Assembly (NCBI RefSeq): GCF_026421305.1
Contig: NZ_JAPJBQ010000003.1
Span: 1-64,000, forward strand
Length of the DNA stretch: 64,000 nt
From: Dyella silvae
GTDB taxonomy: Bacteria; Pseudomonadota; Gammaproteobacteria; Xanthomonadales; Rhodanobacteraceae
Reading direction: 5' to 3'
Made by a program: the position numbers and the translations under genes
Shown: piece after piece, positions 1 through 64,000 of the stretch
Numbering within the stretch: the stretch's first letter is position 1
Layout: every line of letters starts with the position of its first letter
The notes under the pieces: model-generated
The model's database searches: none
Told to the model about the DNA's origin: nothing
Seen by the model: the letters and a program-made list of their open reading frames with translations, nothing else

Positions 1-803
1 CGGGCGGGTTACGGGGTTTTTCGACAGGACATCCCTGTCCTGTCGAAAAACTGGCCGGCATCCATGCCGGCCACCCTGCGGGCTATTCCTCCACCCGCCC
101 GCCGCGCCATAGGGGCCCGGAGGTCAAAAGCCAAAGCCAAAGCCAAAGCCAAAGCCAAAGCCAAAGCCAAAGCCAAAGCCAAAGCCAAAGCCAAAGCCAA
201 AGCCAAAGCCAAAGCCAAAGCCAAAGCCAAAGCCAAAGCCAAAGCGGCGCGCGCCAGAAGCCACACCTGTGGTTTTCCCGTACTTATGGCCTCCTTGTAG
301 GAGCGCACTTGCGCGCGACAAGCCTGCGAAGCGGTGTCGACGTGATGCTGCGGTCGCGCACAAGTGCGCTCCTGCAGAAAGAACGCCAGACGAATGGTGA
401 CGCGATGTGCCGCGTGAGCGGCACGAGCCGTGTGCTTTTGATCTGCGGGGCCCCTGTGCGGCGGTGAGGGTTGGACGATCAGGCCCGCAGGGGGATCGGC
501 ATGGATGCCGATCCCTTTTCGTCAGGGCAGGAAGCCCTGTCGAAAAGCCCGGCCAACCCTCACGGACTTGCCGGGCTAACAGCCCGGCAAGCGCCAAGCG
601 GGGTGCTCTTTCTTTTGGTTACTTTTCTTTGAGCAAGCAAAGAAAAGTGACCCGGCGATCGGCAGATCGTCGGAAGCCCGCCGCAGGCGAGCACGGTCGC
701 GGCCGCGTCGAAAAGTGCAAAAGCGTAAAGCTGGAGAATAGAAAAGTTACCGCGAGCACCCACCCCTCACCCCAACCCTCTCCCCGGAGGGGAGAGGGAG
801 AAA
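1..803. repeat. Composite palindromic element, copy A (cut by window edge)
   Basis: This is a long imperfect inverted repeat with a simple-repeat core. The visible left arm (1-126) contains two hairpins: a 15-bp stem with a short loop (about 17-50) and a GGCATCCATGCC-centred stem (about 52-73). The core is a tandem AAAGCC array. The right arm (about 440-800) mirrors the left arm and continues outward through hairpins at about 502-525, 567-591 and 630-657 to a CTCTCCCCGGAGGGGAGAG palindrome. It matches copy B at 25152-26287 nearly base for base in the right arm. All open frames inside it (Ala-Lys, Ala-Leu or Gly-Phe repeats) are artefacts of the repeat. There is no transposase gene. It sits directly upstream of the flgB promoter. 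Confidence 0.85.
127..240. repeat. Tandem hexamer array, (AAAGCC)19
   Basis: Nineteen perfect head-to-tail copies of AAAGCC form the core of the palindromic element. The array reads as Lys-Ala repeats on one strand and Ala-Leu or Gly-Phe on the other, so it stays open in several frames, but no start site or coding context supports a protein. Being a multiple of three, length changes would not create stops. Such arrays are prone to slippage, so copy number probably varies between strains. Confidence 0.95.
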
Positions 804-962
804 AAAGCCGGTGCGCCCCGAGCGCCACAAAACACACTCCCTATCCCGCGTCAGGAAGCCGCTGCCACCAGCGTCGAAAAACCGACAGGCCACCCCGTTG
901 GCGCCCCGCCAACACCCCGCAAACCCAACAACCACGCGCCCTGCGAGCCCCTCGCAAAACCG

Positions 963-978
963 TGGCACGCAAATTGCT
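963..978 (+). promoter_or_regulatory. Sigma-54 promoter of the flgB operon
   Basis: TGGCACGCAAATTGCT matches the RpoN consensus TGGCACG-N4-TTGCW at every conserved position, with the GG and GC dinucleotides ten bases apart. It lies 37 bases ahead of the flgB start and just beyond the repeat element. FleQ, encoded at 16438, is the expected activator. Confidence 0.85.
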
Positions 979-1015
979 CAAACCCATCCCGCGGCCCTCG
1001 CCGCAGGAGTGAGCG

Positions 1016-1417
1016 ATGAGTTCCATCAACGACAACCTGTTCGGTTTGCACACCCAGGCACTCGATCTGTGGCAACGCCGCAGCGAAGTGCTGGCGAGCA
1101 ATCTGGCGAATGCGGACACGCCCGGCTACCTCGCGCGTGATGTCGATTTCAAAAAGGCGTTGTCCAGCGCCAGCGGCCAGAACGAAAGCCTGCCGATGGC
1201 CATCACGCAGCAAGGCCAGATCAATCCGCAGGCACAGGCGGCCGATCAGCTCGCGTATCGCACGCCGGGCTTGCCGACCATGGACGGCAACACCGTCGAT
1301 ACGCAGGTGGAACAGGCGAACTTCGCCGCCAACGGCGTGCATTACCAGGCGAGCCTTTCGTTTATCACCGCGCAGATTCACATGCTGCGCACCGCCATCA
1401 CCGGAGGTCAGGGCTGA
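1016..1417 (+). CDS. flgB: Flagellar proximal rod protein FlgB
   Basis: FlgB is a periplasmic rod subunit that joins the MS ring and the export gate to the distal rod. The 133-residue length is normal for the family. The N-terminal segment carries the rod/hook signature LASNLANADTPGY near residues 26-38, typical of axial proteins that pair N- and C-terminal helices. An AGGAG ribosome site lies 7 bases before the ATG. The stop overlaps the flgC start (TGATG), indicating translational coupling. It is the first gene of a flgB-flgL run behind the sigma-54 promoter at 963. Confidence 0.97.
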   Translation: MSSINDNLFGLHTQALDLWQRRSEVLASNLANADTPGYLARDVDFKKALSSASGQNESLPMAITQQGQINPQAQAADQLAYRTPGLPTMDGNTVDTQVEQANFAANGVHYQASLSFITAQIHMLRTAITGGQG

Positions 1418-1845
1418 TGTCGATGTTCAAGATATTTGATGTGGCCGGTTCGGGCATGGCAGCGCAGTCGCTGCGGCTCAACACCGTGGCCAGCAACCTC
1501 GCCAATGCCGACAGTGTGTCGAGCACGCCTGAGGGCGCCTATCGCGCAAAGGAGCCGTTGTTCGCGGCGGTACAGCGCGCGCTCGGTGGCGCCAAGAGTG
1601 CCGAAGGCGACAGCGCTGTGGGCGTGCAGGTGAAGGGTGTTACTGAAAACCAGGCCGATGTGCAGGCGCGTTACGAACCGGGTAACCCGATGGCAGATGC
1701 CACCGGTTACGTCTATGGCAGCAACGTCAATCCGATCGATGAGCTGGTGAACATGATCTCCGCTTCGCGTTCTTATCAGAACAACGTCGAGGCGATGAAC
1801 ACGACCAAGCAGCTGATGATCAAGACCCTCGACCTCGGCAAGTAA
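1417..1845 (+). CDS. flgC: Flagellar proximal rod protein FlgC
   Basis: This is a proximal rod subunit of 142 residues. The N-terminal axial motif (VASNLANAD, about residues 23-31) and the C-terminal block NPIDELVNMISASRSYQNN near residues 105-123 are both present, as expected for a protein exported by the flagellar type III system and folded into the rod. The start overlaps the flgB stop by one base. Confidence 0.97.
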   Translation: MSMFKIFDVAGSGMAAQSLRLNTVASNLANADSVSSTPEGAYRAKEPLFAAVQRALGGAKSAEGDSAVGVQVKGVTENQADVQARYEPGNPMADATGYVYGSNVNPIDELVNMISASRSYQNNVEAMNTTKQLMIKTLDLGK

Positions 1846-1861
1846 GCCGGAAGGTAACCAC

Positions 1862-2533
1862 GTGTCCACTATTCCAGGCACCAGCAACAACACCACGACG
1901 AACACCAGTACGTCGAGCGCCAATGCGGCGCTGTCCAACACCATGACGCAGGCCGACTTTCTCAAGCTGATGACGGCCCAGCTCAAGGCGCAGGACCCCA
2001 CCAATCCCGTCGATAACTCGCAGTTCGTCTCGCAGATGGCGCAGTTCAGTCAGCTGTCGTCGACGCAGCAGCTGGATACCGACCTGCAGTCGCTGAGCAG
2101 CAATATCAATGCGGCGATGCAGACCTCGCAGGTGTTGAGTTCGTCGAATCTGGTCAATCGTCAGGTGATGGTGCCTTCGAACACGATGAGTTTCGACGGC
2201 ACCGACAGCATGCGTGGCGCGGTCAATGTCACAACAGCCACCAGCGTCACCGTGCAGGTGCTTGATGGCAACGGCAATGTCGTGCGCACCATGCCATTGG
2301 GTGCGCAAAGCGCAGGCCTTGCCCAGTTCAGCTGGGACGGCAAGGACGACAACGGCAACGTGGTGTCCGGCGGCAATTACACGTTGAAGGCAACCAGCGG
2401 CACCACGTCGCTCGACACCTATGTGGCGGGCACGGTGACTGGTGTGGGTTACGGCGGTAGTTCAACGGGAACTTACTTGCAGGTATCGGGCGTGGGCGGC
2501 GTGCCGCTCAACCAGGTGGCACAAATTCTGTAA
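1862..2533 (+). CDS. flgD: Flagellar hook assembly scaffold FlgD
   Basis: FlgD is the temporary cap that guides FlgE polymerisation and is lost when the hook is complete. The protein has 223 residues. A low-complexity Thr/Ser/Asn N-terminus is followed by the conserved DFLKLMTAQLKAQDPTNPVD block (about residues 33-52) and the Tudor/Ig-like C-terminal half containing FSWDGKDDNGN. The start is GTG, preceded by GGAAGG; no ATG is available near the conserved N-terminus. Confidence 0.96.
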   Translation: MSTIPGTSNNTTTNTSTSSANAALSNTMTQADFLKLMTAQLKAQDPTNPVDNSQFVSQMAQFSQLSSTQQLDTDLQSLSSNINAAMQTSQVLSSSNLVNRQVMVPSNTMSFDGTDSMRGAVNVTTATSVTVQVLDGNGNVVRTMPLGAQSAGLAQFSWDGKDDNGNVVSGGNYTLKATSGTTSLDTYVAGTVTGVGYGGSSTGTYLQVSGVGGVPLNQVAQIL

Positions 2534-2569
2534 ACGCTTCACGCGTTCACCTATCACGAGGAACCGAAC

Positions 2570-3787
2570 ATGGCACTCAATACGGCGCTCAGCGGCATCA
2601 ACGCAGCCCAGTCCGATCTCAACGTCATCGCCAACAACATCGCCAACGCCAACACCACCGGCTTCAAGGGTTCGCGTGCGGAGTTTGCCGACATCTACGC
2701 GGTGACCGGCCTCAATCTCAATTCCACTGCGGTGGGCAGCGGCGTGCGTCTGGATAAGGTGGCGCAGCAGTTCAGCCAGGGCGACATCCAGACCACCAAC
2801 AACAGCCTTGATCTCGCCATCAGCGGCAACGGGTTCTTCGCCGTCAACAACGGCAGCGGTGTGAATTACACGCGCGCCGGTGATTTCCAGAAGGACCCGA
2901 GCGGTTACGTCACCACGCCGGACGGCTCGCGTCTGCAGATCTATCCGCCGAACGGCGTGGGTGGCTTCGACACCAGCACGCTGAAGGATCTGAACCTGGT
3001 GACGGCGCAGAGTAACGCCACCGCGACCTCGCTGATCACCATGACCTCGAACCTGCCAGCCAGCGCGAGCGTGCCGGCCAATCCGTTCAGTACCAGCGAT
3101 TCCACCAGCTACAACGCCGCCGCACCGGTGACGGTGTACGACTCGCAGGGTGGTTCGCACCAGGCCACGATCTACTACGTGAAGACCGGTACCAATACCT
3201 GGAACGCGAATCTCTTCATCGACGGTCAGAACGCCGGCACGCAAGCGATGACCTTTAACGCCAACGGCAACCTCGCCACGCCGGCCAATGGTCAGCTCGC
3301 ATTCGGCGCTGTGAACCTGGCCAACGGTTCGTCGCCGATGACGGTATCGCTCAACGTCACCAACACCACGCAGTTCGGTACCGCGTACTCCGCCGGCACC
3401 ATCGCGCAGAACGGCTTCGAGGCCGGCACGTTGTCGAATATCGACATCGACAGCAAGGGCGTGGTCACCGCGTACTACTCCAATAACCAGAGCACGCAGA
3501 TTGGCCAGGTGGCGATTGCCAACTTCGCCAATGTGCAGGGCCTGCGTCAGATGGGCAACACCACCTGGAGTGCCAGCACGGATTCCGGCCCGGCAGTGAT
3601 GGGTACCGCCAGCTCAGGTCAGTTCGGCACGCTGCAGTCGGGCGCGCTGGAAAGCTCCAACACGGCCGATACCACCGCGCAGCTGGTGAACATGATCCAG
3701 GCGCAGCGCGACTACCAGGCCAACGCGCAGGTGTTGTCGACCGACAACACGCTGGCCTCGGCGCTGTTTAACGCTGTGTCGCGCTGA
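2570..3787 (+). CDS. flgE: Flagellar hook protein FlgE
   Basis: FlgE is the hook subunit (405 residues). The N-terminus has the axial signature IANNIANANTTGFKGSRAEF near residues 22-41. The variable D1/D2 middle is Ser/Thr/Asn rich, and the C-terminus ends in the coiled-coil segment with AQLVNMIQAQRDYQANAQVL. A GAGGAA ribosome site precedes the ATG. It follows flgD, as in most flagellar operons, and shares its axial helices with FlgF and FlgG downstream. Confidence 0.97.
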   Translation: MALNTALSGINAAQSDLNVIANNIANANTTGFKGSRAEFADIYAVTGLNLNSTAVGSGVRLDKVAQQFSQGDIQTTNNSLDLAISGNGFFAVNNGSGVNYTRAGDFQKDPSGYVTTPDGSRLQIYPPNGVGGFDTSTLKDLNLVTAQSNATATSLITMTSNLPASASVPANPFSTSDSTSYNAAAPVTVYDSQGGSHQATIYYVKTGTNTWNANLFIDGQNAGTQAMTFNANGNLATPANGQLAFGAVNLANGSSPMTVSLNVTNTTQFGTAYSAGTIAQNGFEAGTLSNIDIDSKGVVTAYYSNNQSTQIGQVAIANFANVQGLRQMGNTTWSASTDSGPAVMGTASSGQFGTLQSGALESSNTADTTAQLVNMIQAQRDYQANAQVLSTDNTLASALFNAVSR

Positions 3788-3796
3788 TAAGCCGCC

Positions 3797-4537
3797 ATGG
3801 ATCGTTCCGTCTACGTAGCGATGACCGGGGCAACGCAGATCATGCGTTCCCAGGAAGCGGTGAGCCACAACCTGGCCAACGCTTCCACGGTCGGCTTCAA
3901 GAGTCAGCTCTCCGCGTTTCAGAGCGTGCCGGTGCTGGGCGACGGCCATGCGGCCCGCATCAACGCGGTGGCGCAGGGTATCGGCCAGGGCAGCGGGCAG
4001 GGTTCGCCGATCAATACGGGCCGCTCACTGGATATCTCGGTGCGCGGCGCGGGTTTTATCGCCGTGCAGGCGCCGGACGGTTCAGAAGCGTATACGCGTG
4101 CAGGCGATCTGCAACTCACCGCCGATGGCGCACTGACCGACTCGCGTGGCAATCCGGTGATGGGCGGTTCCGGTCCCATCACCATTCCGCCGGCCACGGA
4201 TATCAGTGTCGGCTCCGACGGCACCATCTCCACGGTGCCGCAGGGGCAGGGGCCCAACTCGGTGTCGCAGATCGACCGCATCAAGCTGGTCAATCCCGAC
4301 GTGGCGCAGATGACGCAGAACGGCGACGGCCTGATGCACATGGCCGACGGCAGCACGGCAGCGATGGACGACACCGTCACCATCGCATCCGGCGAACTCG
4401 AAGGCAGCAACGTCAATCCGTCGGCCGAGCTGGTGAAGATGATCGCGCTTTCGCGCCAGTACGACATGCAGGTGAAGTCCATCAAGACCTCCGAGGACGA
4501 CGCCGATTCCAGCCTCAAGCTGATGCAGGCCAACTAA
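3797..4537 (+). CDS. flgF: Flagellar proximal rod protein FlgF
   Basis: FlgF is a rod subunit of 246 residues. It begins MDRSVYVAMTGATQIMRSQE, the usual FlgF N-terminus, followed by the VSHNLANASTVGFKSQ axial motif. The C-terminus has the paired helix SAELVKMIALSRQYDMQVK. Paralogous to FlgE and FlgG, it is distinguished from them by length and by its place between them. The gap to flgE is nine bases. Confidence 0.96.
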   Translation: MDRSVYVAMTGATQIMRSQEAVSHNLANASTVGFKSQLSAFQSVPVLGDGHAARINAVAQGIGQGSGQGSPINTGRSLDISVRGAGFIAVQAPDGSEAYTRAGDLQLTADGALTDSRGNPVMGGSGPITIPPATDISVGSDGTISTVPQGQGPNSVSQIDRIKLVNPDVAQMTQNGDGLMHMADGSTAAMDDTVTIASGELEGSNVNPSAELVKMIALSRQYDMQVKSIKTSEDDADSSLKLMQAN

Positions 4538-4557
4538 ACCTCTTAGTGGAGTGACCG

Positions 4558-5343
4558 ATGTTTTCTTCCTTGTGGATCGCCAAGACCGGCCTTGACGCAC
4601 AGCAGACGCGCATGGACGTGATCTCCAACAACCTGGCCAACGCCAACACGACCGCGTTCAAGAGTTCGCGTGCGGCGTTTCAGGATCTGATGTACCAGAA
4701 CAAGGGCCAGCCCGGCGGGCAGACCACCGAGCAGACGGTGTCGCCGTCGGGCCTGATGCTGGGCACTGGCGTGCGCGTGGTGGCCAACGAAAAGTTGTTC
4801 ACCGAGGGCAGCATCACGCAGACCGGCAACTCGCTGGACGTGGCCATCCAGGGCCGCGGTTTCCTGCAGGTGAGCATGCCCGATGGCACCGTGGCCTACA
4901 CCCGCGACGGTTCGCTGCACACCGATCCCAATGGCCAGCTGGTGACCTCGGAGGGCTATCCGCTGGAGCCGGCCATCACCGTGCCCTCGAACGTGCAGAG
5001 CCTCACCATCGGCAGTGATGGCACGGTGTCGGCCACCACCACGGCGTCCGCCGCACCGCAGACGCTGGGCACCTTGCAGCTTGCCGATTTCATCAATCCC
5101 TCCGGCCTGCAGCCGACGGGACAAAACCTCTACGTGGAAACCGCATCCAGTGGCGCGCCGCAGACGGGTCAGCCGGCACTCAATGGCATGGGTTCGCTGC
5201 TGCAAGGCTCGCTGGAATCGTCGAACGTCAACGTGGTGGCCGAGATGGTCAACATGATCGAGACGCAGCGCACCTACGAGATGAACTCCAAGGCGATCAG
5301 CAGCACCGACCAGATGCTGCAAGACCTGACCGACAAGATGTGA
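4558..5343 (+). CDS. flgG: Flagellar distal rod protein FlgG
   Basis: FlgG forms the distal rod that passes through the P and L rings. It is 261 residues, the standard length. The start [20 protein letters not shown] and the motif [19 protein letters not shown] are characteristic. The C-terminal helix includes [29 protein letters not shown] ribosome site precedes the ATG. The stop lies two bases before the preferred flgH start. Confidence 0.97.
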
Positions 5344-5345
5344 GC

Positions 5346-6035
5346 ATGACCATGGCGTCCTTCCGCGTGCTTCCCCGAATCGCACTGGCACTGGCCATCG
5401 CCACGCTGGCAGGTTGCGCCATGCCAGCGCCGCGCGATGATCACAAGTGGGCAGCCACCATGCCGGTGGAGCAAACCGCGACGCGGCCGTCCGATGGCGC
5501 CATCTACCAGGCCGATCAGGGCATGGAGCTGTTCAACGACGCGCGTGCGCATCGGGTGGGCGACATCCTCACCATTTCCCTGGTGGAGAGCACGCAGGCG
5601 TCGAAGAAGGCCAGCACCAACACCAGCAAGAAGGACACCACCAACATCGGTGCGCCGACCATACTCGGCCACACGCTGAAAGTGGGCGGCAAAGTCGCGA
5701 CCATCGGGACGACCGGCGATCGCAGCTTCGATGGCGCAGGCGACAGCAGCCAGAGCAATCAGTTGAACGGCTCGATCACCGTCACCGTGGCGCAGCGTCT
5801 GTCCAACGGCAATCTGCTGGTGCGCGGCGAAAAGATGCTCACGATCAATCAAGGGCAGGAGTTGATCCGCATCTCCGGCATCGTGCGTCCGCAGGACATT
5901 CTGCAGGACAACAGCGTGCCTTCCACGCGCGTCGCCGATGCGCAGATTGGCTACACAGGCAAGGGTTCGCTGGCCGATGCGAATACGCAGGGCTGGCTGT
6001 CGCGCTTCTTCAATTCCAAGTGGATGCCGTACTGA
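5346..6035 (+). CDS. flgH: Flagellar L-ring lipoprotein FlgH
   Basis: FlgH builds the outer-membrane L ring around the rod. A lipoprotein signal peptide with the lipobox LAGC places the acylated cysteine at residue 24 of the ATG form. The conserved [10 protein letters not shown] segment and the C-terminal block VRPQDI...[15 protein letters not shown] are family hallmarks. The protein has 229 residues. An overlapping GTG at 5340 and an internal ATG at 5352 are alternative starts; none has a strong ribosome site, so the gene probably relies on coupling to flgG. Confidence 0.95.
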
Positions 6036-7183
6036 TGAACGCCCGGACCGTGCAGCGTCTGCTTGCGTGCAAGTTGGGTGGCCTGTTGTTGGCTTTCATG
6101 TCGCTGGCTATGGCGACGCTGCCCGCGCCGGTACATGCCGACAAGATCCGCGACCTCGCACAGGTGGGCGGCGTGCGCAGCAACCAGCTGATTGGTTATG
6201 GCCTGGTAGTGGGCCTGGATGGCAGCGGCGACCAGACCACGCAGGCACCGTTTACTACACAGAGCCTGGAGAACATGCTGGTGCAGTTCGGCATCACCGT
6301 GCCGGCCAACGTGCGCCCGCAGCTCAAGAACGCCGCCGCAGTCACCGTGACGGCGCAATTGCCGCCGTTCGCCAAACCGGGTCAGACCATCGACGTCACG
6401 GTGGCCTCGATCGGTAACGCCAAGAGCATCCGTGGTGGCGAACTGTTGATGACCCCGCTGCGCGGTGCAGACGGCAACGTCTACGCCATGGCGCAGGGCA
6501 GTGTGGTGGTGGGTGGTATCAGCGCGTCGGGCAAGAGCGGCTCCAGCGTGCAGGTGAATATTTCGGCGAGCGGTCGCGTGCCCAATGGCGCGTCGGTCGA
6601 ACGCGCGGTCGCCTCGTCGTTCTCCAATGGCGGCGATCTCATGCTCAACCTCAACACGGCCGACTTCACCACGGCCACCCGCATCGCCGAGGCGGTCAAT
6701 CGCACCTACGGTGCCGGCACGGCGAGCGCCGTCGATGGCGGCACGGTGGCGGTGCGCGGTCCGCTCGATCCCAGCCAGCGTGTGGCGTGGATGGGCGCGA
6801 TCCAGGGCATTGACGTGACGCCGGGCGATGCGCCGGCGCGCGTGGTGGTCAATTCGCGTACGGGCACGGTGGTTATCGGTGCGGAAGTACGCGTGACGCC
6901 GGCGGCGGTGGCGCATGGTTCCATCCAGGTCACCATCACCGAAACGCCGCAGGTGAGTCAGCCCATGCCGTTCAGCCACGGCGGCCAGACGGTGGTCGTG
7001 CCGCAGAGCGACGTGCAGGTCAGCGAAGACGGCGCCCACATGTTCAAGTTTGGTCCGGGCACCAATCTCGACACCATTGTGCGTGCGGTGAACCAGGTGG
7101 GCGCGTCGCCGACCGATCTCATTTCCATCCTGCAGGCGCTTAAGCAGGCCGGCGCATTGCACGCGGAACTGGTGGTGATCTGA
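6035..7183 (+). CDS. flgI: Flagellar P-ring protein FlgI
   Basis: FlgI forms the periplasmic P ring. The start ATG overlaps the flgH stop (TGATG) and yields 382 residues. A Sec signal peptide (about residues 1-35, ending PVHA) precedes the conserved [20 protein letters not shown]. The family block [10 protein letters not shown] and the C-terminal segment [20 protein letters not shown] are intact. An open frame extends far upstream in the same phase, but that part overlaps flgH and is not coding. Confidence 0.97.
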
Positions 7184-8139
7184 TGGCGATCACCGGCGAT
7201 GCCGCCAACAGTCTGAATACCTGGACGGATCTGTCCGGGTTTCAGTCGTTGCGGCAGAGCGCGCAGAGCGATGCCAAGGCGGCCTTGCCTGCTGTGGCCA
7301 AGCAGTTCGAGTCGATCTTTACGCAGATGATGCTTAAGTCGATGCGCGAGGCGAGCTCGGGCGATGGCCTGTTTGACAGCGAGGCGGGCAACGCCTGGCG
7401 CGACATGTTCGACCAGCAGTTGTCGATCCAGCTGTCGCAACATGGCAATGGCCTGGGCATTGCGCAGATGCTGATGCGGCAGCTAGGCGGCGCGACGACC
7501 AGCGGCGCGGACAAGGCAAACCTGGCCGGCGTCGATGACAGCTGGCAGCAACGTCTTCGCTCCGTGGCGGGCAAAGCGCGCGCGGCCGGTGACAAAGTGC
7601 TCAAGTGGTTGCCGGAGGATGCGCAGGACTTTGTGCGCCAGCTCGCGCCATATGCCCAGCAGGCCGCCGACAAACTGGGCGTCTCGGTGCGCGCCGTGCT
7701 GGCCCAGGCCGCGCTGGAAACGCAATGGGGGCAGCACATGCCCACCCACGGCAACGGCGATACCAGCAACAACCTGTTCGGCATGAAGGCCGGTAGCAGC
7801 TGGGGCGGCGCCAAAGTCAGCGTGCCCACGCTCGAATTCGAAGATGGCGTGCCGGTTCGCCGGAACGCCCAGTTCCGCTCGTATGACAACCCGGGCCAGT
7901 CGTTTGCCGACTATGCCCAGCTGATTGCGGACAACCCCCGCTATGCCAAGGCGCTCAACCACGGTGAAGACGTGGTGGGCTTTGCGCGCGGACTGGTCAA
8001 TGGCGGTTATGCCACCGACCCCTCGTATGCGCAAAAGATCGTGGCGATTGCCAACAGCCCTGCGATGCGTGACGCACTCGACGCTATCGGGCAGGCAGCC
8101 CTAAAGAAAGTCGGCCAGAGGCCGAATCCCTCCGAGTGA
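7183..8139 (+). CDS. flgJ: Rod cap and peptidoglycan hydrolase FlgJ
   Basis: This is a two-domain protein of 318 residues. The N-terminal part (about 30-105, with KQFESIFTQMMLKSMREA) is the rod-cap domain. The C-terminal part (about 150-300) is an N-acetylglucosaminidase domain that opens the murein for the rod; the catalytic Glu is E179 in ALETQWG, followed by NLFGMKAG. Both domains being present is the beta/gammaproteobacterial form. The start overlaps the flgI stop (TGATG). Confidence 0.96.
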   Translation: MAITGDAANSLNTWTDLSGFQSLRQSAQSDAKAALPAVAKQFESIFTQMMLKSMREASSGDGLFDSEAGNAWRDMFDQQLSIQLSQHGNGLGIAQMLMRQLGGATTSGADKANLAGVDDSWQQRLRSVAGKARAAGDKVLKWLPEDAQDFVRQLAPYAQQAADKLGVSVRAVLAQAALETQWGQHMPTHGNGDTSNNLFGMKAGSSWGGAKVSVPTLEFEDGVPVRRNAQFRSYDNPGQSFADYAQLIADNPRYAKALNHGEDVVGFARGLVNGGYATDPSYAQKIVAIANSPAMRDALDAIGQAALKKVGQRPNPSE

Positions 8140-8157
8140 TCTGTCCCGGAATGACTT

Positions 8158-10032
8158 ATGTCTAGCCTGCTCAACATCGGTGCCTCTGGCCTCAACGCCG
8201 CGCAAGTGGCGCTGTCGACCGTCGGCAACAACATCAGCAACGTCAATACGCCCGGCTACAGCCGGCAGTCGGTGCTGCAGACCGAGAACATCTCGCCTTC
8301 CGGCGGCAACGTCACCATCGGCAGCGGCGTCAACGTGCAGGCCGTGCAGCGTGCCTACAGCGACTTCCTCACCAACGCGTTGTGGAACAGCAACTCGGGC
8401 GTGCAACGGGCGACCACGTACAACAACCTCACGACCACGCTCAACAGCACGCTCAGCGCCAGCGGTAATCTGCAGAGCGCGCTGGACAGTTTCTATGGCG
8501 GCTTCAGTACCGTCGCCAACACGCCGGGCGTGGCATCGAGCCGCCAGTCGCTGCTGGGCAGCGCCGGTTCGATGGTTGCCGTGTTCAATACGCTGGGCCA
8601 GCAACTGCAGGCGCAGCAAGGGCAGGTGAACAGCCAGATCAGCAGTACGGTCAACAGTATCAACAGCGTGTCTGCCAGCATTGCGGACCTCAACGCCAAG
8701 ATCCGCGAAGCCGGCAAAAACCCGCCGAACGACCTGCTCGACCAGCGCGACAGCATGGTGCAGACGCTGTCGGGGTATCTCGGTGTTTCCGCCAATGCAC
8801 AGCCGGACGGCACCCTCAGCATCTACACGACCAGCGGCCAGGCCTTGGTCAGCGGCGACAAGTCGTATGCCTTGTCGACCGGTAACAACGCGTATGACAG
8901 CTCGCGCACCGAAGTGCTCGACACCACCGGTACCGTCGTCAGCTCCAAGCTGAGCGGCGGCACGCTCGGCGCGTTGCTCGACTACCGCAGCAATGTGCTC
9001 GACAACGTGCAGAACCAGCTCGGCCAGGCCGCCGTGGGTCTGGCCAGCAGCGTCAACCAACAGCAGTCGATGGGCCTGGATCTCAACGGCAAGCAGGGCG
9101 GGCCGATGTTCAGCGTGCCGTCGCCGGCGGTACTCGCCAGCAGCGCCAACAAAGGCAGCGGCGGCGTGACGGCCAGCATCACCGACGCCACGCAGCTCAC
9201 CGCGTCGGACTATGTGCTGAGCTACAACGGCGCCAGCTGGAGCTTGCAGACCACCAGCGGCCAGAACGTGGCGATGACGGCGAATGCCAACGGCACCTAT
9301 TCCGCTGACGGAATGACCTTCAGCCTTTCCGGTACCGCGCAGGCGGGTGACAGCTTCCAGATCCAGCCCACGCGCCAGGCGGCCACCGGCCTTGCGTTGA
9401 CCATGACTGATCCCCGTGGCATCGCGGCAGCGGCAGCGCTCACTTCGACGGCGGCAGCCGCCAACACCGGCACCGGCAGTATCGGCTCGGTGACCGTTCA
9501 GGACCCGACCAATGCCGCGTTGTTGAACAACGCCAAGCTGAGCTTTCCCACGGCAGGCACCTATCAGGTCACCGACAGCACCGGTGCGGTGCTGTCCAGC
9601 GGTGCCTATGCGCCGGGGCAGACCATCAGCGCGAATGGCTGGAGCGTGACGCCTTCGGGCACGCCTGCCGCGAACGACAGCTTCACCATCGGCATCAACA
9701 GCAACGGCCTCAACGACACCAGCAATGCGCTGTCGTTGGCCGGGCTGGCGAACAAGGGCGTGGTCAACGGCGGCTCGCAATCGATCATCGCCGCGTACGG
9801 CACGCTCACCACCGCCATCGGTACGGTGGGCAGTCAGGCGCAGACCAACCTCACCACGCAGACCGCGCTCTACAACCAGGCGATGTCCGCCCAGCAGAGC
9901 GTGGCCGGTGTGAATCTCGACGAAGAGGCTGCCAGCCTGGTGCGTTTTCAGCAGGCTTATCAAGCCTCGGCGCAGGTGATTTCAACCTCGCAGACCATCT
10001 TCAGCAGCCTGCTCTCCGCGCTCAACGGATAA
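8158..10032 (+). CDS. flgK: Hook-filament junction protein FlgK (HAP1)
   Basis: FlgK is the first of two junction proteins between hook and filament (624 residues). The N-terminus carries INVNTPGYSRQ-like residues (NISNVNTPGYSRQSVLQ, about 25-41), and the C-terminus ends with the coiled-coil LDEEAASLVRFQQAYQASAQ. The central part is Ser/Thr/Ala rich and longer than in enterics. It is followed after seven bases by flgL. Confidence 0.96.
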   Translation: MSSLLNIGASGLNAAQVALSTVGNNISNVNTPGYSRQSVLQTENISPSGGNVTIGSGVNVQAVQRAYSDFLTNALWNSNSGVQRATTYNNLTTTLNSTLSASGNLQSALDSFYGGFSTVANTPGVASSRQSLLGSAGSMVAVFNTLGQQLQAQQGQVNSQISSTVNSINSVSASIADLNAKIREAGKNPPNDLLDQRDSMVQTLSGYLGVSANAQPDGTLSIYTTSGQALVSGDKSYALSTGNNAYDSSRTEVLDTTGTVVSSKLSGGTLGALLDYRSNVLDNVQNQLGQAAVGLASSVNQQQSMGLDLNGKQGGPMFSVPSPAVLASSANKGSGGVTASITDATQLTASDYVLSYNGASWSLQTTSGQNVAMTANANGTYSADGMTFSLSGTAQAGDSFQIQPTRQAATGLALTMTDPRGIAAAAALTSTAAAANTGTGSIGSVTVQDPTNAALLNNAKLSFPTAGTYQVTDSTGAVLSSGAYAPGQTISANGWSVTPSGTPAANDSFTIGINSNGLNDTSNALSLAGLANKGVVNGGSQSIIAAYGTLTTAIGTVGSQAQTNLTTQTALYNQAMSAQQSVAGVNLDEEAASLVRFQQAYQASAQVISTSQTIFSSLLSALNG

Positions 10033-10039
10033 AAAAACC

Positions 10040-11266
10040 ATGCGTCTTTCCACCAGTTGGATGTATCAGCAATCGCTCTCGAGCATGCTCAATCAGCAGA
10101 GCACGCTGGCGAATACGCAGAATCAGGTTTCCACCGGCAAGCGCATCAACGTGGCCTCGGACGATCCCGCTGGCGCTGGCCAGGTGGTGAGCCTCAATCA
10201 CGTCATCGCATCCAACTCGCAGTATTCGAGCAATATCGACAGCGCCACGACACGCCTCAACACCGAAGTGAGCACGCTCTCTTCGGCGAACAGCGTGCTC
10301 GATACCGCGCGCACGCTGGCGTTGCAGGCCGTAAACGGCACGCTGTCGAGCAGCGATCGCGCCAGTATCGCCAGCCAGCTCAGCCAGATCCGCGATCAGA
10401 TGGTGCAGCTGGCCAACACCACCGACAGTAACGGCAATGCGCTGTTTGCCGGCACCAGCACCACCACGACACCCTTTCAGGTGGGCACGAATGGTGTGGT
10501 CAGCTATGTGGGTAATGGCAGTCAGCAACATGCCGCCGTGGGTTCCGGGCTGCAGATCGCCACCAGCGATTCCGGCGCCGGCCTGTTCATGAATATTCCT
10601 GCCGGCAACGGCTCGTTCACGGCGAGCGCCGGTAACACGAACACCGGTACCCTCGTGGTCGGCAGCAACAGCGTGACCGATCTTGCCGCGTGGAACAGCA
10701 CCAAGGCGGCGAGCGGTGGCGGCTACACCATCACCTTCGGTGCCGCCGGTGCCTGGACAGCCACCGATGCCAAGGGCAATCCGGTGCTCGACAGCAGCGG
10801 CAACCCCGTCACCGGCACTTATCAGGATGGCGGGGCCATCAGCTTCAACGGCATGACCATCAGCATGAGCGGCACGCCAGCCACCGGCGATACGGTGTCG
10901 GTGAGCACGGGTGGTCAACAGGACATTTTCACCACGCTGAGCAACATGATCTCCACGTTGCAGAGTGGCGCCAGCGATACAACCTTCACCAATACGATGA
11001 ACCGCCAGATCGAATCGATCGATCAGACGCAGGCGGCCATCAGTTCCACGCAGGTCTCCATTGGCGGACGCCTGAATACGCTCACGCAGCAGCAGGGCGC
11101 GTATCAGGATCTCAACGTCACCTATCAGTCGGCGCTGTCCGATGTGCAGAGCGTGGATGCCTATACCGCGATCAGCAACCTGTCGTTGCAGTCGACGGCG
11201 TTGCAGGCGTCGCAGCAGGTCTTTGCGCAGATGAAGTCGATGAGCTTGTTCAACTATTTGAAGTGA
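10040..11266 (+). CDS. flgL: Hook-filament junction protein FlgL (HAP3)
   Basis: FlgL is the second junction protein (408 residues). The flagellin-like N-terminus MRLSTSWMYQQSLSSMLNQQ and NTQNQVSTGKRINVASDDPAGAG are diagnostic. The C-terminus contains the flagellin-like coiled coil ending in VFAQMKSMSLFNYL. It is the last gene of the flgB-L run and is followed by a repeat rather than an obvious terminator. Confidence 0.96.
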   Translation: MRLSTSWMYQQSLSSMLNQQSTLANTQNQVSTGKRINVASDDPAGAGQVVSLNHVIASNSQYSSNIDSATTRLNTEVSTLSSANSVLDTARTLALQAVNGTLSSSDRASIASQLSQIRDQMVQLANTTDSNGNALFAGTSTTTTPFQVGTNGVVSYVGNGSQQHAAVGSGLQIATSDSGAGLFMNIPAGNGSFTASAGNTNTGTLVVGSNSVTDLAAWNSTKAASGGGYTITFGAAGAWTATDAKGNPVLDSSGNPVTGTYQDGGAISFNGMTISMSGTPATGDTVSVSTGGQQDIFTTLSNMISTLQSGASDTTFTNTMNRQIESIDQTQAAISSTQVSIGGRLNTLTQQQGAYQDLNVTYQSALSDVQSVDAYTAISNLSLQSTALQASQQVFAQMKSMSLFNYLK

Positions 11267-11281
11267 TAGTGCGTGATCCAA

Positions 11282-11414
11282 CGCTCGTCATTCCGGCGCA
11301 GGCCGGAATCCAGTAGCGACCATGTGCGGTTTTCGCGATACGCGGTCCATGGGCTTTCCGCTACAACCGACAACTACGGGTACTGGATTCCGGCCTGCGC
11401 CGGAATGACGAGCG
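11282..11414. repeat. Perfect 34-bp inverted repeat, smallest palindromic element
   Basis: Arms 11282-11315 and 11381-11414 are exact reverse complements over 34 bases, separated by 65 bases. Each arm also folds on itself (TTCCGGCGCAGGCCGGAA). This is the common intergenic palindrome whose GC-rich core CGTCAT...ATCCAG also appears, diverged, in the larger elements at 25152 and 29565. Between flgL and the fliC promoter it could act as a terminator or mRNA-end stabiliser. Confidence 0.85.
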
Positions 11415-11495
11415 AGAAGGGCTCCTTGGCTTTGATAGATGAGAGGTCTGATTGGCGTGGCAACATGCGTCGCGTCACCAAATGGAGTGATTGGC

Positions 11496-11522
11496 TCAAG
11501 TAATCGCGCTACAGGCCGAAAA
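11496..11522 (+). promoter_or_regulatory. Sigma-28 (FliA) promoter of fliC
   Basis: TCAAGTAA at 11496-11503 and GCCGAAAA at 11515-11522 are separated by exactly 11 bases. The FliA consensus is TAAAGTTT-N11-GCCGATAA. The site lies 94 bases before the fliC start, giving a leader of ordinary length. FliA is encoded at 36611. Confidence 0.8.
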
Positions 11523-11616
11523 GCTCCCTGAGGCGGATGGCATCCCACGCAGTGGACCTTGCCGCCGGCACTAACAAAGCCAATCCAACCGGCCACCGGT
11601 TACGTAGGAGAAATTC

Positions 11617-13020
11617 ATGTCTCTCGCTATTAACACCAACATCTCGTCGCTGAACGCGCAGAACAACCTGACCAAGTCGCAGAGCGCCCTGGCCCAGGCC
11701 ACGCAGCGTCTGTCGTCGGGTCTGAAGATCAACAGCGCGGCCGACAACGCCGCCGGCTTCGCCATTTCGCAGCGCTACACCACGCAGATCGGTGGCTTGC
11801 AGCAGGCCAGCTCCAACGCCAGCGACGCCATCAACCTGGCGCAGACCGCCGGTTCCGCCCTGGATCAGGTCACCGCCAACCTGCAGGCCATCCGTGACCT
11901 GGCTGTGCAGTCGGCCAACGGTACCTACACCTCGGCTGACCGTTCCTCGATCGACCAGGAAGTGCAGCAGCGCCTGGCTGAAATCACCCGTATCGCCAAC
12001 CAGACCACGTTCAACGGTTCGAACGTGCTGGACGGCTCGATGAAGACCAAGAGCTTCCAGATCGGCGCCAACGTCGGTCAGACCATCTCGGTCAGCCTGG
12101 GCACCAGCGTGAAGTCGAGCGCCATGGGCCAGGTTTCCGAAGTGACCTCGGGCGACATCGGCACCGTTACCCTGAAGGCTGGCGACCTGACCGTCGGCGG
12201 CACCTCGGTGGCCGCGGGTACCTACAACGCCACCACGTTGGCTACGGCCATCGCGGCTGCCGGCGGTGGTGGCGTCACGGCTGCTGTCCAGGCGAGCGGC
12301 GAAATCAAGATCAGCAACTCCGGCGGCGCGGCTGTGGCCATCGGTGGCGCCCAGGCTGCCACGCTCGGCATGCCGGCCTCGGTGGCTGCGGCGGGCAATG
12401 CCACCTCCACCGGTGTCGTCGGCGGCCTGACGGGCCTGCCGAGCCTGGCTGGTGAAGGCTTCAGCATCAACGGCACCTCGATCGACCTCAGCAACGCCAA
12501 GTCCCTGCAGGACGTGTCGGACGCCATCAACGCAGCGGGTATCGCCGGCGTCAGCGCCGCGGTGAACGGTGCTGGCAACGGCGTCAACTTCTACTCCGCG
12601 GGTGCCCTGACGATCGCCGACACGGGCGCAAACATCATCGGTGCCAATGCCAAGGACGCGAACGCGGGCACGACCTACACGGCAGGTAACGCTGCATCTT
12701 CCGGCGGTTCGCTGGGCGCTGGCAACGTGACGTCGGTGGACTCGGCCAATGACCTGATCTCCCGCGTCGACGTGGCGCTGAAGACGGTCAGCGACTTCGC
12801 TGCCCAGCTGGGTGCGGTGCAGAACCGCTTCCAGTCCACCATCTCGACGGTGGCAGCGCAGACGACCAACCTGCAGGCTTCGCAGTCGACCATCCGCGAC
12901 GCTGACTTCGCGGCTGAGACGGCCAACCTCAGCAAGGCCAATGTGCTGCAGCAGGCGGGCATCTCGGTGCTGGCGCAGGCCAACTCGAACCCGCAGCAGG
13001 TGCTGAAGCTGTTGCAGTAA
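11617..13020 (+). CDS. fliC: Flagellin FliC
   Basis: This is the filament subunit (467 residues). The N-terminal D0/D1 helices (MSLAINTNISSLNAQNNL; RLSSGLKINSAADNAAGFAI) and the C-terminal helix ending LAQANSNPQQVLKLLQ are fully conserved. The central D2/D3 region is Gly/Ala rich with two related Ig-like segments. A TAGGAG ribosome site precedes the ATG. Strong codon bias and a sigma-28 promoter fit a late, highly expressed gene. It is the only flagellin gene in the window. Confidence 0.97.
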   Translation: MSLAINTNISSLNAQNNLTKSQSALAQATQRLSSGLKINSAADNAAGFAISQRYTTQIGGLQQASSNASDAINLAQTAGSALDQVTANLQAIRDLAVQSANGTYTSADRSSIDQEVQQRLAEITRIANQTTFNGSNVLDGSMKTKSFQIGANVGQTISVSLGTSVKSSAMGQVSEVTSGDIGTVTLKAGDLTVGGTSVAAGTYNATTLATAIAAAGGGGVTAAVQASGEIKISNSGGAAVAIGGAQAATLGMPASVAAAGNATSTGVVGGLTGLPSLAGEGFSINGTSIDLSNAKSLQDVSDAINAAGIAGVSAAVNGAGNGVNFYSAGALTIADTGANIIGANAKDANAGTTYTAGNAASSGGSLGAGNVTSVDSANDLISRVDVALKTVSDFAAQLGAVQNRFQSTISTVAAQTTNLQASQSTIRDADFAAETANLSKANVLQQAGISVLAQANSNPQQVLKLLQ

Positions 13021-13033
13021 CGGACGCAGGCCA

Positions 13034-13157
13034 GGACGCGGCTCTCCCGGGTCGCGTCCAGCTCGGCCGGTAGTACGACCAGGCGGGTTGCTTCGTGCAG
13101 CCCGCCCGGTGTTTCGGGAGCTTCCGGCAAAGCCCTCATGCGTGAGGGTTTTGCCGG
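13034..13157 (+). terminator. Hairpin cluster after fliC
   Basis: Three stem-loops follow the flagellin stop: GACGCGG...TCGCGTC (13034-13057), GGCGGGTTGC...GCAGCCCGCC (13082-13106), and a 15-bp stem with one G-T pair and loop TGCG (13124-13157). None is followed by a T-run, so the last may act through mRNA protection or Rho-assisted termination. The position between fliC and fliD suits attenuation of flagellin transcription. Confidence 0.6.
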
Positions 13158-13213
13158 GGGCTCGAGTCTTCCGCGACGACGGAACCACTTCGGGAAACTG
13201 ACAAGGCAGCGCA

Positions 13214-14722
13214 ATGACGACGACCAGCAGCACCAGCGGCAGCAGCCTGAGCTCCTTGCTCAACCAGTTGGGTACGAGTACCAACTCAGGTGGCAGCACG
13301 TCGGGCTCTTCGAGCGGCAGCTCCACCAGCGGGACGTCGTCGGGCAGCAGCTCCGGCAGCTCCACCATCAGCTCGGCTGGTCTCGCCTCGGGTCTGGACG
13401 TCAATGCGATCGTTACCGCGCTGGTGAATGCGCGTAAGGCTGCCTCGCAGCAGCAGATCACCACGCGCACCACGCAGACCAACAATCTGCTCACTGGCCT
13501 GTCGTCGCTCAACTCTGCACTGAGTGGCATCCAGACCGCGCTGGCAACGCTGACCTCGGTCAATACCTTCAACAGCTTCAACGCCACACTGACGCCCGCC
13601 TCCGGCAGCAGCAGTATCGGCTCGACCAGCACGATGTCCAGTGCGCATCCCGGCACCTATACCGTGTCGGTGAGCCAGCTGGCGACGGCGCAGAAGCGCG
13701 CAAGCACGGCCTATGCGACCGGTACCGCCGTGGGGCAGGGTACGCTCGCCATTACCGTGGGCGCGAACACGATGAACGTGGCGGTATCCGCCACCAACAC
13801 GTTGTCGGATATCGCCAGTGCCATCAACAGCTCGTCGTCCAACCCGGGCGTCACGGCCACCATCGTCAATGGCGTCAATGGCCAGCAGTTGATGCTGAGC
13901 TCGAGCAAGACCGGCGTGGCCAACGGCTTTTCGGTTAGCAGCGACGCCACCAGCAGTAGCGGCCTTTCGTCACTCGCCACCACGCTCAACACGGCTGGCA
14001 GTAATGAGGCGCAGGACGCGAAGCTGACGGTGGATGGCATCGCCGTCACCAGCGCGTCCAACACCGTGACCGGCATGATGGATGGCGTCACGCTCAACCT
14101 CACCGGCACCGGCACCAACACGCTGACCGTGGCGCAGGACAACACGGCCGCTACCAACGCCATCCAAGGGTTCGTCGACGCATACAACAGCTACATCGGC
14201 ACCACCGCGCAGCTCTCCAGCTTCGATAAGAACACCGGTAATGCCGGTGTGTTACTGGGCGACACCACGCTGACCTCGGTGCAGCGGCAGATCAATTCGG
14301 TGCTCAGCGGTTCGGTGAAGGGCAACAGCTTCGGTACGCTGGCCAATCTCGGCATTACCCGTAATCCGGATGGCACGCTGAACCTGGACAACGGCAAGCT
14401 TGCGACGGCCCTCCAGTCCAATGCCAGCGCAGTGAAGAGTCTCTTCACCGGTACCAACGGCTATGCCACGGTGTTGAACAAGACGATCAGCGGCTACGCG
14501 TCCGCCAGCGGTACCATCGCCACGCGCATGAACAGCCTCAACAACACGTTGACGCAGATCGGTCAGCAGCAGACCGCACTCAATGCCCGCATGTCGACGT
14601 ACCAGTCGCAACTGCAGGCGCAATACACCGCGCTGGATACGCTGATGTCCACGCTCAACAGCACCAGCAGCTACCTGACGACGCAGCTGGCGGCGCTGAA
14701 CAACTCCAATTCGAAGAATTAA
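13214..14722 (+). CDS. fliD: Filament cap protein FliD (HAP2)
   Basis: FliD caps the growing filament and may contact host surfaces (502 residues). The conserved FliD N-terminal block ISSAGLASGLDVNAIVTALV begins near residue 53. It is preceded by an unusual Ser/Gly/Thr-rich extension of about 50 residues. The C-terminal coiled coil contains NNTLTQIGQQQTALNARMST and ends LNSTSSYLTTQLAAL. Its chaperone FliT lies two genes downstream. Confidence 0.95.
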   Translation: MTTTSSTSGSSLSSLLNQLGTSTNSGGSTSGSSSGSSTSGTSSGSSSGSSTISSAGLASGLDVNAIVTALVNARKAASQQQITTRTTQTNNLLTGLSSLNSALSGIQTALATLTSVNTFNSFNATLTPASGSSSIGSTSTMSSAHPGTYTVSVSQLATAQKRASTAYATGTAVGQGTLAITVGANTMNVAVSATNTLSDIASAINSSSSNPGVTATIVNGVNGQQLMLSSSKTGVANGFSVSSDATSSSGLSSLATTLNTAGSNEAQDAKLTVDGIAVTSASNTVTGMMDGVTLNLTGTGTNTLTVAQDNTAATNAIQGFVDAYNSYIGTTAQLSSFDKNTGNAGVLLGDTTLTSVQRQINSVLSGSVKGNSFGTLANLGITRNPDGTLNLDNGKLATALQSNASAVKSLFTGTNGYATVLNKTISGYASASGTIATRMNSLNNTLTQIGQQQTALNARMSTYQSQLQAQYTALDTLMSTLNSTSSYLTTQLAALNNSNSKN

Positions 14723-14736
14723 GCCAGGTAACGGAC

Positions 14737-15168
14737 ATGACCTACGGCTATATGCGCAACGGCAGTGCGATGTACCAGGACACCAGCGCACGCGGCAGCG
14801 TCGAGGGAGCCGATCGCCACCAGCTGACCAACATGCTGTTCGATGGCATGATCGATCGCATTAATCAAGCGCGCGGCGCCATGCGTCGCGGCGACGTGCC
14901 GGCCAAGGGCATGTACTTCGGCAAGGTGCAGGCCATTCTCGCTGAACTGCGCGGTAGTCTCGATCACGACGCCGGTGGCGAGCTGGCTGGCCGGCTCGAT
15001 GCGCTGTACGACTATGTGAGCCGCCGCCTGCTGCATGCGCAACTCAATGATGATGAACATGCCATCGATGAGGCCGTCGACCTGATCACGCCGGTTCGCG
15101 ACGCCTGGCGCCAGATCCGTGAGTCTTATCTTTCAGGGCAGGGCAGCGCGTCGAGCGCCGCCGCCTGA
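14737..15168 (+). CDS. fliS: Flagellin export chaperone FliS
   Basis: FliS binds the C-terminal helix of flagellin in the cytosol and delivers it to the export gate (143 residues). The conserved opening YQDTSARGSVEGADRHQLTN and the segment LFDGMIDRINQARGAMRRGD match the family's four-helix bundle. It lies directly after fliD, and its stop overlaps the next start (TGATG). Confidence 0.95.
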   Translation: MTYGYMRNGSAMYQDTSARGSVEGADRHQLTNMLFDGMIDRINQARGAMRRGDVPAKGMYFGKVQAILAELRGSLDHDAGGELAGRLDALYDYVSRRLLHAQLNDDEHAIDEAVDLITPVRDAWRQIRESYLSGQGSASSAAA

Positions 15169-15464
15169 TGGTGAACCGAGTGGCGCACGAGACCCTTCTC
15201 GAAGTCAGCAGCCGCATGCTTTCTGCGGCGCGCGAGGGCGAATGGGACAAGGTCGCCGCGCTGGAAGCGGAGCGTGGCGCGTTGCTGGCCTCCGTCGCCA
15301 CCACCGATCCCGCTTCACTGCCAGTGTTCAAGACGCTGCTGGCGCATACCGAAGAAGTCCGCGCACTGGCGGGTCAGCAACGCGAGCGTCTGAGCGAAGC
15401 CATGGGCGAGCATCAGCATCGGCACCGTGCGCTCAATGCCTATCTGCACGCCGGGCACGACTGA
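15168..15464 (+). CDS. fliT: FliT-like flagellar chaperone
   Basis: This small all-helical protein (98 residues) is coupled to fliS by a one-base overlap. The predicted helices (HETLLEVSSRMLSAAREGEWD; LETERGALL-like LEAERGALLASV) agree with the FliT family, which chaperones FliD and in enterics restrains the flagellar master regulator. FliT proteins are poorly conserved, so the assignment rests on size, composition and position after fliDS. Confidence 0.75.
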   Translation: MVNRVAHETLLEVSSRMLSAAREGEWDKVAALEAERGALLASVATTDPASLPVFKTLLAHTEEVRALAGQQRERLSEAMGEHQHRHRALNAYLHAGHD

Positions 15465-15539
15465 GCGTCGAACACGCGCATAATCCTCACGCCCTTCAGC
15501 GATCGCGCCACGCGCGGTCAGGAACGATCGAGGAATTCC

Positions 15540-16097
15540 ATGCAAGATTCATCATGGCAGTCGTTTTCCGAACGCGTCACCTACGACGATGGCCTTCACG
15601 TAAGCAGGGCCGCCTTGCCGCAGCCGTTTGGCGACTTGCAGCGGGCCGCCATGCGCGAGCGCAATCTCAGCGTGCTGGGGACGCTGGCCGTATTCGGCGA
15701 ACGGCGCAGCGAGCCGGTGGATGACGAAAGCCCGATGGCGCAGGAATTGGTGCGCCTGGACAGCAAGCTCAACGTCATGATGGCCATGCTCGATCAGTTC
15801 TTGCAGCGTGACGCCCAGCTGCCGTCACGCCAGCCCGTGCAATTCAATGCCATCGGTGCCGTGTTGCCCACTGCTGTCTGGCCCGCCGCTGAGACGAGCG
15901 GCCTGCTGCGAATTCACTTCGATGGATGCCTGGCATTGCCACTGGAGATCCCGGCACGACGCGTGCAAGAGCGTGATGGAGATCACGTTTTTGTGGCCTT
16001 CGAAGCACTGGATGACGCGACGTGTGACGCACTTGAGCGCCTCGTGTTCCGCCATCACCGACGCAAAGTGGCAGAAAGGCGCCAGACCGCTTCTTGA
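15540..16097 (+). CDS. Atypical PilZ-domain protein
   Basis: This 185-residue protein sits between the chaperone genes and fleQ, a place where Xanthomonas relatives carry a PilZ gene. A long helical stretch (about residues 65-90, MAQELVRLDSKLNVMMAMLDQ) precedes the presumed beta-barrel (NAIGAVLPT, LRIHFDGCLALPLEIPARRV). The c-di-GMP signatures RxxxR and (D/N)xSxxG are not recognisable, so nucleotide binding is doubtful. The inserted helix recalls tetrameric PilZ proteins of Xanthomonas. The role in motility is inferred from position. Confidence 0.65.
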   Translation: MQDSSWQSFSERVTYDDGLHVSRAALPQPFGDLQRAAMRERNLSVLGTLAVFGERRSEPVDDESPMAQELVRLDSKLNVMMAMLDQFLQRDAQLPSRQPVQFNAIGAVLPTAVWPAAETSGLLRIHFDGCLALPLEIPARRVQERDGDHVFVAFEALDDATCDALERLVFRHHRRKVAERRQTAS

Positions 16098-16123
16098 TAC
16101 GCGGGCCCCGGTCGCGACGACTA

Positions 16124-16139
16124 TGTGACCTTCATCACG
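16124..16139. promoter_or_regulatory. CRP/Clp-type operator upstream of fleQ
   Basis: TGTGACCTTCATCACG is a TGTGA-N6-TCACg palindrome that matches the CRP consensus at all but the last base. In xanthomonads the CRP homologue Clp recognises this sequence and is antagonised by c-di-GMP. The site lies about 300 bases ahead of fleQ. Confidence 0.6.
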
Positions 16140-16349
16140 TTACGAAAAGCTGACACGAAAGTTCTTTGACGCAGATCTCGCTTGGGTGTCGCACAAGGTC
16201 ACTTTCTTTCACCGTTTCTTTCGCCGCTTTTCCCCTGTGGATTCAGTCACCTGCTCTCCTTCTTCACACATACGTCGAGGGATGTTGTGCACAGGTGACG
16301 CTCTCCGGCAGTTGGCCCTGACAGGTCGTGTCGGAAATTCGTGCCGAGC

Positions 16350-16365
16350 TGGCCTTCTTCTTGCT
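16350..16365 (+). promoter_or_regulatory. Possible sigma-54 promoter of fleQ
   Basis: TGGCCTTCTTCTTGCT has GG and GC ten bases apart and a perfect -12 block, but the -24 block departs from consensus at one base (TGGCC instead of TGGCA). It is 72 bases before the fleQ start. Confidence 0.4.
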
Positions 16366-16437
16366 GAACCCTACCGGGCAGATGACGACGGATTGTCATC
16401 GCGCGGTCAGTGCAATCTAGGTTCACAGGGGTTACCG

Positions 16438-17889
16438 ATGAAGCAGCACACACGAGAGACGCAGAAGGGCAAGTACGACGTACTGGTGATCGAGTCGGAT
16501 CACCGCAGGGCCGAATCGATCATGTCGGCGCTGGAGTTTCTCGGGTATCACCCGCAACACGGGGACGACTGCGGCGTAGTGGACGAAGCCACTCACGCCT
16601 GGCGCGCGGTTTATGTGGGCAACGTGCAGGACGACGCTGGCGCCGAACGTCAGTTCGCCCAACTCGGTGCCGCTGCCGCCCATGCGATGGTGCTGTTGGC
16701 CGCCGATTCCGAATGGATGTCGCGACTGGGCGCCGATGCGTCGCCGTGCGCTGGCCGCGTGGGCATCGTGGAGTTTCCGCTGCGTTACGAACAACTGGCC
16801 GAGGCCTTGCGTGGCCCGCAGGCGCAGCCGAGCGCCCGCCGTTCGGAAGTGCGGTTGGTCGGCAGCTCCGCGCCGATGGCCCGCGTGAACTCGCTGGTGC
16901 GTCAGGTTGCCCCGTTCGATTCCAGCGTGCTCGTGCTGGGCGAGTCGGGTACCGGCAAGGAGATGGTGGCGCGGAGCATTCATGAGTGCTCGTCGCGCCG
17001 GGACAAGCCGTTCGTCGCGATCAACTGCGGCGCGATTCCTGCCGAGCTGCTGGAAAGCGAGTTGTTCGGCCATGAGAAGGGCGCCTTCACCGGCGCCATC
17101 AGCGCGCGCAAGGGCCGTTTTGAAATGGCCGAGGGTGGCACGCTGTTTCTGGACGAAATTGGCGACATGAGCCTGCCGATGCAGGTGAAGCTGCTGCGCG
17201 TACTGCAAGAGCGCGTGTTCGAGCGCGTGGGTAGCAACCGTACGCAGCGCTGCGACGTGCGCATCATTGCGGCGACACACCGCAACCTGGAAGCGGCGAT
17301 TGCCGATGGCCAGTTCCGCGAAGACCTGTTCTACCGCCTCAGCGTGTTCCCGCTGGAAATGCCCTCGCTGCGCGAGCACCTGGACGACCTGCCTGAGCTG
17401 GTGGCGGAATTCAATCAGCGCCTGGCGCGCCGCGGTCTTGGCAGCATGCGCTTCAGTGCTGGCGCCATGCATGCGCTGCATAGCTATACCTGGCCGGGCA
17501 ATGTGCGTGAGCTGTACAACCTGGTCGAGCGCCTCTCCATTCTTTATCCGCACAGCGAAGTGCGGGTGAGCGATCTGCCGGAAAAATACCGCGGGCAGCA
17601 GGTGATCGAAGAAGTGCGCGGTGCGGCCCTGCTTTCGCTGATGACCGGTCAGTCCACCGTCATGAGTGAGCCGATGGTGGTGGTGCCGACCGATTCGCTG
17701 GTGATGCTTCCGGAGGGCGGCCTTGATCTCAAGGATCACCTGGCCGACATCGAGGTGGGGCTGATCCGTCAAGCGCTTGACGTTACCGGCGGTGTGGTGG
17801 CGCACGCGGCGAAGCTGCTGCGCATGCAGCGCACCACGCTGGTGGAGAAGTTGCGCAAGTACGGGTTGCAGCCGAGTTTGCAGGCGTAA
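16438..17889 (+). CDS. fleQ: Sigma-54-dependent flagellar master regulator FleQ
   Basis: FleQ is an AAA+ enhancer-binding protein (483 residues) that activates sigma-54 flagellar promoters. Domains are a divergent receiver-like FleQ N-domain (about 10-125), AAA+ ATPase with Walker A GESGTGKE at 168-175, the sigma-54-contacting GAFTGA loop at 215-220 and Walker B LFLDEI, and a Fis-type HTH near the C-terminus (AKLLRMQRTTLVEKLRKYGL). The ATG at 16438 was chosen because the N-domain begins there. Targets likely include the promoters at 963, 17985 and 26438. The linker before the AAA+ domain lacks a clear LFRS motif. Confidence 0.93.
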   Translation: MKQHTRETQKGKYDVLVIESDHRRAESIMSALEFLGYHPQHGDDCGVVDEATHAWRAVYVGNVQDDAGAERQFAQLGAAAAHAMVLLAADSEWMSRLGADASPCAGRVGIVEFPLRYEQLAEALRGPQAQPSARRSEVRLVGSSAPMARVNSLVRQVAPFDSSVLVLGESGTGKEMVARSIHECSSRRDKPFVAINCGAIPAELLESELFGHEKGAFTGAISARKGRFEMAEGGTLFLDEIGDMSLPMQVKLLRVLQERVFERVGSNRTQRCDVRIIAATHRNLEAAIADGQFREDLFYRLSVFPLEMPSLREHLDDLPELVAEFNQRLARRGLGSMRFSAGAMHALHSYTWPGNVRELYNLVERLSILYPHSEVRVSDLPEKYRGQQVIEEVRGAALLSLMTGQSTVMSEPMVVVPTDSLVMLPEGGLDLKDHLADIEVGLIRQALDVTGGVVAHAAKLLRMQRTTLVEKLRKYGLQPSLQA

Positions 17890-17984
17890 GTGCAGGAGTG
17901 AGTTGGGAGAAGTGAGGAACGAGAGAGAGCGCAATGACGCTCTTCTTCTCTCTTCTCACCCCTCTTCACTCACGCCTCGAACGC

Positions 17985-18000
17985 TGGCACAGGTTGTGCA
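17985..18000 (+). promoter_or_regulatory. Sigma-54 promoter of the fliE operon
   Basis: TGGCACAGGTTGTGCA has a perfect -24 block (TGGCAC) and the GC of the -12 block at the required ten-base spacing. It is 41 bases before the fliE start and drives fliE-fliK. Confidence 0.8.
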
Positions 18001-18040
18001 GTAACACCCTCGATAACTCTCTACGCGTTGGATTTCCGTC

Positions 18041-18364
18041 ATGAGCCAAATCGAAGTCAGCAACCTGTTGTCGCAGATGCGTCAGCTCTCTTCACAGGTG
18101 AAGCCGTCCGAGCAGTCATTTACGGCGGCGACGCCGGTGAAAACCGATTTCTCCAACCTGTTGAAGCAGTCGATTTCGTCGGTGGCCGACGCGCAGACCG
18201 ATGCGGGCAAGCTTGCTGCCGGTTTCGAGCGCGGCGATGCCGGCGCGGATCTTGGCCGCACGATGGTGGCCATCAACAAGGCCGATCTTTCGTTGAATAC
18301 CTTGACCCAGGTGCGCAACAAGCTGGTCGATGCCTACAACAACATCATGAACATGCCGGTCTGA
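18041..18364 (+). CDS. fliE: MS ring-rod junction protein FliE
   Basis: FliE links the MS ring to the rod and contacts the export gate (107 residues). The C-terminal helix block INKADLSLNTLTQVRNKLVDAYNNIMNMPV-like sequence (split here: INKADLSLNTLTQVRNKL, then VDAYNNIMNMPV) is diagnostic, and FxNLLKQSI occurs mid-protein. It is the first gene of the class II fliE operon. Confidence 0.95.
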   Translation: MSQIEVSNLLSQMRQLSSQVKPSEQSFTAATPVKTDFSNLLKQSISSVADAQTDAGKLAAGFERGDAGADLGRTMVAINKADLSLNTLTQVRNKLVDAYNNIMNMPV

Positions 18365-18412
18365 CCGGCGTGTTGATGCCTTTCTCGCGTCCCCCGAGCA
18401 CGAGCAGCCTCC

Positions 18413-20122
18413 ATGGCCGATAACGCCCTCGCGACCACCGACGACAAAACCGGTACTCGCCTGGACCTTAAGCAGCTTGCCCGTACACCGGCCACACGGC
18501 AGTTGTTGCTGTTGGTAGGTGTGGCTGCCGCTGTGGCGCTTGGCGTTGCCGTGGTGCTGTGGTCGCGCGGACCCAATTACGGCCTGCTGTATGCCGGCCT
18601 GGAACAGAAAGACGCTGCCGCCGTGACGCAGGCGCTGCAGGCATCCAATACGCCGTACACGCTGGGTGCCGACGGTGCCTCGATCATGGTGCCGGCGTCC
18701 GATCTGGCAGCCATTCGTCTCAAACTGGCATCGCAGGGGCTGCCACAAGGCAGCGTGGCGACCGCAGCGGCACCGGGCGGCGATTCGCCGTTCGGCATGA
18801 GCGACCTCGCTGAGCGCACGCGCTATCAGCAGATGCTGGAAACCGATCTCGGCAACACCATTGCCGGCCTGCAGTCGGTACGTGCCGCGCGTGTGCACCT
18901 GGCATTGCCCAAGCCGTCGGCATTTATCCGCGACAACAAGGAAGCCAGTGCTTCGGTGCTGGTGACGCTCTATCCCGGCCGTCAGCTCGATGCGAGCCAG
19001 GTGGCGGCCATCGTGCATCTGGTGGCATCCAGCGTCCCCAATCTCGATCCCAAACAGGTGTCGGTGGTGGATCAGCAGGGTCAATTGCTCACCATCACCG
19101 ATCCGGGCAGTGCCAGTGCGATTGGCGACACGCGCCTTCGTCTCGCCACACGCATCGAGAACACGTACGCGCAGCGCATCGAAGAACTGCTGACGCCGCT
19201 GGTCGGCCCGGGCAAGGTGCGCGCACAGGTGTATGCGGACCTCGACTTCAGCGAAACCGAGAAGGCCACCGAGACCTACGGCCACGAACACCCGGCGTTG
19301 CGCAGCGAACAGACCAGCAGCGAACAGCGCACCGGCGTGGCCGGCGATGCTGGCGTGCCGGGTGCGCTGAGCAACCAGCCGCCGAATACCGTAGCGCAGC
19401 CCACCGCCGCGAAGCCGAATGCGGGCAAGCCAGCGAATGGCAAGGGTGCGGCTAATGCCACGGCGCAATCCAATGCGCCGGGCGAGAACTCCAGCAGTGC
19501 CACACGCAATTACGAACTGGACCGCACCATCAGCCACGTGAGCGACCCCGCCGGGCGTCTCGCACGCCTGACCGTTGCTGTGGTGGTCGATAACAAATCC
19601 GTCGCCGGCGACAAGGGCCCCAAGAGCGTGCCATTCACGCCACAGGAGCTCGAACACCTCACCACGCTGGCCCGCAATGCCGTGGGTTACAACGAGGCAC
19701 GCGGCGACAACGTGAGCGTGATCAATCAGCCCTTCCATCAGGACCCCGGCAGTGATGCGCCAGCGCCGTCGCAACCGTTCTGGGAGCGGCCGGGCATGCT
19801 GGATCTGATCAAGCAGGGCGCGGGCATTCTGGTTGCACTGCTGGTGGCCTTCGGTCTGCTGCGCCCCTTGTTGCGTGGGCTCAGCCGCGCACCCGTGCCG
19901 GGTACCGGCCTGGCGGTGGCCACGCCAGATGGCGCGTCCATACCGACCATTTCGGTGCGCGTGGATGACGACGACGAAGGAGATGAACTGGTTCGCCTGG
20001 GCGGCGTACCGCAGCAGCTTGCCTATGAGCAGCGCATCGGTATCGCGCGCCGGATGGTCAACGAGAACCCCAAGCAAGTAGCGCAGGTGGTTCGAAGCTG
20101 GGTGGGCGAGGATGGCGGCTGA
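18413..20122 (+). CDS. fliF: MS ring protein FliF
   Basis: FliF forms the inner-membrane MS ring (569 residues). TM1 lies at about residues 25-45 (QLLLLVGVAAAVALGVAVVL). It is followed by the periplasmic ring-building motifs (YAGLEQKDAAAV; ERTRYQQMLETDL; VHLALPKPSAFIRD). A flexible Pro/Ala/Asn linker spans about 320-360, TM2 lies near 462-485, and a cytosolic tail at the end contacts FliG. Order and length agree with the family. Confidence 0.96.
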   Translation: MADNALATTDDKTGTRLDLKQLARTPATRQLLLLVGVAAAVALGVAVVLWSRGPNYGLLYAGLEQKDAAAVTQALQASNTPYTLGADGASIMVPASDLAAIRLKLASQGLPQGSVATAAAPGGDSPFGMSDLAERTRYQQMLETDLGNTIAGLQSVRAARVHLALPKPSAFIRDNKEASASVLVTLYPGRQLDASQVAAIVHLVASSVPNLDPKQVSVVDQQGQLLTITDPGSASAIGDTRLRLATRIENTYAQRIEELLTPLVGPGKVRAQVYADLDFSETEKATETYGHEHPALRSEQTSSEQRTGVAGDAGVPGALSNQPPNTVAQPTAAKPNAGKPANGKGAANATAQSNAPGENSSSATRNYELDRTISHVSDPAGRLARLTVAVVVDNKSVAGDKGPKSVPFTPQELEHLTTLARNAVGYNEARGDNVSVINQPFHQDPGSDAPAPSQPFWERPGMLDLIKQGAGILVALLVAFGLLRPLLRGLSRAPVPGTGLAVATPDGASIPTISVRVDDDDEGDELVRLGGVPQQLAYEQRIGIARRMVNENPKQVAQVVRSWVGEDGG

Positions 20123-20377
20123 TCATTTCTGCATGCCCGTCACGGACGATGGCCTGCGGATTGACGCCGCAGGGCCGATACGCCAAGGGCAACTCGTGCG
20201 CGCGAATGCAGCGCACTCACCGGATACGGCAACGCAACCCTTCGGGCCGGGTCTGTTTGCCCGCCATCCCGCGTCATCACTCAGTCATGTATCGACATAC
20301 ATTCCCTCGTTCTTCCTCGTCTGGCGGGCAAACAGCTCCCGGCGCGAGCCACGCGCACAGTGTCAACAGGCCCTAAC
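20123..20377. other. 255-base non-coding gap with inverted repeats, fliF-fliG
   Basis: This gap interrupts an otherwise compact operon. It contains a hairpin GGCCTGCGG...CCGCAGGGCC (20151-20176, one bulge) and a perfect 14-bp inverted repeat CTGTTTGCCCGCCA (20253-20266) with its complement at 20322-20335. A smaller TGTAT...ATACA stem lies inside the loop. No gene with a start and ribosome site is seen, and neither a sigma-54 nor a sigma-28 promoter is evident. Confidence 0.7.
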
Positions 20378-21388
20378 ATGAAGGCAGACATGCAACTCGG
20401 CGGCGCCCAGCGCGCGGCCATTCTGCTGCTCACCCTGGGTGAGCAGGATGCCGCCGAGGTGCTCAAGCATCTCAGCGCGCGCGACGTGCAGGCCGTGGGC
20501 TCGGCCATGGCCAGTCTCACCAATGTGTCGCGCGAGCAGGTGGAGCAGGTGTTGAGCCGCCTCAACGAAGACATGGGTCGTCATACCTCGCTGGGCGTCG
20601 GCACCGAGGAATACATCCGCAAGATCCTGGTCAACGCACTGGGCGAGAGCAAGGCAGGCGGCCTCATCGACCGCATCCTGCTCGGCCGCACCAGTAAGGG
20701 CCTGGAATCGCTGAAGTGGATGGAGAGCCGCGCCATCGCCGAAATGATTGGCCAGGAGCATCCGCAGATCATCGCGCTGGTACTGGCTCATCTCGAGCCG
20801 GATCAGGCCGCCGAAGTCATTGGCTACCTGCCGCCGCGCACGCGCAGCGACGCGGTGATGCGCATCGCCACGCTCGATGGCGTGCAACCGCACGCGCTCA
20901 ACGAGCTGGACGAAATCATGGAGCGCCAGTTCTCGGGCAATACCAAGAAGCTCAAGTCAGCGAGCGTAGGTGGCCTCAAGGCAGCGGCCAACATTCTCAA
21001 TGCGATGGAATCCAGTCGCGAAAACGAACTGATGACGGCGATACGTACCCACGACGCCAGCCTCAGCGGACGCATCGAAGAACTCATGTTCGTGTTCGAA
21101 GACCTTGCCGAACTGGACGACCGCAGCATGCAGACCCTGCTGCGCGAAGTGCCGACGGCACGCCTCGTCACTGCGCTCAAGGGCGCCGAGCCGGGCGTGC
21201 GCGAGAAGATCTTCGGCAACATGTCCAAGCGTGCCGCCGATATGCTGCGCGACGACCTGGAAGTATCCGGACCGGTTCGCCTCAGCGAAGTCGACGCGGC
21301 GCAGAAGGAAGTGCTGGGCATCGCGCGCAAGCTGGCTGATTCGGGGGCGATCAACCTTTCCGGCACCGGTGACGAGCTGGTGGCATGA
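20378..21388 (+). CDS. fliG: Flagellar motor switch protein FliG
   Basis: FliG is the rotor protein that contacts FliF, FliM and the stator (336 residues). The N-terminal AAILLLTLGEQDAAEVLKHL, the middle EHPQIIALVLAHLEPDQAAEVI with the EHPQ motif, and the C-terminal torque helix with DDRSMQTLLREV are all present. The ATG at 20378 begins MKADMQLGG; an in-frame GTG at 20360 would add six residues. The ribosome site is weak. Confidence 0.96.
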   Translation: MKADMQLGGAQRAAILLLTLGEQDAAEVLKHLSARDVQAVGSAMASLTNVSREQVEQVLSRLNEDMGRHTSLGVGTEEYIRKILVNALGESKAGGLIDRILLGRTSKGLESLKWMESRAIAEMIGQEHPQIIALVLAHLEPDQAAEVIGYLPPRTRSDAVMRIATLDGVQPHALNELDEIMERQFSGNTKKLKSASVGGLKAAANILNAMESSRENELMTAIRTHDASLSGRIEELMFVFEDLAELDDRSMQTLLREVPTARLVTALKGAEPGVREKIFGNMSKRAADMLRDDLEVSGPVRLSEVDAAQKEVLGIARKLADSGAINLSGTGDELVA

Positions 21389-22035
21389 ACGCCGTCCTGA
21401 ATCGGAACAACCCGCTGGCCTTCGAGCGCTGGGCATTGCCGGAAGTGGGCGAGCCCGTGGCGCGGGAGCCGGAGCCTGTCGAGACGATTGCGCAACCGAC
21501 GGTGCGCGATCTCGAGGCGCTGGAACAACAGGCCCGCGAAGAAGGTTATGCGGCGGGTCATGCCGAAGGCTTGGCAGCGGCGCGTGATCTGATCAACGAA
21601 CGCGCGTCGCGGCTTGATGAACTGTTGGCATCCGCCGCACGCCCATTGCGGACGATGGACGAGCTGGTGGAACTCGAACTGGCGCGCCTGGCGATGACCG
21701 TAGCGCGTCAGGTCATCGCCCACGAATTGCGTGTGACGCCAGACCTGGTAGTAGAGGCCGTGCGGCAGGCCGCGTTGGCATTGCCATCGGCTACCAGCCA
21801 CCTGCGCGTGCGCCTGCATCCCGACGACTTGTCATTGCTGCGTTCCCTCGACATGACAGAGTCGAACTGGCAGCTGTTCCCCGATGCCACGCTGCAGCGC
21901 GGCGACTGCATGCTGGAAAGCGAGCGTTCGCGTTTGGATGCACGCGTGGAAACACGCCTTGCCGCCGTGGTGGATGCCGTGCTCGGTGACGACATCGAAA
22001 CCATGGACGCCGAAGCCGACGAGGTGCGCGGATGA
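21385..22035 (+). CDS. fliH: Flagellar export ATPase regulator FliH
   Basis: FliH dimerises, holds FliI in check and docks it to FliN (216 residues). After a variable N-terminus comes a Glu/Ala-rich helix with glycine repeats ([17 protein letters not shown]), then the V-ATPase-E-like C-domain with [21 protein letters not shown] overlaps join it to both fliG and fliI. Confidence 0.93.
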
Positions 22036-23396
22036 ACGCCCCCTCCGGCCATTCGCGCGTCGCGCTGTGGCAGGAACGGTTGGCACGCCGCCGCCAGCGC
22101 GCCGTTGCCACGCGCACGCTCACGGTCGAAGGCCGCCTGCGCCGCGTGGTCGGCCTCACCCTGGAAGCCGAAGGCTGCGAAGCGCCGTTGGGTGCGCGCT
22201 GCATGGTCAGCACGGCCGACGGCAACGAACTGGATACCGAAGTGGTCGGCTTTGCCGACGAGCGCCTGTTGCTGATGCCGGTCACGGAAATGCACGGCGT
22301 GCTGCCCAACGCACGCGTGCGCCCCTGTGCACACACCAGCGGCTTGCCGGTAGGCATGGCGCTGCTGGGGCGGGTGATCGGCGCCGACGGCGTGCCGTTG
22401 GACGGCATGGGCCCGCTCGACGTCGATGAACACGCGCAGCTCAAGCGCGAGCCGATCAACCCGATGGCGCGTAAACCCATCGATACGCCGCTCGATACCG
22501 GCGTTCGCGCGATCAACGCACTGCTCAGTGTGGGCCGTGGCCAGCGCCTGGGACTGTTCGCCGGCTCGGGTGTCGGTAAATCGACCCTGCTTGGCATGAT
22601 GACCCGTTACACCGACGCCGACGTGGTGGTGGTGGGGCTGATCGGCGAGCGCGGCCGCGAAGTGAAAGAGTTCGTCGAACACACGCTCGGCCCGGAGGGG
22701 CGTGCACGCGCAGTCATCGTTGCCGCACCTGCCGACGCGCCGCCGCTCAAGCGCCTGCGTGGCGCGCAGTACGCTACGGCCATTGCCGAGTGGTTCCGCG
22801 ATCGCGGGCAACGCGTGCTGCTGCTGATGGATTCCATCACCCGTTACGCGCAAGCGCAGCGAGAAATCGCCCTGGCCATCGGTGAGCCGCCAGCGACCAA
22901 GGGCTATCCGCCGTCGGTTTTCGCCATGCTGCCGGCCCTGGTCGAGCGCGCGGGTAACGATGCCGAAGGCCGTGGCTCGATTACCGCGTTCTACACCGTG
23001 CTTACCGAAGGCGACGATTACCGCCACGATCCCATCGCGGACGCATCGCGCGCCATTCTCGACGGCCATATCGTGCTGTCGCGCGACCTTGCCGAGGCGG
23101 GCCACTATCCCGCGATCGACATCGAAGCCTCGATCAGCCGCGTGATGCCCGCCGTGGTGACACGCGATCACCTGCGTTCCGCGCAGCGCTTCCGCCAGGT
23201 CTATTCGGCTTATCGCCAACAGCGTGACCTGATTGCGGTGGGTGCTTACCAGAAAGGATCCGATCCGCAGGTGGATCACGCCATCGCCATGTGGCCGCGT
23301 CTGCGCGATTTCCTGCAGCAGGAAGTCGACGCGCCCACCACGTTGGCCGACGCCATCGGCTCGCTCGAAACGCTGACCGCCGGAGGCTCGCCGTGA
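22032..23396 (+). CDS. fliI: Flagellum-specific ATPase FliI
   Basis: FliI is a hexameric F1-beta-like ATPase that releases export substrates from chaperones (454 residues). The P-loop GSGVGKS is at residues 178-184. [15 protein letters not shown], the Walker B region [20 protein letters not shown], and the C-terminal [13 protein letters not shown] are conserved. The start overlaps the fliH stop. Confidence 0.97.
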
Positions 23397-23827
23397 CCTC
23401 TCGTGCGAACCGTCTGCAACCCGCCGCTGATCTGGCGCGTGAACGCCAGGAATCCGCCATGCAGCGGCTGGCCGAGCAACAGCAGCGGCTGGCCAAGGCC
23501 GAGCAACAACTCACCGAGCTGCGGCGTTATCGGGAGGAGTATGCCGATACGCAGGGCGGCGTGAGCGTGAGCGCCTTGCTCAACCGCCGCCAGTTTGTCG
23601 AGCGCATCGATCAGGTGATTGCGCAGCAGATCAATGAAGTGACGCGACAGCAGCGTCAACTCGAACACGTACGCGGTCAGTGGCGCGACGCCCACGCACG
23701 CGAGCAGGCACTCGGCAGCGTGATCGGCCGCTACCGCGAACAGGAACGCAAGAGCGAAGAACGCCGCGAGCAGGCCGAAATCGACGAACGCATGCAATAC
23801 CGGCGACCGATGCGAGGCCTCTCGTGA
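23393..23827 (+). CDS. fliJ: Flagellar export chaperone-escort FliJ
   Basis: FliJ is a coiled-coil stalk protein that sits in the FliI ring and links to FlhA (144 residues). The sequence is almost wholly helical and rich in Gln, Glu and Arg. The GTG start overlaps the fliI stop (GTGA) and is preceded by GGAGG at a six-base spacing, which decides the start over longer in-frame extensions inside fliI. Confidence 0.88.
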
Positions 23828-23864
23828 CGAAATCAACGAACGATGTAAGCCAGGAGATGAGCCT

Positions 23865-25103
23865 ATGACCGCTCCCGTTGCCCTGCCGGTGAACGCGGCG
23901 CCCGCGAGTGTGCCGGCCAACAACATGGCTGCCCATAGCGCTACTGGCAGCCCACGCACCGATTTCAAACAGCCGTTGCAGCAGGCCCGCCAACAACTCG
24001 CCCGGCAGTCGGCGCCCGCGCCCGCCGCATCACCGAAGGCCTCGCAGCCGGCCGCGCAGAACGGTGCTCAAAGCAGTGTGCAGAGCGACGTACAAAGCAC
24101 CAGTAACGGTAAGGGCGCCGACGACAAGCAAACGCAAGCGGAGGCCGCCGGGGCTGCCGCAGCCATGCTCGCCTTGCTGGGGCAAAGCATGCCGGCGTCT
24201 GCCGCGCCATCCGCCGCACCCGCAGCCTCAACCGCACAAAGCGATGGGGACGCTGCTTCCACGGCCACCATCGCCGCCACAGGTGCAGCGACGATGGCCG
24301 GTTTGCCGACGTCATCCGTCATGCCTGTTATCGCGCCCACCGACACGGCGGCACTGACCGGCACACAGAGCGGTGCGTCGACCGCTCCGCAGCCCGCCAG
24401 CAACTTCTCCAAGACGCTGGATGGCATCAAGGACAAGACCCTTTCGATCTCGTCACAGGGCGATGATGGCGACGCCGATGTTGCCGATACCGACACAACC
24501 GCGAGTACACGCGGCACGACGTCGGATGCTTCCGTGACAGCCGCCGTCCAGGCGCTGACCGGCTCAAGCCAGAACGACCACAACGATCCACTCGACGCGC
24601 TGCGCGCCGTGGCGACTCCGGTTGTGCCGCAGCAGGCACCGAATATGGTGCCGGCTACACCGGCCCCGCATGCGTTGACGATGCAATCCACGGTAGGCAC
24701 ACCGGCGTTCAGTCAGGAGCTCGGGCAGCAGGTGGCCTGGCTGGGTGGCCAGGACATCAAGGAAGCGCGCATTCGCCTGCATCCCGAAGACCTGGGTGAG
24801 CTCAACGTCAAGGTCAGCGTGAAGCAGGACCACGTCGACGTGAGCTTCATCGCGCAACACCCGCAGGCAGTGCATGCCGTGCAGCAGACGCTGAGCCAGC
24901 TTGATTCGATGCTTGCGCATCACGGGCTTTCGCTGGGGCAGGCGCAGGTGGGGCAGGGGAGTGGTGGGAATGGTTCGGCGCAGGCTGGCGGCTCGAACGC
25001 GGCTTCGCAGGGTGAGGGTGGTTTGGTCGAAGGTGTGGGTGAGCTGGTGTCGGCGGTGGCACCGGTGGTGAAGGCGGTGGGGTTGGTGGATATGTTTGTG
25101 TGA
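23865..25103 (+). CDS. fliK: Flagellar hook-length control protein FliK
   Basis: FliK measures hook length and switches export specificity through FlhB (412 residues). The long N-terminal region is Ala/Ser/Thr/Gln rich and disordered. The conserved C-terminal FliK domain (about residues 285-355) contains ARIRLHPEDLGELNVKVSV and a following MLAHHGLSLGQAQV. The tail is glycine rich. It is the last gene before the 1.1-kb repeat element, so the fliE transcript may end there. Confidence 0.92.
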   Translation: MTAPVALPVNAAPASVPANNMAAHSATGSPRTDFKQPLQQARQQLARQSAPAPAASPKASQPAAQNGAQSSVQSDVQSTSNGKGADDKQTQAEAAGAAAAMLALLGQSMPASAAPSAAPAASTAQSDGDAASTATIAATGAATMAGLPTSSVMPVIAPTDTAALTGTQSGASTAPQPASNFSKTLDGIKDKTLSISSQGDDGDADVADTDTTASTRGTTSDASVTAAVQALTGSSQNDHNDPLDALRAVATPVVPQQAPNMVPATPAPHALTMQSTVGTPAFSQELGQQVAWLGGQDIKEARIRLHPEDLGELNVKVSVKQDHVDVSFIAQHPQAVHAVQQTLSQLDSMLAHHGLSLGQAQVGQGSGGNGSAQAGGSNAASQGEGGLVEGVGELVSAVAPVVKAVGLVDMFV

Positions 25104-25151
25104 TGGTTTTTTTTCGCGAGAGCGCTGAGTTTGTGGTGTGTTTGGTAGGGC

Positions 25152-26287
25152 TGAGGCATTCACGCTCTTAGCTCCCTCTCCCCTCCGGGGAGAGGGTTGG
25201 GGTGAGGGGCGGGTGCTCGCGGTAGCGCTCATTCCCCTCACCGTCATCCCAGCGGAAGCTGGAAGCGCTTCACAACAGCCGAAGGCTGGTCATCCAGTGA
25301 CTTTCGCTCTTATGGACGGTGCGGCGACCTGGCTCGCCTGCGGCGGGCTTCCGAACCGCTGCCGCGGTCCGGGTCACTTCTCTTTGCGTGGCCAAAGAGA
25401 AGTAACCAAGAGAAAGGCCACCCCGATGGCGCGCCTTCCGGGCGAAGCCCGGAAGGTTCGCGGGCGGGTTACGGGGTTTTTCGACAGGGCCTCCTGCCCT
25501 GACGAAAAACTGGCCGGCATCCATGCCGGCCACCCTGCGGGCTGATCCTCCACCCGCCCGCCGCGTCATAGGGGCCCGGAGGTCAAGAGCGAAAGCCAGA
25601 GCCAAAGCCAAAGCCAAAGCCAAAGCCAAAGCCAAAGCCAAAGCCAAAGCCAAAGCCAAAGCCAAAGCCAAAGCCAAAGCCAAAGCCAAAGCCAAAGCCA
25701 AAGCCAAAGCGGCGCGCGACGCGCGCCAGAAGCAGCGCCCGTGGTTTCTCCGTGCCCATGGTTTCCGTGTAGGAGCGCACTTGTGCGCGACCACAGAAAA
25801 AGCCGATTGATGCAAGGCGATGCGATGTGCAGCGAAGCTGCACGAGCCGTGTGCTGTTGATCTGAGGGGCCCCTGTGCGGCGGTGAGGGTTGGACGATCA
25901 GGCCCGCAGGGGGATCGGCATGGATGCCGATCCCTTTTCGTCAGGGCAGGAGGCCCTGTCGAAAAGCCCGGCCAACCCTCACGGACTTGCCGGGCTATCA
26001 GCCCGGCAAGCGCCAAGCGGGGTGCTCTTTCTTTTGGTTACTTTTCTTTGAGCAAGCAAAGAAAAGTGACCCGGCGATCGGCAGATCGTCGGAAGCCCGC
26101 CGCAGGCGAGCCAGGGTGCCGAAACGCACACAAGAGCGAAAGTCGCTGGATGACCAGCCTTCGGCTGTTGTGAAGCGCTTCCAGCCTTCGCGGGGATGAC
26201 GGTGAGGGGAATCAACGGTGTCGCGAGCACCCGCCCCTCACCCCAGCCCTCTCCCCGGAGGGGAGAGGGAGCTAAGAGCGCGCCTCA
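25152..26287. repeat. Composite palindromic element, copy B (complete)
   Basis: This is a 1,136-bp imperfect palindrome. Ends TGAGGC/GCCTCA and CGCTCTTA/TAAGAGCG bound the outer arms (25163-25320 and 26125-26280), which contain the CCCTCTCC...GGAGAGGG and CGTCATCC modules. The inner arms (25321-25585 and about 25860-26122) are chains of hairpins in matching order: 25376-25403 with 26040-26067, 25434-25456 with 25986-26010, 25477-25509 with 25936-25965, and 25511-25532 with 25911-25934. Several differ between arms by paired changes that keep the stems. The core is an AAAGCC array. No transposase or target-site duplication is evident. Confidence 0.88.
25586..25705. repeat. Tandem hexamer array, AAAGCC
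   Basis: Seventeen perfect AAAGCC units (25604-25705) are preceded by three units of which two are degenerate (AGAGCG, AAAGCC, AGAGCC). It has the same unit and almost the same length as the array at 127-240, at the centre of the second copy of the element. Confidence 0.95.
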
Positions 26288-26437
26288 ATGTGTCGACGGA
26301 GGGAGAAAGAGCGCAAGCGACAACCTTCCGACAACCGCCACCAACGCGACGCGCTCAATCCCCGTCACGCGTCAAGAAAGCGCCGCCACCACCACCACAT
26401 CCCCCGCAAACCCAGTCCCCACAACGCTTTCCACTGA

Positions 26438-26453
26438 TGGCATGGCGTTTGCA
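26438..26453 (+). promoter_or_regulatory. Sigma-54 promoter of the fliL operon
   Basis: TGGCATGGCGTTTGCA fits TGGCACG-N4-TTGCW with a single change and the correct ten-base spacing between GG and GC. It is 69 bases before fliL and downstream of the repeat element, so fliLMNOPQR-flhBA can be transcribed independently of fliE-K. Confidence 0.75.
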
Positions 26454-26521
26454 ATCAACACCCGTGTAGCTGCCACCCCGGCAAGCCAAAGCATTCGTGA
26501 CTGATAGGGACTGAAACTGGC

Positions 26522-27022
26522 ATGGCTCAGAACGAGCAAGTAACCGAAACCTCGGCGCAGCCCGCCAAGAAGGGTTCGTCCAAGACCGTAATGTTCATGG
26601 GCGTGGCGATGCTGGCGCTCGCCGGCGCGTGCGCGTATTTGCTGCTGGGGCAGCGGGCGAATCACGGCAACGCGGCGGAAGAGCCCAAGGTCACGATGTC
26701 CAAGCAAGAGCTGTACGCCACGCTCGACCCGCCGTTCGTCGTCAACTTCAAAGACGATCAGTCCATGCGCTTCCTGCAGGTTGGCGTGAGCCTGATGTCG
26801 CATGACGCAGCAGCGCTGGCAGCCGCCAAGGATGCCGATCCGGTAATCCGTAATGCCCTCGTCATGCTGTTCAGCAGTCAGGACTACAGCATCCTCAGTG
26901 ACGCTGCAGGCAAGCAGAAACTGCAGGCTGAGGCGCTGGCCGCGGTGCAGAAGATCGTCGAGAAGCGTCTGGGCCGCCCCGGCGTTGAGGCGCTGTATTT
27001 CACCAGCTTCGTGATGCAGTAA
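26522..27022 (+). CDS. fliL: Flagellar basal body-associated protein FliL
   Basis: FliL is a single-pass inner-membrane protein that surrounds the stator and raises torque (166 residues). A TM segment lies at about residues 22-42 (TVMFMGVAMLALAGACAYLLLG). The periplasmic SPFH-like domain follows with the conserved LDPPFVVNF and the C-terminal LGRPGVEALYFTSFVMQ. Confidence 0.95.
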   Translation: MAQNEQVTETSAQPAKKGSSKTVMFMGVAMLALAGACAYLLLGQRANHGNAAEEPKVTMSKQELYATLDPPFVVNFKDDQSMRFLQVGVSLMSHDAAALAAAKDADPVIRNALVMLFSSQDYSILSDAAGKQKLQAEALAAVQKIVEKRLGRPGVEALYFTSFVMQ

Positions 27023-27035
27023 CGGGACGGCGTCG

Positions 27036-28052
27036 ATGAGCGACTTGCTTTCACAGGAAGAAATCGACGCCCTCCTCGATGGCGTGGAGGGTGGCGCGGT
27101 CGAAACGGGGGCGGATGAACCGTTGCCGCCAGATGCAGTGATCTCTTACGACTTCACGCAGCAGGATCGCATCGTACGTGGCCGCCTGCCGACGCTTGAG
27201 ATGGTCAATGATCGTTTCGCCCGCTTCTTCCGCAGCGCCGTGTTTGGTGTGCTGCGCAAGACCTGCGAGGTGTCGGTGCTCGGCGTGAAGATGATCAAGT
27301 TCGCCGAGTATGTGCACGGCCTGACGGTGCCGAGCAATCTCAACCTGGTGCGTATCAAGCCACTGCGCGGTACCGCGTTGGTAGTGATGGAACCGCGCCT
27401 GGTGTTCACCGTCATCGACAATTTCTTTGGGGGCGACGGGCGCTTCCATGCGCGAATCGAGGGGCGTGACTTCACGCCTACCGAGAACCGCGTCATCCAG
27501 ATCATGTTGACCGAGCTGTTCGCCGCGATGACGGAGGCGTGGGCGCCGGTGATGCCGCTGAACTTCGAATACATGAACTCGGAGATCAATCCGCAGTTCG
27601 CCAATATCGTCAGCCCCACCGAAACCGTTGTCGTGTCGAAGTTTCACGTTGAACTCGATGGCGGTGGCGGCGAAGTGCATCTCACGTTGCCGTACGCCAT
27701 GGTCGAGCCCATTCGCACGCTCCTCGATGCTGGCGTGCAGAGCGATCGCGTGGATCGCGATCATCGCTGGGCCGAAACGCTGCAGGACGAAGTCATCGAT
27801 GCCGAGGTGGAGCTCAGCTCGTTGCTGCTGGAAATGCGTCTGAGCATTGGCGAGTTCCTGCGCATGCGCCCTGGCGATGTCATTCCCATCCAGATGCCGG
27901 AACTGAGCACGGTCTTCGCCGAGGACGTACCGGTGTTTCGCGCGCGCTACGGCCAATCCAACGGCCGCAATGCCGTCCGCTTCCATGCCCCGACAGGCCG
28001 CCGCGAAGTGCGCTTGTCTTCTGAATCTGTTACGGAGATTAACCCCGCATGA
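27036..28052 (+). CDS. fliM: Flagellar motor switch protein FliM
   Basis: FliM is a C-ring protein that receives CheY-P (338 residues). The N-terminal CheY-binding peptide LLSQEEIDALLDGV is at residues 4-17. The middle CheC-like domain contains VRIKPLRGTALVVMEPRLVF and FFGGDGR. The C-terminal SpoA domain precedes fliN, whose start overlaps the fliM stop (ATGA). Confidence 0.97.
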   Translation: MSDLLSQEEIDALLDGVEGGAVETGADEPLPPDAVISYDFTQQDRIVRGRLPTLEMVNDRFARFFRSAVFGVLRKTCEVSVLGVKMIKFAEYVHGLTVPSNLNLVRIKPLRGTALVVMEPRLVFTVIDNFFGGDGRFHARIEGRDFTPTENRVIQIMLTELFAAMTEAWAPVMPLNFEYMNSEINPQFANIVSPTETVVVSKFHVELDGGGGEVHLTLPYAMVEPIRTLLDAGVQSDRVDRDHRWAETLQDEVIDAEVELSSLLLEMRLSIGEFLRMRPGDVIPIQMPELSTVFAEDVPVFRARYGQSNGRNAVRFHAPTGRREVRLSSESVTEINPA

Positions 28053-28387
28053 TCCCGACCAACGACGCCGCCGCCACTCAACGCGTCGAGTTTGACCAGC
28101 TCAATGCGCCCGCCGCTGATGGGGCTGAAGTGAATCTCGACATGATTCTCGATGTGCCGGTGACGCTGGCCATGGAGGTCGGCCGTACGCGCATCAGCAT
28201 TCGCAACCTGCTGCAGCTCAATCAGGGCTCGGTGGTGGAACTCGATCGCTCGGCAGGCGAACCACTGGATGTGTTCGTCAATGGCACGCTGGTAGCGCAT
28301 GGCGAAGTGGTGGTGATCAACGAGCGCTTCGGTATCCGTCTCACCGACGTGATCAGCCCCGCCGAGCGCGTGCGCAAGCTGCGGTGA
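28049..28387 (+). CDS. fliN: Flagellar motor switch protein FliN
   Basis: FliN is the C-ring SpoA-domain protein that docks FliH-FliI (112 residues). The conserved block LDMILDVPVTLAMEVGRTRI and LLQLNQGSVVELDRSAGEPLD is followed by NERFGIRLTDV. It overlaps fliM upstream and fliO downstream. Confidence 0.97.
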   Translation: MIPTNDAAATQRVEFDQLNAPAADGAEVNLDMILDVPVTLAMEVGRTRISIRNLLQLNQGSVVELDRSAGEPLDVFVNGTLVAHGEVVVINERFGIRLTDVISPAERVRKLR

Positions 28388-28767
28388 TCACCATGTTTCT
28401 TGCCTTGGCCTTGCCGGTTGCGGCTGCGCCCGAGATCAACGTGGGCGGCGAACTGGCGCGCGTGCTGCTCAGCTTGATGGGCATCGTCGCGCTGATCTTT
28501 GCCGCGGGCTGGCTCAGCCGCCGCCTGCAGGCGCGCACGACGCCGGGAGGCCGCCGCTTGCGTTGCGTCGAGAGCATGGCGGTAGGTGCGCGCGATCGCG
28601 TGCTGCTGATTGATGCAGACGGTAAGCGTCTGCTTATCGGCGTGGGGCAGGGTGGCATGCGTACGCTGCATGTGTACGACGGGACGGCGCCGGCACCGGA
28701 GGCTGGTCCTCAGCCGCCACTGCCGGCCTTCGGCGATGTACTGGCTCGCTGGAAGCGGAAGTCATGA
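28384..28767 (+). CDS. fliO: Flagellar biosynthesis protein FliO
   Basis: FliO is a small membrane protein that aids FliP assembly in the export gate (127 residues). A hydrophobic N-terminus and a TM at about residues 25-45 (LLSLMGIVALIFAAGWLSRRL) precede a cytosolic FliO domain (LRCVESMAVGARDRVLLIDADGKRLLIGV). The GTG start overlaps the fliN stop; an ATG at 28393 would shorten it by three residues. Confidence 0.9.
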   Translation: MITMFLALALPVAAAPEINVGGELARVLLSLMGIVALIFAAGWLSRRLQARTTPGGRRLRCVESMAVGARDRVLLIDADGKRLLIGVGQGGMRTLHVYDGTAPAPEAGPQPPLPAFGDVLARWKRKS

Positions 28768-29546
28768 AGTTGGTTCGTTGGGTTCTATTCGCGCTGCTGC
28801 TGATCTCTCCGCTGTTTGCCTGGGCAGCACCGTCCATGCCATCCATGCCACAGATGCCGTCGTCGCCCATGGGTATACCTGCGCTGACGGTGCAGAACGC
28901 CCCGGGTGGCGCGCAGAACTGGACGCTGTCGCTGCAGTTGTTGGCGCTGATGACGGTGCTGACGCTGCTGCCGGCCGTGCTGCTGATGATGACGTCGTTC
29001 ACCCGCATCATGATTGTGCTTGGCTTTCTGCGGCAGGCGCTGGGCACGCAGTCCACGCCGTCCAATCAGATTCTGCTCGGACTTTCGCTGTTTCTGACGC
29101 TGTTTGTGATGTCGCCGGTGCTCAATCGCGCCTATACCGATGGTGTGAAGCCGTATATGGATGGCCATATGGCCGCCGAACTGGCCGTGCCTGCGGCGGC
29201 CGCGCCGTTCAAACACTTCATGCTCGATCAGACGCGTGACGCTGATCTGCAGCTGTTCACGCATCTCGCCAACGAAAAGCCGTATGCCAGCAAGGACGAT
29301 GTGCCGTTCCGCGTGGCCATGCCCGCATTTGTCACCAGTGAGCTGAAAACCGCGTTTCAGATGGGTTTTCTGTTGTTCATCCCGTTTCTCATCATCGATC
29401 TGGTCGTGGCCAGCGTGCTGATGTCGATGGGCATGATGATGGTGTCGCCGACGATCATCTCGCTGCCATTCAAGATCATGCTGTTTGTGCTGGTGGATGG
29501 GTGGACGCTGTTGCTGGGAACGCTGGCGGGGAGTTTTTACACGTGA
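28764..29546 (+). CDS. fliP: Flagellar export gate protein FliP
   Basis: FliP is a core pore subunit of the type III export gate (260 residues). It has a cleavable signal peptide, then TMs near 55-80 and 95-120 with SFTRIMIVLGFLRQALGTQ and SNQILLGLSLFLTLFVMSP. The C-terminal TMs include FLIIDLVVASVLMSMGMMMV. The start overlaps fliO (ATGA). It is separated from fliQ by a palindromic element. Confidence 0.97.
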   Translation: MKLVRWVLFALLLISPLFAWAAPSMPSMPQMPSSPMGIPALTVQNAPGGAQNWTLSLQLLALMTVLTLLPAVLLMMTSFTRIMIVLGFLRQALGTQSTPSNQILLGLSLFLTLFVMSPVLNRAYTDGVKPYMDGHMAAELAVPAAAAPFKHFMLDQTRDADLQLFTHLANEKPYASKDDVPFRVAMPAFVTSELKTAFQMGFLLFIPFLIIDLVVASVLMSMGMMMVSPTIISLPFKIMLFVLVDGWTLLLGTLAGSFYT

Positions 29547-29852
29547 ACGCGGCGCCGCTGTTTTCTCCCTCTCCCCTCCGGGGCACGCGGGGAGCGGCCA
29601 TGGATGGCCGCGGCTTTGAGGAGCGAGGAGAGGGCCGGGGTGAGGGGCGGGTGCTTGCGAAAGCCTTTCATACCCGTCATCCCCGCGAAGGCGGGGATCC
29701 AGTGTCTTTCGCTTTTCCTGGGACGCACCGCAGCAAGTCGCTGGATCCCCGCCTTCGCGGGGATGACGGTGAGGGGCATCAGCCCTGTGGCAAGCACCCG
29801 CCCCTCACCCCAACCCTCTCCCCGAAGGGGAGAGGGAGCAAAGAGGCACGCC
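29547..29852. other. fliP-fliQ spacer holding a palindromic element
   Basis: This 306-base interval splits genes that are normally adjacent. Almost all of it is the mid-sized palindromic element (29565-29839). No promoter consensus was found here. Confidence 0.85.
29565..29839. repeat. Palindromic element, medium form
   Basis: Arms are built from the same modules as the outer arms of copies A and B. These are CTCCCTCTCCCC at each end, a GGTGAGGGGCGGGTGCTTGC segment, and an inner 28-bp perfect inverted repeat (29675-29702 with 29741-29768). The long inner arms and AAAGCC core of the large form are missing. The left arm has an extra insert of about 44 bases with its own palindrome GCGGCCAT-GG-ATGGCCGC (29594-29611), echoing the GGCATGGATGCC loop of the large copies. 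Confidence 0.85.
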
Positions 29853-30122
29853 ATGACGCCTGAATCCGTCATCGAATTCGGCCAGCACGCGCTCTATGTC
29901 GCCATGATCGTCGCGGCCCCGCTGCTGCTCACGGCCCTGGCCGTGGGCCTGATCATCGGCGTCGTGCAGGCGGCGACGCAGATCAACGAAATGACCCTGA
30001 GCTTCATCCCCAAGGTGATGTGCATGGCGGCCGTGGCTTTGATCGCCGGCCCCTGGATGTTGCGCACGCTGGTGCAGTTCACCCGTCAGCTGATCGAGAG
30101 TCTGCCGGGGGCGGTGAGGTGA
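29853..30122 (+). CDS. fliQ: Flagellar export gate protein FliQ
   Basis: FliQ is a small two-TM gate protein (89 residues, the usual size). It begins MTPESVIEFGQHALYVAMIV and carries the conserved GLIIGVVQAATQINEMTLSF. The TM segments cover about 15-38 and 52-75. The ATG at 29853 is the only start consistent with the family; the frame is open upstream through the repeat but that part is non-coding. Confidence 0.97.
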   Translation: MTPESVIEFGQHALYVAMIVAAPLLLTALAVGLIIGVVQAATQINEMTLSFIPKVMCMAAVALIAGPWMLRTLVQFTRQLIESLPGAVR

Positions 30123-30889
30123 CGGTGGTTCAGCTGGCCGAACTGCAAGGGCTGATCGGCTCGCTGTTGTGGGCGATGGCGCGCGTCGGTGGGCTTTGCC
30201 TGCTCGCGCCCGTGTTCGGCGACTCGGTGACGCCGCGGCGGCTTCGTCTCGGCGTCATCATGGTCCTGACGATGGTGCTGGCGCCGCTGGCACCCACCAC
30301 CATCAATCCGATGTCGGCTGACGGTATCGCCACCATGGTGAGCCAGGTGCTGATTGGCGCGGCCATTGGTTTCGTACTGAAGCTCGCGTTCGAGGCGGTG
30401 TCGCTGGGCGGGCAGTTGGTGGGGCAGAGCATGAGCCTGGGCTTTGCGGAAACGGTGGATCCGCGTGGTGGCGGCAGTTCGCCGGTGCTCAGCCAGTTCT
30501 ATCTGCTGATGGTGACCTTGCTGTTCCTGGCGATGGACGGCCATTTGCGGCTGATTGCCCTGCTCGCCGACAGTTTTCATACCTTGCCGCCCGCGCAGTC
30601 GGCCATCGACGGCAACGGCCTGTATGCCGTGGTGGCGTTTGCCACGCATTTGTTCGGTGGCGCGGTGCGTGTCGCTTTGCCAGGGATGACGTCGTTGCTG
30701 ATGGTGAACATCGGGTTCGCGGCGATCAGTCGCGCGGCGCCTTCAATGAACCTGTTCGCCGTGGGCTTTCCCATCACGGTCACCCTCGGCTTCGTCGCGC
30801 TGTGGCTTTCGATGCGCAGCGTGCCGGGCGCGTTCGATGCGTTGCAGACCAGCGCCTGGGCGTTGATGCACGAACTGGCCGGCGGTTGA
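30119..30889 (+). CDS. fliR: Flagellar export gate protein FliR
   Basis: FliR is the multi-pass gate subunit that completes the FliP5Q4R1 pore (256 residues). A GTG start overlaps the fliQ stop. Hydrophobic segments begin at about residue 10, and the signature FEAVSLGGQLVGQSMSLGFA lies near residues 95-115. The C-terminal part contains NLFAVGFPITVTLGFVALW. Confidence 0.96.
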   Translation: MTVVQLAELQGLIGSLLWAMARVGGLCLLAPVFGDSVTPRRLRLGVIMVLTMVLAPLAPTTINPMSADGIATMVSQVLIGAAIGFVLKLAFEAVSLGGQLVGQSMSLGFAETVDPRGGGSSPVLSQFYLLMVTLLFLAMDGHLRLIALLADSFHTLPPAQSAIDGNGLYAVVAFATHLFGGAVRVALPGMTSLLMVNIGFAAISRAAPSMNLFAVGFPITVTLGFVALWLSMRSVPGAFDALQTSAWALMHELAGG

Positions 30890-30899
30890 GGAGCGGGCC

Positions 30900-32036
30900 A
30901 TGTCCGAGCATGACGACCAGGAACGTACCGAACAACCCTCAGAAAAACGCCTCCGCGAAGCGCGCGAGAAGGGCGAGGTACCTCGCTCGCGCGATCTTTC
31001 CGGCGCGGTGGTGGTGCTGGCGGCCGTGTCCACGCTGCTCAATGGTGGCGAAGGCGCCATGCAGCATGTGCGCCGCCTTTATACGATGGGTATGAGCTAC
31101 GGCCGCGAGGCGTTGTTCAGCGATCAGTTGCCGGCGCGCGTGCTCAACATGGCGCTGCACGAGGCGCTTGCACTGTTCGCGCCCGTGGCGGTGGCGACGA
31201 TGGTGGCCGCGCTGGCGGCGCCGGTGTTGCTCGGTGGCCTGAACTTCAGTGCGGAAGCCTTGCAACCCAAGTTTGAACGGCTCGATCCGATCAAGGGTCT
31301 GGGGCGCATTTTTGCCATGCGTGGCCTGGTAGAGCTGGGCAAGTCGCTGCTCAAGCTGTTGCTGATCGGCGCCGTGCTGCTGATGGTGTTGAAGAACTGG
31401 CAGGACGATCTGATGGGCACCGGCCAGGGCGAGGTCGGTGCGGGCATGGTCAGGGCGATGCGCCTGCTTGGCCATGGCGCCTTGCTGTTCGGTTCGGTGC
31501 TGGCGCTGATCGGCGGTGCCGATGCGCTCTACCAGAAGTTCGACCACAACAAGCGCTTGCGCATGACGCGTCAGGAGCTGAAGGACGAAGCGAAGGAGAG
31601 CGACGGCAATCCGGAGCTCAAGGGCCGCATTCGTCAGCTGCAGTTCCAGATGGCGCGCAAGCGCATGATGCAGGAGCTGCCCACCGCCGATGTGCTGGTG
31701 ACCAATCCCTCGCACTTTGCGGTGGCGCTGCGCTACGACGAAGGCCGCATGGGTGCGCCGCGCGTCATTGCCAAAGGCGTGGACGAACTGGCGCTGCAGA
31801 TTCGTCTGGTCGCCGCCAGTCATCGCATTCCCACGGTGGAAGCACCACCCCTCGCACGTGCGCTGTACGCCACCACGCAGCTCGATCGCGAGATTCCCTC
31901 GTCGCTCTATGTCGCGGTGGCGCAGGTGCTCGCTTACGTGTTTCAGCTCAAACAGGCGGTGTCGCGCGGCGAGGAGCCGCCAAAGGCGCCGCAACCCGAT
32001 GTCGATCCGGACCTGATGGGTCCCTACAAGTTCTGA
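30900..32036 (+). CDS. flhB: Export specificity switch protein FlhB
   Basis: FlhB has a four-TM N-domain that clamps the export pore and a cytosolic C-domain that cleaves itself to change substrate class (378 residues). The N-terminus (ERTEQPSEKRLREAREKGEV) is canonical. The autocleavage motif, normally NPTH, reads NPSH here (TNPSHFAVALRYD, about residue 270). A Pro-rich tail ends the protein. GAGGAG precedes the ATG. Confidence 0.96.
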   Translation: MSEHDDQERTEQPSEKRLREAREKGEVPRSRDLSGAVVVLAAVSTLLNGGEGAMQHVRRLYTMGMSYGREALFSDQLPARVLNMALHEALALFAPVAVATMVAALAAPVLLGGLNFSAEALQPKFERLDPIKGLGRIFAMRGLVELGKSLLKLLLIGAVLLMVLKNWQDDLMGTGQGEVGAGMVRAMRLLGHGALLFGSVLALIGGADALYQKFDHNKRLRMTRQELKDEAKESDGNPELKGRIRQLQFQMARKRMMQELPTADVLVTNPSHFAVALRYDEGRMGAPRVIAKGVDELALQIRLVAASHRIPTVEAPPLARALYATTQLDREIPSSLYVAVAQVLAYVFQLKQAVSRGEEPPKAPQPDVDPDLMGPYKF

Positions 32037-32046
32037 CGGAAACGTG

Positions 32047-34137
32047 ATGGCTAACGCTACTGCCCTTAGCAATCTCAAATCGCTTGGACGCCGCGGTCTC
32101 GGCGCGCCCGTGATCATGCTCGCTGCGCTGGCGATGATGATGCTGCCGCTGCCGCCTTTCATTCTCGACATGCTCTTCAGCTTCAACATCGCGTTGTCGC
32201 TGGTGATTCTGCTGGCGGTGATTTACGTGATGCGCCCGCTGGAATTTGCTGCGTTTCCGACCGTGGTGCTGATGGCGACCCTCCTGCGCCTGGCGCTGAA
32301 CATCGCCTCGACGCGCGTGGTGCTGCTGCATGGCCACGACGGTCCTGGCGCCGCGGGCAAGGTGATCGAGGCGTTCGGCGAGTTTGTCATCGGCGGCAAC
32401 TTCGCGGTGGGTCTGGTGGTGTTCGCCATCCTGACCATCATCAACTTCGTGGTGGTGACCAAGGGCGCCACGCGCGTGTCTGAAGTGACAGCACGATTCA
32501 CGCTGGATGCGATGCCCGGCAAACAGATGGCCATCGACGCCGACCTCAACGCGGGCCTGCTCAATCAGGAACAGGCGCGTGAGCGTCGTCAGGAAGTGCG
32601 CGAGGAAGCGGATTTCTACGGTTCGATGGACGGTGCCTCCAAGTTCGTGCGTGGCGATGCCACCGCCGGCATCCTGATCCTGATCATCAACATCGTCGGC
32701 GGCTTCTTCGTCGGCGTGCTGCAGCACGGCCTGTCGGCCAGCGAAGCGGCCAAGACCTATACGCTGCTGACCATCGGTGACGGCCTCGTGGCGCAGGTGC
32801 CGTCGCTGATGCTGTCCATCGCCACGGCGGTGATCGTGACGCGCGTGTCCAAGTCCACCGACATGGGCAAGCAGCTCGTCGGTCAGTTGTTTGGTCAGCC
32901 GCGCGCCTTGGCGGTGGCGGGCGTGGTGCTGGGCGTGATGGGTTTGATCCCGGGCATGCCGAACATCGCGTTTCTGTTGCTGGGCGCCACCTGCGGCGGT
33001 GCCGCCTGGCTGATGGTGAAGCGCGAACGAGAGACGCAGGAGCGCGTGGCCAAGGCAGCGGCAGAAGTGCCGCCACCGGCTGCGCCCACCGAGCGCCTCG
33101 AGCTGGGTTGGGAAGATGTCGCCAGCGTCGACCCGCTGGGTCTGGAAGTGGGTTATCGACTCATCCCGCTGGTGGACACGCACCAGGGCGGTGAACTCAT
33201 GGGCCGCATCAAGTCGGTGCGCCGCAAGCTCTCGCAAGAACTGGGCTTTCTGGTGCCGCCGGTGCATATCCGCGACAACCTCGATCTTGGCCCCAACACC
33301 TACCGCATCACCCTGATGGGCGTGCCCATGGGCGAGTCGGAAGTGCACAACGATCGTCTGCTGGCGATCAATCCGGGGCGCGTGCAGGAGGGTCTGCAGG
33401 GCATTCCCACGCGCGATCCGGCGTTTGGGCTGGAAGCCATGTGGATCGAGCCGGGTCAGCGCGAAACAGCGCAAAGCCTCGGCTACACCGTGGTCGATCC
33501 TGCCACCGTCATTGCCACCCATCTTTCGCACATTCTGCAGGGTCACGCGCACGAGCTGCTTGGCCATCAGGATGTGCAACAGCTGCTCGACCGCCTCGCG
33601 CAGACCACGCCGAAGCTGGTGGAAGACCTGGTGCCAAAGCGCTTGTCGCTGGGCGTGGTGGTCAAGGTCATGCAGAACCTGCTGGCCGAGCGCGTACCGA
33701 TTCGCAACATGCGCAGCATCGTCGAATCCTTGGCGGAGCATGCGGGCCAGAGTCAGGATCCCGGCGCGCTCACCGCCGCCGTGCGCGTGGCGCTGGGCCG
33801 CCAGATCGTGCAGGAGATCAGTGGACTGGGTACCGAGATTCCGGTCATCACGTTGGCGCCGGAACTGGAGCAGATCCTGCTGGGATCGCTCGCAAATGGC
33901 GGTGTAGCGGGCGCCGCGGTGGAACCGGGCCTCGCCGACCGTCTGCAGCAGGGCGTTGCCGACGCCGCGCGCAAGCAGGAAATGAGCGGCGAACCGGCCG
34001 TGTTGCTGGTCGCTCCGCAGCTGCGGCCGTGGCTCGCGCGCTTCACTCGCCACGTGGCACAGAACCTGCACGTACTGGCCTACAACGAGGTGCCGGACAA
34101 CCGCCGCGTGCGGTTGGTGCAGGCACTGGGTCGCTAA
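32047..34137 (+). CDS. flhA: Flagellar export gate protein FlhA
   Basis: FlhA is the major export gate protein, with a nine-ring cytosolic substrate dock (696 residues). Eight TM segments fill about residues 20-310. The conserved FHIPEP-type region includes VVTKGATRVSEVTARFTLDAMPGKQMAIDADL (split: VTKGATRVSEVTARFTLDAM then PGKQMAIDADL). The C-domain ends in QALGR. An in-frame GTG lies one codon earlier. On the opposite strand a 997-codon frame is open by GC bias only. Confidence 0.97.
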   Translation: MANATALSNLKSLGRRGLGAPVIMLAALAMMMLPLPPFILDMLFSFNIALSLVILLAVIYVMRPLEFAAFPTVVLMATLLRLALNIASTRVVLLHGHDGPGAAGKVIEAFGEFVIGGNFAVGLVVFAILTIINFVVVTKGATRVSEVTARFTLDAMPGKQMAIDADLNAGLLNQEQARERRQEVREEADFYGSMDGASKFVRGDATAGILILIINIVGGFFVGVLQHGLSASEAAKTYTLLTIGDGLVAQVPSLMLSIATAVIVTRVSKSTDMGKQLVGQLFGQPRALAVAGVVLGVMGLIPGMPNIAFLLLGATCGGAAWLMVKRERETQERVAKAAAEVPPPAAPTERLELGWEDVASVDPLGLEVGYRLIPLVDTHQGGELMGRIKSVRRKLSQELGFLVPPVHIRDNLDLGPNTYRITLMGVPMGESEVHNDRLLAINPGRVQEGLQGIPTRDPAFGLEAMWIEPGQRETAQSLGYTVVDPATVIATHLSHILQGHAHELLGHQDVQQLLDRLAQTTPKLVEDLVPKRLSLGVVVKVMQNLLAERVPIRNMRSIVESLAEHAGQSQDPGALTAAVRVALGRQIVQEISGLGTEIPVITLAPELEQILLGSLANGGVAGAAVEPGLADRLQQGVADAARKQEMSGEPAVLLVAPQLRPWLARFTRHVAQNLHVLAYNEVPDNRRVRLVQALGR

Positions 34138-34279
34138 ACAAGCAGACGAACGAGGGACAAGGGATGCGTAGCGAAGGCGTACAGGCAAGGCAATGGATGA
34201 GCGGAACATTCGCCATGCAACGCGTGGCCGAGAACGCCCATCACTCGCCCCGGGTTCCTGGTGTGCGGAGCAGCAAGGC

Positions 34280-35671
34280 ATGAAGATCAAGCGTTTCGTG
34301 GCCGCCGACATGCGCCAGGCCATGCGTGAAGTGCGTGAAGAGCAGGGGCCGGATGCCGTCATCCTCTCCACGCGCCGATTGAACGAAGGCATCGAGATCA
34401 TCGCCGCGGTGGACTTCGACGAAGCCCTGGTGCGCGAAGCGGCACGCCACGGTGCGCCGTTGCAGGTCGAGGCGCACACTCCGGCTCCGCAGCCGCCGTT
34501 GCCGGAAATGAAGCCGATGGTGGCGCGCCGGGCCGAAGCCATGCCACCGCCATTGCCGCCCTCGATGCAACATGACGACGAGGGCGTAACCGTCACGCTG
34601 TCGCGCCGCGCACCGTTGCCGCCGCGCAACGAAGCCGCCATCGAAACCCCGGTGACCAAACTCGTGGATACCGCAGTGGCGCCGGTGGAATCCATGCCTG
34701 GCCTCGATGCTTCGGCCCCCATCCATCCGCTGCTCGAGCGTGCCATGCGGGACACCGCAAGCGTTCGCGCCGAGCTGGGCAGCCTGCGCGAATTGCTGGA
34801 GACGCAACTATCCAGCCTCGTGTGGAACGATATGGAACGCCGCCATCCGATGCGCGCCCGCGTGTTGCGCGAGATGACCCGTCTGGGCATCGAGGCCGAC
34901 GTGGCGCGGCAACTGGCCGATGATCTGCCGGCCGAGATCAATGCCGAGCAAGCGCGTTATCTGCCGTTGGGCATGTTGAGCCGCAGCCTGTCGATTGGCC
35001 GCCGCGATCATGCGGAGCGCCGCAGTGTCACGGCGCTGGTTGGCCCGACGGGCGTCGGCAAGACCACCACCATCGCCAAATTGGCAGCGCGCGCGGTGAT
35101 GCGTCACGGCGCATCCCAGGTGGCGCTGGTCAGCACCGACCATTACCGCATCGGCGCGGCGGCACAGCTGGAACATTACGGCCGCCTGCTGGGCGTGCGT
35201 GTGTATCCCGCCTACGACGCAGACAGCCTGCGCCAGGTGCTGGAGTTGCTGCGTGGTTGCCATACCGTGCTGGTGGATACGGCTGGCCTTGCCGGCGGCG
35301 ATCCGCGTCTGGCAGAACAGTTGGAAGTGCTGGGCAACGGCGGCGACTTGCGCGCCTGTCTGGTACTGGCAGCCAACGCTCAGGCACCGTCGCTCGATGA
35401 GGCGGTGCGCGCGTACATGCCACTGCGGCCGCATGCCTGCATTCTCACCAAGCTCGACGAAGCGCCCAGTCTTGGCGGCGCATTGTCGGTGCTGATCCGT
35501 CACCGGCTGCCGCTCGACTACGTCACCGACGGTCAGCGCGTGCCGGAAGACATCGCCACAGCGGACGCCCGCGTGCTGGTGTGTCGCGCGGCGCAGGTGC
35601 TCAAAGGCAACGGTCCCGCCGACGACATGGTGATGGCGGATCGTTTCGGACTAGCGGTGGCAAGCGCATGA
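34280..35671 (+). CDS. flhF: Polar flagellum placement GTPase FlhF
   Basis: FlhF is an SRP-type GTPase that marks the cell pole for flagellum assembly (463 residues). The start MKIKRFVAADMRQAMREVRE is typical. A Pro/Ala-rich linker of about 120 residues precedes the N and G domains. The P-loop GPTGVGKT is at 255-262, followed by STDHYRIGAAAQLEHYG, DTAGL and LTKLDEAPSLGG. The ATG at 34280 has an upstream GGAGCAGC; a 142-base spacer separates it from flhA. ATGA overlap with flhG. Confidence 0.95.
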   Translation: MKIKRFVAADMRQAMREVREEQGPDAVILSTRRLNEGIEIIAAVDFDEALVREAARHGAPLQVEAHTPAPQPPLPEMKPMVARRAEAMPPPLPPSMQHDDEGVTVTLSRRAPLPPRNEAAIETPVTKLVDTAVAPVESMPGLDASAPIHPLLERAMRDTASVRAELGSLRELLETQLSSLVWNDMERRHPMRARVLREMTRLGIEADVARQLADDLPAEINAEQARYLPLGMLSRSLSIGRRDHAERRSVTALVGPTGVGKTTTIAKLAARAVMRHGASQVALVSTDHYRIGAAAQLEHYGRLLGVRVYPAYDADSLRQVLELLRGCHTVLVDTAGLAGGDPRLAEQLEVLGNGGDLRACLVLAANAQAPSLDEAVRAYMPLRPHACILTKLDEAPSLGGALSVLIRHRLPLDYVTDGQRVPEDIATADARVLVCRAAQVLKGNGPADDMVMADRFGLAVASA

Positions 35672-36609
35672 GTGGTGTCTTCGCAATGAATCAGGCGATG
35701 GGTCTGGAAAGCATGCTGCGCGCACTGGCGGAGCGGCATGGCCGGCAAACGCCGTCGCATGACCAGGCGTCAGGATTGGCCAGCCCGCCGCCACGCAAGC
35801 GGTGCCGCGCGATTGCCGTGGCCGGTGGCAAGGGTGGGGTGGGCAAGACCACCGTGTCGGTGAATCTCGGCATCGCACTGGCCATGGCGGGACGCGAGGT
35901 GATCCTGCTCGACGCGGACATGGGCCTGGCCAATATCGATGTATTGCTTGGCCTGACGCCGACGCGGCATATCGGTCACCTGCTCGACGGCAGCTGTGGC
36001 ATTGAGGATCTGCTGCTGGCGGGTCCTCACGGCCTCAAGATCGTGCCGGCAGGATCGGGCACGCGTCGCCTCGCGCAGCTGGGCAACAGCGAACACGCCG
36101 CGGTTATCCGCGCGTTCGACGATCTGGTGTCGCCGCCGGACTTCCTGCTGGTGGATACCGCCGCCGGCCTGTCCGACAACGTCGCCATGTTCGCCGCAGC
36201 GGCCGACGACGTGGTGCTGGTGGTGTGCGACGAACCCGCATCACTCACCGACGCGTACGCCCTGCTCAAGGTATTGAGCCGCGAATTCGGCGTACGCCGT
36301 TTCCGCATGGTGGCCAACATGGTCCGCAACAACAACGAGGCGCGTCAGTTGCATCAGAAGCTCGCCCGGGTGTGTGACCGCTTTCTCGATGTGGCGCTGG
36401 AATTCATGGGGCATGTGCCCAACGACGAACGGCTCAAGCAAGCCATCCGGCGCCAGAGCGCGGTGGTGGATCTGTGGCCGTCCAGCCGTTCGGGACAGGC
36501 ATTCAAGCAATTGGCGGGTGCGGTCGATACATGGGGTGAACCCGAACGACTAGGCCTGGACCGCATCGCCTTTTTCAGCAGGCAGGCCGCAGCAGCGACG
36601 GGGTGGTGA
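35668..36609 (+). CDS. flhG: Flagellar number regulator FlhG (FleN)
   Basis: FlhG is a MinD/ParA-type ATPase that limits flagellum number, in Pseudomonas by restraining FleQ (313 residues). The deviant Walker A GGKGGVGKT is at residues 53-61, preceded by an N-terminal helix (GLESMLRALAERHG) that fits the FlhF-contacting DQAxxLR-like region. LLDADMGLANIDVLLGL and the C-terminal amphipathic helix (SGQAFKQLAGAVDTW) suit membrane cycling. Confidence 0.95.
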   Translation: MSGVFAMNQAMGLESMLRALAERHGRQTPSHDQASGLASPPPRKRCRAIAVAGGKGGVGKTTVSVNLGIALAMAGREVILLDADMGLANIDVLLGLTPTRHIGHLLDGSCGIEDLLLAGPHGLKIVPAGSGTRRLAQLGNSEHAAVIRAFDDLVSPPDFLLVDTAAGLSDNVAMFAAAADDVVLVVCDEPASLTDAYALLKVLSREFGVRRFRMVANMVRNNNEARQLHQKLARVCDRFLDVALEFMGHVPNDERLKQAIRRQSAVVDLWPSSRSGQAFKQLAGAVDTWGEPERLGLDRIAFFSRQAAAATGW

Positions 36610-36610
36610 G

Positions 36611-37387
36611 ATGAGTGTTGCTTCCGAGTATCTGCAACTGCAACGGCAGAGCGCCGATGAACTGGTACGCCAGCACGCGCCGCTGGTGCGACGAATCGCC
36701 TATCACCTGATGGGCCGTTTGCCGCCAAGCGTGGACGTCAGCGACCTGATTCAGGCCGGCATGGTGGGTTTGCTGGAGGCTGCGCGAAATTTCGCCACCG
36801 GACGCAATGCGAGTTTCGAAACGTTTGCGGGTATCCGCATTCGTGGCGCGATGCTCGATGAATTGCGGCGCACCGACTGGACGCCCCGGTCGGTGCACCG
36901 AAAAGTACGCGAGATGGCGGAGGTGGTCCGCCAGATCGAGATAGAAACAGGCGCCGATGCCGACGACGCGGAAGTGATGAAGCGGCTTGGCATCGGCGCG
37001 GAGGAGTACCACCAGGTGCTGGCCGATGCGGCGAGTGCGCGATTGCTCAGTCTTTCCGCACCCGATGACGCAGAAGGCGGCGCGGCGTTCGATGTGGCCG
37101 ACGGCGAAAGCCTGAGCCCGCAGGAGAGCGTGGAGCACGAAGGCATGCGCGAGGCGCTGGTAGATGCCATTGGCAGCCTGCCGGATCGCGAACAGTTGGT
37201 GATGTCGCTGTACTACGAAGAGGAAATGAACCTCAAGGAGATCGGCGCGGTGCTGGGCGTCACCGAATCGCGGGTTTGCCAGATCCACGGGCAGGCCATT
37301 GTGCGGTTGCGTGCGCGCATGACGGGCTGGACAGGGCAGGGAACAGAAAACGGCGAAAGGGGCAGGGGGAGAAGCAGAGCGCGTTGA
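36611..37387 (+). CDS. fliA: Flagellar sigma factor FliA (sigma-28)
   Basis: FliA directs RNA polymerase to late flagellar promoters such as that of fliC at 11496 (258 residues). Region 2 includes LVRRIAYHLMGRLPPSVDVSDLIQAGMVGLLEAA, listed here in parts (IAYHLMGRLPPSVDVSDLIQ; AGMVGLLEAA), with ETFAGIRIRGAMLDELR. Region 4 ends with the HTH GVTESRVCQIHGQAIVRLRA. The start is one base after the flhG stop. The C-terminus has a short Arg/Gly-rich tail. The anti-sigma factor FlgM is not in the window. Confidence 0.96.
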   Translation: MSVASEYLQLQRQSADELVRQHAPLVRRIAYHLMGRLPPSVDVSDLIQAGMVGLLEAARNFATGRNASFETFAGIRIRGAMLDELRRTDWTPRSVHRKVREMAEVVRQIEIETGADADDAEVMKRLGIGAEEYHQVLADAASARLLSLSAPDDAEGGAAFDVADGESLSPQESVEHEGMREALVDAIGSLPDREQLVMSLYYEEEMNLKEIGAVLGVTESRVCQIHGQAIVRLRARMTGWTGQGTENGERGRGRSRAR

Positions 37388-37446
37388 TCTTGCACTGACT
37401 CATCGATTCCCCGTCCCCCATTCCCTAGAAAAAACCGGAGAGTCCT

Positions 37447-37854
37447 TTGGACAAGAATATGAAGATCCTCGTGGTGGACGATTTCTCCACCATGCGGCGT
37501 ATCGTTCGCAACCTGCTGGTCGAGCTGGGTTTCAGCAATGGCCTGATCCAGGAAGCCGACGACGGCGAAAACGCACTCACCATGTTGCGCAACAACGCCT
37601 TCGACATGGTGGTGACCGACTGGAACATGCCCAACATGACGGGCATCGACCTGCTGCGCGCCATCCGCGCCGAGCCCGCGCTGAAGGGTCTGCCGGTGCT
37701 TATGGTCACCGCCGAAAACAATCGCGATCAGATCATTGCTGCCGCGCAGGCGGGTGTGAACGGCTACATCGTCAAGCCGTTCACCGCCGCCACGCTGCAG
37801 GAAAAACTCAGCAAGATCTTCGAACGCCTGGCTGCCAGCGGAGCCACCGCATGA
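37447..37854 (+). CDS. cheY: Chemotaxis response regulator CheY
   Basis: CheY is a single receiver domain that carries phosphate from CheA to FliM (135 residues). D11/D12, the phosphorylated D58 in [10 protein letters not shown]88, Y107 and K110 form the standard active site and output face. TTG is the likely start: it is preceded by GGAGAG at seven bases and gives the usual MDKNMKIL N-terminus; ATG at 37459 would remove four residues. ATGA overlap with cheZ. Confidence 0.96.
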
Positions 37855-38492
37855 ACGCACAAGTTTCCATGATGGCCGGCGAAACGCTGCCGCAAGAACT
37901 GCACGACCTTCTCAATAGCACCGACGGCGTGGCGTTCGAGCAGGCGCTCGATGTGCTGGTGCGCCAGCGTGAGCAGCGCCTGTTCCGTGCACTGGGCCTG
38001 CTGGCCCGCGATCTGCACGATGCCGTGCGCCGCCTCGGTGGCGATCTCGCGCAGGAAGGCGTGCCGGGCAGCGTGGCCGACGCGCGCCAGCACCTGCAGG
38101 ACGTGCTGGAAATGAGTTCGCAGGCGGCGCACCGCTCGCTCGATTTTGTTGAGCGCATGCGTCCGCAGGCCGAAGCGCTGACTGAGAATGCCAATGCAGT
38201 GGTTGACGGCACGCCCGAAGGCGACGTCGCGCATGTGCTGGCGAAGCAGGCCCAGGCGTTTGCCAACGACTGCCGCGATGGCCTGGCCGACTTCGTCGTC
38301 GCGCAGTCATGGCAGGACCTGTCCGGCCAACGCATCAAGAAAGTCGTCAACTTTATCGGCAGCGTGGAGAACTCGCTGCTTGAACTGGTGAGCCTCACCG
38401 GTGCGCTGGCTTCGGGCGAAGCGGCTGCAGGCCCGGTCAAGGTGACCAGCCAGGACGAAGCCGATCGCTTGCTCAGCGAATTCGGATTCTGA
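37851..38492 (+). CDS. cheZ: CheY-P phosphatase CheZ
   Basis: CheZ is a long four-helix-bundle dimer that dephosphorylates CheY-P (213 residues). The catalytic segment [13 protein letters not shown] contains Q160 in the place of the enteric catalytic Gln, with D156 nearby. The C-terminal tail [12 protein letters not shown] is the tethered CheY-binding peptide. It is coupled to cheY by ATGA. Confidence 0.95.
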
Positions 38493-38505
38493 GGATAGGC
38501 ACCTG

Positions 38506-40470
38506 ATGGATCCGACGTTGGACAGCGAGCTGCGCAACGATTTCCTGGTGGAAGCCGGGGAACTGGTGCAGCGTCTGGGTGAGCAGCTCATCGGGTTGGA
38601 AGCCTCGCCGCGCGATGCCGATTTGTTGAACGCCGTATTCCGCGCGTTCCACACGGTGAAAGGCGGCGCAGGCTTTCTCGCCATCGAGCCGATGGTGCAG
38701 TTGTGCCATCACGCCGAAGATCTGCTCAACGTGGCGCGCAACGGGCAGCTGCTGCTCGATGCCGAACGCATGGACGCGTTGCTGGAAGCGCTCGACCTGC
38801 TCAATGACATGATGGCTGCGCTGGCTGGCGGTAGCGCCATGGCGATGCCGCCGCAAAGCCTGTTGCAGCGCCTGGCGCCGTGTGGCGCCGTTGCGCCGCC
38901 ACCTGCGCCCAAGCCGGTGGCGCCTCCCGTAGCACCGCCGCCGGCTGATGGCAGCATCGACGATTCGGAATTCGAGGCGCTGCTGGACAGCCTGTACGGC
39001 ACCGGCGGCGCGCCGGGCGCACCGGCTGCGGCGCCGGCTTCCTCCGGCACCATCAGTGACGACGAATTCGAAGCTTTGCTGGATAACCTGCATGGCTCCG
39101 GCGGTGTACCCGGTGCAACCACGACGGCCGTTGCCTCGCCCACCGCATCCGGCGCTATCTCGGACGATGAGTTCGAAGCGCTGCTCGACAATCTGCACGG
39201 CAAAGGCGCAGCACCGGGCGCACCGGCGGCCGCGCCGGCTCCCGCGCCTGCGCCAGTACCTGCTGCGGCTCCGGCCAAGCACGCCGCGCCACCGCCGGAA
39301 AACACCGTGCGCGTGGATACCGCCCGCCTCGATGCTCTGGTACATCGCGCTGGCGAGCTGGTGCTGGTGCGCAATCGCCTGCTGAGCCTCGCAGCCAAAC
39401 ATGGTGATGAAACCCTGGCGCTGGCGGCCAGCGAACTCGATCGCGTGGCCGACGCGTTGCAGAACGCCGTACTCGGCATGCGCATGCAGCCGGTAGGGCG
39501 CTTGTTCCAGCGTTTTCCGCGCATCGTGCGCGACTTGTCGCGTCAGCTGGGCAAGGAAGTGGAGCTGGTGCAGGAAGGCGAAGGCACCGACCTCGATCGC
39601 AGTCTGGTCGAAGCGCTGGCCGACCCGATGGTGCACCTGATCCGCAACGCGCTCGATCACGGCCTTGAAATGCCCGAGGACCGCGTAAGCTCGGGCAAGC
39701 CACGCAAGGGCACGGTGACGCTGGGCGCGAGCCAGCGTGGCGAACGCATCGTCATCACCGTGTCCGACGACGGGCGCGGCATGAATCCCGACGTGCTACG
39801 CCGCAAGGCGGTGGAGAAGGGCGTCATCGACGAGGCGCAGGCTGCGCGCCTCAGTGAAAACGAATGCTATGAGCTGATTTTCCGTCCCGGCTTCAGCACC
39901 GCCGCCACCGTCTCGGACATCTCAGGCCGTGGCGTAGGCATGGACGTGGTGAAGACGCGCGTGGCCGAACTCGGCGGCACGTTACAGGTGCGTTCGCAGC
40001 TCGGCCGCGGCAGCACGCTGGAGTTGGCCGTGCCGCTGACGCTGGCGATTCAGCGCGTGCTGATGGTGCGCGTGGGCGGGCGTCTGCTTGCCTTGCCGCT
40101 CAGCAACGTGGATGAAGTGTTCGAACTTGCGCCCGGCCAGCAGCAACAACTCGATGGACGCGTGGTGGCGTCGCACCGTGGACGCGCGCTGGCGCTGGCG
40201 GATCTTGGCGGCTGGATCGGTCTGGAAGGACCTGCGGGCCGTCACGTGGTGGTATTGCATATCGGCCACATGCGTCTCGGTTGTCTGGTGCACGAAGTGC
40301 TCGGACGGGAAGACGTGATGGTCAAGCCGCTTGGCCCTCTGTTCCAGGGCGTGCCAGCCGTGGCGGGCGCCACCGTCACCGGCGACGGCCGTCTCGCACT
40401 GGTGATGGATCTTGCCGGTCTGGCCGGCAGCGACGGCCAACTACTCCCTTCTCTCCGAGTGAACGCCTGA
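38506..40470 (+). CDS. cheA: Chemotaxis histidine kinase CheA
   Basis: CheA is the sensor kinase of the chemotaxis array (654 residues). The HPt domain at the N-terminus has phospho-acceptor H49 in FRAFHTVKGGAGFL. A linker follows with three repeats of (S/D)DxEFEALLDxL(H/Y)G at about 148-232, in the place of a standard P2 domain. Next come the dimerisation helices (about 265-330), HATPase with HLIRNALDHGLE near 375-387 and GRGVGMDVVKTRV, and a CheW-like regulatory domain. A second window of Pro/Ala linkers separates the repeats. Confidence 0.95.
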   Translation: MDPTLDSELRNDFLVEAGELVQRLGEQLIGLEASPRDADLLNAVFRAFHTVKGGAGFLAIEPMVQLCHHAEDLLNVARNGQLLLDAERMDALLEALDLLNDMMAALAGGSAMAMPPQSLLQRLAPCGAVAPPPAPKPVAPPVAPPPADGSIDDSEFEALLDSLYGTGGAPGAPAAAPASSGTISDDEFEALLDNLHGSGGVPGATTTAVASPTASGAISDDEFEALLDNLHGKGAAPGAPAAAPAPAPAPVPAAAPAKHAAPPPENTVRVDTARLDALVHRAGELVLVRNRLLSLAAKHGDETLALAASELDRVADALQNAVLGMRMQPVGRLFQRFPRIVRDLSRQLGKEVELVQEGEGTDLDRSLVEALADPMVHLIRNALDHGLEMPEDRVSSGKPRKGTVTLGASQRGERIVITVSDDGRGMNPDVLRRKAVEKGVIDEAQAARLSENECYELIFRPGFSTAATVSDISGRGVGMDVVKTRVAELGGTLQVRSQLGRGSTLELAVPLTLAIQRVLMVRVGGRLLALPLSNVDEVFELAPGQQQQLDGRVVASHRGRALALADLGGWIGLEGPAGRHVVVLHIGHMRLGCLVHEVLGREDVMVKPLGPLFQGVPAVAGATVTGDGRLALVMDLAGLAGSDGQLLPSLRVNA

Positions 40471-40471
40471 C

Positions 40472-41212
40472 ATGGACCTGGTAAGTCTCATCGGTACGAT
40501 CCTGGCCTTCGTGGTGGTGATCGTCGGCACCATCCTCAAGGGTTCCAGCGTGGAAGCGCTGTGGAATCCCGCAGCGTTTGTCATCGTGTTCCTGGGCACG
40601 ATTGCCGCGTTGCTGGTACAGAACCCGGGTAAGGTGCTCAAGCACGCCATGGGCATGTTCTCCATGGTGTACAAGCCGCCGCATCATCAGCCCGCCGACC
40701 TGATCAGCCGTATCGTCGGCTGGAGCGAAATCTCGCGCCGACAGGGACTGTTGGGGCTGGAGCCGCAGATCGATTCGGAAAGCGACACCTTTGTGCGCAA
40801 GGGCTTGCAGTTGCTGGTCGACGGCAGCGAGCCTGAAGCGATTCGCGGCGTGCTCGAAGTGGAAGTGGGTGCGCGCGAGCATCATGATCTCGTTGCCGCC
40901 AAGGTATTCGAGAGCGCAGGTATCTTCTCACCCACCATGGGCATCATCGGCGCGGTGATGGGTTTGATGGCGGTGATGCAGAACCTGGCGGACCCGAGCA
41001 AGCTCGGTCACGGTATCGCAGCAGCATTCGTTGCAACGATCTACGGCGTGGCGTTGGCCAACCTGTGGATGCTGCCAATGGCGGCGCGCCTGAAAGGCTT
41101 GATTCACAAGCAGACGCAGATGCGCGAAATTCTCATCGAAGGCCTTGTTGCCATCGCCGAAGGCGCGAACCCGCGCCAGATCGAGGCGAAGCTTCAGGGT
41201 TACCTGGCGTGA
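40472..41212 (+). CDS. motC: Flagellar stator protein MotC (MotA family)
   Basis: MotC is a four-TM stator subunit that forms the proton channel with MotD (246 residues). TMs lie at about 5-22, 30-48, 150-170 and 182-202. The torque-generating cytosolic loop includes RKGLQLLVDGSEPEAIRGVLE, and the channel motif is FSPTMGIIGAVMGLM. The start is one base after cheA. The MotC name follows the Pseudomonas arrangement next to cheA; MotA is the enteric equivalent. Confidence 0.93.
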   Translation: MDLVSLIGTILAFVVVIVGTILKGSSVEALWNPAAFVIVFLGTIAALLVQNPGKVLKHAMGMFSMVYKPPHHQPADLISRIVGWSEISRRQGLLGLEPQIDSESDTFVRKGLQLLVDGSEPEAIRGVLEVEVGAREHHDLVAAKVFESAGIFSPTMGIIGAVMGLMAVMQNLADPSKLGHGIAAAFVATIYGVALANLWMLPMAARLKGLIHKQTQMREILIEGLVAIAEGANPRQIEAKLQGYLA

Positions 41213-41227
41213 CCGGGGCACAGCGCC

Positions 41228-42337
41228 GTGGCTAGGAAGAAAAAGCACCACGAGGATCACGTCAATCACGAGGCGTGGGCCATCCCCTATGCCGACCTGA
41301 TGACGTTGCTGCTCGCGTTCTTCGTGGTGATGTACGCGGTGTCGGTGGTCAACGAGGGCAAGTACCGCGTGATGTCAGAGTCCATCATCGAAGCGTTCAA
41401 TGGTTCCAGCCATGTGATCGCGCCGATGCCGCAGTCGCGCGTGCAGCCACACAATGTCGATCCGGCGGTGGCGACGCCGCCGGGGCAGCCCGGTGCCGCC
41501 AAGATTCCGGTCAACGTACCCATTCCCGCGCGCCCGCAGCTGGTGCGCGCCATGGATGTGCGTTCGCCGTCGCAGCTCAGCGAGCAGCGCAATCTTGAGC
41601 TGATCCGCGATCAGGTACAGCGCGCGCTGCAACCGCTGATCGACAAGCAGATGGTGATCGTGCGCAAGACCACCTCCTGGCTGGAGATTGAGCTGCGCAC
41701 GGATATTCTGTTTTCCAGTGGTGTCGCCAGAATTTCGCCGGAAGCCAACGGCGTGCTCAACGAGATGGCGTCGATTCTCAAGCCGTTTCCGAACCCGGTA
41801 CGCATCGAGGGTTACACCGACGATCGGCCGATCAACACCTCGCTGTATCCCTCCAACTGGGAACTGTCGGCGGCGCGCGCGGCGAGTGTGGCGCGGTTGT
41901 TTTCCGAGCAGGGCGTGGACCCGCAGCGCCTGGGGATCATGGGCTGGAGCGAGTATCGGCCCAGCGCCGACAACGCCACGGAAGACGGCCGCAATCGCAA
42001 CCGTCGCGTGTTGATCGTGGTGCTGAGCGAAGAGAACGCGCCCAAACGCTTCTACAACGATGCCGCGCACATGGGGCAGTTGGTCGACAGCGATAGCGCG
42101 GCGCCCGCATCCGCGGCCTCCGTTGCGGTCGCGCTCCAGCCAAAGGCCCCGGCTGCTGCACGCGACGACGTGCCGATTAACAAAGTGGTGCTGGCGGCGC
42201 CTGTTCGCGCGACCGCGCCGTCCGACGAAGAGTCCGTGCCCGCCACGCCTGCGCCTCGTGCCGCCATGCCCGATGTCGCCACCGGTGCGATGACCATCGC
42301 GGTGCCGCGAGCCGGCACGCCGGAACACGGTCCATGA
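41228..42337 (+). CDS. motD: Flagellar stator protein MotD (MotB family)
   Basis: MotD is the peptidoglycan-anchored stator subunit (369 residues). The N-terminus (KKKHHEDHVNHEAWAIPYADLMTLLLAFF) holds the proton-binding Asp in PYADLMT and one TM; it is quoted in parts here as HVNHEAWAIPYADLMTLLLA. The OmpA-like domain (about 155-275) includes IRIEGYTDDRPINT-like VRIEGYTDDRPINT and NRRVLIVVL. A Pro/Ala-rich C-terminal tail of about 95 residues is longer than usual. The start is GTG. Confidence 0.92.
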   Translation: MARKKKHHEDHVNHEAWAIPYADLMTLLLAFFVVMYAVSVVNEGKYRVMSESIIEAFNGSSHVIAPMPQSRVQPHNVDPAVATPPGQPGAAKIPVNVPIPARPQLVRAMDVRSPSQLSEQRNLELIRDQVQRALQPLIDKQMVIVRKTTSWLEIELRTDILFSSGVARISPEANGVLNEMASILKPFPNPVRIEGYTDDRPINTSLYPSNWELSAARAASVARLFSEQGVDPQRLGIMGWSEYRPSADNATEDGRNRNRRVLIVVLSEENAPKRFYNDAAHMGQLVDSDSAAPASAASVAVALQPKAPAAARDDVPINKVVLAAPVRATAPSDEESVPATPAPRAAMPDVATGAMTIAVPRAGTPEHGP

Positions 42338-42389
42338 CGGCGCTGTTCGTTCCATCTGCAGTACCGGCATGTGCCGGGGAGACGACCAC

Positions 42390-42851
42390 GTGAGCGATAT
42401 TCCATCTTCCGGCCGCTGGCTTTCGTTTCGTCTTGGCGGGCAGCTCTATGCGGCGCCGCTCTCGGAGGTCAGCGAAGTGATCCGTGACGGCGAGCTCACG
42501 CCGGTGCCCGGCGCCGATGCCGATCTGCTCGGTATTCGCCATTTGCGTGGCCGCATTGTGCCGGTGCTGGATGGCCGCCGTCGGCTTGGCCTTCCTCAAG
42601 CTGACGGTGACGATCAGGGTCAGGTGCGACTGGTGATGATGTCTCATGGCCCTCATCTGGTGGGCCTGCGCGTCGATGCCATCGGCGATCTCGTGACGCC
42701 GGATGCCAGCGAGATTGCGCCGCCCCCTCCGGGTGGTACGGCGCGTCAGGACGACCCCGTGCATGGCGTACTGCCCTGGCAAGGCAGCTTCGTGGCGTTG
42801 TTGGATGTGCGGCGTCTCTGCCGCCTGCCGGTGGAAAGCGAAGCGGCGTAA
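42390..42851 (+). CDS. cheW: Chemotaxis coupling protein CheW
   Basis: CheW links chemoreceptors to CheA (153 residues). The fold begins WLSFRLGGQLYAAPLSEVSEV and shows LLGIRHLRGRIVPVLDGRRRLGL, the usual receptor-binding loop. The GTG at 42390 was chosen for the GGGGAG ribosome site and the family N-terminus; an upstream ATG at 42369 would add seven residues. It is the last gene of the chemotaxis run. Confidence 0.93.
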   Translation: MSDIPSSGRWLSFRLGGQLYAAPLSEVSEVIRDGELTPVPGADADLLGIRHLRGRIVPVLDGRRRLGLPQADGDDQGQVRLVMMSHGPHLVGLRVDAIGDLVTPDASEIAPPPPGGTARQDDPVHGVLPWQGSFVALLDVRRLCRLPVESEAA

Positions 42852-42974
42852 TGCGCAGCGCGCGTTAACGCTCCGTAGACGCGTCGGGAAACGTCAGCGG
42901 CGTGGGCTATGCTTCGTCAGCCCGGGGCGACTGCCCCTATGTGCCAGCGGCACTGAAGGAGCAGGAGCTAGCCC

Positions 42975-44897
42975 ATGTCTTCGGATTCCCAGGTATTGCC
43001 GGTTACCTCGCCGACACAGCGCGCGGTCAATATTCTTGCCGCGGCCACCGTGCTGGCGCTGCTGTACTTCGGACGAGAAGTGCTGGTGCCCATCGCGCTG
43101 GCGCTGTTTCTCAACCTGCTGATCGCGCCGTGGGTACGCTTTTATCGGCACATCGGCCTGGGCCACACCACGTCGGTGCTTATCTCAGTGGTCGCATCGG
43201 TGGTGATCATGGTGGGACTGACCACCATGATCGGTTCGCAGCTGGTCCATCTCGGGCGCAGCATGCCGCAGTACCAGGCGACCATTCAGACCAAAGTCAA
43301 AGCGCTGCGTGCGGAGACATTGGGGCGTCTGGAGATCGTGAGCGGCGAAGTGGGCAAGGTGATCAATCAGGCCGAGGATCATCAAGAACCTACGCCATCT
43401 GCCGCAGCAGGCACATCGGCAGCGCAGGCTGCTTCGACCGAAGGTTCCAGCACGGCATCTATCACCAAGGGCACCAGCCCCATGGCGGTGGTCACGCGCG
43501 TGCTTTCCACCGCCTGGGTTCCCTTGCAAACCGCGGGCATTGTGCTGGTCGTACTGATCTTTGTGCTGCTGGAACACGAGTCGTTGCGCGACCGGTTCAT
43601 TCGCCTGGCAGGTGGCACGGACTTGCGTGCCACGACCGCTGCCATCAACGACGCGGGCGAGAGGCTGTCCCGTTTCTTTATTTCGACGTTCTCGGTGAAT
43701 GCCAGTGTGGGCATAGCCATCTGGGCCGGTTTGTTGGTGATCGGCGTGCCTAATGCGCCGTTGTGGGGCACGCTCGCTGCCACGCTGCGTTTTGTGCCCT
43801 ACGTGGGCATCTGGCTGGTGGCTGTGTTGACGGCACTGTTCGCTGCGGCCGTGGCTCCGGCCTGGTCGTTGATGGTGATGACGCTGGTGCTGTTCGTCGT
43901 CGTCGAGATCGTTGTGTCGCAGCTGGTCGAGCCGTTTCTGTACGGCCACACCACCGGGCTATCGCCGCTGGCGGTAGTGGTGGCCGCCATCTTCTGGAGC
44001 TGGCTGTGGGGCCCCGTAGGCCTGATCATGTCAACGCCGCTGACGCTTTGCCTGGTGGTCGCCGGCCGACACGTGAAGGCGTTGGATGTACTGAATATTC
44101 TGCTTGGCGATGCGCCGGCTCTGACGCTGCCGCAGCGGCTGTATCAGCGCGCGCTTTCGGGTGATTCCGACGAGGTCATTGCGGAGTCCCGAAATTTCCT
44201 GAAGCGCAAATCGTTCGCCGCCTACTGTGACTCCGTGCTGTTGCCGGCCCTGCAGCTTGCCCGTATCGATATGCGGCGAGGTGTCATCACCCGCGAGCAA
44301 CAGATGGGTGTGCGCAACGTCGCCGTAAATGTCGTGGAAGCTCTGAGCAGCGAGGGACGCAATAAGTGGCTGCGTCGGCGCGTTCGCACGTCCGTGCTGG
44401 ACGATGTGGGCATCGGACGCCGTTTGAGGCAACAGCGCGAGGCCATTGCCGGCCGCTGGCAGGGGCCGCTGGCTGTGGCGCCGGGATCTGTCGTGCTGTG
44501 CGTGAGTCTTGGCTCGATCATCGATGATCTGGCCACCGAATTACTTACGCGCATTCTGCGTGATCTGCACATCGACGCTCGCCACATCGCCGTCGATGAC
44601 ATAACGGCGTTCGAGGCCGAGCCTCACCCCGATCTCACGCCTAATGCGGTGGCGATGATTTATATCGTCAGCACCGACCCGGCCAAGGAGCGCGGCGACT
44701 GCGAAACCCTCGCTACCCGGTTACACGAGAACGAGCCTGACGCGTGCATCGTAGCTGTGCTGATGCCTGAGCCGCTGTCACCCCAGGACGGGTCCATTCC
44801 CGTGGGGCCTGAGGTCAACGAGGTGGCGCACTCTCTGGAGGAAGCCGCCCAGCACGCTATTGCGCGGGTGCCGGGCAACGGCAACGTTGCCCGCTAA
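42975..44897 (+). CDS. AI-2E family transporter with C-terminal soluble domain
   Basis: This 640-residue inner-membrane protein belongs to the AI-2E/PerM family. Seven to eight TM segments span about residues 18-75 and 180-365. LEHESLRDRFIRLAGG, VPNAPLWGTLAATLRFVPYVG and GLSPLAVVVAAIFWSWLWG are family motifs. A 50-residue Ser/Thr/Ala linker interrupts the first half. After the TM core a soluble extension of about 270 residues follows, with a Rossmann-like segment (GSVVLCVSLGSIIDDLATEL; VAMIYIVST) of unknown role. The exported substrate cannot be told from sequence. Confidence 0.85.
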   Translation: MSSDSQVLPVTSPTQRAVNILAAATVLALLYFGREVLVPIALALFLNLLIAPWVRFYRHIGLGHTTSVLISVVASVVIMVGLTTMIGSQLVHLGRSMPQYQATIQTKVKALRAETLGRLEIVSGEVGKVINQAEDHQEPTPSAAAGTSAAQAASTEGSSTASITKGTSPMAVVTRVLSTAWVPLQTAGIVLVVLIFVLLEHESLRDRFIRLAGGTDLRATTAAINDAGERLSRFFISTFSVNASVGIAIWAGLLVIGVPNAPLWGTLAATLRFVPYVGIWLVAVLTALFAAAVAPAWSLMVMTLVLFVVVEIVVSQLVEPFLYGHTTGLSPLAVVVAAIFWSWLWGPVGLIMSTPLTLCLVVAGRHVKALDVLNILLGDAPALTLPQRLYQRALSGDSDEVIAESRNFLKRKSFAAYCDSVLLPALQLARIDMRRGVITREQQMGVRNVAVNVVEALSSEGRNKWLRRRVRTSVLDDVGIGRRLRQQREAIAGRWQGPLAVAPGSVVLCVSLGSIIDDLATELLTRILRDLHIDARHIAVDDITAFEAEPHPDLTPNAVAMIYIVSTDPAKERGDCETLATRLHENEPDACIVAVLMPEPLSPQDGSIPVGPEVNEVAHSLEEAAQHAIARVPGNGNVAR

Positions 44898-44957
44898 ACC
44901 ATCCAGGGCGCGTTTGAGAGCAAACTAGCCGTTCCCAAGGGTTGCGTGGAGGCCGCC

Positions 44958-45362
44958 ATGTCAGGCCGGACAGCTTCGTGCTTTTGTGGGCAGCTGCAGA
45001 TTGAAGTGCAGGGAGAGCCGCTGGGCGTTGGCGTTTGCCATTGCCTTGCGTGCCAACAGCGCACCGGCAGTGTTTTTGCAGCGCTGGCGGCGTATCGCGC
45101 ACCGTACAAGGTCACCGGCACAGCGACCGAGTTCGTGCGCACGGGCGATCACGGGTCGCAATTCCGTTTCCGGTTCTGCCCCATCTGCGGCAGTACCGTG
45201 TTTCATACGGAGGAGGGCGTGGATTCGCGCGTCTCGGTGGCAGTCGGGGCGTTTGCCGATCCGACGTTTCCACCACCGGAAGATTCCGTCTACGAGCATC
45301 GCCGGCACGCATGGGTGAAGCTGCCCACGGATATGCGGTGTTACGACACCGATCCGGACTAG
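44958..45362 (+). CDS. GFA-domain (Mss4-like) zinc protein
   Basis: This small zinc-binding protein (134 residues) has the GFA/Mss4-like fold. Cysteine pairs are visible at CFCGQL, VCHCLACQQRTGS and FCPICGS. Related proteins were named after a glutathione-formaldehyde adduct enzyme, but most have no proven activity. The ATG at 44958 has GGAGG five bases upstream, which decides against the GTG four codons earlier. Confidence 0.9.
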   Translation: MSGRTASCFCGQLQIEVQGEPLGVGVCHCLACQQRTGSVFAALAAYRAPYKVTGTATEFVRTGDHGSQFRFRFCPICGSTVFHTEEGVDSRVSVAVGAFADPTFPPPEDSVYEHRRHAWVKLPTDMRCYDTDPD

Positions 45363-45382
45363 CACGCCCACCTCGGCGTGCT
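45361..45382 (+). terminator. Hairpin after the GFA gene
   Basis: AGCACGCC-CACCTC-GGCGTGCT is an 8-bp perfect stem that overlaps the stop codon. No T-run follows. It may act as a weak terminator or mRNA-end structure. Confidence 0.5.
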
Positions 45383-45717
45383 CCCGGGCCAGCGGCGCGG
45401 AGCACACGTCATCCAAGCGCGCGCGACGTGATGTCGTTGGCCGGGTGCGCACCGCGACGATCGTGGTGCGCTAGTCCGCGACGGGTCTGTCAAAATAGCG
45501 TTTCACTTAAACGCACGCGCGCTGCAATGTGACGCGATTCTCGATAACCGAATGCCCCGTGCTGTAACAGAGAAACGGCAATCGTGCATGGCGTTGTTGT
45601 TCGTGCTCGTCAGTCACGTGAAAGACATACTTTTGCGCTGTCGATCGATTAAGTTTGCGCAGGAACAGCCGATGGGCTGGCCTTATTGTCTTCATGATTT
45701 CGGTGCCAAGGCGCTTG
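45363..45717. other. Spacer before the FHA gene
   Basis: This 355-base spacer holds the hairpin just noted, a second stem GCGCACC...GGTGCGC (45447-45471), and about 230 bases in which I see no clear promoter or gene. The AT-richer part around 45490-45660 is the likely promoter zone for the FHA-kinase pair. Confidence 0.5.
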
Positions 45718-46248
45718 ATGGAAAACCCACGCCACAATTCTTCGCCAGCCACCGGGAGGCGCTCCTCGGGCCCGCAAGGGACGCAGCTCTTTTCCGCCGA
45801 CGAGCTGAACAAGCTTGCGTTGGAGACGGCGCTCACCTCCGATGGACGTGCCAGCGCGAATGAGCCGGTGCTTGAAGGCATGCAAGGCGGGCTGCAGGGC
45901 CGCCGCTTTTTGCTGCGCGCCGGCCGGCAAACCATTGGGCGCCGCGATGACAATGACATCGTGATCAACGACCTGAGCGTCTCGTCCGCTCATGCGTGGA
46001 TCATGAATCAGCAAGGCCACTACGTTGTCATGAACACGCTTTCGACCAACGGCACCTTTGTCAACAACAAGCGCGTGCACGAGGCGACCATCGGGCACGG
46101 CGATGTCATTCGTTTCGGGCAGGTGGAGTTTGTGTTTCTCACCCGCGAGCCAGGGGCGTCGAGGCGTGCCCGCGTGATCTGGTCCGCATGGGGAGCCGTG
46201 GCATTGACGGGGCTGTGTGCGCTGGCATGGTGGTGGTTGAAAGCATGA
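45718..46248 (+). CDS. FHA-domain membrane protein
   Basis: This 176-residue phosphothreonine-reader has an FHA domain at about residues 55-135. IGRRDDNDIVINDLSVSSAH contains the peptide-binding Arg, Ser and His, and STNGTFVNN the conserved NG. A C-terminal TM (about 152-175, IWSAWGAVALTGLCALAWWW) anchors it with the FHA domain in the cytosol. The start is uncertain (ATG at 45718; 45694 also possible). ATGA overlap couples it to the kinase gene, whose phosphorylated product it probably binds. Confidence 0.85.
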   Translation: MENPRHNSSPATGRRSSGPQGTQLFSADELNKLALETALTSDGRASANEPVLEGMQGGLQGRRFLLRAGRQTIGRRDDNDIVINDLSVSSAHAWIMNQQGHYVVMNTLSTNGTFVNNKRVHEATIGHGDVIRFGQVEFVFLTREPGASRRARVIWSAWGAVALTGLCALAWWWLKA

Positions 46249-47951
46249 GCACCGTCGAACGCATGCGGCCGCGCACCATCGGCCGCTACAGGATCGATGG
46301 CGTGCTGGGTGAGGGCGCCATGGCGGTGGTGTATGCGGGTTTCGATCCCGGCATTGACCGGCCAGTGGCGATCAAATGCCTGCATCGCAACGTGGCGGCT
46401 GATCCCGGTTCGATGAAGCGGTTTCTGCTCGAGGCGCGTGCGTCGGGTCATCTGGTGCATCCCAATATCGTCACGATTTTCGATACCGGGGAAACCGAAG
46501 ACGGCCGCAAGTACATCGCCATGGAAAGGCTTTCCGGCGAAACGCTAGCAAGCCGTGTCGCGCAAGATGGCTTGCCGCCGCTGGGTGTGGCCATCGAGCT
46601 GGCGTCGCAAGTGGCAGCGGCACTCGATTACGCGCATGGCCAGGGCGTCATCCATCATGACGTCAAGCCAGAGAACATCATGCTTGCCGAGGACTGGCAT
46701 TGCGCCAAGCTCAGCGACTTCGGGATTGCCGAACGCCGGGCCGCCGGCGGTGTGAAGCGGGGCAGCGACGACGAGATCGGCGGTACGCCTGCCTATATGG
46801 CACCGGAGCGCTTGCGTGGCGAGCCGGCGGATGCGCGTAGCGACCTGTTCTCCCTCGGCGTCGTGCTCTACTGGCTGATCACGGGCAGCTTGCCGTGGCC
46901 GGAGACCACGGATCTCAAGCGCCTGATCCGGGAGCGGCAGCGTCAGCCGCTTCCTGCCATCGTGCCGATCGACCCGGCCATGCCGCCGATGCTGACAAGC
47001 ATCGTGCGCACCTTGCTCGCACCGACACCGGATGCGCGCTATCAGAGCGGCGCCGAAGTCATCAACGATCTGCGCCTCGCGCGCCGCGAGTACGAGCGCT
47101 CGCATGAGTCGCCGCTGGCCACGCGCATCATTTCGCTGCGGTTGCGCTGGATCGGTGCACTGGGCGCCATCCTTTGCCTGGTCCTGTTGCTGGGCCTGGC
47201 CGCTATTTATGCCAAGCAGCACGCCGCAGTCACCGGCCTCGCCACCGACTTCGGAAGCTCGCTCGGACGCATGGTAGCGAGCGAGGCGGCCGAGAACCTG
47301 TTGCTGGGCGATGTCCCCGCTACCCGGGCGCTGGTCGAAGACATCGGGCACAACCAGCAGATTCACTACCTTGCCATCGCCAATCGGGAGGGCGATGTGG
47401 TGGCAAGCACGCAGCCGGCCGATATCGGTAAGGCGTTGCCCACGCTAGATGCTGAAAAGGAGGCGTTGGCCGATGGCGCAGAGCGTTACCTCGGGCGTGT
47501 GACTGCGGGAGCCGGTGGCGACGACATGCTGTTATTCGACGTGCCCATTCGCTATCAGGCCAAAGACATAGGCGAGCTGCGGCTGGGCGTAAGCAACGCT
47601 CCCTTGCTCGCTGCGCAGCGCACGACGTTCTGGGTCATTGTGTCGGTGCTTGTTGTGACGCTGATGGCCCTGGTGGGTGCCGCCTATTGGCTGTTCCGTC
47701 AGCCGCTGGCGCTACTGGGCATGCTTGGCGATGCGCTGATGCGGGTGGCTCGCGGCGATTTCAGTCATCGCATTCGCCTCGCACGCCGGGACGAACTGGG
47801 CCGGCTGTTTGTGGCCTTCAATCTGATGAGCAGTGCCCTGGAAGCGCGTCAGCGCAACGAAGCACCTCCGCCGGCGCGCCCCGCGTCCAACCAGGCAACG
47901 CAGCCCACCGTGGTGATACCGCCGCCAGCGGCGAAGGACGACGCCAGGTAA
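46245..47951 (+). CDS. Membrane Ser/Thr protein kinase with periplasmic sensor and HAMP
   Basis: This is a 568-residue Hanks-type kinase. The N-terminal kinase domain (about 15-275) shows G-loop GEGAMAVVYAG, K44 in AIKCLH, catalytic loop IHHDVKPENIM (HHD rather than HRD), DFG in LSDFGIA, and MAPE. TM1 is at about 302-325 and an extracytoplasmic Cache-like segment at about 326-460. TM2 is at about 463-488, followed by a HAMP-like region at 489-540 and a Pro-rich tail. Kinase first and HAMP last is an unusual order. It forms a module with the FHA, PP2C and LysM genes. Confidence 0.88.
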   Translation: MSTVERMRPRTIGRYRIDGVLGEGAMAVVYAGFDPGIDRPVAIKCLHRNVAADPGSMKRFLLEARASGHLVHPNIVTIFDTGETEDGRKYIAMERLSGETLASRVAQDGLPPLGVAIELASQVAAALDYAHGQGVIHHDVKPENIMLAEDWHCAKLSDFGIAERRAAGGVKRGSDDEIGGTPAYMAPERLRGEPADARSDLFSLGVVLYWLITGSLPWPETTDLKRLIRERQRQPLPAIVPIDPAMPPMLTSIVRTLLAPTPDARYQSGAEVINDLRLARREYERSHESPLATRIISLRLRWIGALGAILCLVLLLGLAAIYAKQHAAVTGLATDFGSSLGRMVASEAAENLLLGDVPATRALVEDIGHNQQIHYLAIANREGDVVASTQPADIGKALPTLDAEKEALADGAERYLGRVTAGAGGDDMLLFDVPIRYQAKDIGELRLGVSNAPLLAAQRTTFWVIVSVLVVTLMALVGAAYWLFRQPLALLGMLGDALMRVARGDFSHRIRLARRDELGRLFVAFNLMSSALEARQRNEAPPPARPASNQATQPTVVIPPPAAKDDAR

Positions 47952-47987
47952 ATCGCCGTTCCCCGGATGACGCCGGCGCATGCCGCC

Positions 47988-48941
47988 TCAGAGTTGTTTG
48001 AGGCGGCTTTGAAGTTCGATGGCTCGTGCGCGGTAGATCACGGCGCGCTCGTAATTGGGGTCGATGGCGAGAACGTGGTCCCATAACGCGATGGCCTGAT
48101 CGAGCTTCTGATCGCGATACAGCACCACGGCGCGTTCGTGGTAGGAGCCAAGCAACTGGCTGCGCAGTGCCTGATTCCCCGCGGGCTTCAGGTGTGGATC
48201 GATGGTGAGCGCCTGATCCAGGCGCGTCAGGGCCTGATCATTCTGCCCCTGCCCGGCCAGGGCAATGCTTTCGGTCTGCAGGCGTTGTGCCTTGGCAGTG
48301 GGTGATTCGCCGGTGACCGACGCGCCAGTCGTATTCGCTACTGCGTTGTCAGGCGAGATCTGAGTGGGAGCGTTTGCTTTGGCAGGAGGTGCGCCCGGCG
48401 ATACGGCGTTGCGCGTGGGGGATTGCGGCAAGCGCACCGTGTCGCCCGCGTGCAGGGTCGATGGATCGCTGGCGTTGTTGTAGCGGGCCAGTATCAAGAA
48501 CTGGTTGGAGTCCCCCAGCGTGCGGGCGGCCAGCGTGCTGTAGGAGTCGCCCGATTGCACCACGTAAGCACGCGATTTTTTGCCCAGCACGGTATTCGGA
48601 TCGGCCGTGAGCTGGCGCAACAGACCCTGGGCGGTCCGGTCGGTCGGATACTTCGCCAGATACTGACGCAGGCACTGCTCGCCTTCGGTATAGCGGCCGT
48701 GCAACAGGTACGTGTTGACGATGGCATTCACCGAAAGCGGCTCGTTGGAGCCGACCCCGGCGTTGCCGGCGTGTTGGGTCGACGATGCCCCGCCATTGCC
48801 GCTGAAGGTATCGCTGACCTTGGACTTGAGCTGGCCCATCTGGGCGCAGCCAGCCATGCCGAGCACGGCCAACGAAAGCGCAATCCGCAGCGTCCGCGAT
48901 AACGCGCGATGCGTGGGGTGAAACGAATAAACCAAGGTCAT
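47988..48941 (-). CDS. LysM/TPR lipoprotein
   Basis: This 317-residue protein has a lipoprotein signal (LAVLGMAGC), so it is probably an outer- or inner-membrane lipoprotein facing the periplasm. A helical TPR-like region (TYLLHGRYTEGEQCLRQYL) is followed by a LysM domain (YVVQSGDSYSTLAARTLGDS...LHAGDTVRLP). C-terminal TPRs include ALTRLDQALTIDPHLKP and AIALWDHVLAIDPNYERA. LysM suggests murein binding. ATGA overlap with the phosphatase gene upstream links it to the kinase module, possibly as its periplasmic sensor partner. Confidence 0.85.
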   Translation of the reverse strand: MTLVYSFHPTHRALSRTLRIALSLAVLGMAGCAQMGQLKSKVSDTFSGNGGASSTQHAGNAGVGSNEPLSVNAIVNTYLLHGRYTEGEQCLRQYLAKYPTDRTAQGLLRQLTADPNTVLGKKSRAYVVQSGDSYSTLAARTLGDSNQFLILARYNNASDPSTLHAGDTVRLPQSPTRNAVSPGAPPAKANAPTQISPDNAVANTTGASVTGESPTAKAQRLQTESIALAGQGQNDQALTRLDQALTIDPHLKPAGNQALRSQLLGSYHERAVVLYRDQKLDQAIALWDHVLAIDPNYERAVIYRARAIELQSRLKQL

Positions 48942-49804
48942 GCCTCGCTGTGCGTGGTGGCCGTCTGTTCGGCAGTGCGTCGCCGATAGGCGGCGGTGCG
49001 CCGCATCACCGACCAGAGTTTGTCCCGGTAGCGCCGGGCCCAGCCTTCACGGCCGGCCCGCGCAAAAATGAGCGCGACATTATCGCCGCCTTCGCCGCCA
49101 CGTTCGACCGCCAGTGCGAGCGCTTCCCGGAGTGCTTCGTGCTGATCCCGGCGCTGCGACAGTCGGGCAAGCTCTTCGGTACTGAGTTGCTCCCATACGC
49201 CGTCGCTGCAGAGAACAAAGGTCTGGCCGGCACGCAGTACCGCGCAGCCGTGTTCGACCACCGGTGGCTGCGGTCCACCCAGACCGCGCAGAAGCTTGTG
49301 CTGGTCGCTGTCGTTGGCGAGTTCTTGCTCGGTAAGCTCACCCCGAAGCAACTTGAGTTGCGCGAGGCTGTGATCTTCGGTGCGCCCGACGAGGCGCGAT
49401 CCTTGAAAACGGTAAAGGCGGCTATCGCCGACGTGGGCCCACGAGACCCGATCGCCGCGGATCAGCAGGGCAACGACGGTGGAGTGTGGCTCAGCACCCT
49501 CCAGATCCTCACCGCGGCGGCGCAATTCGGCATGCGCATCCTGGCAAAGCGATTCCAGAAACAGCGAGCCCGGCTGTGAGCGCCAGAGACCTTGCTCCCA
49601 TTGCCGACGGGCCACCTGGATCACGCCCTCGGAGGCCAGCTCGCCTGCGCCGTCGCCTCCCATGCCATCGGCCAGCACCAGCAGCCAGGTGGCTTCGGTC
49701 GGGTCGTGCAGGCAGATGAGGTCGTCCTGCTGACTTTCCCGGCCGCCCCGGGCGCGGCCGGCCGCCGCCCGCTGAATCGCGTGAAAGTCGACCGTCTTGT
49801 CCAT
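48938..49804 (-). CDS. PP2C-type Ser/Thr phosphatase
   Basis: This 288-residue PPM-family phosphatase has the metal-binding motifs LADGMGGDGAG, WAHVGDSRLYRF, LCSDGVWEQL and GGEGGDNVALI. It is expected to reverse phosphorylation by the kinase encoded convergently at 46245. The ATG at 49804 follows a GGGGGG ribosome site at about eight bases; a longer in-frame start 10 codons earlier is less likely. It is transcribed with the LysM/TPR gene. Confidence 0.9.
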   Translation of the reverse strand: MDKTVDFHAIQRAAAGRARGGRESQQDDLICLHDPTEATWLLVLADGMGGDGAGELASEGVIQVARRQWEQGLWRSQPGSLFLESLCQDAHAELRRRGEDLEGAEPHSTVVALLIRGDRVSWAHVGDSRLYRFQGSRLVGRTEDHSLAQLKLLRGELTEQELANDSDQHKLLRGLGGPQPPVVEHGCAVLRAGQTFVLCSDGVWEQLSTEELARLSQRRDQHEALREALALAVERGGEGGDNVALIFARAGREGWARRYRDKLWSVMRRTAAYRRRTAEQTATTHSEA

Positions 49805-49942
49805 GGCCCATCCCCCCTTTGCCACCGGGCGCACGCCCCGGCAGGTTGGAACCTTACGAGAGTTTGGCGGGTGAAAATTTGCGCCCGTTCCCGTTGCTAC
49901 ATGCCTGTGTGAGGCTTTGCAGGAGTGGGGCGCCGGCTAGCG

Positions 49943-49979
49943 GCTGGCGTCCGCGATTCAGTACGAAGCGGACGCCAGC
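49943..49979. terminator. 12-bp inverted repeat between PP2C and msrA
   Basis: GCTGGCGTCCGC (49943-49954) and GCGGACGCCAGC (49968-49979) are perfect complements with a 13-base loop. It lies downstream of msrA on the minus strand and could end that transcript, although no T-run is present. Confidence 0.5.
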
Positions 49980-50042
49980 GTTGGCGGGGGGCAGGGCGAT
50001 TCTCAAGCCGGTCGGCAAGAGGCGTTCGGACGACGGGGTGCC

Positions 50043-50549
50043 TTACCCGGCTTCGGGCAGCTTCCAGTCCGGACGGATGAAATGGCAGGTGTAACCCTCG
50101 GGAAAACGTTCGAGGTAATCCTGATGCTCAGGCTCGGCTTCCCAGAACGGGCCGGCCGGGGCGATCTCGGTAACGGCCTTGCCAGGCCACAGGCCCGAGG
50201 CATCGACATCGGCGAGGGTTTTCTCGGCGATCTGTTTCTGCTGGTCGTTGAGATAGAAGATGGCCGAGCGGTAGCTGGTGCCGAGGTCATTACCCTGACG
50301 ATTCTTCGTGGTCGGGTCGTGGATCTGGAAGAAGAACTCCAGAATCCGGCGGTAGCTCATCTGCTGAGGGTCGAACACGATCTCGATCGCTTCGGCGTGC
50401 GTGCCATGATGCCGGTAGGTCGCGTTGGCCACATCGCCGCCCGAGTAGCCCACACGCGTGGACAGCACGCCAGGGTAGCTCCGCAGCAGGTCCTGCATGC
50501 CCCAGAAGCAGCCGCCGGCAAGGATGGCGGTTTCGTTTGGTGCGGTCAT
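50043..50549 (-). CDS. msrA: Peptide methionine sulfoxide reductase MsrA
   Basis: MsrA reduces methionine S-sulfoxide in oxidised proteins (168 residues). The catalytic Cys is C14 in [34 protein letters not shown] follows the family pattern (quoted in part: [12 protein letters not shown]). The C-terminal segment [20 protein letters not shown] is conserved, with a possible resolving Cys in YTCHF. It is a lone gene in the cytosol. Confidence 0.95.
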
Positions 50550-50717
50550 AGCTCGTCCTCTCCATCAGCGGGCCCAATACCTCGGCCTATCTGGTAGCTG
50601 AGTAGCCATTTTTCAATCTGCCCAGGCTGACCACTTGCCAGGTCGGTGGGGTCTTGGGGGCTGGTCAATAAAACGCTTGTCTCCCTTGCGAAGAGGCGGA
50701 TGACTAAAGCGACATAA

Positions 50718-50743
50718 AAAATGCCGCATCACTGCGGCATTTT
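50718..50743 (-). terminator. Rho-independent terminator, possibly bidirectional
   Basis: AAAATGCCGCA-TCAC-TGCGGCATTTT is an 11-bp perfect stem with A-run and T-run on the two sides. It could terminate transcripts from either direction, including the decayed gene on the minus strand. Confidence 0.8.
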
Positions 50744-50765
50744 CTGTCAGCTCAACTTCAATCCA

Positions 50766-51188
50766 TTAGCGCGGCGGATTCACCACCACGTACTGCACGC
50801 TGGTGAGCCCGGCGCAGCCACCATGGTTTGCGCTGGCTTCCACGCTTTCGCGATCGGCACTTCCTGTCGGCTCGCGGGCGTGTGCGTCGCGGTCGTGACA
50901 GAGCGGCAACGCGATGCGGCACTTCGTTCTCTGATCAGGTGCGATGGCGACGCCGATGGGCCCCTTCGCGTCGCGAAGAATTTGGCATATCGCGGCTTAT
51001 CACCAATTGCTTGCCACCATTGATGACGCCGTTTCACTGGGGTGACGCCTCAGGCAGATCAGTATTTTTACGTAGTACGAGTAGGTGGATTTTCGCTTGT
51101 CCACCCTTGTCCGCACGGTCACGCTGAATTCGCCATCACGGACGATTTCGGCGGGCGTGGTGAGCCAATGGCCTCCATTCCCATGCAT
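50766..51188 (-). pseudogene. Possible decayed small gene
   Basis: On the minus strand an ATG at 51188 opens a frame reading HWLTTPAEIVRDGEFSVTV and further plausible residues, but meets two adjacent stops (51000-50997). The same frame then stays open to 50766, ending ASANHGGCAGLTSVQYVVVN and three more residues, just before a strong terminator. This looks like a secreted or regulatory protein gene broken by stops or shifts. Without homologues this remains a guess. Confidence 0.3.
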
Positions 51189-51199
51189 TCAGTGACCCT

Positions 51200-52144
51200 A
51201 TGAAACGACTGCTCTGCGCCTCCCTTTTGCTCACCGCCATGACCACAGTTCCGGCATTCGCGACGGAAGGCGGCGTCGGTCGCTCGATCACCGGCTTACA
51301 GGCAGCGTCTTACTCGGGCCTGGTGCCGCCGACACCGGGCTGGAACTGGCAGCTTGGCTACGCGTACTACAGCGGCGATATCAGCGGTTCCAAGGAAGTC
51401 CCGCTCTCCGGTGGAGGCTCGTCGCTTGGCCTGAACGCCGAGTTCCAGCTGGCCAGCGCGGTCGGCATGTATATCTGGAACACCAAGCCGTCATCGTGGA
51501 ATTTCGCCTCGATGGTTGAGCTGCCGTTCGCCTATGTGGGCGCCACCGCCGATCTGCAACTAGGGCAATTGCGCGCCAGCAAGCATGACAGCGATACGGG
51601 CTTGTACGACATGACCTTCGTGCCGGTCATCGCGAGTCACCATTTCAGCCAGACGCAACACATGTCGCTGGCGCTGTATATCGAAGCCCCTACCGGCGAT
51701 TACACCAAGGGAAATCTGGCCAATACCAGCCTTAATACCTGGGTATTCACGCCGACGGTGGGCTATACGCAGTTGTTTGACCAGGGCTCACTGGAATGGA
51801 GCACCACGGCAGGCGTGGACTTCTATACGAAAGACAACGCCACTAACTACCAGAATGGTTCCGTGTTCCACCTTGATTCGCTGCTGGTGAAGCGTTTCCC
51901 GACGGGTTGGGGAATTGGCGCGGTGGGTGGCTGGATCTACCAGATCGACAAGGATACCGGCCCCCTTGCTGATCGACTCAATGGTTTCAAGGGACGCGCA
52001 GTGTCGCTGGGCCCGATGGTGAACTACCTCAAGAAGTGGCAGGGCGGGCAAGTCGAATTCTCACTGCGCTGGTTGCACGAGTTCGATGTGAAGAATCGCA
52101 CTCAGGGCAACCCTGCCTTGCTGTCGGCAACGATATCGCTTTGA
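51200..52144 (+). CDS. Outer-membrane beta-barrel protein, phenol-MetA/SphA-like
   Basis: This 314-residue protein has a signal peptide (about 1-22, ending AFA). The mature part alternates polar and hydrophobic residues with many aromatic strand ends and closes in LSATISL, as beta-barrels do. The motif VPPTPGWNWQLGYAYYSGD and the following strands resemble the 'transporter/phenol MetA degradation' family. Members accompany aromatic-compound pathways, but the cargo is unknown. It is convergent with the similar gene at 52298. Confidence 0.75.
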   Translation: MKRLLCASLLLTAMTTVPAFATEGGVGRSITGLQAASYSGLVPPTPGWNWQLGYAYYSGDISGSKEVPLSGGGSSLGLNAEFQLASAVGMYIWNTKPSSWNFASMVELPFAYVGATADLQLGQLRASKHDSDTGLYDMTFVPVIASHHFSQTQHMSLALYIEAPTGDYTKGNLANTSLNTWVFTPTVGYTQLFDQGSLEWSTTAGVDFYTKDNATNYQNGSVFHLDSLLVKRFPTGWGIGAVGGWIYQIDKDTGPLADRLNGFKGRAVSLGPMVNYLKKWQGGQVEFSLRWLHEFDVKNRTQGNPALLSATISL

Positions 52145-52297
52145 TGAGCGTGCCGTAGAGCCAATGTCCGCGTGCGCGGGCCACGGGCTTGCCGCGCAAG
52201 CTCGATCGTGGCCGAAGGCGGAATTCTGAGCTTTTTGGAAACGACGCGCACGCAAGCGAAAGGCGATGCGTGCACGTCGTACGAGGTTTGGCTTTCG

Positions 52298-53371
52298 TCA
52301 AAGCAGGAACTTGGGAATGGCCGGGAGAATCACGAAGCGATAGTTCCAGCGCGCACCAGGCATCGACGACTGCTGGATGACGGAGTACTGGACCTCGAAG
52401 CCGTACTTGATGGGGATGCCGGCCAGCTTCGTGGTGTAGTTGATGCCGAGGCCCACGGGAAGGTTGACCTTGTTGCCGCCGCCCTTGGCATTCCAGTTGA
52501 TGGAGATGTTGGGTGTCATTCCGATATGCCACTTGCCGGCGTCATCCAGTTTCTTCTGTATGAAGTACTGGATGTTGGTCATGTTTACGCTCGGGCGATC
52601 TTTCTTGCTTGAGGCAAAAGACCACCATTGCTGCGGAAAGATGCCTAGGATCCATTCCGGCCCCATATAGGCAAGAACGGCGGAGGGGCCGGCGGAGTAT
52701 TTGCCTGTGCCCTGCACAGCCTCGCTGGCAGTGGGGACCATGAGCGTGCCGCCCACGCCCCATATCAGCACGCCATCGCCGCCGAGCTTTTTGCCTTGTG
52801 AAGGTGCCACCAGACCCACGTACGTGATGTCACCCAGACCCGTCGTGCGGCTGAAGGGATCATTGATGATCGACTGAGTCTTGGGGTCTTGGGCGATCTG
52901 TTGCGGCGTATCGCCGAAAAGGCCGCCGATGTGTTTGTTGACCGGTTCGCTGACGATGGGAATGGAGATACGGTTGATCAGGTTCCAGTCGTCGTTGAGC
53001 TTGATGGGAAAGGTCGGAATGAATTGGGTGCGGTTCACGTCCTTGTAGTTGCCGATTGGCCCGCCCTTGACGCGTGTGTAGTCATTCTGCAGAGGGAACA
53101 TGACCAGATTGCCCACCGGATTGTTCATCAACTGGCCAATTTGCGCTTCCGTAGGCTTGCAGCCGGCCTTCATTTCAGCCTTCAGATCGGCGTTGATGTC
53201 GGCGTAGAAGTGGGCGCAATCGGCGGATGGGGCCGGTGCCTCATCCTTGGATGAGGAAGCATGCTGTGCAGTAGCGCTGCCGGTTTCAGCGTGTGCGGTG
53301 TTCAACAGAAGCGTAAGCGCAAGCAGTGCGCCGGAACCGCTGCGAATGGCGAGTATCTTGGTCGATGGCAT
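52298..53371 (-). CDS. Outer-membrane beta-barrel protein, putative transporter
   Basis: This 357-residue protein starts at the ATG at 53371 behind AGGAAG. A signal peptide (ending TAHA) is followed by an Ala/Ser/Lys-rich stretch with two cysteines (SADCAHFYADIN; MKAGCKPTEAQ) that may form a disulphide. The barrel-like remainder (NPVGNLVMFPLQNDYT; TGLGDITYVGLVAPSQ; GTGKYSAGPSAVLAYMGP) is characteristic of a family annotated as transporters or neuromedin-U-like. The function is not known. Confidence 0.75.
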   Translation of the reverse strand: MPSTKILAIRSGSGALLALTLLLNTAHAETGSATAQHASSSKDEAPAPSADCAHFYADINADLKAEMKAGCKPTEAQIGQLMNNPVGNLVMFPLQNDYTRVKGGPIGNYKDVNRTQFIPTFPIKLNDDWNLINRISIPIVSEPVNKHIGGLFGDTPQQIAQDPKTQSIINDPFSRTTGLGDITYVGLVAPSQGKKLGGDGVLIWGVGGTLMVPTASEAVQGTGKYSAGPSAVLAYMGPEWILGIFPQQWWSFASSKKDRPSVNMTNIQYFIQKKLDDAGKWHIGMTPNISINWNAKGGGNKVNLPVGLGINYTTKLAGIPIKYGFEVQYSVIQQSSMPGARWNYRFVILPAIPKFLL

Positions 53372-53932
53372 GTGGTTCTTCCTTGCAGTTGACGTGGCGC
53401 CGGGTGGCATGGGAGATCTGCCAGATCTGCTGAAGTTGCCGTTCTGGCCTAGCCTCAGCGGCGACGGATCACCTGGATCATCCGGAGAGGCCCGGATGGC
53501 GCATCGGTGCGATCACCCGCGGTCTGAACGAAGCGTGCAGACAGACACCTCAGCCAAGGGAGTTTGCGTGGGGCGAGTACAACAGGCCTAGAGCGCATGA
53601 GCTACCCGCAGGCCTCAAATATGCGACGCCATATGTCGGTCTTTGCTGATAGGGATGGCGATGACGTACATCTTGTGCGCTCTGTTGGAAACCTGATCGT
53701 GTGCAGGACCGATTGAGAAAATTCTCAAAACCGAACATCGAAATCTTTGCCGCCAAGCGAGAAATCATTTCGCTGTTCAAGCGTTTCTTCTCGCTAGACT
53801 CGATTTCCAGAGAGTCAAGGGTGGCGTAGGAAAAGGAAGTCACCCGCACGGAGCAAGCCATGCAAGGCGCTGCATCGCCCTTGGTTCTCAGCTGATTCTG
53901 ATGAACGTATCAAGCATGTAAGGAGCGTAGAC
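53372..53932. other. 561-base divergent control region
   Basis: This region separates the barrel gene (minus) from the ureide cluster (plus). It contains the palindrome TTGAGAA-AA-TTCTCAA at 53713-53728 and an AT-richer stretch at 53690-53830. Short open frames inside it have no recognisable protein. It probably carries the promoters of both flanking transcripts. Confidence 0.55.
53713..53728. promoter_or_regulatory. Palindromic operator candidate of the ureide cluster
   Basis: TTGAGAAAATTCTCAA consists of two perfect 7-base half-sites around AA. It lies 205 bases before the hydrolase gene. The LysR protein at 61388 is a candidate ligand, although the site is not a textbook T-N11-A box. Confidence 0.4.
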
Positions 53933-54601
53933 ATGGTGAAGAAGGAATTTCGCGCCGAACCGTTCAGTCTGGCATTCGATCCGGCCACGACAGCTCTGGT
54001 GATGATCGATATGCAGCGCGACTTCGTTGAGCCGGGCGGCTTCGGTGAAGCCTTGGGCAACGACGTTTCGCTGGTGCGAACGGCCATCGAGCCTTGCAAG
54101 AAGGTGCTGGCGGCTGCACGCAAGGCTGGCTTGCTGGTCATCCACACCAGGGAAGGACACCGTGCCGATCTTGCCGATTGTCCGCCGGCCAAGCTCACGC
54201 GAGGTGGCAAGACGTTCATTGGCTCGGACGGTCCCATGGGCCGCATTCTGGTTCGCGGCGAGAAGGGCCACGACCTGATCCCCGAGCTTTACCCGGTCGC
54301 CGGAGAACCGGTGGTCGACAAGCCCGGCAAGGGTGCGTTTTACCAGACCGACCTTCATCTGATGCTTCACACGGCGGGCATCAAGACGCTCATCGTGTGC
54401 GGCGTCACAACGGAGGTTTGCGTAACCACCACGGTTCGCGAGGCGAACGACCGTGGCTACGAGTGCATCGTTCCGGCTGACTGCGTGGGTTCCTACTTCC
54501 CGGAATTCCAGCGATTTGCGCTCGAGATGATCAAGGCACAAGGCGCCATTTTCGGCTGGGTCAGTGACTCGGCGGCCATCGTCGACGGTCTGAAGTCTTA
54601 A
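53933..54601 (+). CDS. Isochorismatase-like cysteine hydrolase (biuret-hydrolase-like)
   Basis: This 222-residue amidohydrolase has the isochorismatase fold. The catalytic triad is visible as D26 (MIDMQRDF), K130 (DKPGKGAF) and C163 (TTEVCVTT). Segments HTREGHRADLAD, GRILVRGEKGHDLIPELYP, REANDRGYECIV and IKAQGAIFGWVSDSAAIV are, as I remember them, close to biuret and triuret hydrolases, including the substrate-contacting Gln in KAQG. Related enzymes act on ureidoacrylate or N-carbamoylsarcosine. It heads the cluster; the likely reaction is removal of ammonia from a ureide amide. Confidence 0.85.
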   Translation: MVKKEFRAEPFSLAFDPATTALVMIDMQRDFVEPGGFGEALGNDVSLVRTAIEPCKKVLAAARKAGLLVIHTREGHRADLADCPPAKLTRGGKTFIGSDGPMGRILVRGEKGHDLIPELYPVAGEPVVDKPGKGAFYQTDLHLMLHTAGIKTLIVCGVTTEVCVTTTVREANDRGYECIVPADCVGSYFPEFQRFALEMIKAQGAIFGWVSDSAAIVDGLKS

Positions 54602-54624
54602 AAGGACGTGTTGGAGGAGTACCG

Positions 54625-55599
54625 ATGGCAGGCGGCATCTTAACGGCGCTTTCCATCGGGTATCTGGTACCGCAGATGTTGCAGCAGCCGATCCACTTCA
54701 TGACGCACAGCCGGTTTCGGCACGCGATCAACCTTGTCAGTGACGACGTCGGCATGATGGCGCTGTTGGGGGCAGCGAGCGGAAACGCCCCGAAAGCCAT
54801 CAGGCTGAACCTTCCCACGGATTGGGATTGGCGTCGCCTAAGTGGCGACCGTCGGGTGACCTGGGGCAACGGAGTGCTCCTTGGTCACGGTTGGTCGGTA
54901 GATGTTCGCCAAGCGTCTCTCTGGAGCCCGCAAAGAGACGGCATTCAAGAGCTCCGGGAGCCCGCCCCAAGAACTTTGGACAAACTGGCTCAGGTGCTGG
55001 GTACGCATAGCCGAGAGCAGCGATCGTGCAACCTGTCGAGCGTGTTTGTGGGTTCTTTGTCGCTCGGGTGGAATGGATTGAGCGCCACGAGTTCTCCAGC
55101 GCTGTGCGAGGAACGTGTGCGTGCATGGATCGGCTGCGGTCCAGGCCTGACGCCTTCGGGCGATGACTACCTGCTTGGCTATCTGGCCGCACTCTGGCCT
55201 TGGCAAAGACACCCCGATCTGACTTCGCACCTGGAGTGCGTACGGGAACTGTTGAAAAAGTACATGTGCGGCACGACCGACATCAGTCGTTTCTATCTCG
55301 GCCAGGCCGTGGAAGGGCACTTCTCTGAGTCGATACATGACCTTATCGATGCCGTTATTCGCCATGCGACCGATGAAGAAACTTCAGCACTTGCCGCCGA
55401 TGTCATGAATCACGGTGCGACCTCGGGCGCAGATGCGATGGCCGGCATCTTAGGTGGACTTCGAACCGTGGCCTCGGTGTTTCATCGCCGGTGGTCCGGC
55501 AGCGATGAGCCATCTATGCCATGCCCCCAAGAGACGTACGGAATGGCAACACACGAGGCGCGGGATGCGTCCTGTAAACACACCATGGAAAGGCAGTGA
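54625..55599 (+). CDS. allH: DUF2877 subunit of a carbamoyltransferase (AllH-like)
   Basis: This 324-residue protein of the DUF2877 family has the signature GCGPGLTPSGDDYLLGYLAAL, quoted here in part as GPGLTPSGDDYLLGY (about residues 172-186). In E. coli the family member YlbF/AllH works with FdrA/AllF and YlbE/AllG as oxamate carbamoyltransferase. GGAGGAG precedes the ATG at a good distance. It is longer than E. coli AllH by about 50 residues, mostly in a polar C-terminal tail. It is followed by fdrA after one base. Confidence 0.8.
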   Translation: MAGGILTALSIGYLVPQMLQQPIHFMTHSRFRHAINLVSDDVGMMALLGAASGNAPKAIRLNLPTDWDWRRLSGDRRVTWGNGVLLGHGWSVDVRQASLWSPQRDGIQELREPAPRTLDKLAQVLGTHSREQRSCNLSSVFVGSLSLGWNGLSATSSPALCEERVRAWIGCGPGLTPSGDDYLLGYLAALWPWQRHPDLTSHLECVRELLKKYMCGTTDISRFYLGQAVEGHFSESIHDLIDAVIRHATDEETSALAADVMNHGATSGADAMAGILGGLRTVASVFHRRWSGSDEPSMPCPQETYGMATHEARDASCKHTMERQ

Positions 55600-55600
55600 A

Positions 55601-57151
55601 ATGAGCAGCTGTTTCAAGATATTCAAGAATCTGTATCGGGATTCAGTGTCGTTGATGCAGGTGTCCGCGCGCATAAGCAAGTTGCCTGGCGTGGCGCAGG
55701 CCTCAGTGGCGATGGGAACGGAAGCCAATCGGGCCCAGTTGCGTGACGCTGGCCTTGGCGATGCGGCTGGGGCCGGTCCCAATGACCTGATTGTGGCCGT
55801 TGCCGGAGACGAGGATGCGTGCGAGCTCGCCCTGAGCACAGCTGCTGATCTGCTGAGTTCGGTCGAGGAAGCGGATTCGGCGGCTTGTAACGCCAAAGCG
55901 GCAGTGGTCAGTCTGCAAGCCATGCTCGAGGCGGAACCTGCGACAAACCTCGCGCTTATCTCGGTGCCCGGTGACTACGCGGCGGCGGAAGCAGAGAAAG
56001 CCATTCGCCTGGGCATGAACGTCATGCTGTTCAGCGACAACGTGAGCCTGCAACAGGAAAAGGCCGTGAAGACGTTGGCCCGCGAGCGCCGCCTGATGGT
56101 GATGGGCCCCGATTGCGGCACCGCCATTGTGAACGGCATGCCGCTCGGCTTTGCCAACGTGGTAAGGCGTGGCGCCATTGGTCTGGTTGCTGCGTCGGGC
56201 ACGGGCTTGCAGGAGGTAACCTGCCGTATCGATCAGCTAGGCGCAGGCGTCTCCCAGGCGTTGGGCACCGGTGGGCACGACCTTCACGAAGAAATTGGCG
56301 GCATATCGATGCTGCACGGTCTGGACGCGTTGATTGAAGACGCGCAAACGCGCGTTATCGTGCTCGTTTCCAAGCCGCCTGCTCAGGCCGTAGCGGAAAA
56401 GATCCTTGCGCGCGCACGCGCGGCGGGCAAGCCTGTGGTGGTCAACTTCCTCGGGGCTGAGCCCGCTCTGATAGAGCGCTGGGGCGTTCATGTCGCGTCG
56501 ACGCTCGCTGATGCGGCAGAGCGGGCGGTGGCTTTGCTGAAGGACGTGCCACCCGCGATCAATGATGATGCCCGCGAGGTGGCTGCGAGAGAGGCTTTGG
56601 TTGAGCGTCGTTCTCAACTCGCGCCACGCCGTCGCTACATCCGAGGCGTATTTGCCGGCGGAACCTTCTGCTACGAGAGCCAGCTGATTTGTCAGCGCCA
56701 GGGCATCGTCGCTTTCTCCAACACGCCCATCAAGGGCAATCATCCGCTGGACAATGTCTGGCAGAGCACGGCGCACACGTTGGTGGACATGGGGGACGAC
56801 GCTTTCACCCGCGGTCGGCCGCACCCCATGATCGATCCCACGTTGCGAAACGAGCGAATCGTTGCAGAACTTCGCGACCCGGAAACGGCGGTGGTGCTCT
56901 TCGACCTGGTGCTGGGTTATGGCGCGGCCCTGGAGCCTGCAGCCGAGCTCACCACACTCATCGGTGACGCTTCGCGGACGGGCAATGACCTCCCGCTGCT
57001 TATCGCGCATGTATGCGGTACGGATGCCGATCCCCAGAACCGAAACCATCAGATTCATGCCCTGCGCGAGGCCGGTGTATTGGTGGCCAACTGCAATGCG
57101 CAGGCGGCGTATTGGGCCGCGTATGTGGCCAATCTGCAGAAAGCAGAGTAA
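55601..57151 (+). CDS. fdrA: FdrA-family carbamoyltransferase subunit (AllF-like)
   Basis: FdrA is a 516-residue protein built like succinyl-CoA synthetase subunits. The N-terminal half has a CoA-binding-like Rossmann domain (MVMGPDCGTAIVNG; GLVAASGTGLQEV), then VSQALGTGGHDLHEEIGG. The second half resembles a ligase domain (VVLFDLVLGYGAALEPAAEL; LPLLIAHVCGTDADPQN). In E. coli this is subunit AllF of oxamate carbamoyltransferase. The ATG at 55601 with AAAGG upstream gives the family N-terminus; the open frame extends back into the previous gene. Confidence 0.85.
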   Translation: MSSCFKIFKNLYRDSVSLMQVSARISKLPGVAQASVAMGTEANRAQLRDAGLGDAAGAGPNDLIVAVAGDEDACELALSTAADLLSSVEEADSAACNAKAAVVSLQAMLEAEPATNLALISVPGDYAAAEAEKAIRLGMNVMLFSDNVSLQQEKAVKTLARERRLMVMGPDCGTAIVNGMPLGFANVVRRGAIGLVAASGTGLQEVTCRIDQLGAGVSQALGTGGHDLHEEIGGISMLHGLDALIEDAQTRVIVLVSKPPAQAVAEKILARARAAGKPVVVNFLGAEPALIERWGVHVASTLADAAERAVALLKDVPPAINDDAREVAAREALVERRSQLAPRRRYIRGVFAGGTFCYESQLICQRQGIVAFSNTPIKGNHPLDNVWQSTAHTLVDMGDDAFTRGRPHPMIDPTLRNERIVAELRDPETAVVLFDLVLGYGAALEPAAELTTLIGDASRTGNDLPLLIAHVCGTDADPQNRNHQIHALREAGVLVANCNAQAAYWAAYVANLQKAE

Positions 57152-57164
57152 CGGAGCATCAAGG

Positions 57165-58592
57165 ATGAGCAATCTCTTCGACCAGTCGCTGAAAGTCGCC
57201 AACTGCGGTCTGGATAGTTTCGCGAGCAATCTCCACGAGGCGGGCGGTGACGTTAACTCGCTCAGCTGGCAACCGCCGGCTTACGGCGACGTGCAGGCCG
57301 GTTTGGAGCTTGCCTCGCTCATCAATCACCCCCTGGTCGAACAGGCCAATCAGCGCGCATTCGCACAGTATCTGGATGCTCAGCCCGTACTCGTCGATGT
57401 CACGACGGCCGTGGAATCCATTCCTGCCATGGCGGAGCGAAAGCTGATATTGCACGCGGGACCGCCGATTGCGTGGGAGAACATGTGCGGTCCCGTGAAA
57501 GGCGCGATCGTCGGCGCAATATTTCTGGAAGGCTGGGCGACCAGTCAGGAACAGGCCGAACGACTGATCCTCGATGGCACCGTGGCGCTGGCGCCTTGCC
57601 ATCACTATCAGGCTGTGGGTCCCATGGCGGGCATCATCAGCCCCTCGATGCCGGTATTCGTGGTCGAGAATCGACCCACGGGCAGGCGCGCCTACACCAA
57701 TATGAACGAGGGATTGGGCAAGGTGCTGCGCTTTGGTGCCAACAGTCCTGAAGTCATCGAAAGGTTGCGCTGGATGGGCGAGGAGCTGGCGCCCGCGTTG
57801 AGCGCCGCATTGCACATGTTCGGCGAGGTGGAGCTGAAGCCGCTGATTGCCCAGGCACTGCACATGGGTGACGAAGTGCACAACCGCAACGCTGCCGCGA
57901 CGGGCCTGCTCGTGAAGCGCCTGATACCCGCCATGCTCGGCAGCGGGCTGCCCCTGGACGAAGTACGCCGGGCCATCGCTTTCATTCTCGGCAACGATCA
58001 CTTCTTCCTTAATCTTTCCATGGCCGCGAGCAAGGTCATGATGGATGCAGCCGCCAACGTGCCCTTCAGCTCGATGGTGACGGTGATGGCGCGCAACGGC
58101 GTGGAATTCGGGGTCCGTCTGTCAGGCACCGGGAACCAGTGGTTTACCGCGCGTGCGAACCCGGTGGAAGGTTTGTTCTTCCCGGGTTATGGCGTCGACG
58201 ACGCAGCAGCTGACCTCGGCGACAGCGCCATCACTGAAACAGCGGGATTGGGCGGCTTCGCCATGGCGTCCTCGCCGGCGATCGTGAAGTTTGTCGGTGG
58301 TACACCGACCGATGCGATCGCACACAGCCTGCGCATGCGTTCCATCACCCTGGGAGGTAACGGCGCATTCACGCTGCCCGCCATGAACTTCGCGCCGACT
58401 GCGGCGGGTATCGACGCACGCAAGGTAGTCGACCAGAACATCCTGCCAGTCATCAACACGGGCATCGCGCACAAACAAGCAGGCGTCGGTCAGATCGGCG
58501 CAGGTATCACCACGGCGCCCATGCCGTGCTTTATCGAAGCAATCCGCGCGCTGGCAGCGCAGGTTCGCGAGCACACCGGAGCAGCATCATGA
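57165..58592 (+). CDS. allG: DUF1116 carbamoyltransferase subunit (AllG-like)
   Basis: This 475-residue DUF1116 protein corresponds to E. coli YlbE/AllG. Conserved stretches include RKLILHAGPPIAWENMCGPV (about residues 88-107), PCHHYQAVGPMAGIISPSMP, and FILGNDHFFLNLSMAASKVM. It ends with INTGIAHKQAGVGQIGAGI, including the His-rich HKQAG. A ribosome site ACGGAG lies eight bases before the start. The stop overlaps the carbamate kinase start (ATGA), supporting joint function. Confidence 0.85.
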   Translation: MSNLFDQSLKVANCGLDSFASNLHEAGGDVNSLSWQPPAYGDVQAGLELASLINHPLVEQANQRAFAQYLDAQPVLVDVTTAVESIPAMAERKLILHAGPPIAWENMCGPVKGAIVGAIFLEGWATSQEQAERLILDGTVALAPCHHYQAVGPMAGIISPSMPVFVVENRPTGRRAYTNMNEGLGKVLRFGANSPEVIERLRWMGEELAPALSAALHMFGEVELKPLIAQALHMGDEVHNRNAAATGLLVKRLIPAMLGSGLPLDEVRRAIAFILGNDHFFLNLSMAASKVMMDAAANVPFSSMVTVMARNGVEFGVRLSGTGNQWFTARANPVEGLFFPGYGVDDAAADLGDSAITETAGLGGFAMASSPAIVKFVGGTPTDAIAHSLRMRSITLGGNGAFTLPAMNFAPTAAGIDARKVVDQNILPVINTGIAHKQAGVGQIGAGITTAPMPCFIEAIRALAAQVREHTGAAS

Positions 58593-59551
58593 GGACCAAG
58601 CCACTTGCAGTCGTTGCCGTAGGCGGCAACGCGCTTATCCGCGACAACGATCACGTCGCTATTCCCGATCAGTACGACGCTGTGGTCGAAAGCGTGCAGC
58701 ACATTGCCGAGATGATCGAAGCGGGTTGGGACCTGGTGCTAACTCACGGCAATGGTCCGCAGGTCGGCTTTATTCTGCGCCGCTCGGAACTTGCGGCCGA
58801 AGAGGTGTGCCCTGTGCCGTTGGATTACGCCGTGGGCGACACCCAGGGTGCTATTGGCTACATGTTCCAGAAGGCACTGGACAATGAGCTTCGTCGCCGC
58901 GGAATCCACAAGCCGGTTGCCACGATCGTCACACAGACGCGAGTCAGTCCGATCGATCCGGCGTTCGCAAACCCCACCAAGCCCGTGGGCGCGTTTCTGG
59001 ACGAAGCGACGGCGCGCGCAAGGCAGCAGCAGCTCGGCTGGACATTGATGGAGGATGCCGGGCGCGGCTGGCGTCGCACGGTTCCGTCACCCGAGCCGCT
59101 CGAGATTCTTGAGTCGGCGGTAATCGAAAACTTGTTGAATCAAGGGTGCGTCGTTATTGCTTGTGGCGGTGGTGGCATCCCGGTGGTGAGCAACGCCGCG
59201 AATGAGCTGGTGGGTGTCGAGGCCGTTATAGACAAAGACCTTGCCTCCGCCTTGCTGGCCAAGCAACTGCAGGCCGATCTGCTGTTGATTCCCACCGGCG
59301 TGGAGCAGGTGGCGATCAACTTTGGTACGCCCGAGCAGCGTTGGCTCAACCACCTCAGCGTAAGCGAGGCGCAGGAGTTAATCCAACAGGGTCAGTTTGG
59401 CGCTGGCAGCATGTTGCCGAAGGTCGAAGCCATTCTTCGTTTTGTTACGCACGACGAAAGCCAGAAGCGCAGCGGCAAGGGCCTGATTACCAGCGGCCCG
59501 GCCATCAAGCGCGCATTGATGCGCGAAACAGGCACGTGGATCACCCGTTGA
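58589..59551 (+). CDS. arcC: Carbamate kinase
   Basis: This 320-residue amino-acid-kinase-family enzyme makes ATP from carbamoyl phosphate and ADP, releasing carbamate. VVAVGGNAL at the N-terminus, LTHGNGPQVGFILRRSE, the central CGGGGIPVV and IDKDLASALLA are the nucleotide and carbamate sites. Next to an AllFGH-type enzyme it fits the energy-yielding last step (E. coli AllK/YbcF role) rather than arginine deiminase, whose genes are absent. Confidence 0.92.
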   Translation: MRTKPLAVVAVGGNALIRDNDHVAIPDQYDAVVESVQHIAEMIEAGWDLVLTHGNGPQVGFILRRSELAAEEVCPVPLDYAVGDTQGAIGYMFQKALDNELRRRGIHKPVATIVTQTRVSPIDPAFANPTKPVGAFLDEATARARQQQLGWTLMEDAGRGWRRTVPSPEPLEILESAVIENLLNQGCVVIACGGGGIPVVSNAANELVGVEAVIDKDLASALLAKQLQADLLLIPTGVEQVAINFGTPEQRWLNHLSVSEAQELIQQGQFGAGSMLPKVEAILRFVTHDESQKRSGKGLITSGPAIKRALMRETGTWITR

Positions 59552-59621
59552 ACGATGACGGGTGGCACGGCAGGTCATGCCCGTGGTGCCACTACCGGGA
59601 AAACAAAAGGAGATGCAGGCG

Positions 59622-60011
59622 ATGGAAACGACACTACTGGCAGTCAACGGCACGCTCATGCGCGGCCTTGGACTGAATCACAACATGCGCGCGGCACACG
59701 GCGAATACGTACGCGAAGACCATACGGATGCCTGCTACCGCATCTGGAGCATCGGCGATCGGCACCCGGGAATGATCCGGGTACCTCATGGCGGCACAAC
59801 CGTGGCCCTGGAGTTGTGGGAATTGCCGATGGCATCGCTGGGCGAACTGCTACTGAGCGAGCCGGCGGGTTTGAGTATCGGCAAGGTGACCCTGGCCAGC
59901 GGCGAACAGGTGCTTGGCGTGCTAGCTGAGCCATGGTTGCTGGAAGGGCAGAAGGAGATCAGCCAGCTCGGGGGCTGGCGCGCCTACACGGGCGAGCACT
60001 TCGAGTCGTAA
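59622..60011 (+). CDS. Stand-alone allophanate-hydrolase C-terminal-like protein
   Basis: This 129-residue protein resembles the C-terminal domain of allophanate hydrolase (AtzF/DUR1 type; gamma-glutamylcyclotransferase-like fold). It starts LLAVNGTLMRGLGLNHNM and has a middle GMIRVPHGGTTVALELWELP and an end LGGWRAYTGEHF. The amidase domain that normally precedes it is missing from the gene and the window. In allophanate hydrolase this domain has been linked to breakdown of an N-carboxycarbamate intermediate. The ATG at 59622 is set by AGGAG nine bases upstream. Confidence 0.75.
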   Translation: METTLLAVNGTLMRGLGLNHNMRAAHGEYVREDHTDACYRIWSIGDRHPGMIRVPHGGTTVALELWELPMASLGELLLSEPAGLSIGKVTLASGEQVLGVLAEPWLLEGQKEISQLGGWRAYTGEHFES

Positions 60012-60051
60012 GCGATCACACGAACAAGGATGGATTCAACAGGAGCACGGA

Positions 60052-61269
60052 ATGCGCAAGACCAACGTCAATCTGGACACGGCGCCCTCCCATCGCATTG
60101 CGATGATATTGCTGGGCATCGCAGTTACCCCGGTACTGCTTTCTTCTTCCAGTCTCGGAAGCCAATTGAGCAGTTCGGCCCTGATCACCGTGGTGGCCAT
60201 AGGTAGCCTGATTCTGACGGTGCTGGCCGCCATCAATATGTGCGTTGGTGAGAAGGCTCGGCTTCCCACTTACGGTATCGTCAAGTACCCCTTCGGTGAG
60301 AAGGGTGCAGTAGCGATCAACATCCTGATGGCAGTTAGCCTGTTTGGCTGGATTGCCGTGACGGCGAGCATGTTTGGTCATTCGGTACATGATCTTCTCG
60401 CGGGTTATGGGATCCATTTGCCCATAACGTTACTGGTCGCCATGGGCTGTGTGATTTTCGTGGCCTCCACGGCCTTCGGATTTGCCGTACTGGGCAAGGT
60501 GGCCCAGGTCGCGGTGCCGATCATCTCAGTCATGCTTTGCTACATCCTTTACCGGGCATTTCATGGGCAGGGCGTGCCGTTGGGCGACGTGGGGCAGATG
60601 AACACGGGCGTGGCCATTTCCACCGTGGTGGGAACCATCATCGTGCTGGTGACCACGCTCCCGGATTTCGGCAGCTTTGTGCATGACCGCAAGCACGCCA
60701 TTGTCGCCGCGGTACTGACGTTCGCCATCGCCTATCCCTTGCTGTTCTGGGCGGGTGCGATGCCGAGTGCGCTGACCGGCAAGGCATCGCTGCTGGAGGC
60801 CATGGCTGTGTTCGGTGTGCTATTGCCAACGGCGCTGTTGCTGATCTTTGCAACGGTGACGGGCAATGCCGGCAATATGTTCCAGGGTACGCTGGTCGTG
60901 TCGACGCTGCTGACGCGTTTTCCGAAGTGGCAGATCACCATCGCCCTTGGCGTGCTGGCAGCCATCGTCGGCAGCATGGACATCATGTCGTGGTTCATTC
61001 CGTTCCTGCTGTTCCTGGGCGTGGCGACGCCGCCAGTGGCCGGCATCTACGTAGCCGATTACTCGCTCTATCGCCGCGGCGGCTATGACGAAGCGGCTCT
61101 GGCGAGAGAGCCTAAGGTGAAGGTGCTGAGCTTTGTGGCCTGGCTGGCCGGTTCACTTGCTGGGTTTGCTGCCATCAAGGGCGTGTTGACGATAACCACC
61201 ATTCCCTCATTGGATTCGATTCTCGTAGCCAGCCTTTGTTATGCCCTGCTTAGCCGGCTAAATCGATAA
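60052..61269 (+). CDS. CodB-like (NCS1 family) permease
   Basis: This 405-residue inner-membrane protein has about 12 TM segments. The pattern and the stretches LPTYGIVKYPFGEKGAVAIN, GWIAVTASMFGHSVHDLL and GVATPPVAGIYVADYSLYRRGGYD match the purine-cytosine permease (NCS1) family. A good AGGAG ribosome site precedes the ATG. Lying at the end of the ureide operon, it probably brings in the substrate; cytosine is less likely because no cytosine deaminase is present. Confidence 0.85.
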   Translation: MRKTNVNLDTAPSHRIAMILLGIAVTPVLLSSSSLGSQLSSSALITVVAIGSLILTVLAAINMCVGEKARLPTYGIVKYPFGEKGAVAINILMAVSLFGWIAVTASMFGHSVHDLLAGYGIHLPITLLVAMGCVIFVASTAFGFAVLGKVAQVAVPIISVMLCYILYRAFHGQGVPLGDVGQMNTGVAISTVVGTIIVLVTTLPDFGSFVHDRKHAIVAAVLTFAIAYPLLFWAGAMPSALTGKASLLEAMAVFGVLLPTALLLIFATVTGNAGNMFQGTLVVSTLLTRFPKWQITIALGVLAAIVGSMDIMSWFIPFLLFLGVATPPVAGIYVADYSLYRRGGYDEAALAREPKVKVLSFVAWLAGSLAGFAAIKGVLTITTIPSLDSILVASLCYALLSRLNR

Positions 61270-61387
61270 GGTGCTCACTGGCCTGAGATTCTTCTGAAAC
61301 TGTGCCGAGCGGTGTGTCAACTGGCCGCAGGTGGCGACCACGGGGGCTTTCCGCTTGGTACGGTTTCGGCAGACGGAGGCTGGTCAA

Positions 61388-62326
61388 ATGTTTACTTCAG
61401 ACGAAAGCATTCGCGTTGTGCGCATGGTTGCCAAATACCAAAGCATCACAGTAGCCGCTGAAAAGCTGCATAAGGTGCCTTCGGCTATCAGTTATACGGT
61501 GAAGAAGCTGGAGGAGACCTTTGGCGTGCAGCTGTTCACGCGAAAGGGCTGTTATATCCAGCTGACGTCCGCGGGCGAGTATTTCATCCACCACAGCAAA
61601 TCCATTCTTGACGATCTCGATGCGCTCAAACGTAACGTCGCCATCGTCGATGCGGGGGTAGAGAGTGAGCTGACGGTGGCGGTCAACAACATCGTTCCAC
61701 AAGACGAACTGATCGATTTCGTCTGTACGTTTGAAGAGACCTTTCCTTCGTCGAAACTCACCGTGAGTCGAGAGGTATACAACGGCTGCTGGGATGCGCT
61801 TTACAGCGGAAGGGCCGACATCGTTGTTGGGGCGCCGCATGCGGTGCCAGCCACCGATGGTGTCGTCAGCCAACCGCTGGGACATATGGAATGGGATTTC
61901 GTTGTCGGCGCAGGGCATCCGCTCGCACGCTCGGAACACGTGCTGGAGAACGCGGAATTGCGTCGTTATCCCGCCGTGTGCATTCGCGACACATCTGTAA
62001 ACCTGCAATGTATGCAGGCATGGTTATTGGAGGGACAGAAGCCGATCTTTGTTTCCGACTTTCCCACCGCAGCGGCGCTGATTGGCCGTAATGCGGCCAT
62101 CGGTTACATGCCGAGCCATCTCTATCGCTCGCACAGCGGCCTGCCACTGGTGAGAAAGGTCATACGGGAACAGAAGCACGCTACTCGTTTGTTTTTGGCT
62201 TATCGGCCCGATGGTATGGGCAAGGCGCGGCGTTGGGCTGTGGACTATCTGTCCCAGCCTGAGCGACGCGATGGACTTTGCGGTGTCGCCCGTAGTTCCT
62301 GCAAAGAGCACGCACTGACACCTTAA
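61388..62326 (+). CDS. LysR-family transcriptional regulator
   Basis: This 313-residue regulator has an N-terminal winged HTH (RVVRMVAKYQSITVAAEKLH; VPSAISYTVKKLEETFGVQLF) and a C-terminal periplasmic-binding-like effector domain (about 95-300). The ATG at 61388 was chosen over an earlier in-frame start because GGAGG lies eight bases upstream and the HTH starts here. It is transcribed in the same direction as the ureide genes rather than divergently. The presumed target is the promoter region at 53372-53932 and perhaps the porin gene. Confidence 0.9.
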   Translation: MFTSDESIRVVRMVAKYQSITVAAEKLHKVPSAISYTVKKLEETFGVQLFTRKGCYIQLTSAGEYFIHHSKSILDDLDALKRNVAIVDAGVESELTVAVNNIVPQDELIDFVCTFEETFPSSKLTVSREVYNGCWDALYSGRADIVVGAPHAVPATDGVVSQPLGHMEWDFVVGAGHPLARSEHVLENAELRRYPAVCIRDTSVNLQCMQAWLLEGQKPIFVSDFPTAAALIGRNAAIGYMPSHLYRSHSGLPLVRKVIREQKHATRLFLAYRPDGMGKARRWAVDYLSQPERRDGLCGVARSSCKEHALTP

Positions 62327-62451
62327 GTACTGAGTTTTTCAACCCGGCAACGCACGGGATACCGCATCGCTTGCGATCGTGGCAGGACCCGTTTGTCCGC
62401 AGGAAGGCGGATTCTGGTGCGTTTGTCTCGACATCCAATGGAGTGGATATC

Positions 62452-63537
62452 ATGAAAACGTTCACCGTCTTCGGTTTCAGGCGAGCATGGTGCGCCGTGC
62501 TACTGGGTTGGGCGTGTGTCTCGCCCGCGTTTGCAGAAACCGACCTGCCCGCGCCCAAAGTGCATTTCTATGGGCTGGTCGACGTGTGGGGCGGCGCTCA
62601 AAAGTTCCCAGGGGGAAACAGCGAGTCGCTGATTTCCGATGGCGGCATGTCGACCTCGTACTGGGGTGTCGGTGCGAGTGAGCAACTTGCGGAAGGTTAT
62701 AAGGCCGTCGTGACGCTCGAAGGCTTCTTTCGTCCCACGGATGGCGCGTATGGCCGATTCGATGGCGATACCTTCCTTTCGCGCAGCGCCTATGCCGGTA
62801 TCGAGTCTCCATACGGATCGCTGTACATCGGGCGCGTGACGACCCCGCTCTTCATCTCCACGATTCTGTTCAATCCGTTTGTGGACTCCTACGGGTTCTC
62901 ACCGATGATTAAGCAGACCTATCTCGGCGTGGGCTCTTATCCGAGTTATGCGACCGATCAAGGCGTGGCGGGCGACTCCGGCTGGAGTAACGCGCTGCAG
63001 TATCAATCGCCGGAATTTCACGGCCTGAAAGGCAATGTCACCTATGCCTCGGGCAACTCGTCGGAGCATCACGGTGCCAAGAAGGTCGCCGCACAGCTGA
63101 TGTACGCCCACGGTGCCTTTGCGGCCACCGGTGTCTACCAGTACATCAACTACAACGGCCAGCCGGGCGACCTCGGCCAGATTGTGCCGGGTTGGACCAG
63201 TCAAAGCGTGGCGCAGCTTGGCGCCTCTTATGACTGGAAGGTGGTGAAGTTGTTTGCGCAATACATGCATACACATAATCAGGCCAACCAGGGTCACTGG
63301 AACGTCAATACCGGGCAGGTGGGCGTATCGGTTCCGGCCGGCAAAGGTTCGGTGCTGGCGTCTTATGCATATTCCAACGACTCGGGCGGCATGGGACAGA
63401 CACGACGCACCTGGTCGCTGGGCTACGACTATCCGTTCACCAAGTACGTCGATGCTTATGCAGCCTATATGAACGACAAGATCAGCGATCAGTCAGGTGG
63501 GTACACCGTCGGCGTGGGTTTGCGCGTGAAGTTCTGA
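62452..63537 (+). CDS. Outer-membrane porin
   Basis: This 361-residue Gram-negative porin has a signal peptide (about 1-25, ending AFA) followed by FYGLVDVWGG, the first strand typical of trimeric porins. Family strand sequences include ESPYGSLYIGRVTTP and SNALQYQSPEFHGLKGNVTY. The terminal residue is Phe (GLRVKF), the Bam recognition signal. GGAG lies eight bases before the ATG. It may admit the cluster's substrate across the outer membrane. Confidence 0.93.
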   Translation: MKTFTVFGFRRAWCAVLLGWACVSPAFAETDLPAPKVHFYGLVDVWGGAQKFPGGNSESLISDGGMSTSYWGVGASEQLAEGYKAVVTLEGFFRPTDGAYGRFDGDTFLSRSAYAGIESPYGSLYIGRVTTPLFISTILFNPFVDSYGFSPMIKQTYLGVGSYPSYATDQGVAGDSGWSNALQYQSPEFHGLKGNVTYASGNSSEHHGAKKVAAQLMYAHGAFAATGVYQYINYNGQPGDLGQIVPGWTSQSVAQLGASYDWKVVKLFAQYMHTHNQANQGHWNVNTGQVGVSVPAGKGSVLASYAYSNDSGGMGQTRRTWSLGYDYPFTKYVDAYAAYMNDKISDQSGGYTVGVGLRVKF

Positions 63538-63553
63538 TGCGCTTCTGACGCCC

Positions 63554-63583
63554 GCATGCCGGCACCTTGCGTGCCCGGCATGC
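63554..63583. terminator. Hairpin between the porin and the FlhB-like gene
   Basis: GCATGCCGGCAC and GTGCCCGGCATGC form a 12-bp stem with one bulged C and a five-base loop. Lying between convergent genes, it can end both transcripts, though no long T-run follows. Confidence 0.65.
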
Positions 63584-63594
63584 AGCCATGGGGA

Positions 63595-63870
63595 TTATTC
63601 GGCGCTTGCGTCGGCCGCGTCGTAAACGCACGAAAGCACCGCCGCCGCTGCGGCATACAGCGTGGCGGGTATCTCTCGCCGCAATCGCAACGAGGCGAGC
63701 AGGGCTGCCATCTGCGGATCGTGATGCAACGGAATGCCCAGTGCGCGTGCGCGCGCCAAGAGGGTTTCCAGCGATTCTGGCGGGAGGCTGGCGGGTGGTG
63801 CGGCGTCGCTTGGGCCGCCTGACAGGCGGAGGGAGACACGGCGCTGGGCGGGCGGAAGGGACGTGGTCAT
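63595..63870 (-). CDS. Small FlhB C-domain homologue (FhlB-like)
   Basis: This 91-residue protein corresponds to the cytosolic part of FlhB after the NPTH site: ARALGIPLHHDPQMAALLASL and REIPATLYAAAAAVLSCVY match that region. It has no TM segment and no cleavage motif. Such proteins can stand in for the cleaved FlhB fragment in export switching. ATGA overlap with the FliK-like gene upstream fits a paired role, since FliK acts on FlhB. Confidence 0.8.
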   Translation of the reverse strand: MTTSLPPAQRRVSLRLSGGPSDAAPPASLPPESLETLLARARALGIPLHHDPQMAALLASLRLRREIPATLYAAAAAVLSCVYDAADASAE

Positions 63871-64000
63871 GCCATGGTCTTCAACAGAATGGCGCTATGC
63901 GGACTGCTCGACTGCGGCAGTCCTTGCTGGCAGCTGAGCTGATCCAGAATCAGCCCGACGGTATTGAGCTGCTGGCGCAACGCACCGAATTGCTGCTCCA
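63867..64000 (-). CDS. FliK-like protein, C-terminal end only
   Basis: Only the last 43 residues lie in the window: EQQFGALRQQLNTVGLILDQ, then LSCQQGLPQSSSPHSAILLK and a short end. The rest lies beyond base 64000. Coupling to the FlhB-like gene (ATGA) and the helix composition suggest a second FliK-type hook-length protein. The identification is tentative because the diagnostic domain is only partly visible. Confidence 0.5.
   Translation of the reverse strand, partial: EQQFGALRQQLNTVGLILDQLSCQQGLPQSSSPHSAILLKTMA

Follow-up and report, generated by a model that had tools for sequence, protein, structure and literature searches.

What kind of DNA is the 1.1-kb palindrome that interrupts a flagellar operon of Dyella silvae, and how could it have come to lie there? 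The window, i.e. the whole stretch of 64,000 nucleotides that was analyzed, carries this element between fliK (end at 25103) and fliL (start at 26522), a location that upholds the original prediction; both gene names derive from NCBIfam model matches below cut-off, and the FliL proteins most similar to this one come from Dyella. The predicted architecture, in which hairpin modules follow a set order within a layered palindrome, was confirmed by self-alignment and by folding. In a gapped alignment, arms 25163-25577 and 25867-26280 were identical in 350 of 411 aligned columns, and the local score of 200 compared with a maximum of 13 among 200 dinucleotide-preserving shuffles. The ungapped outer arms obtained by self-alignment (25163-25425 and 26018-26280) spanned 263 nt and were 87% complementary. 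Inner arms paired 25474-25508 with 25935-25969 (97%) and 25506-25542 with 25902-25938 (81%). In the predicted single-strand DNA fold, the outermost TGAGGC and GCCTCA were paired and the layers were nested, with a minimum free energy of -493.1 kcal/mol, a value that has no shuffle control at that length. Self-alignment and fold both placed local hairpins within each arm. Profiles were built from D. silvae copies with the left arm of the window's element as seed, and the following features were mapped.

25163..25222, + strand: left outer shell T (profile matches; motif compared with Table 1 of PMC4666352)
25174-25209: BoxC/triplex-type motif CCCTCTCCCC-TCC-GGGGAGAGGG-TTGGGGTGAGGGG within left T
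25236..25313, + strand: left shell V, a CGTC-tagged REP half (CGTC-1 format according to PMC3733652), with a 27-nt insert that is missing from some other copies
25314..25369, + strand: left X segment of the inner element (self-alignment, profiles)
25370..25425, + strand: left C hairpin, GTCACTTCTCTTTG...CAAAGAGAAGTAAC (self-alignment, profiles)
25426..25473, + strand: H hairpin, present on a single arm and marking polarity (profiles)
25474..25510, + strand: left D hairpin (self-alignment, profiles)
25510..25545, + strand: left E hairpin (self-alignment, profiles)
25546..25583, + strand: F segment, on the same arm as H (profiles)
25584..25866, no strand: variable core separating the aligned arms
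25588..25710, + strand: AAAGCC hexamer array of about 20 copies
25769..25791, + strand: single GTAG-type REP (R), GTAGGAGCGCACTTGTGCGCGAC (class from Table 1 of PMC2817692)
25902..25938, - strand: right E hairpin (self-alignment, profiles)
25935..25969, - strand: right D hairpin (self-alignment, profiles)
25970..26017, - strand: H' region, a hairpin (CTTGCCGGGC...GCCCGGCAAG) unlike H (sequence reading; no H profile match)
26018..26074, - strand: right C hairpin (self-alignment, profiles)
26075..26130, - strand: right X segment (profiles)
26131..26207, - strand: right shell V, a CGTC-tagged REP half (profiles)
26224..26280, - strand: right outer shell T, with a triplex-type motif at 26234-26269
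29565..29838: smaller palindrome T-V-V'-T', located between fliP and fliQ and lacking the inner element; the mini-hairpin Q lies in its left T
1..807: right-hand part of another copy, truncated where the contig begins and including a separate AAAGCC array at 127-245

As had been foreseen, neither a transposase nor any known protein accounted for the element. Pfam returned a single sub-cut-off match (MgtE, over an AL-repeat stretch), and NCBIfam models did not match any of three ORFs compared with them. Rfam gave no match in the window at gathering scores. Between 24900 and 26700, no promoter-like site was detected, and six terminator-like sites were counted versus 3.0 (sd 1.8) in shuffles.

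The draft genome of D. silvae (22 contigs) contained 183 pieces matching the interval. Besides the window copy, 39 places were fetched, some of which may represent the two ends of one copy split between contigs; 28 of them were internal to contigs, including two of half size (L066 and L069). The original prediction had staked itself on arms that align and on further copies elsewhere, and both were found: the element belongs to a multicopy family. Among the 29 copies scored (the 28 internal ones plus that of the window), C was present on both arms in 26, T on both sides in 19, and V on both sides in 12. Their cores were filled with hexamer arrays, GTAG-type REP pairs, or other sequence: a pair of R was seen in 9 of the 29 and tandem hexamers of at least five units in 6. 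The AAAGCC core that had been predicted is thus present here but is not a constant part of the family. A second core type (CGGTCGGGAAGCGTAGCGACC...) replaced the AAAGCC/REP core in L042, L045, L050, L051, L062, and L065. The 18 type-A copies compared with the window copy were 86-91% identical to it. For 52 of 54 D. silvae C-D arms the best match lay within the same genome, a figure favored by sampling because 54 of the 135 compared arms are those of D. silvae. Flanking genes were called with a simple purpose-made codon-usage caller at 41 places, yielding 13 convergent, 15 codirectional, and 1 divergent pair and 12 places without an assigned orientation; at the 29 places where a gene was called on either side, no copy overlapped a called gene extending beyond the element. 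GTAG and CGTC REPs lie mostly between convergent or codirectional genes (PMC3733652).

The profile search gave the module order T V X C H D E F - core - E D (H') C X V T. At the D. silvae places, neighboring T and V were separated by 15-18 nt in 36 of 39 pairs. H and F shared one arm in 43 two-armed elements (22 from D. silvae, 12 from other Dyella, and 9 from other genera) and lay on opposite arms in none. No element carried H on both arms (0 of 74 two-armed elements, 25 of which had no H match at all). Because this polarity is fixed, the inner palindrome was deduced to be old and to possess a left and a right side rather than to result from recent fold-back. Matches to the whole interval, some of them weak, occurred in 133 of 147 genomes of the family and in 25 of 26 genera. 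In one draw of 200 genomes of the order, a 224-base query running from C to F matched 39, including 24 of the 34 that belong to the family (11 of its 15 genera in that draw); a 176-base query matched 24 of 369 genomes of the class, mostly as short pieces. Other genera contributed 29 stretches fetched for C/D matches: 16 were without T or V and 13 had at least one of them, and genus g19 showed a T-V-X-C arrangement like that of Dyella (L112). The composite palindrome family is real, old, and gene-less.

Two stretches outside D. silvae held additional DNA. In another genus (L122, 2285-3100), two facing arms separated by 1.2 kb enclosed a 271-aa ORF. In L077 (about 2150-4430), a 2.26-kb interruption between C and H placed another element inside the inner palindrome; its ORFs read like an IS30-type transposase, and fragments were repeated as if misassembled.

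The original prediction knew of no described mobile-element class with such a plan. This view had to be revised for the parts of the element. A visual comparison with Table 1 of PMC4666352 (motif at 25174-25209) showed that the sequence of the outermost shell T agrees with the BoxC/triplex motif in almost every letter: CCCTCNCCCC-loop-GGGGAGAGGG is followed by a purine-rich putative third strand such as GGGGTGAGGGG. Shell V, read by eye in L195 against section 6 of PMC3733652, fits the CGTC-1 REP layout, with a CGTC tag, an 8-bp stem starting with AT, a 4-nt loop, a CCA tail, and head-to-head dimers; the window copy has the extra 27-nt insert. The core repeat R can be classed as a GTAG REP resembling the Xanthomonas axonopodis REP type (PMC2817692). 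In 4 of 8 sister-Dyella regions, a Y1_Tnp gene had an R on either side, and a single R was found in 1 of 12 Y1_Tnp regions of other genera; profile matches to T, X, C, D, E, or F were absent from all 20 Y1_Tnp regions examined. The claim is further countered by published REP dimers inserted in longer palindromes, one layer deep (PMC3733652, section 7). For the inner X-C-H-D-E-F palindrome and for nesting in several layers, we found no published description, the component repeats being known.

Smaller units, the mini-hairpins Q, Y, and Z, were seen inside T, C, V, and other hairpins. In 20 Dyella genomes, exact matches to the core of Z, a 25-nt mini-hairpin (TCCCACRGGGACTAGCTTCGCGTCG and a variant), numbered from 0 to 56 per genome; Z was sometimes tandem and often located within other hairpin repeats (L234-L263, L294-L333). 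Q had 29 exact matches in Dyella genome G319 and between 0 and 6 in each of the 19 others, and it occupied the same point of a T hairpin at 28 of the 30 sites listed (L264-L293; window 29600-29628). Targeting of hairpin apices by Z is weakly suggested.

Orthologous sites showed that the shells also occur separately and in other orders. The fliP-fliQ site of 18 species was scored by profile matches and reading by eye, several T or V being degenerate (copies in L070 and L082 on the right side and in L075 on the left side among them). Five species had no repeats (L074, L076, L077, L078, and L084), five had T-T' (L070, L071, L073, L080, and L086), four had T-V-V'-T' (the window, L075, L082, and L083), three had V-V' with at most one T (L072, L079, and L081), and one had T-V-X-C-D (L085). 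In three relatives the site was empty, stop and start codons overlapping. The tree of this site leaves gain versus loss undecided. At L031, where D. silvae carries V[inner element]V', the 1-kb element was present in none of nine relatives: one had V-V', five had GTAG/GTGG-REP pairs (by eye), and three had neither. REP-like sequence was located outside the C arms in L106 and L107 from another genus (by eye), whereas R lies inside in Dyella. V-V' was found within the core in L081, L134, and L210, and T within the core in L190, L202, and L206. As the wrapping order is variable, the shells are argued to be separate units.

Near-empty orthologous sites were present in a relative for four of six sites compared. 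They measured 21-73 bp versus about 1 kb in D. silvae and were found in 3 of 3 fetched relatives for L042, 1 of 1 for L052, 2 of 2 for L060, and 2 of 8 for L062; one of the two L060 sites carried a T-like hairpin. Differently built elements occupied the other six relatives at L062 and all three at L045. Target duplications, which the original prediction had proposed as a check, were sought at lengths of 3-9 bp in 36 end pairs and showed no excess over shuffled pairs (at best 5 of 36 at 3 bp; null 95th percentile, 6). The sequences on either side of L061 (contig C18, about 239592-240582) lie far apart in relatives, and a large element was present in five of the seven left-flank stretches fetched from relatives (L198, L200, L202, L206, and L210). 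Because of the distance between its flanks, this copy is taken to mark a rearrangement, the element being a probable breakpoint.

On balance, we lean toward the view that the fliK-fliL element is one copy of a non-autonomous, gene-less composite palindromic mobile element. An older polar palindrome (X-C-H-D-E-F...E-D-H'-C-X), known from many genera of the family, lies within the loop formed by the two halves of a CGTC-type REP dimer (V...V'). This dimer lies in turn within the loop of an inverted BoxC/triplex pair (T...T'), and the center of the inner palindrome is filled by GTAG-REP dimers, hexamer arrays, or other repeats. Each layer may have arisen when one palindrome inserted itself between another's arms. 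Because the junctions are near-constant and the flanks unrelated, we infer that the completed composite subsequently spread as one piece. An enzyme would presumably act on it in trans, and plausibly on single-stranded or cruciform DNA because no target duplication was seen.

A candidate enzyme was sought among RAYT-type proteins. PF01797 (Y1/RAYT-type) had no match in the D. silvae genome, with 5 of 14 controls positive, so that a cognate RAYT, expected if the whole composite were a REPIN or BIME, was not found there. In the family, 98 of 147 genomes had a match, 92 of them above cut-off. T repeats flanked a RAYT gene in none of 20 regions. SbcCD cuts long palindromes in Escherichia coli. SbcD (TIGR00619) was not found in the D. 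silvae genome; among 200 genomes of the order, 12 gave a match above the cut-off, all of them from outside the family, and within the family one genome matched below the cut-off. Long palindromes may thus be tolerated because SbcCD appears to be missing. This lack is widespread in the order; it would therefore at most permit such palindromes to persist and does not set carriers apart from other genomes. A more general proposal is that extragenic palindromes of the family, as whole dimers and as single hairpins, insert preferentially into the centers of others through a process that acts on cruciform or hairpin DNA, that loss of SbcCD permits this, and that long nested palindromes are so built, remodeled, and spread as gene-less composites. 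We regard it as speculative and rather doubtful.

Spread of a composite as a unit has to be weighed against other readings. It is also possible, if unlikely, that no composite moves and that intergenic hotspots take up BoxC motifs, CGTC REPs, GTAG REPs, and the inner palindrome separately and repeatedly. The species-specific combinations at fliK-fliL, fliP-fliQ, L062, and L045 are consistent with such hotspots, as is the occurrence of shells alone. However, the T-V spacing of 15-18 nt (36 of 39 pairs) recurs at many unrelated sites, and the D. silvae copies are most alike among themselves (52 of 54 arms); neither would readily be expected from independent assembly at each site.

We consider it distinctly improbable that the elements are not selfish and have been kept by selection for termination, gene insulation, or chromosome folding while spreading by recombination. 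Convergent gene pairs (13 of the 29 determined) with a single divergent one, a terminator-like hairpin with a T run ahead of the L031 element (by eye), and the C-to-F matches in 24 of the 34 genomes drawn from the family (11 of 15 genera) would suit such a role. Against it, several relatives have an orthologous site that is empty or holds something else, the fliK-fliL copy splits codirectional genes of a single operon, and scarcity in promoter regions is equally expected from purging of harmful insertions.

Ordinary MITEs, i.e. deletion derivatives of DDE-transposase insertion sequences whose parent would have ends matching GCKCTYTTAGCTCCCTCTCC, are a still poorer explanation, to which we give little credence. 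Terminal inverted repeats as in DDE-type MITEs, intergenic position, and lack of recognized coding capacity agree with it, but a target duplication of fixed length was not detected in the 36 end pairs. Moreover, no transposase-bearing element with the same ends was seen among the fetched loci, and the interruption in L077, IS30-like as judged from its ORFs, is a different element. An assembly artefact or chance inverted duplication can practically be dismissed: at least 11 of the 44 contig ends of the draft fall inside a copy, but copies with unrelated flanks lie inside contigs, the two arms differ by fixed features, and assembly error is unlikely because the single-contig Dyella genomes G102, G113, and G320 hold elements of the same plan.

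If the composite does move as a unit, CGTC REPs and BoxC motifs would have a way to spread with it. We know of no dedicated enzyme for BoxC motifs. For CGTC REPs, none has been reported (PMC3733652). The palindromes of D. silvae look able to spread without a gene of their own. At least two dozen palindromes of about 1 kb in a genome in which SbcD was not found constitute a natural test of long-palindrome tolerance. Three palindromes described separately so far, the BoxC/triplex motif, the CGTC REP, and the GTAG REP, here form concentric parts of one element.

Among known systems, GTAG and CGTC REPs with their dimers (PMC3733652) and REPINs are likewise small extragenic palindromes that often form head-to-head dimers. 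REP dimers are built as a single layer, whereas the Dyella element consists of concentric T, V, and inner palindrome, in some copies with R pairs in the core, and its inner palindrome, 0.5-0.7 kb long, is not a REP. The BoxC/triplex motif (PIT, TM) is intergenic, and five inverted pairs are reported from E. coli K-12; in the part of the source considered here (PMC4666352), it is a solitary or paired motif that does not bound any larger composite, nor is it found with mobile elements. The likeness of T to it is one of sequence, triplex formation being putative. REP doublets and BIMEs mobilized by RAYTs (PMC2817692) are also alternating palindromes without coding capacity, but the D. silvae genome has no Y1_Tnp gene match, and T, X, C, D, E, and F do not accompany the Y1_Tnp genes in the 20 regions. 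Insertion sequences that target REPs (PMC1525189) resemble the Dyella units as DNA inserting specifically into palindromic repeats; in contrast to them, the units that appear to have been inserted in Dyella are themselves palindromes without recognized genes.
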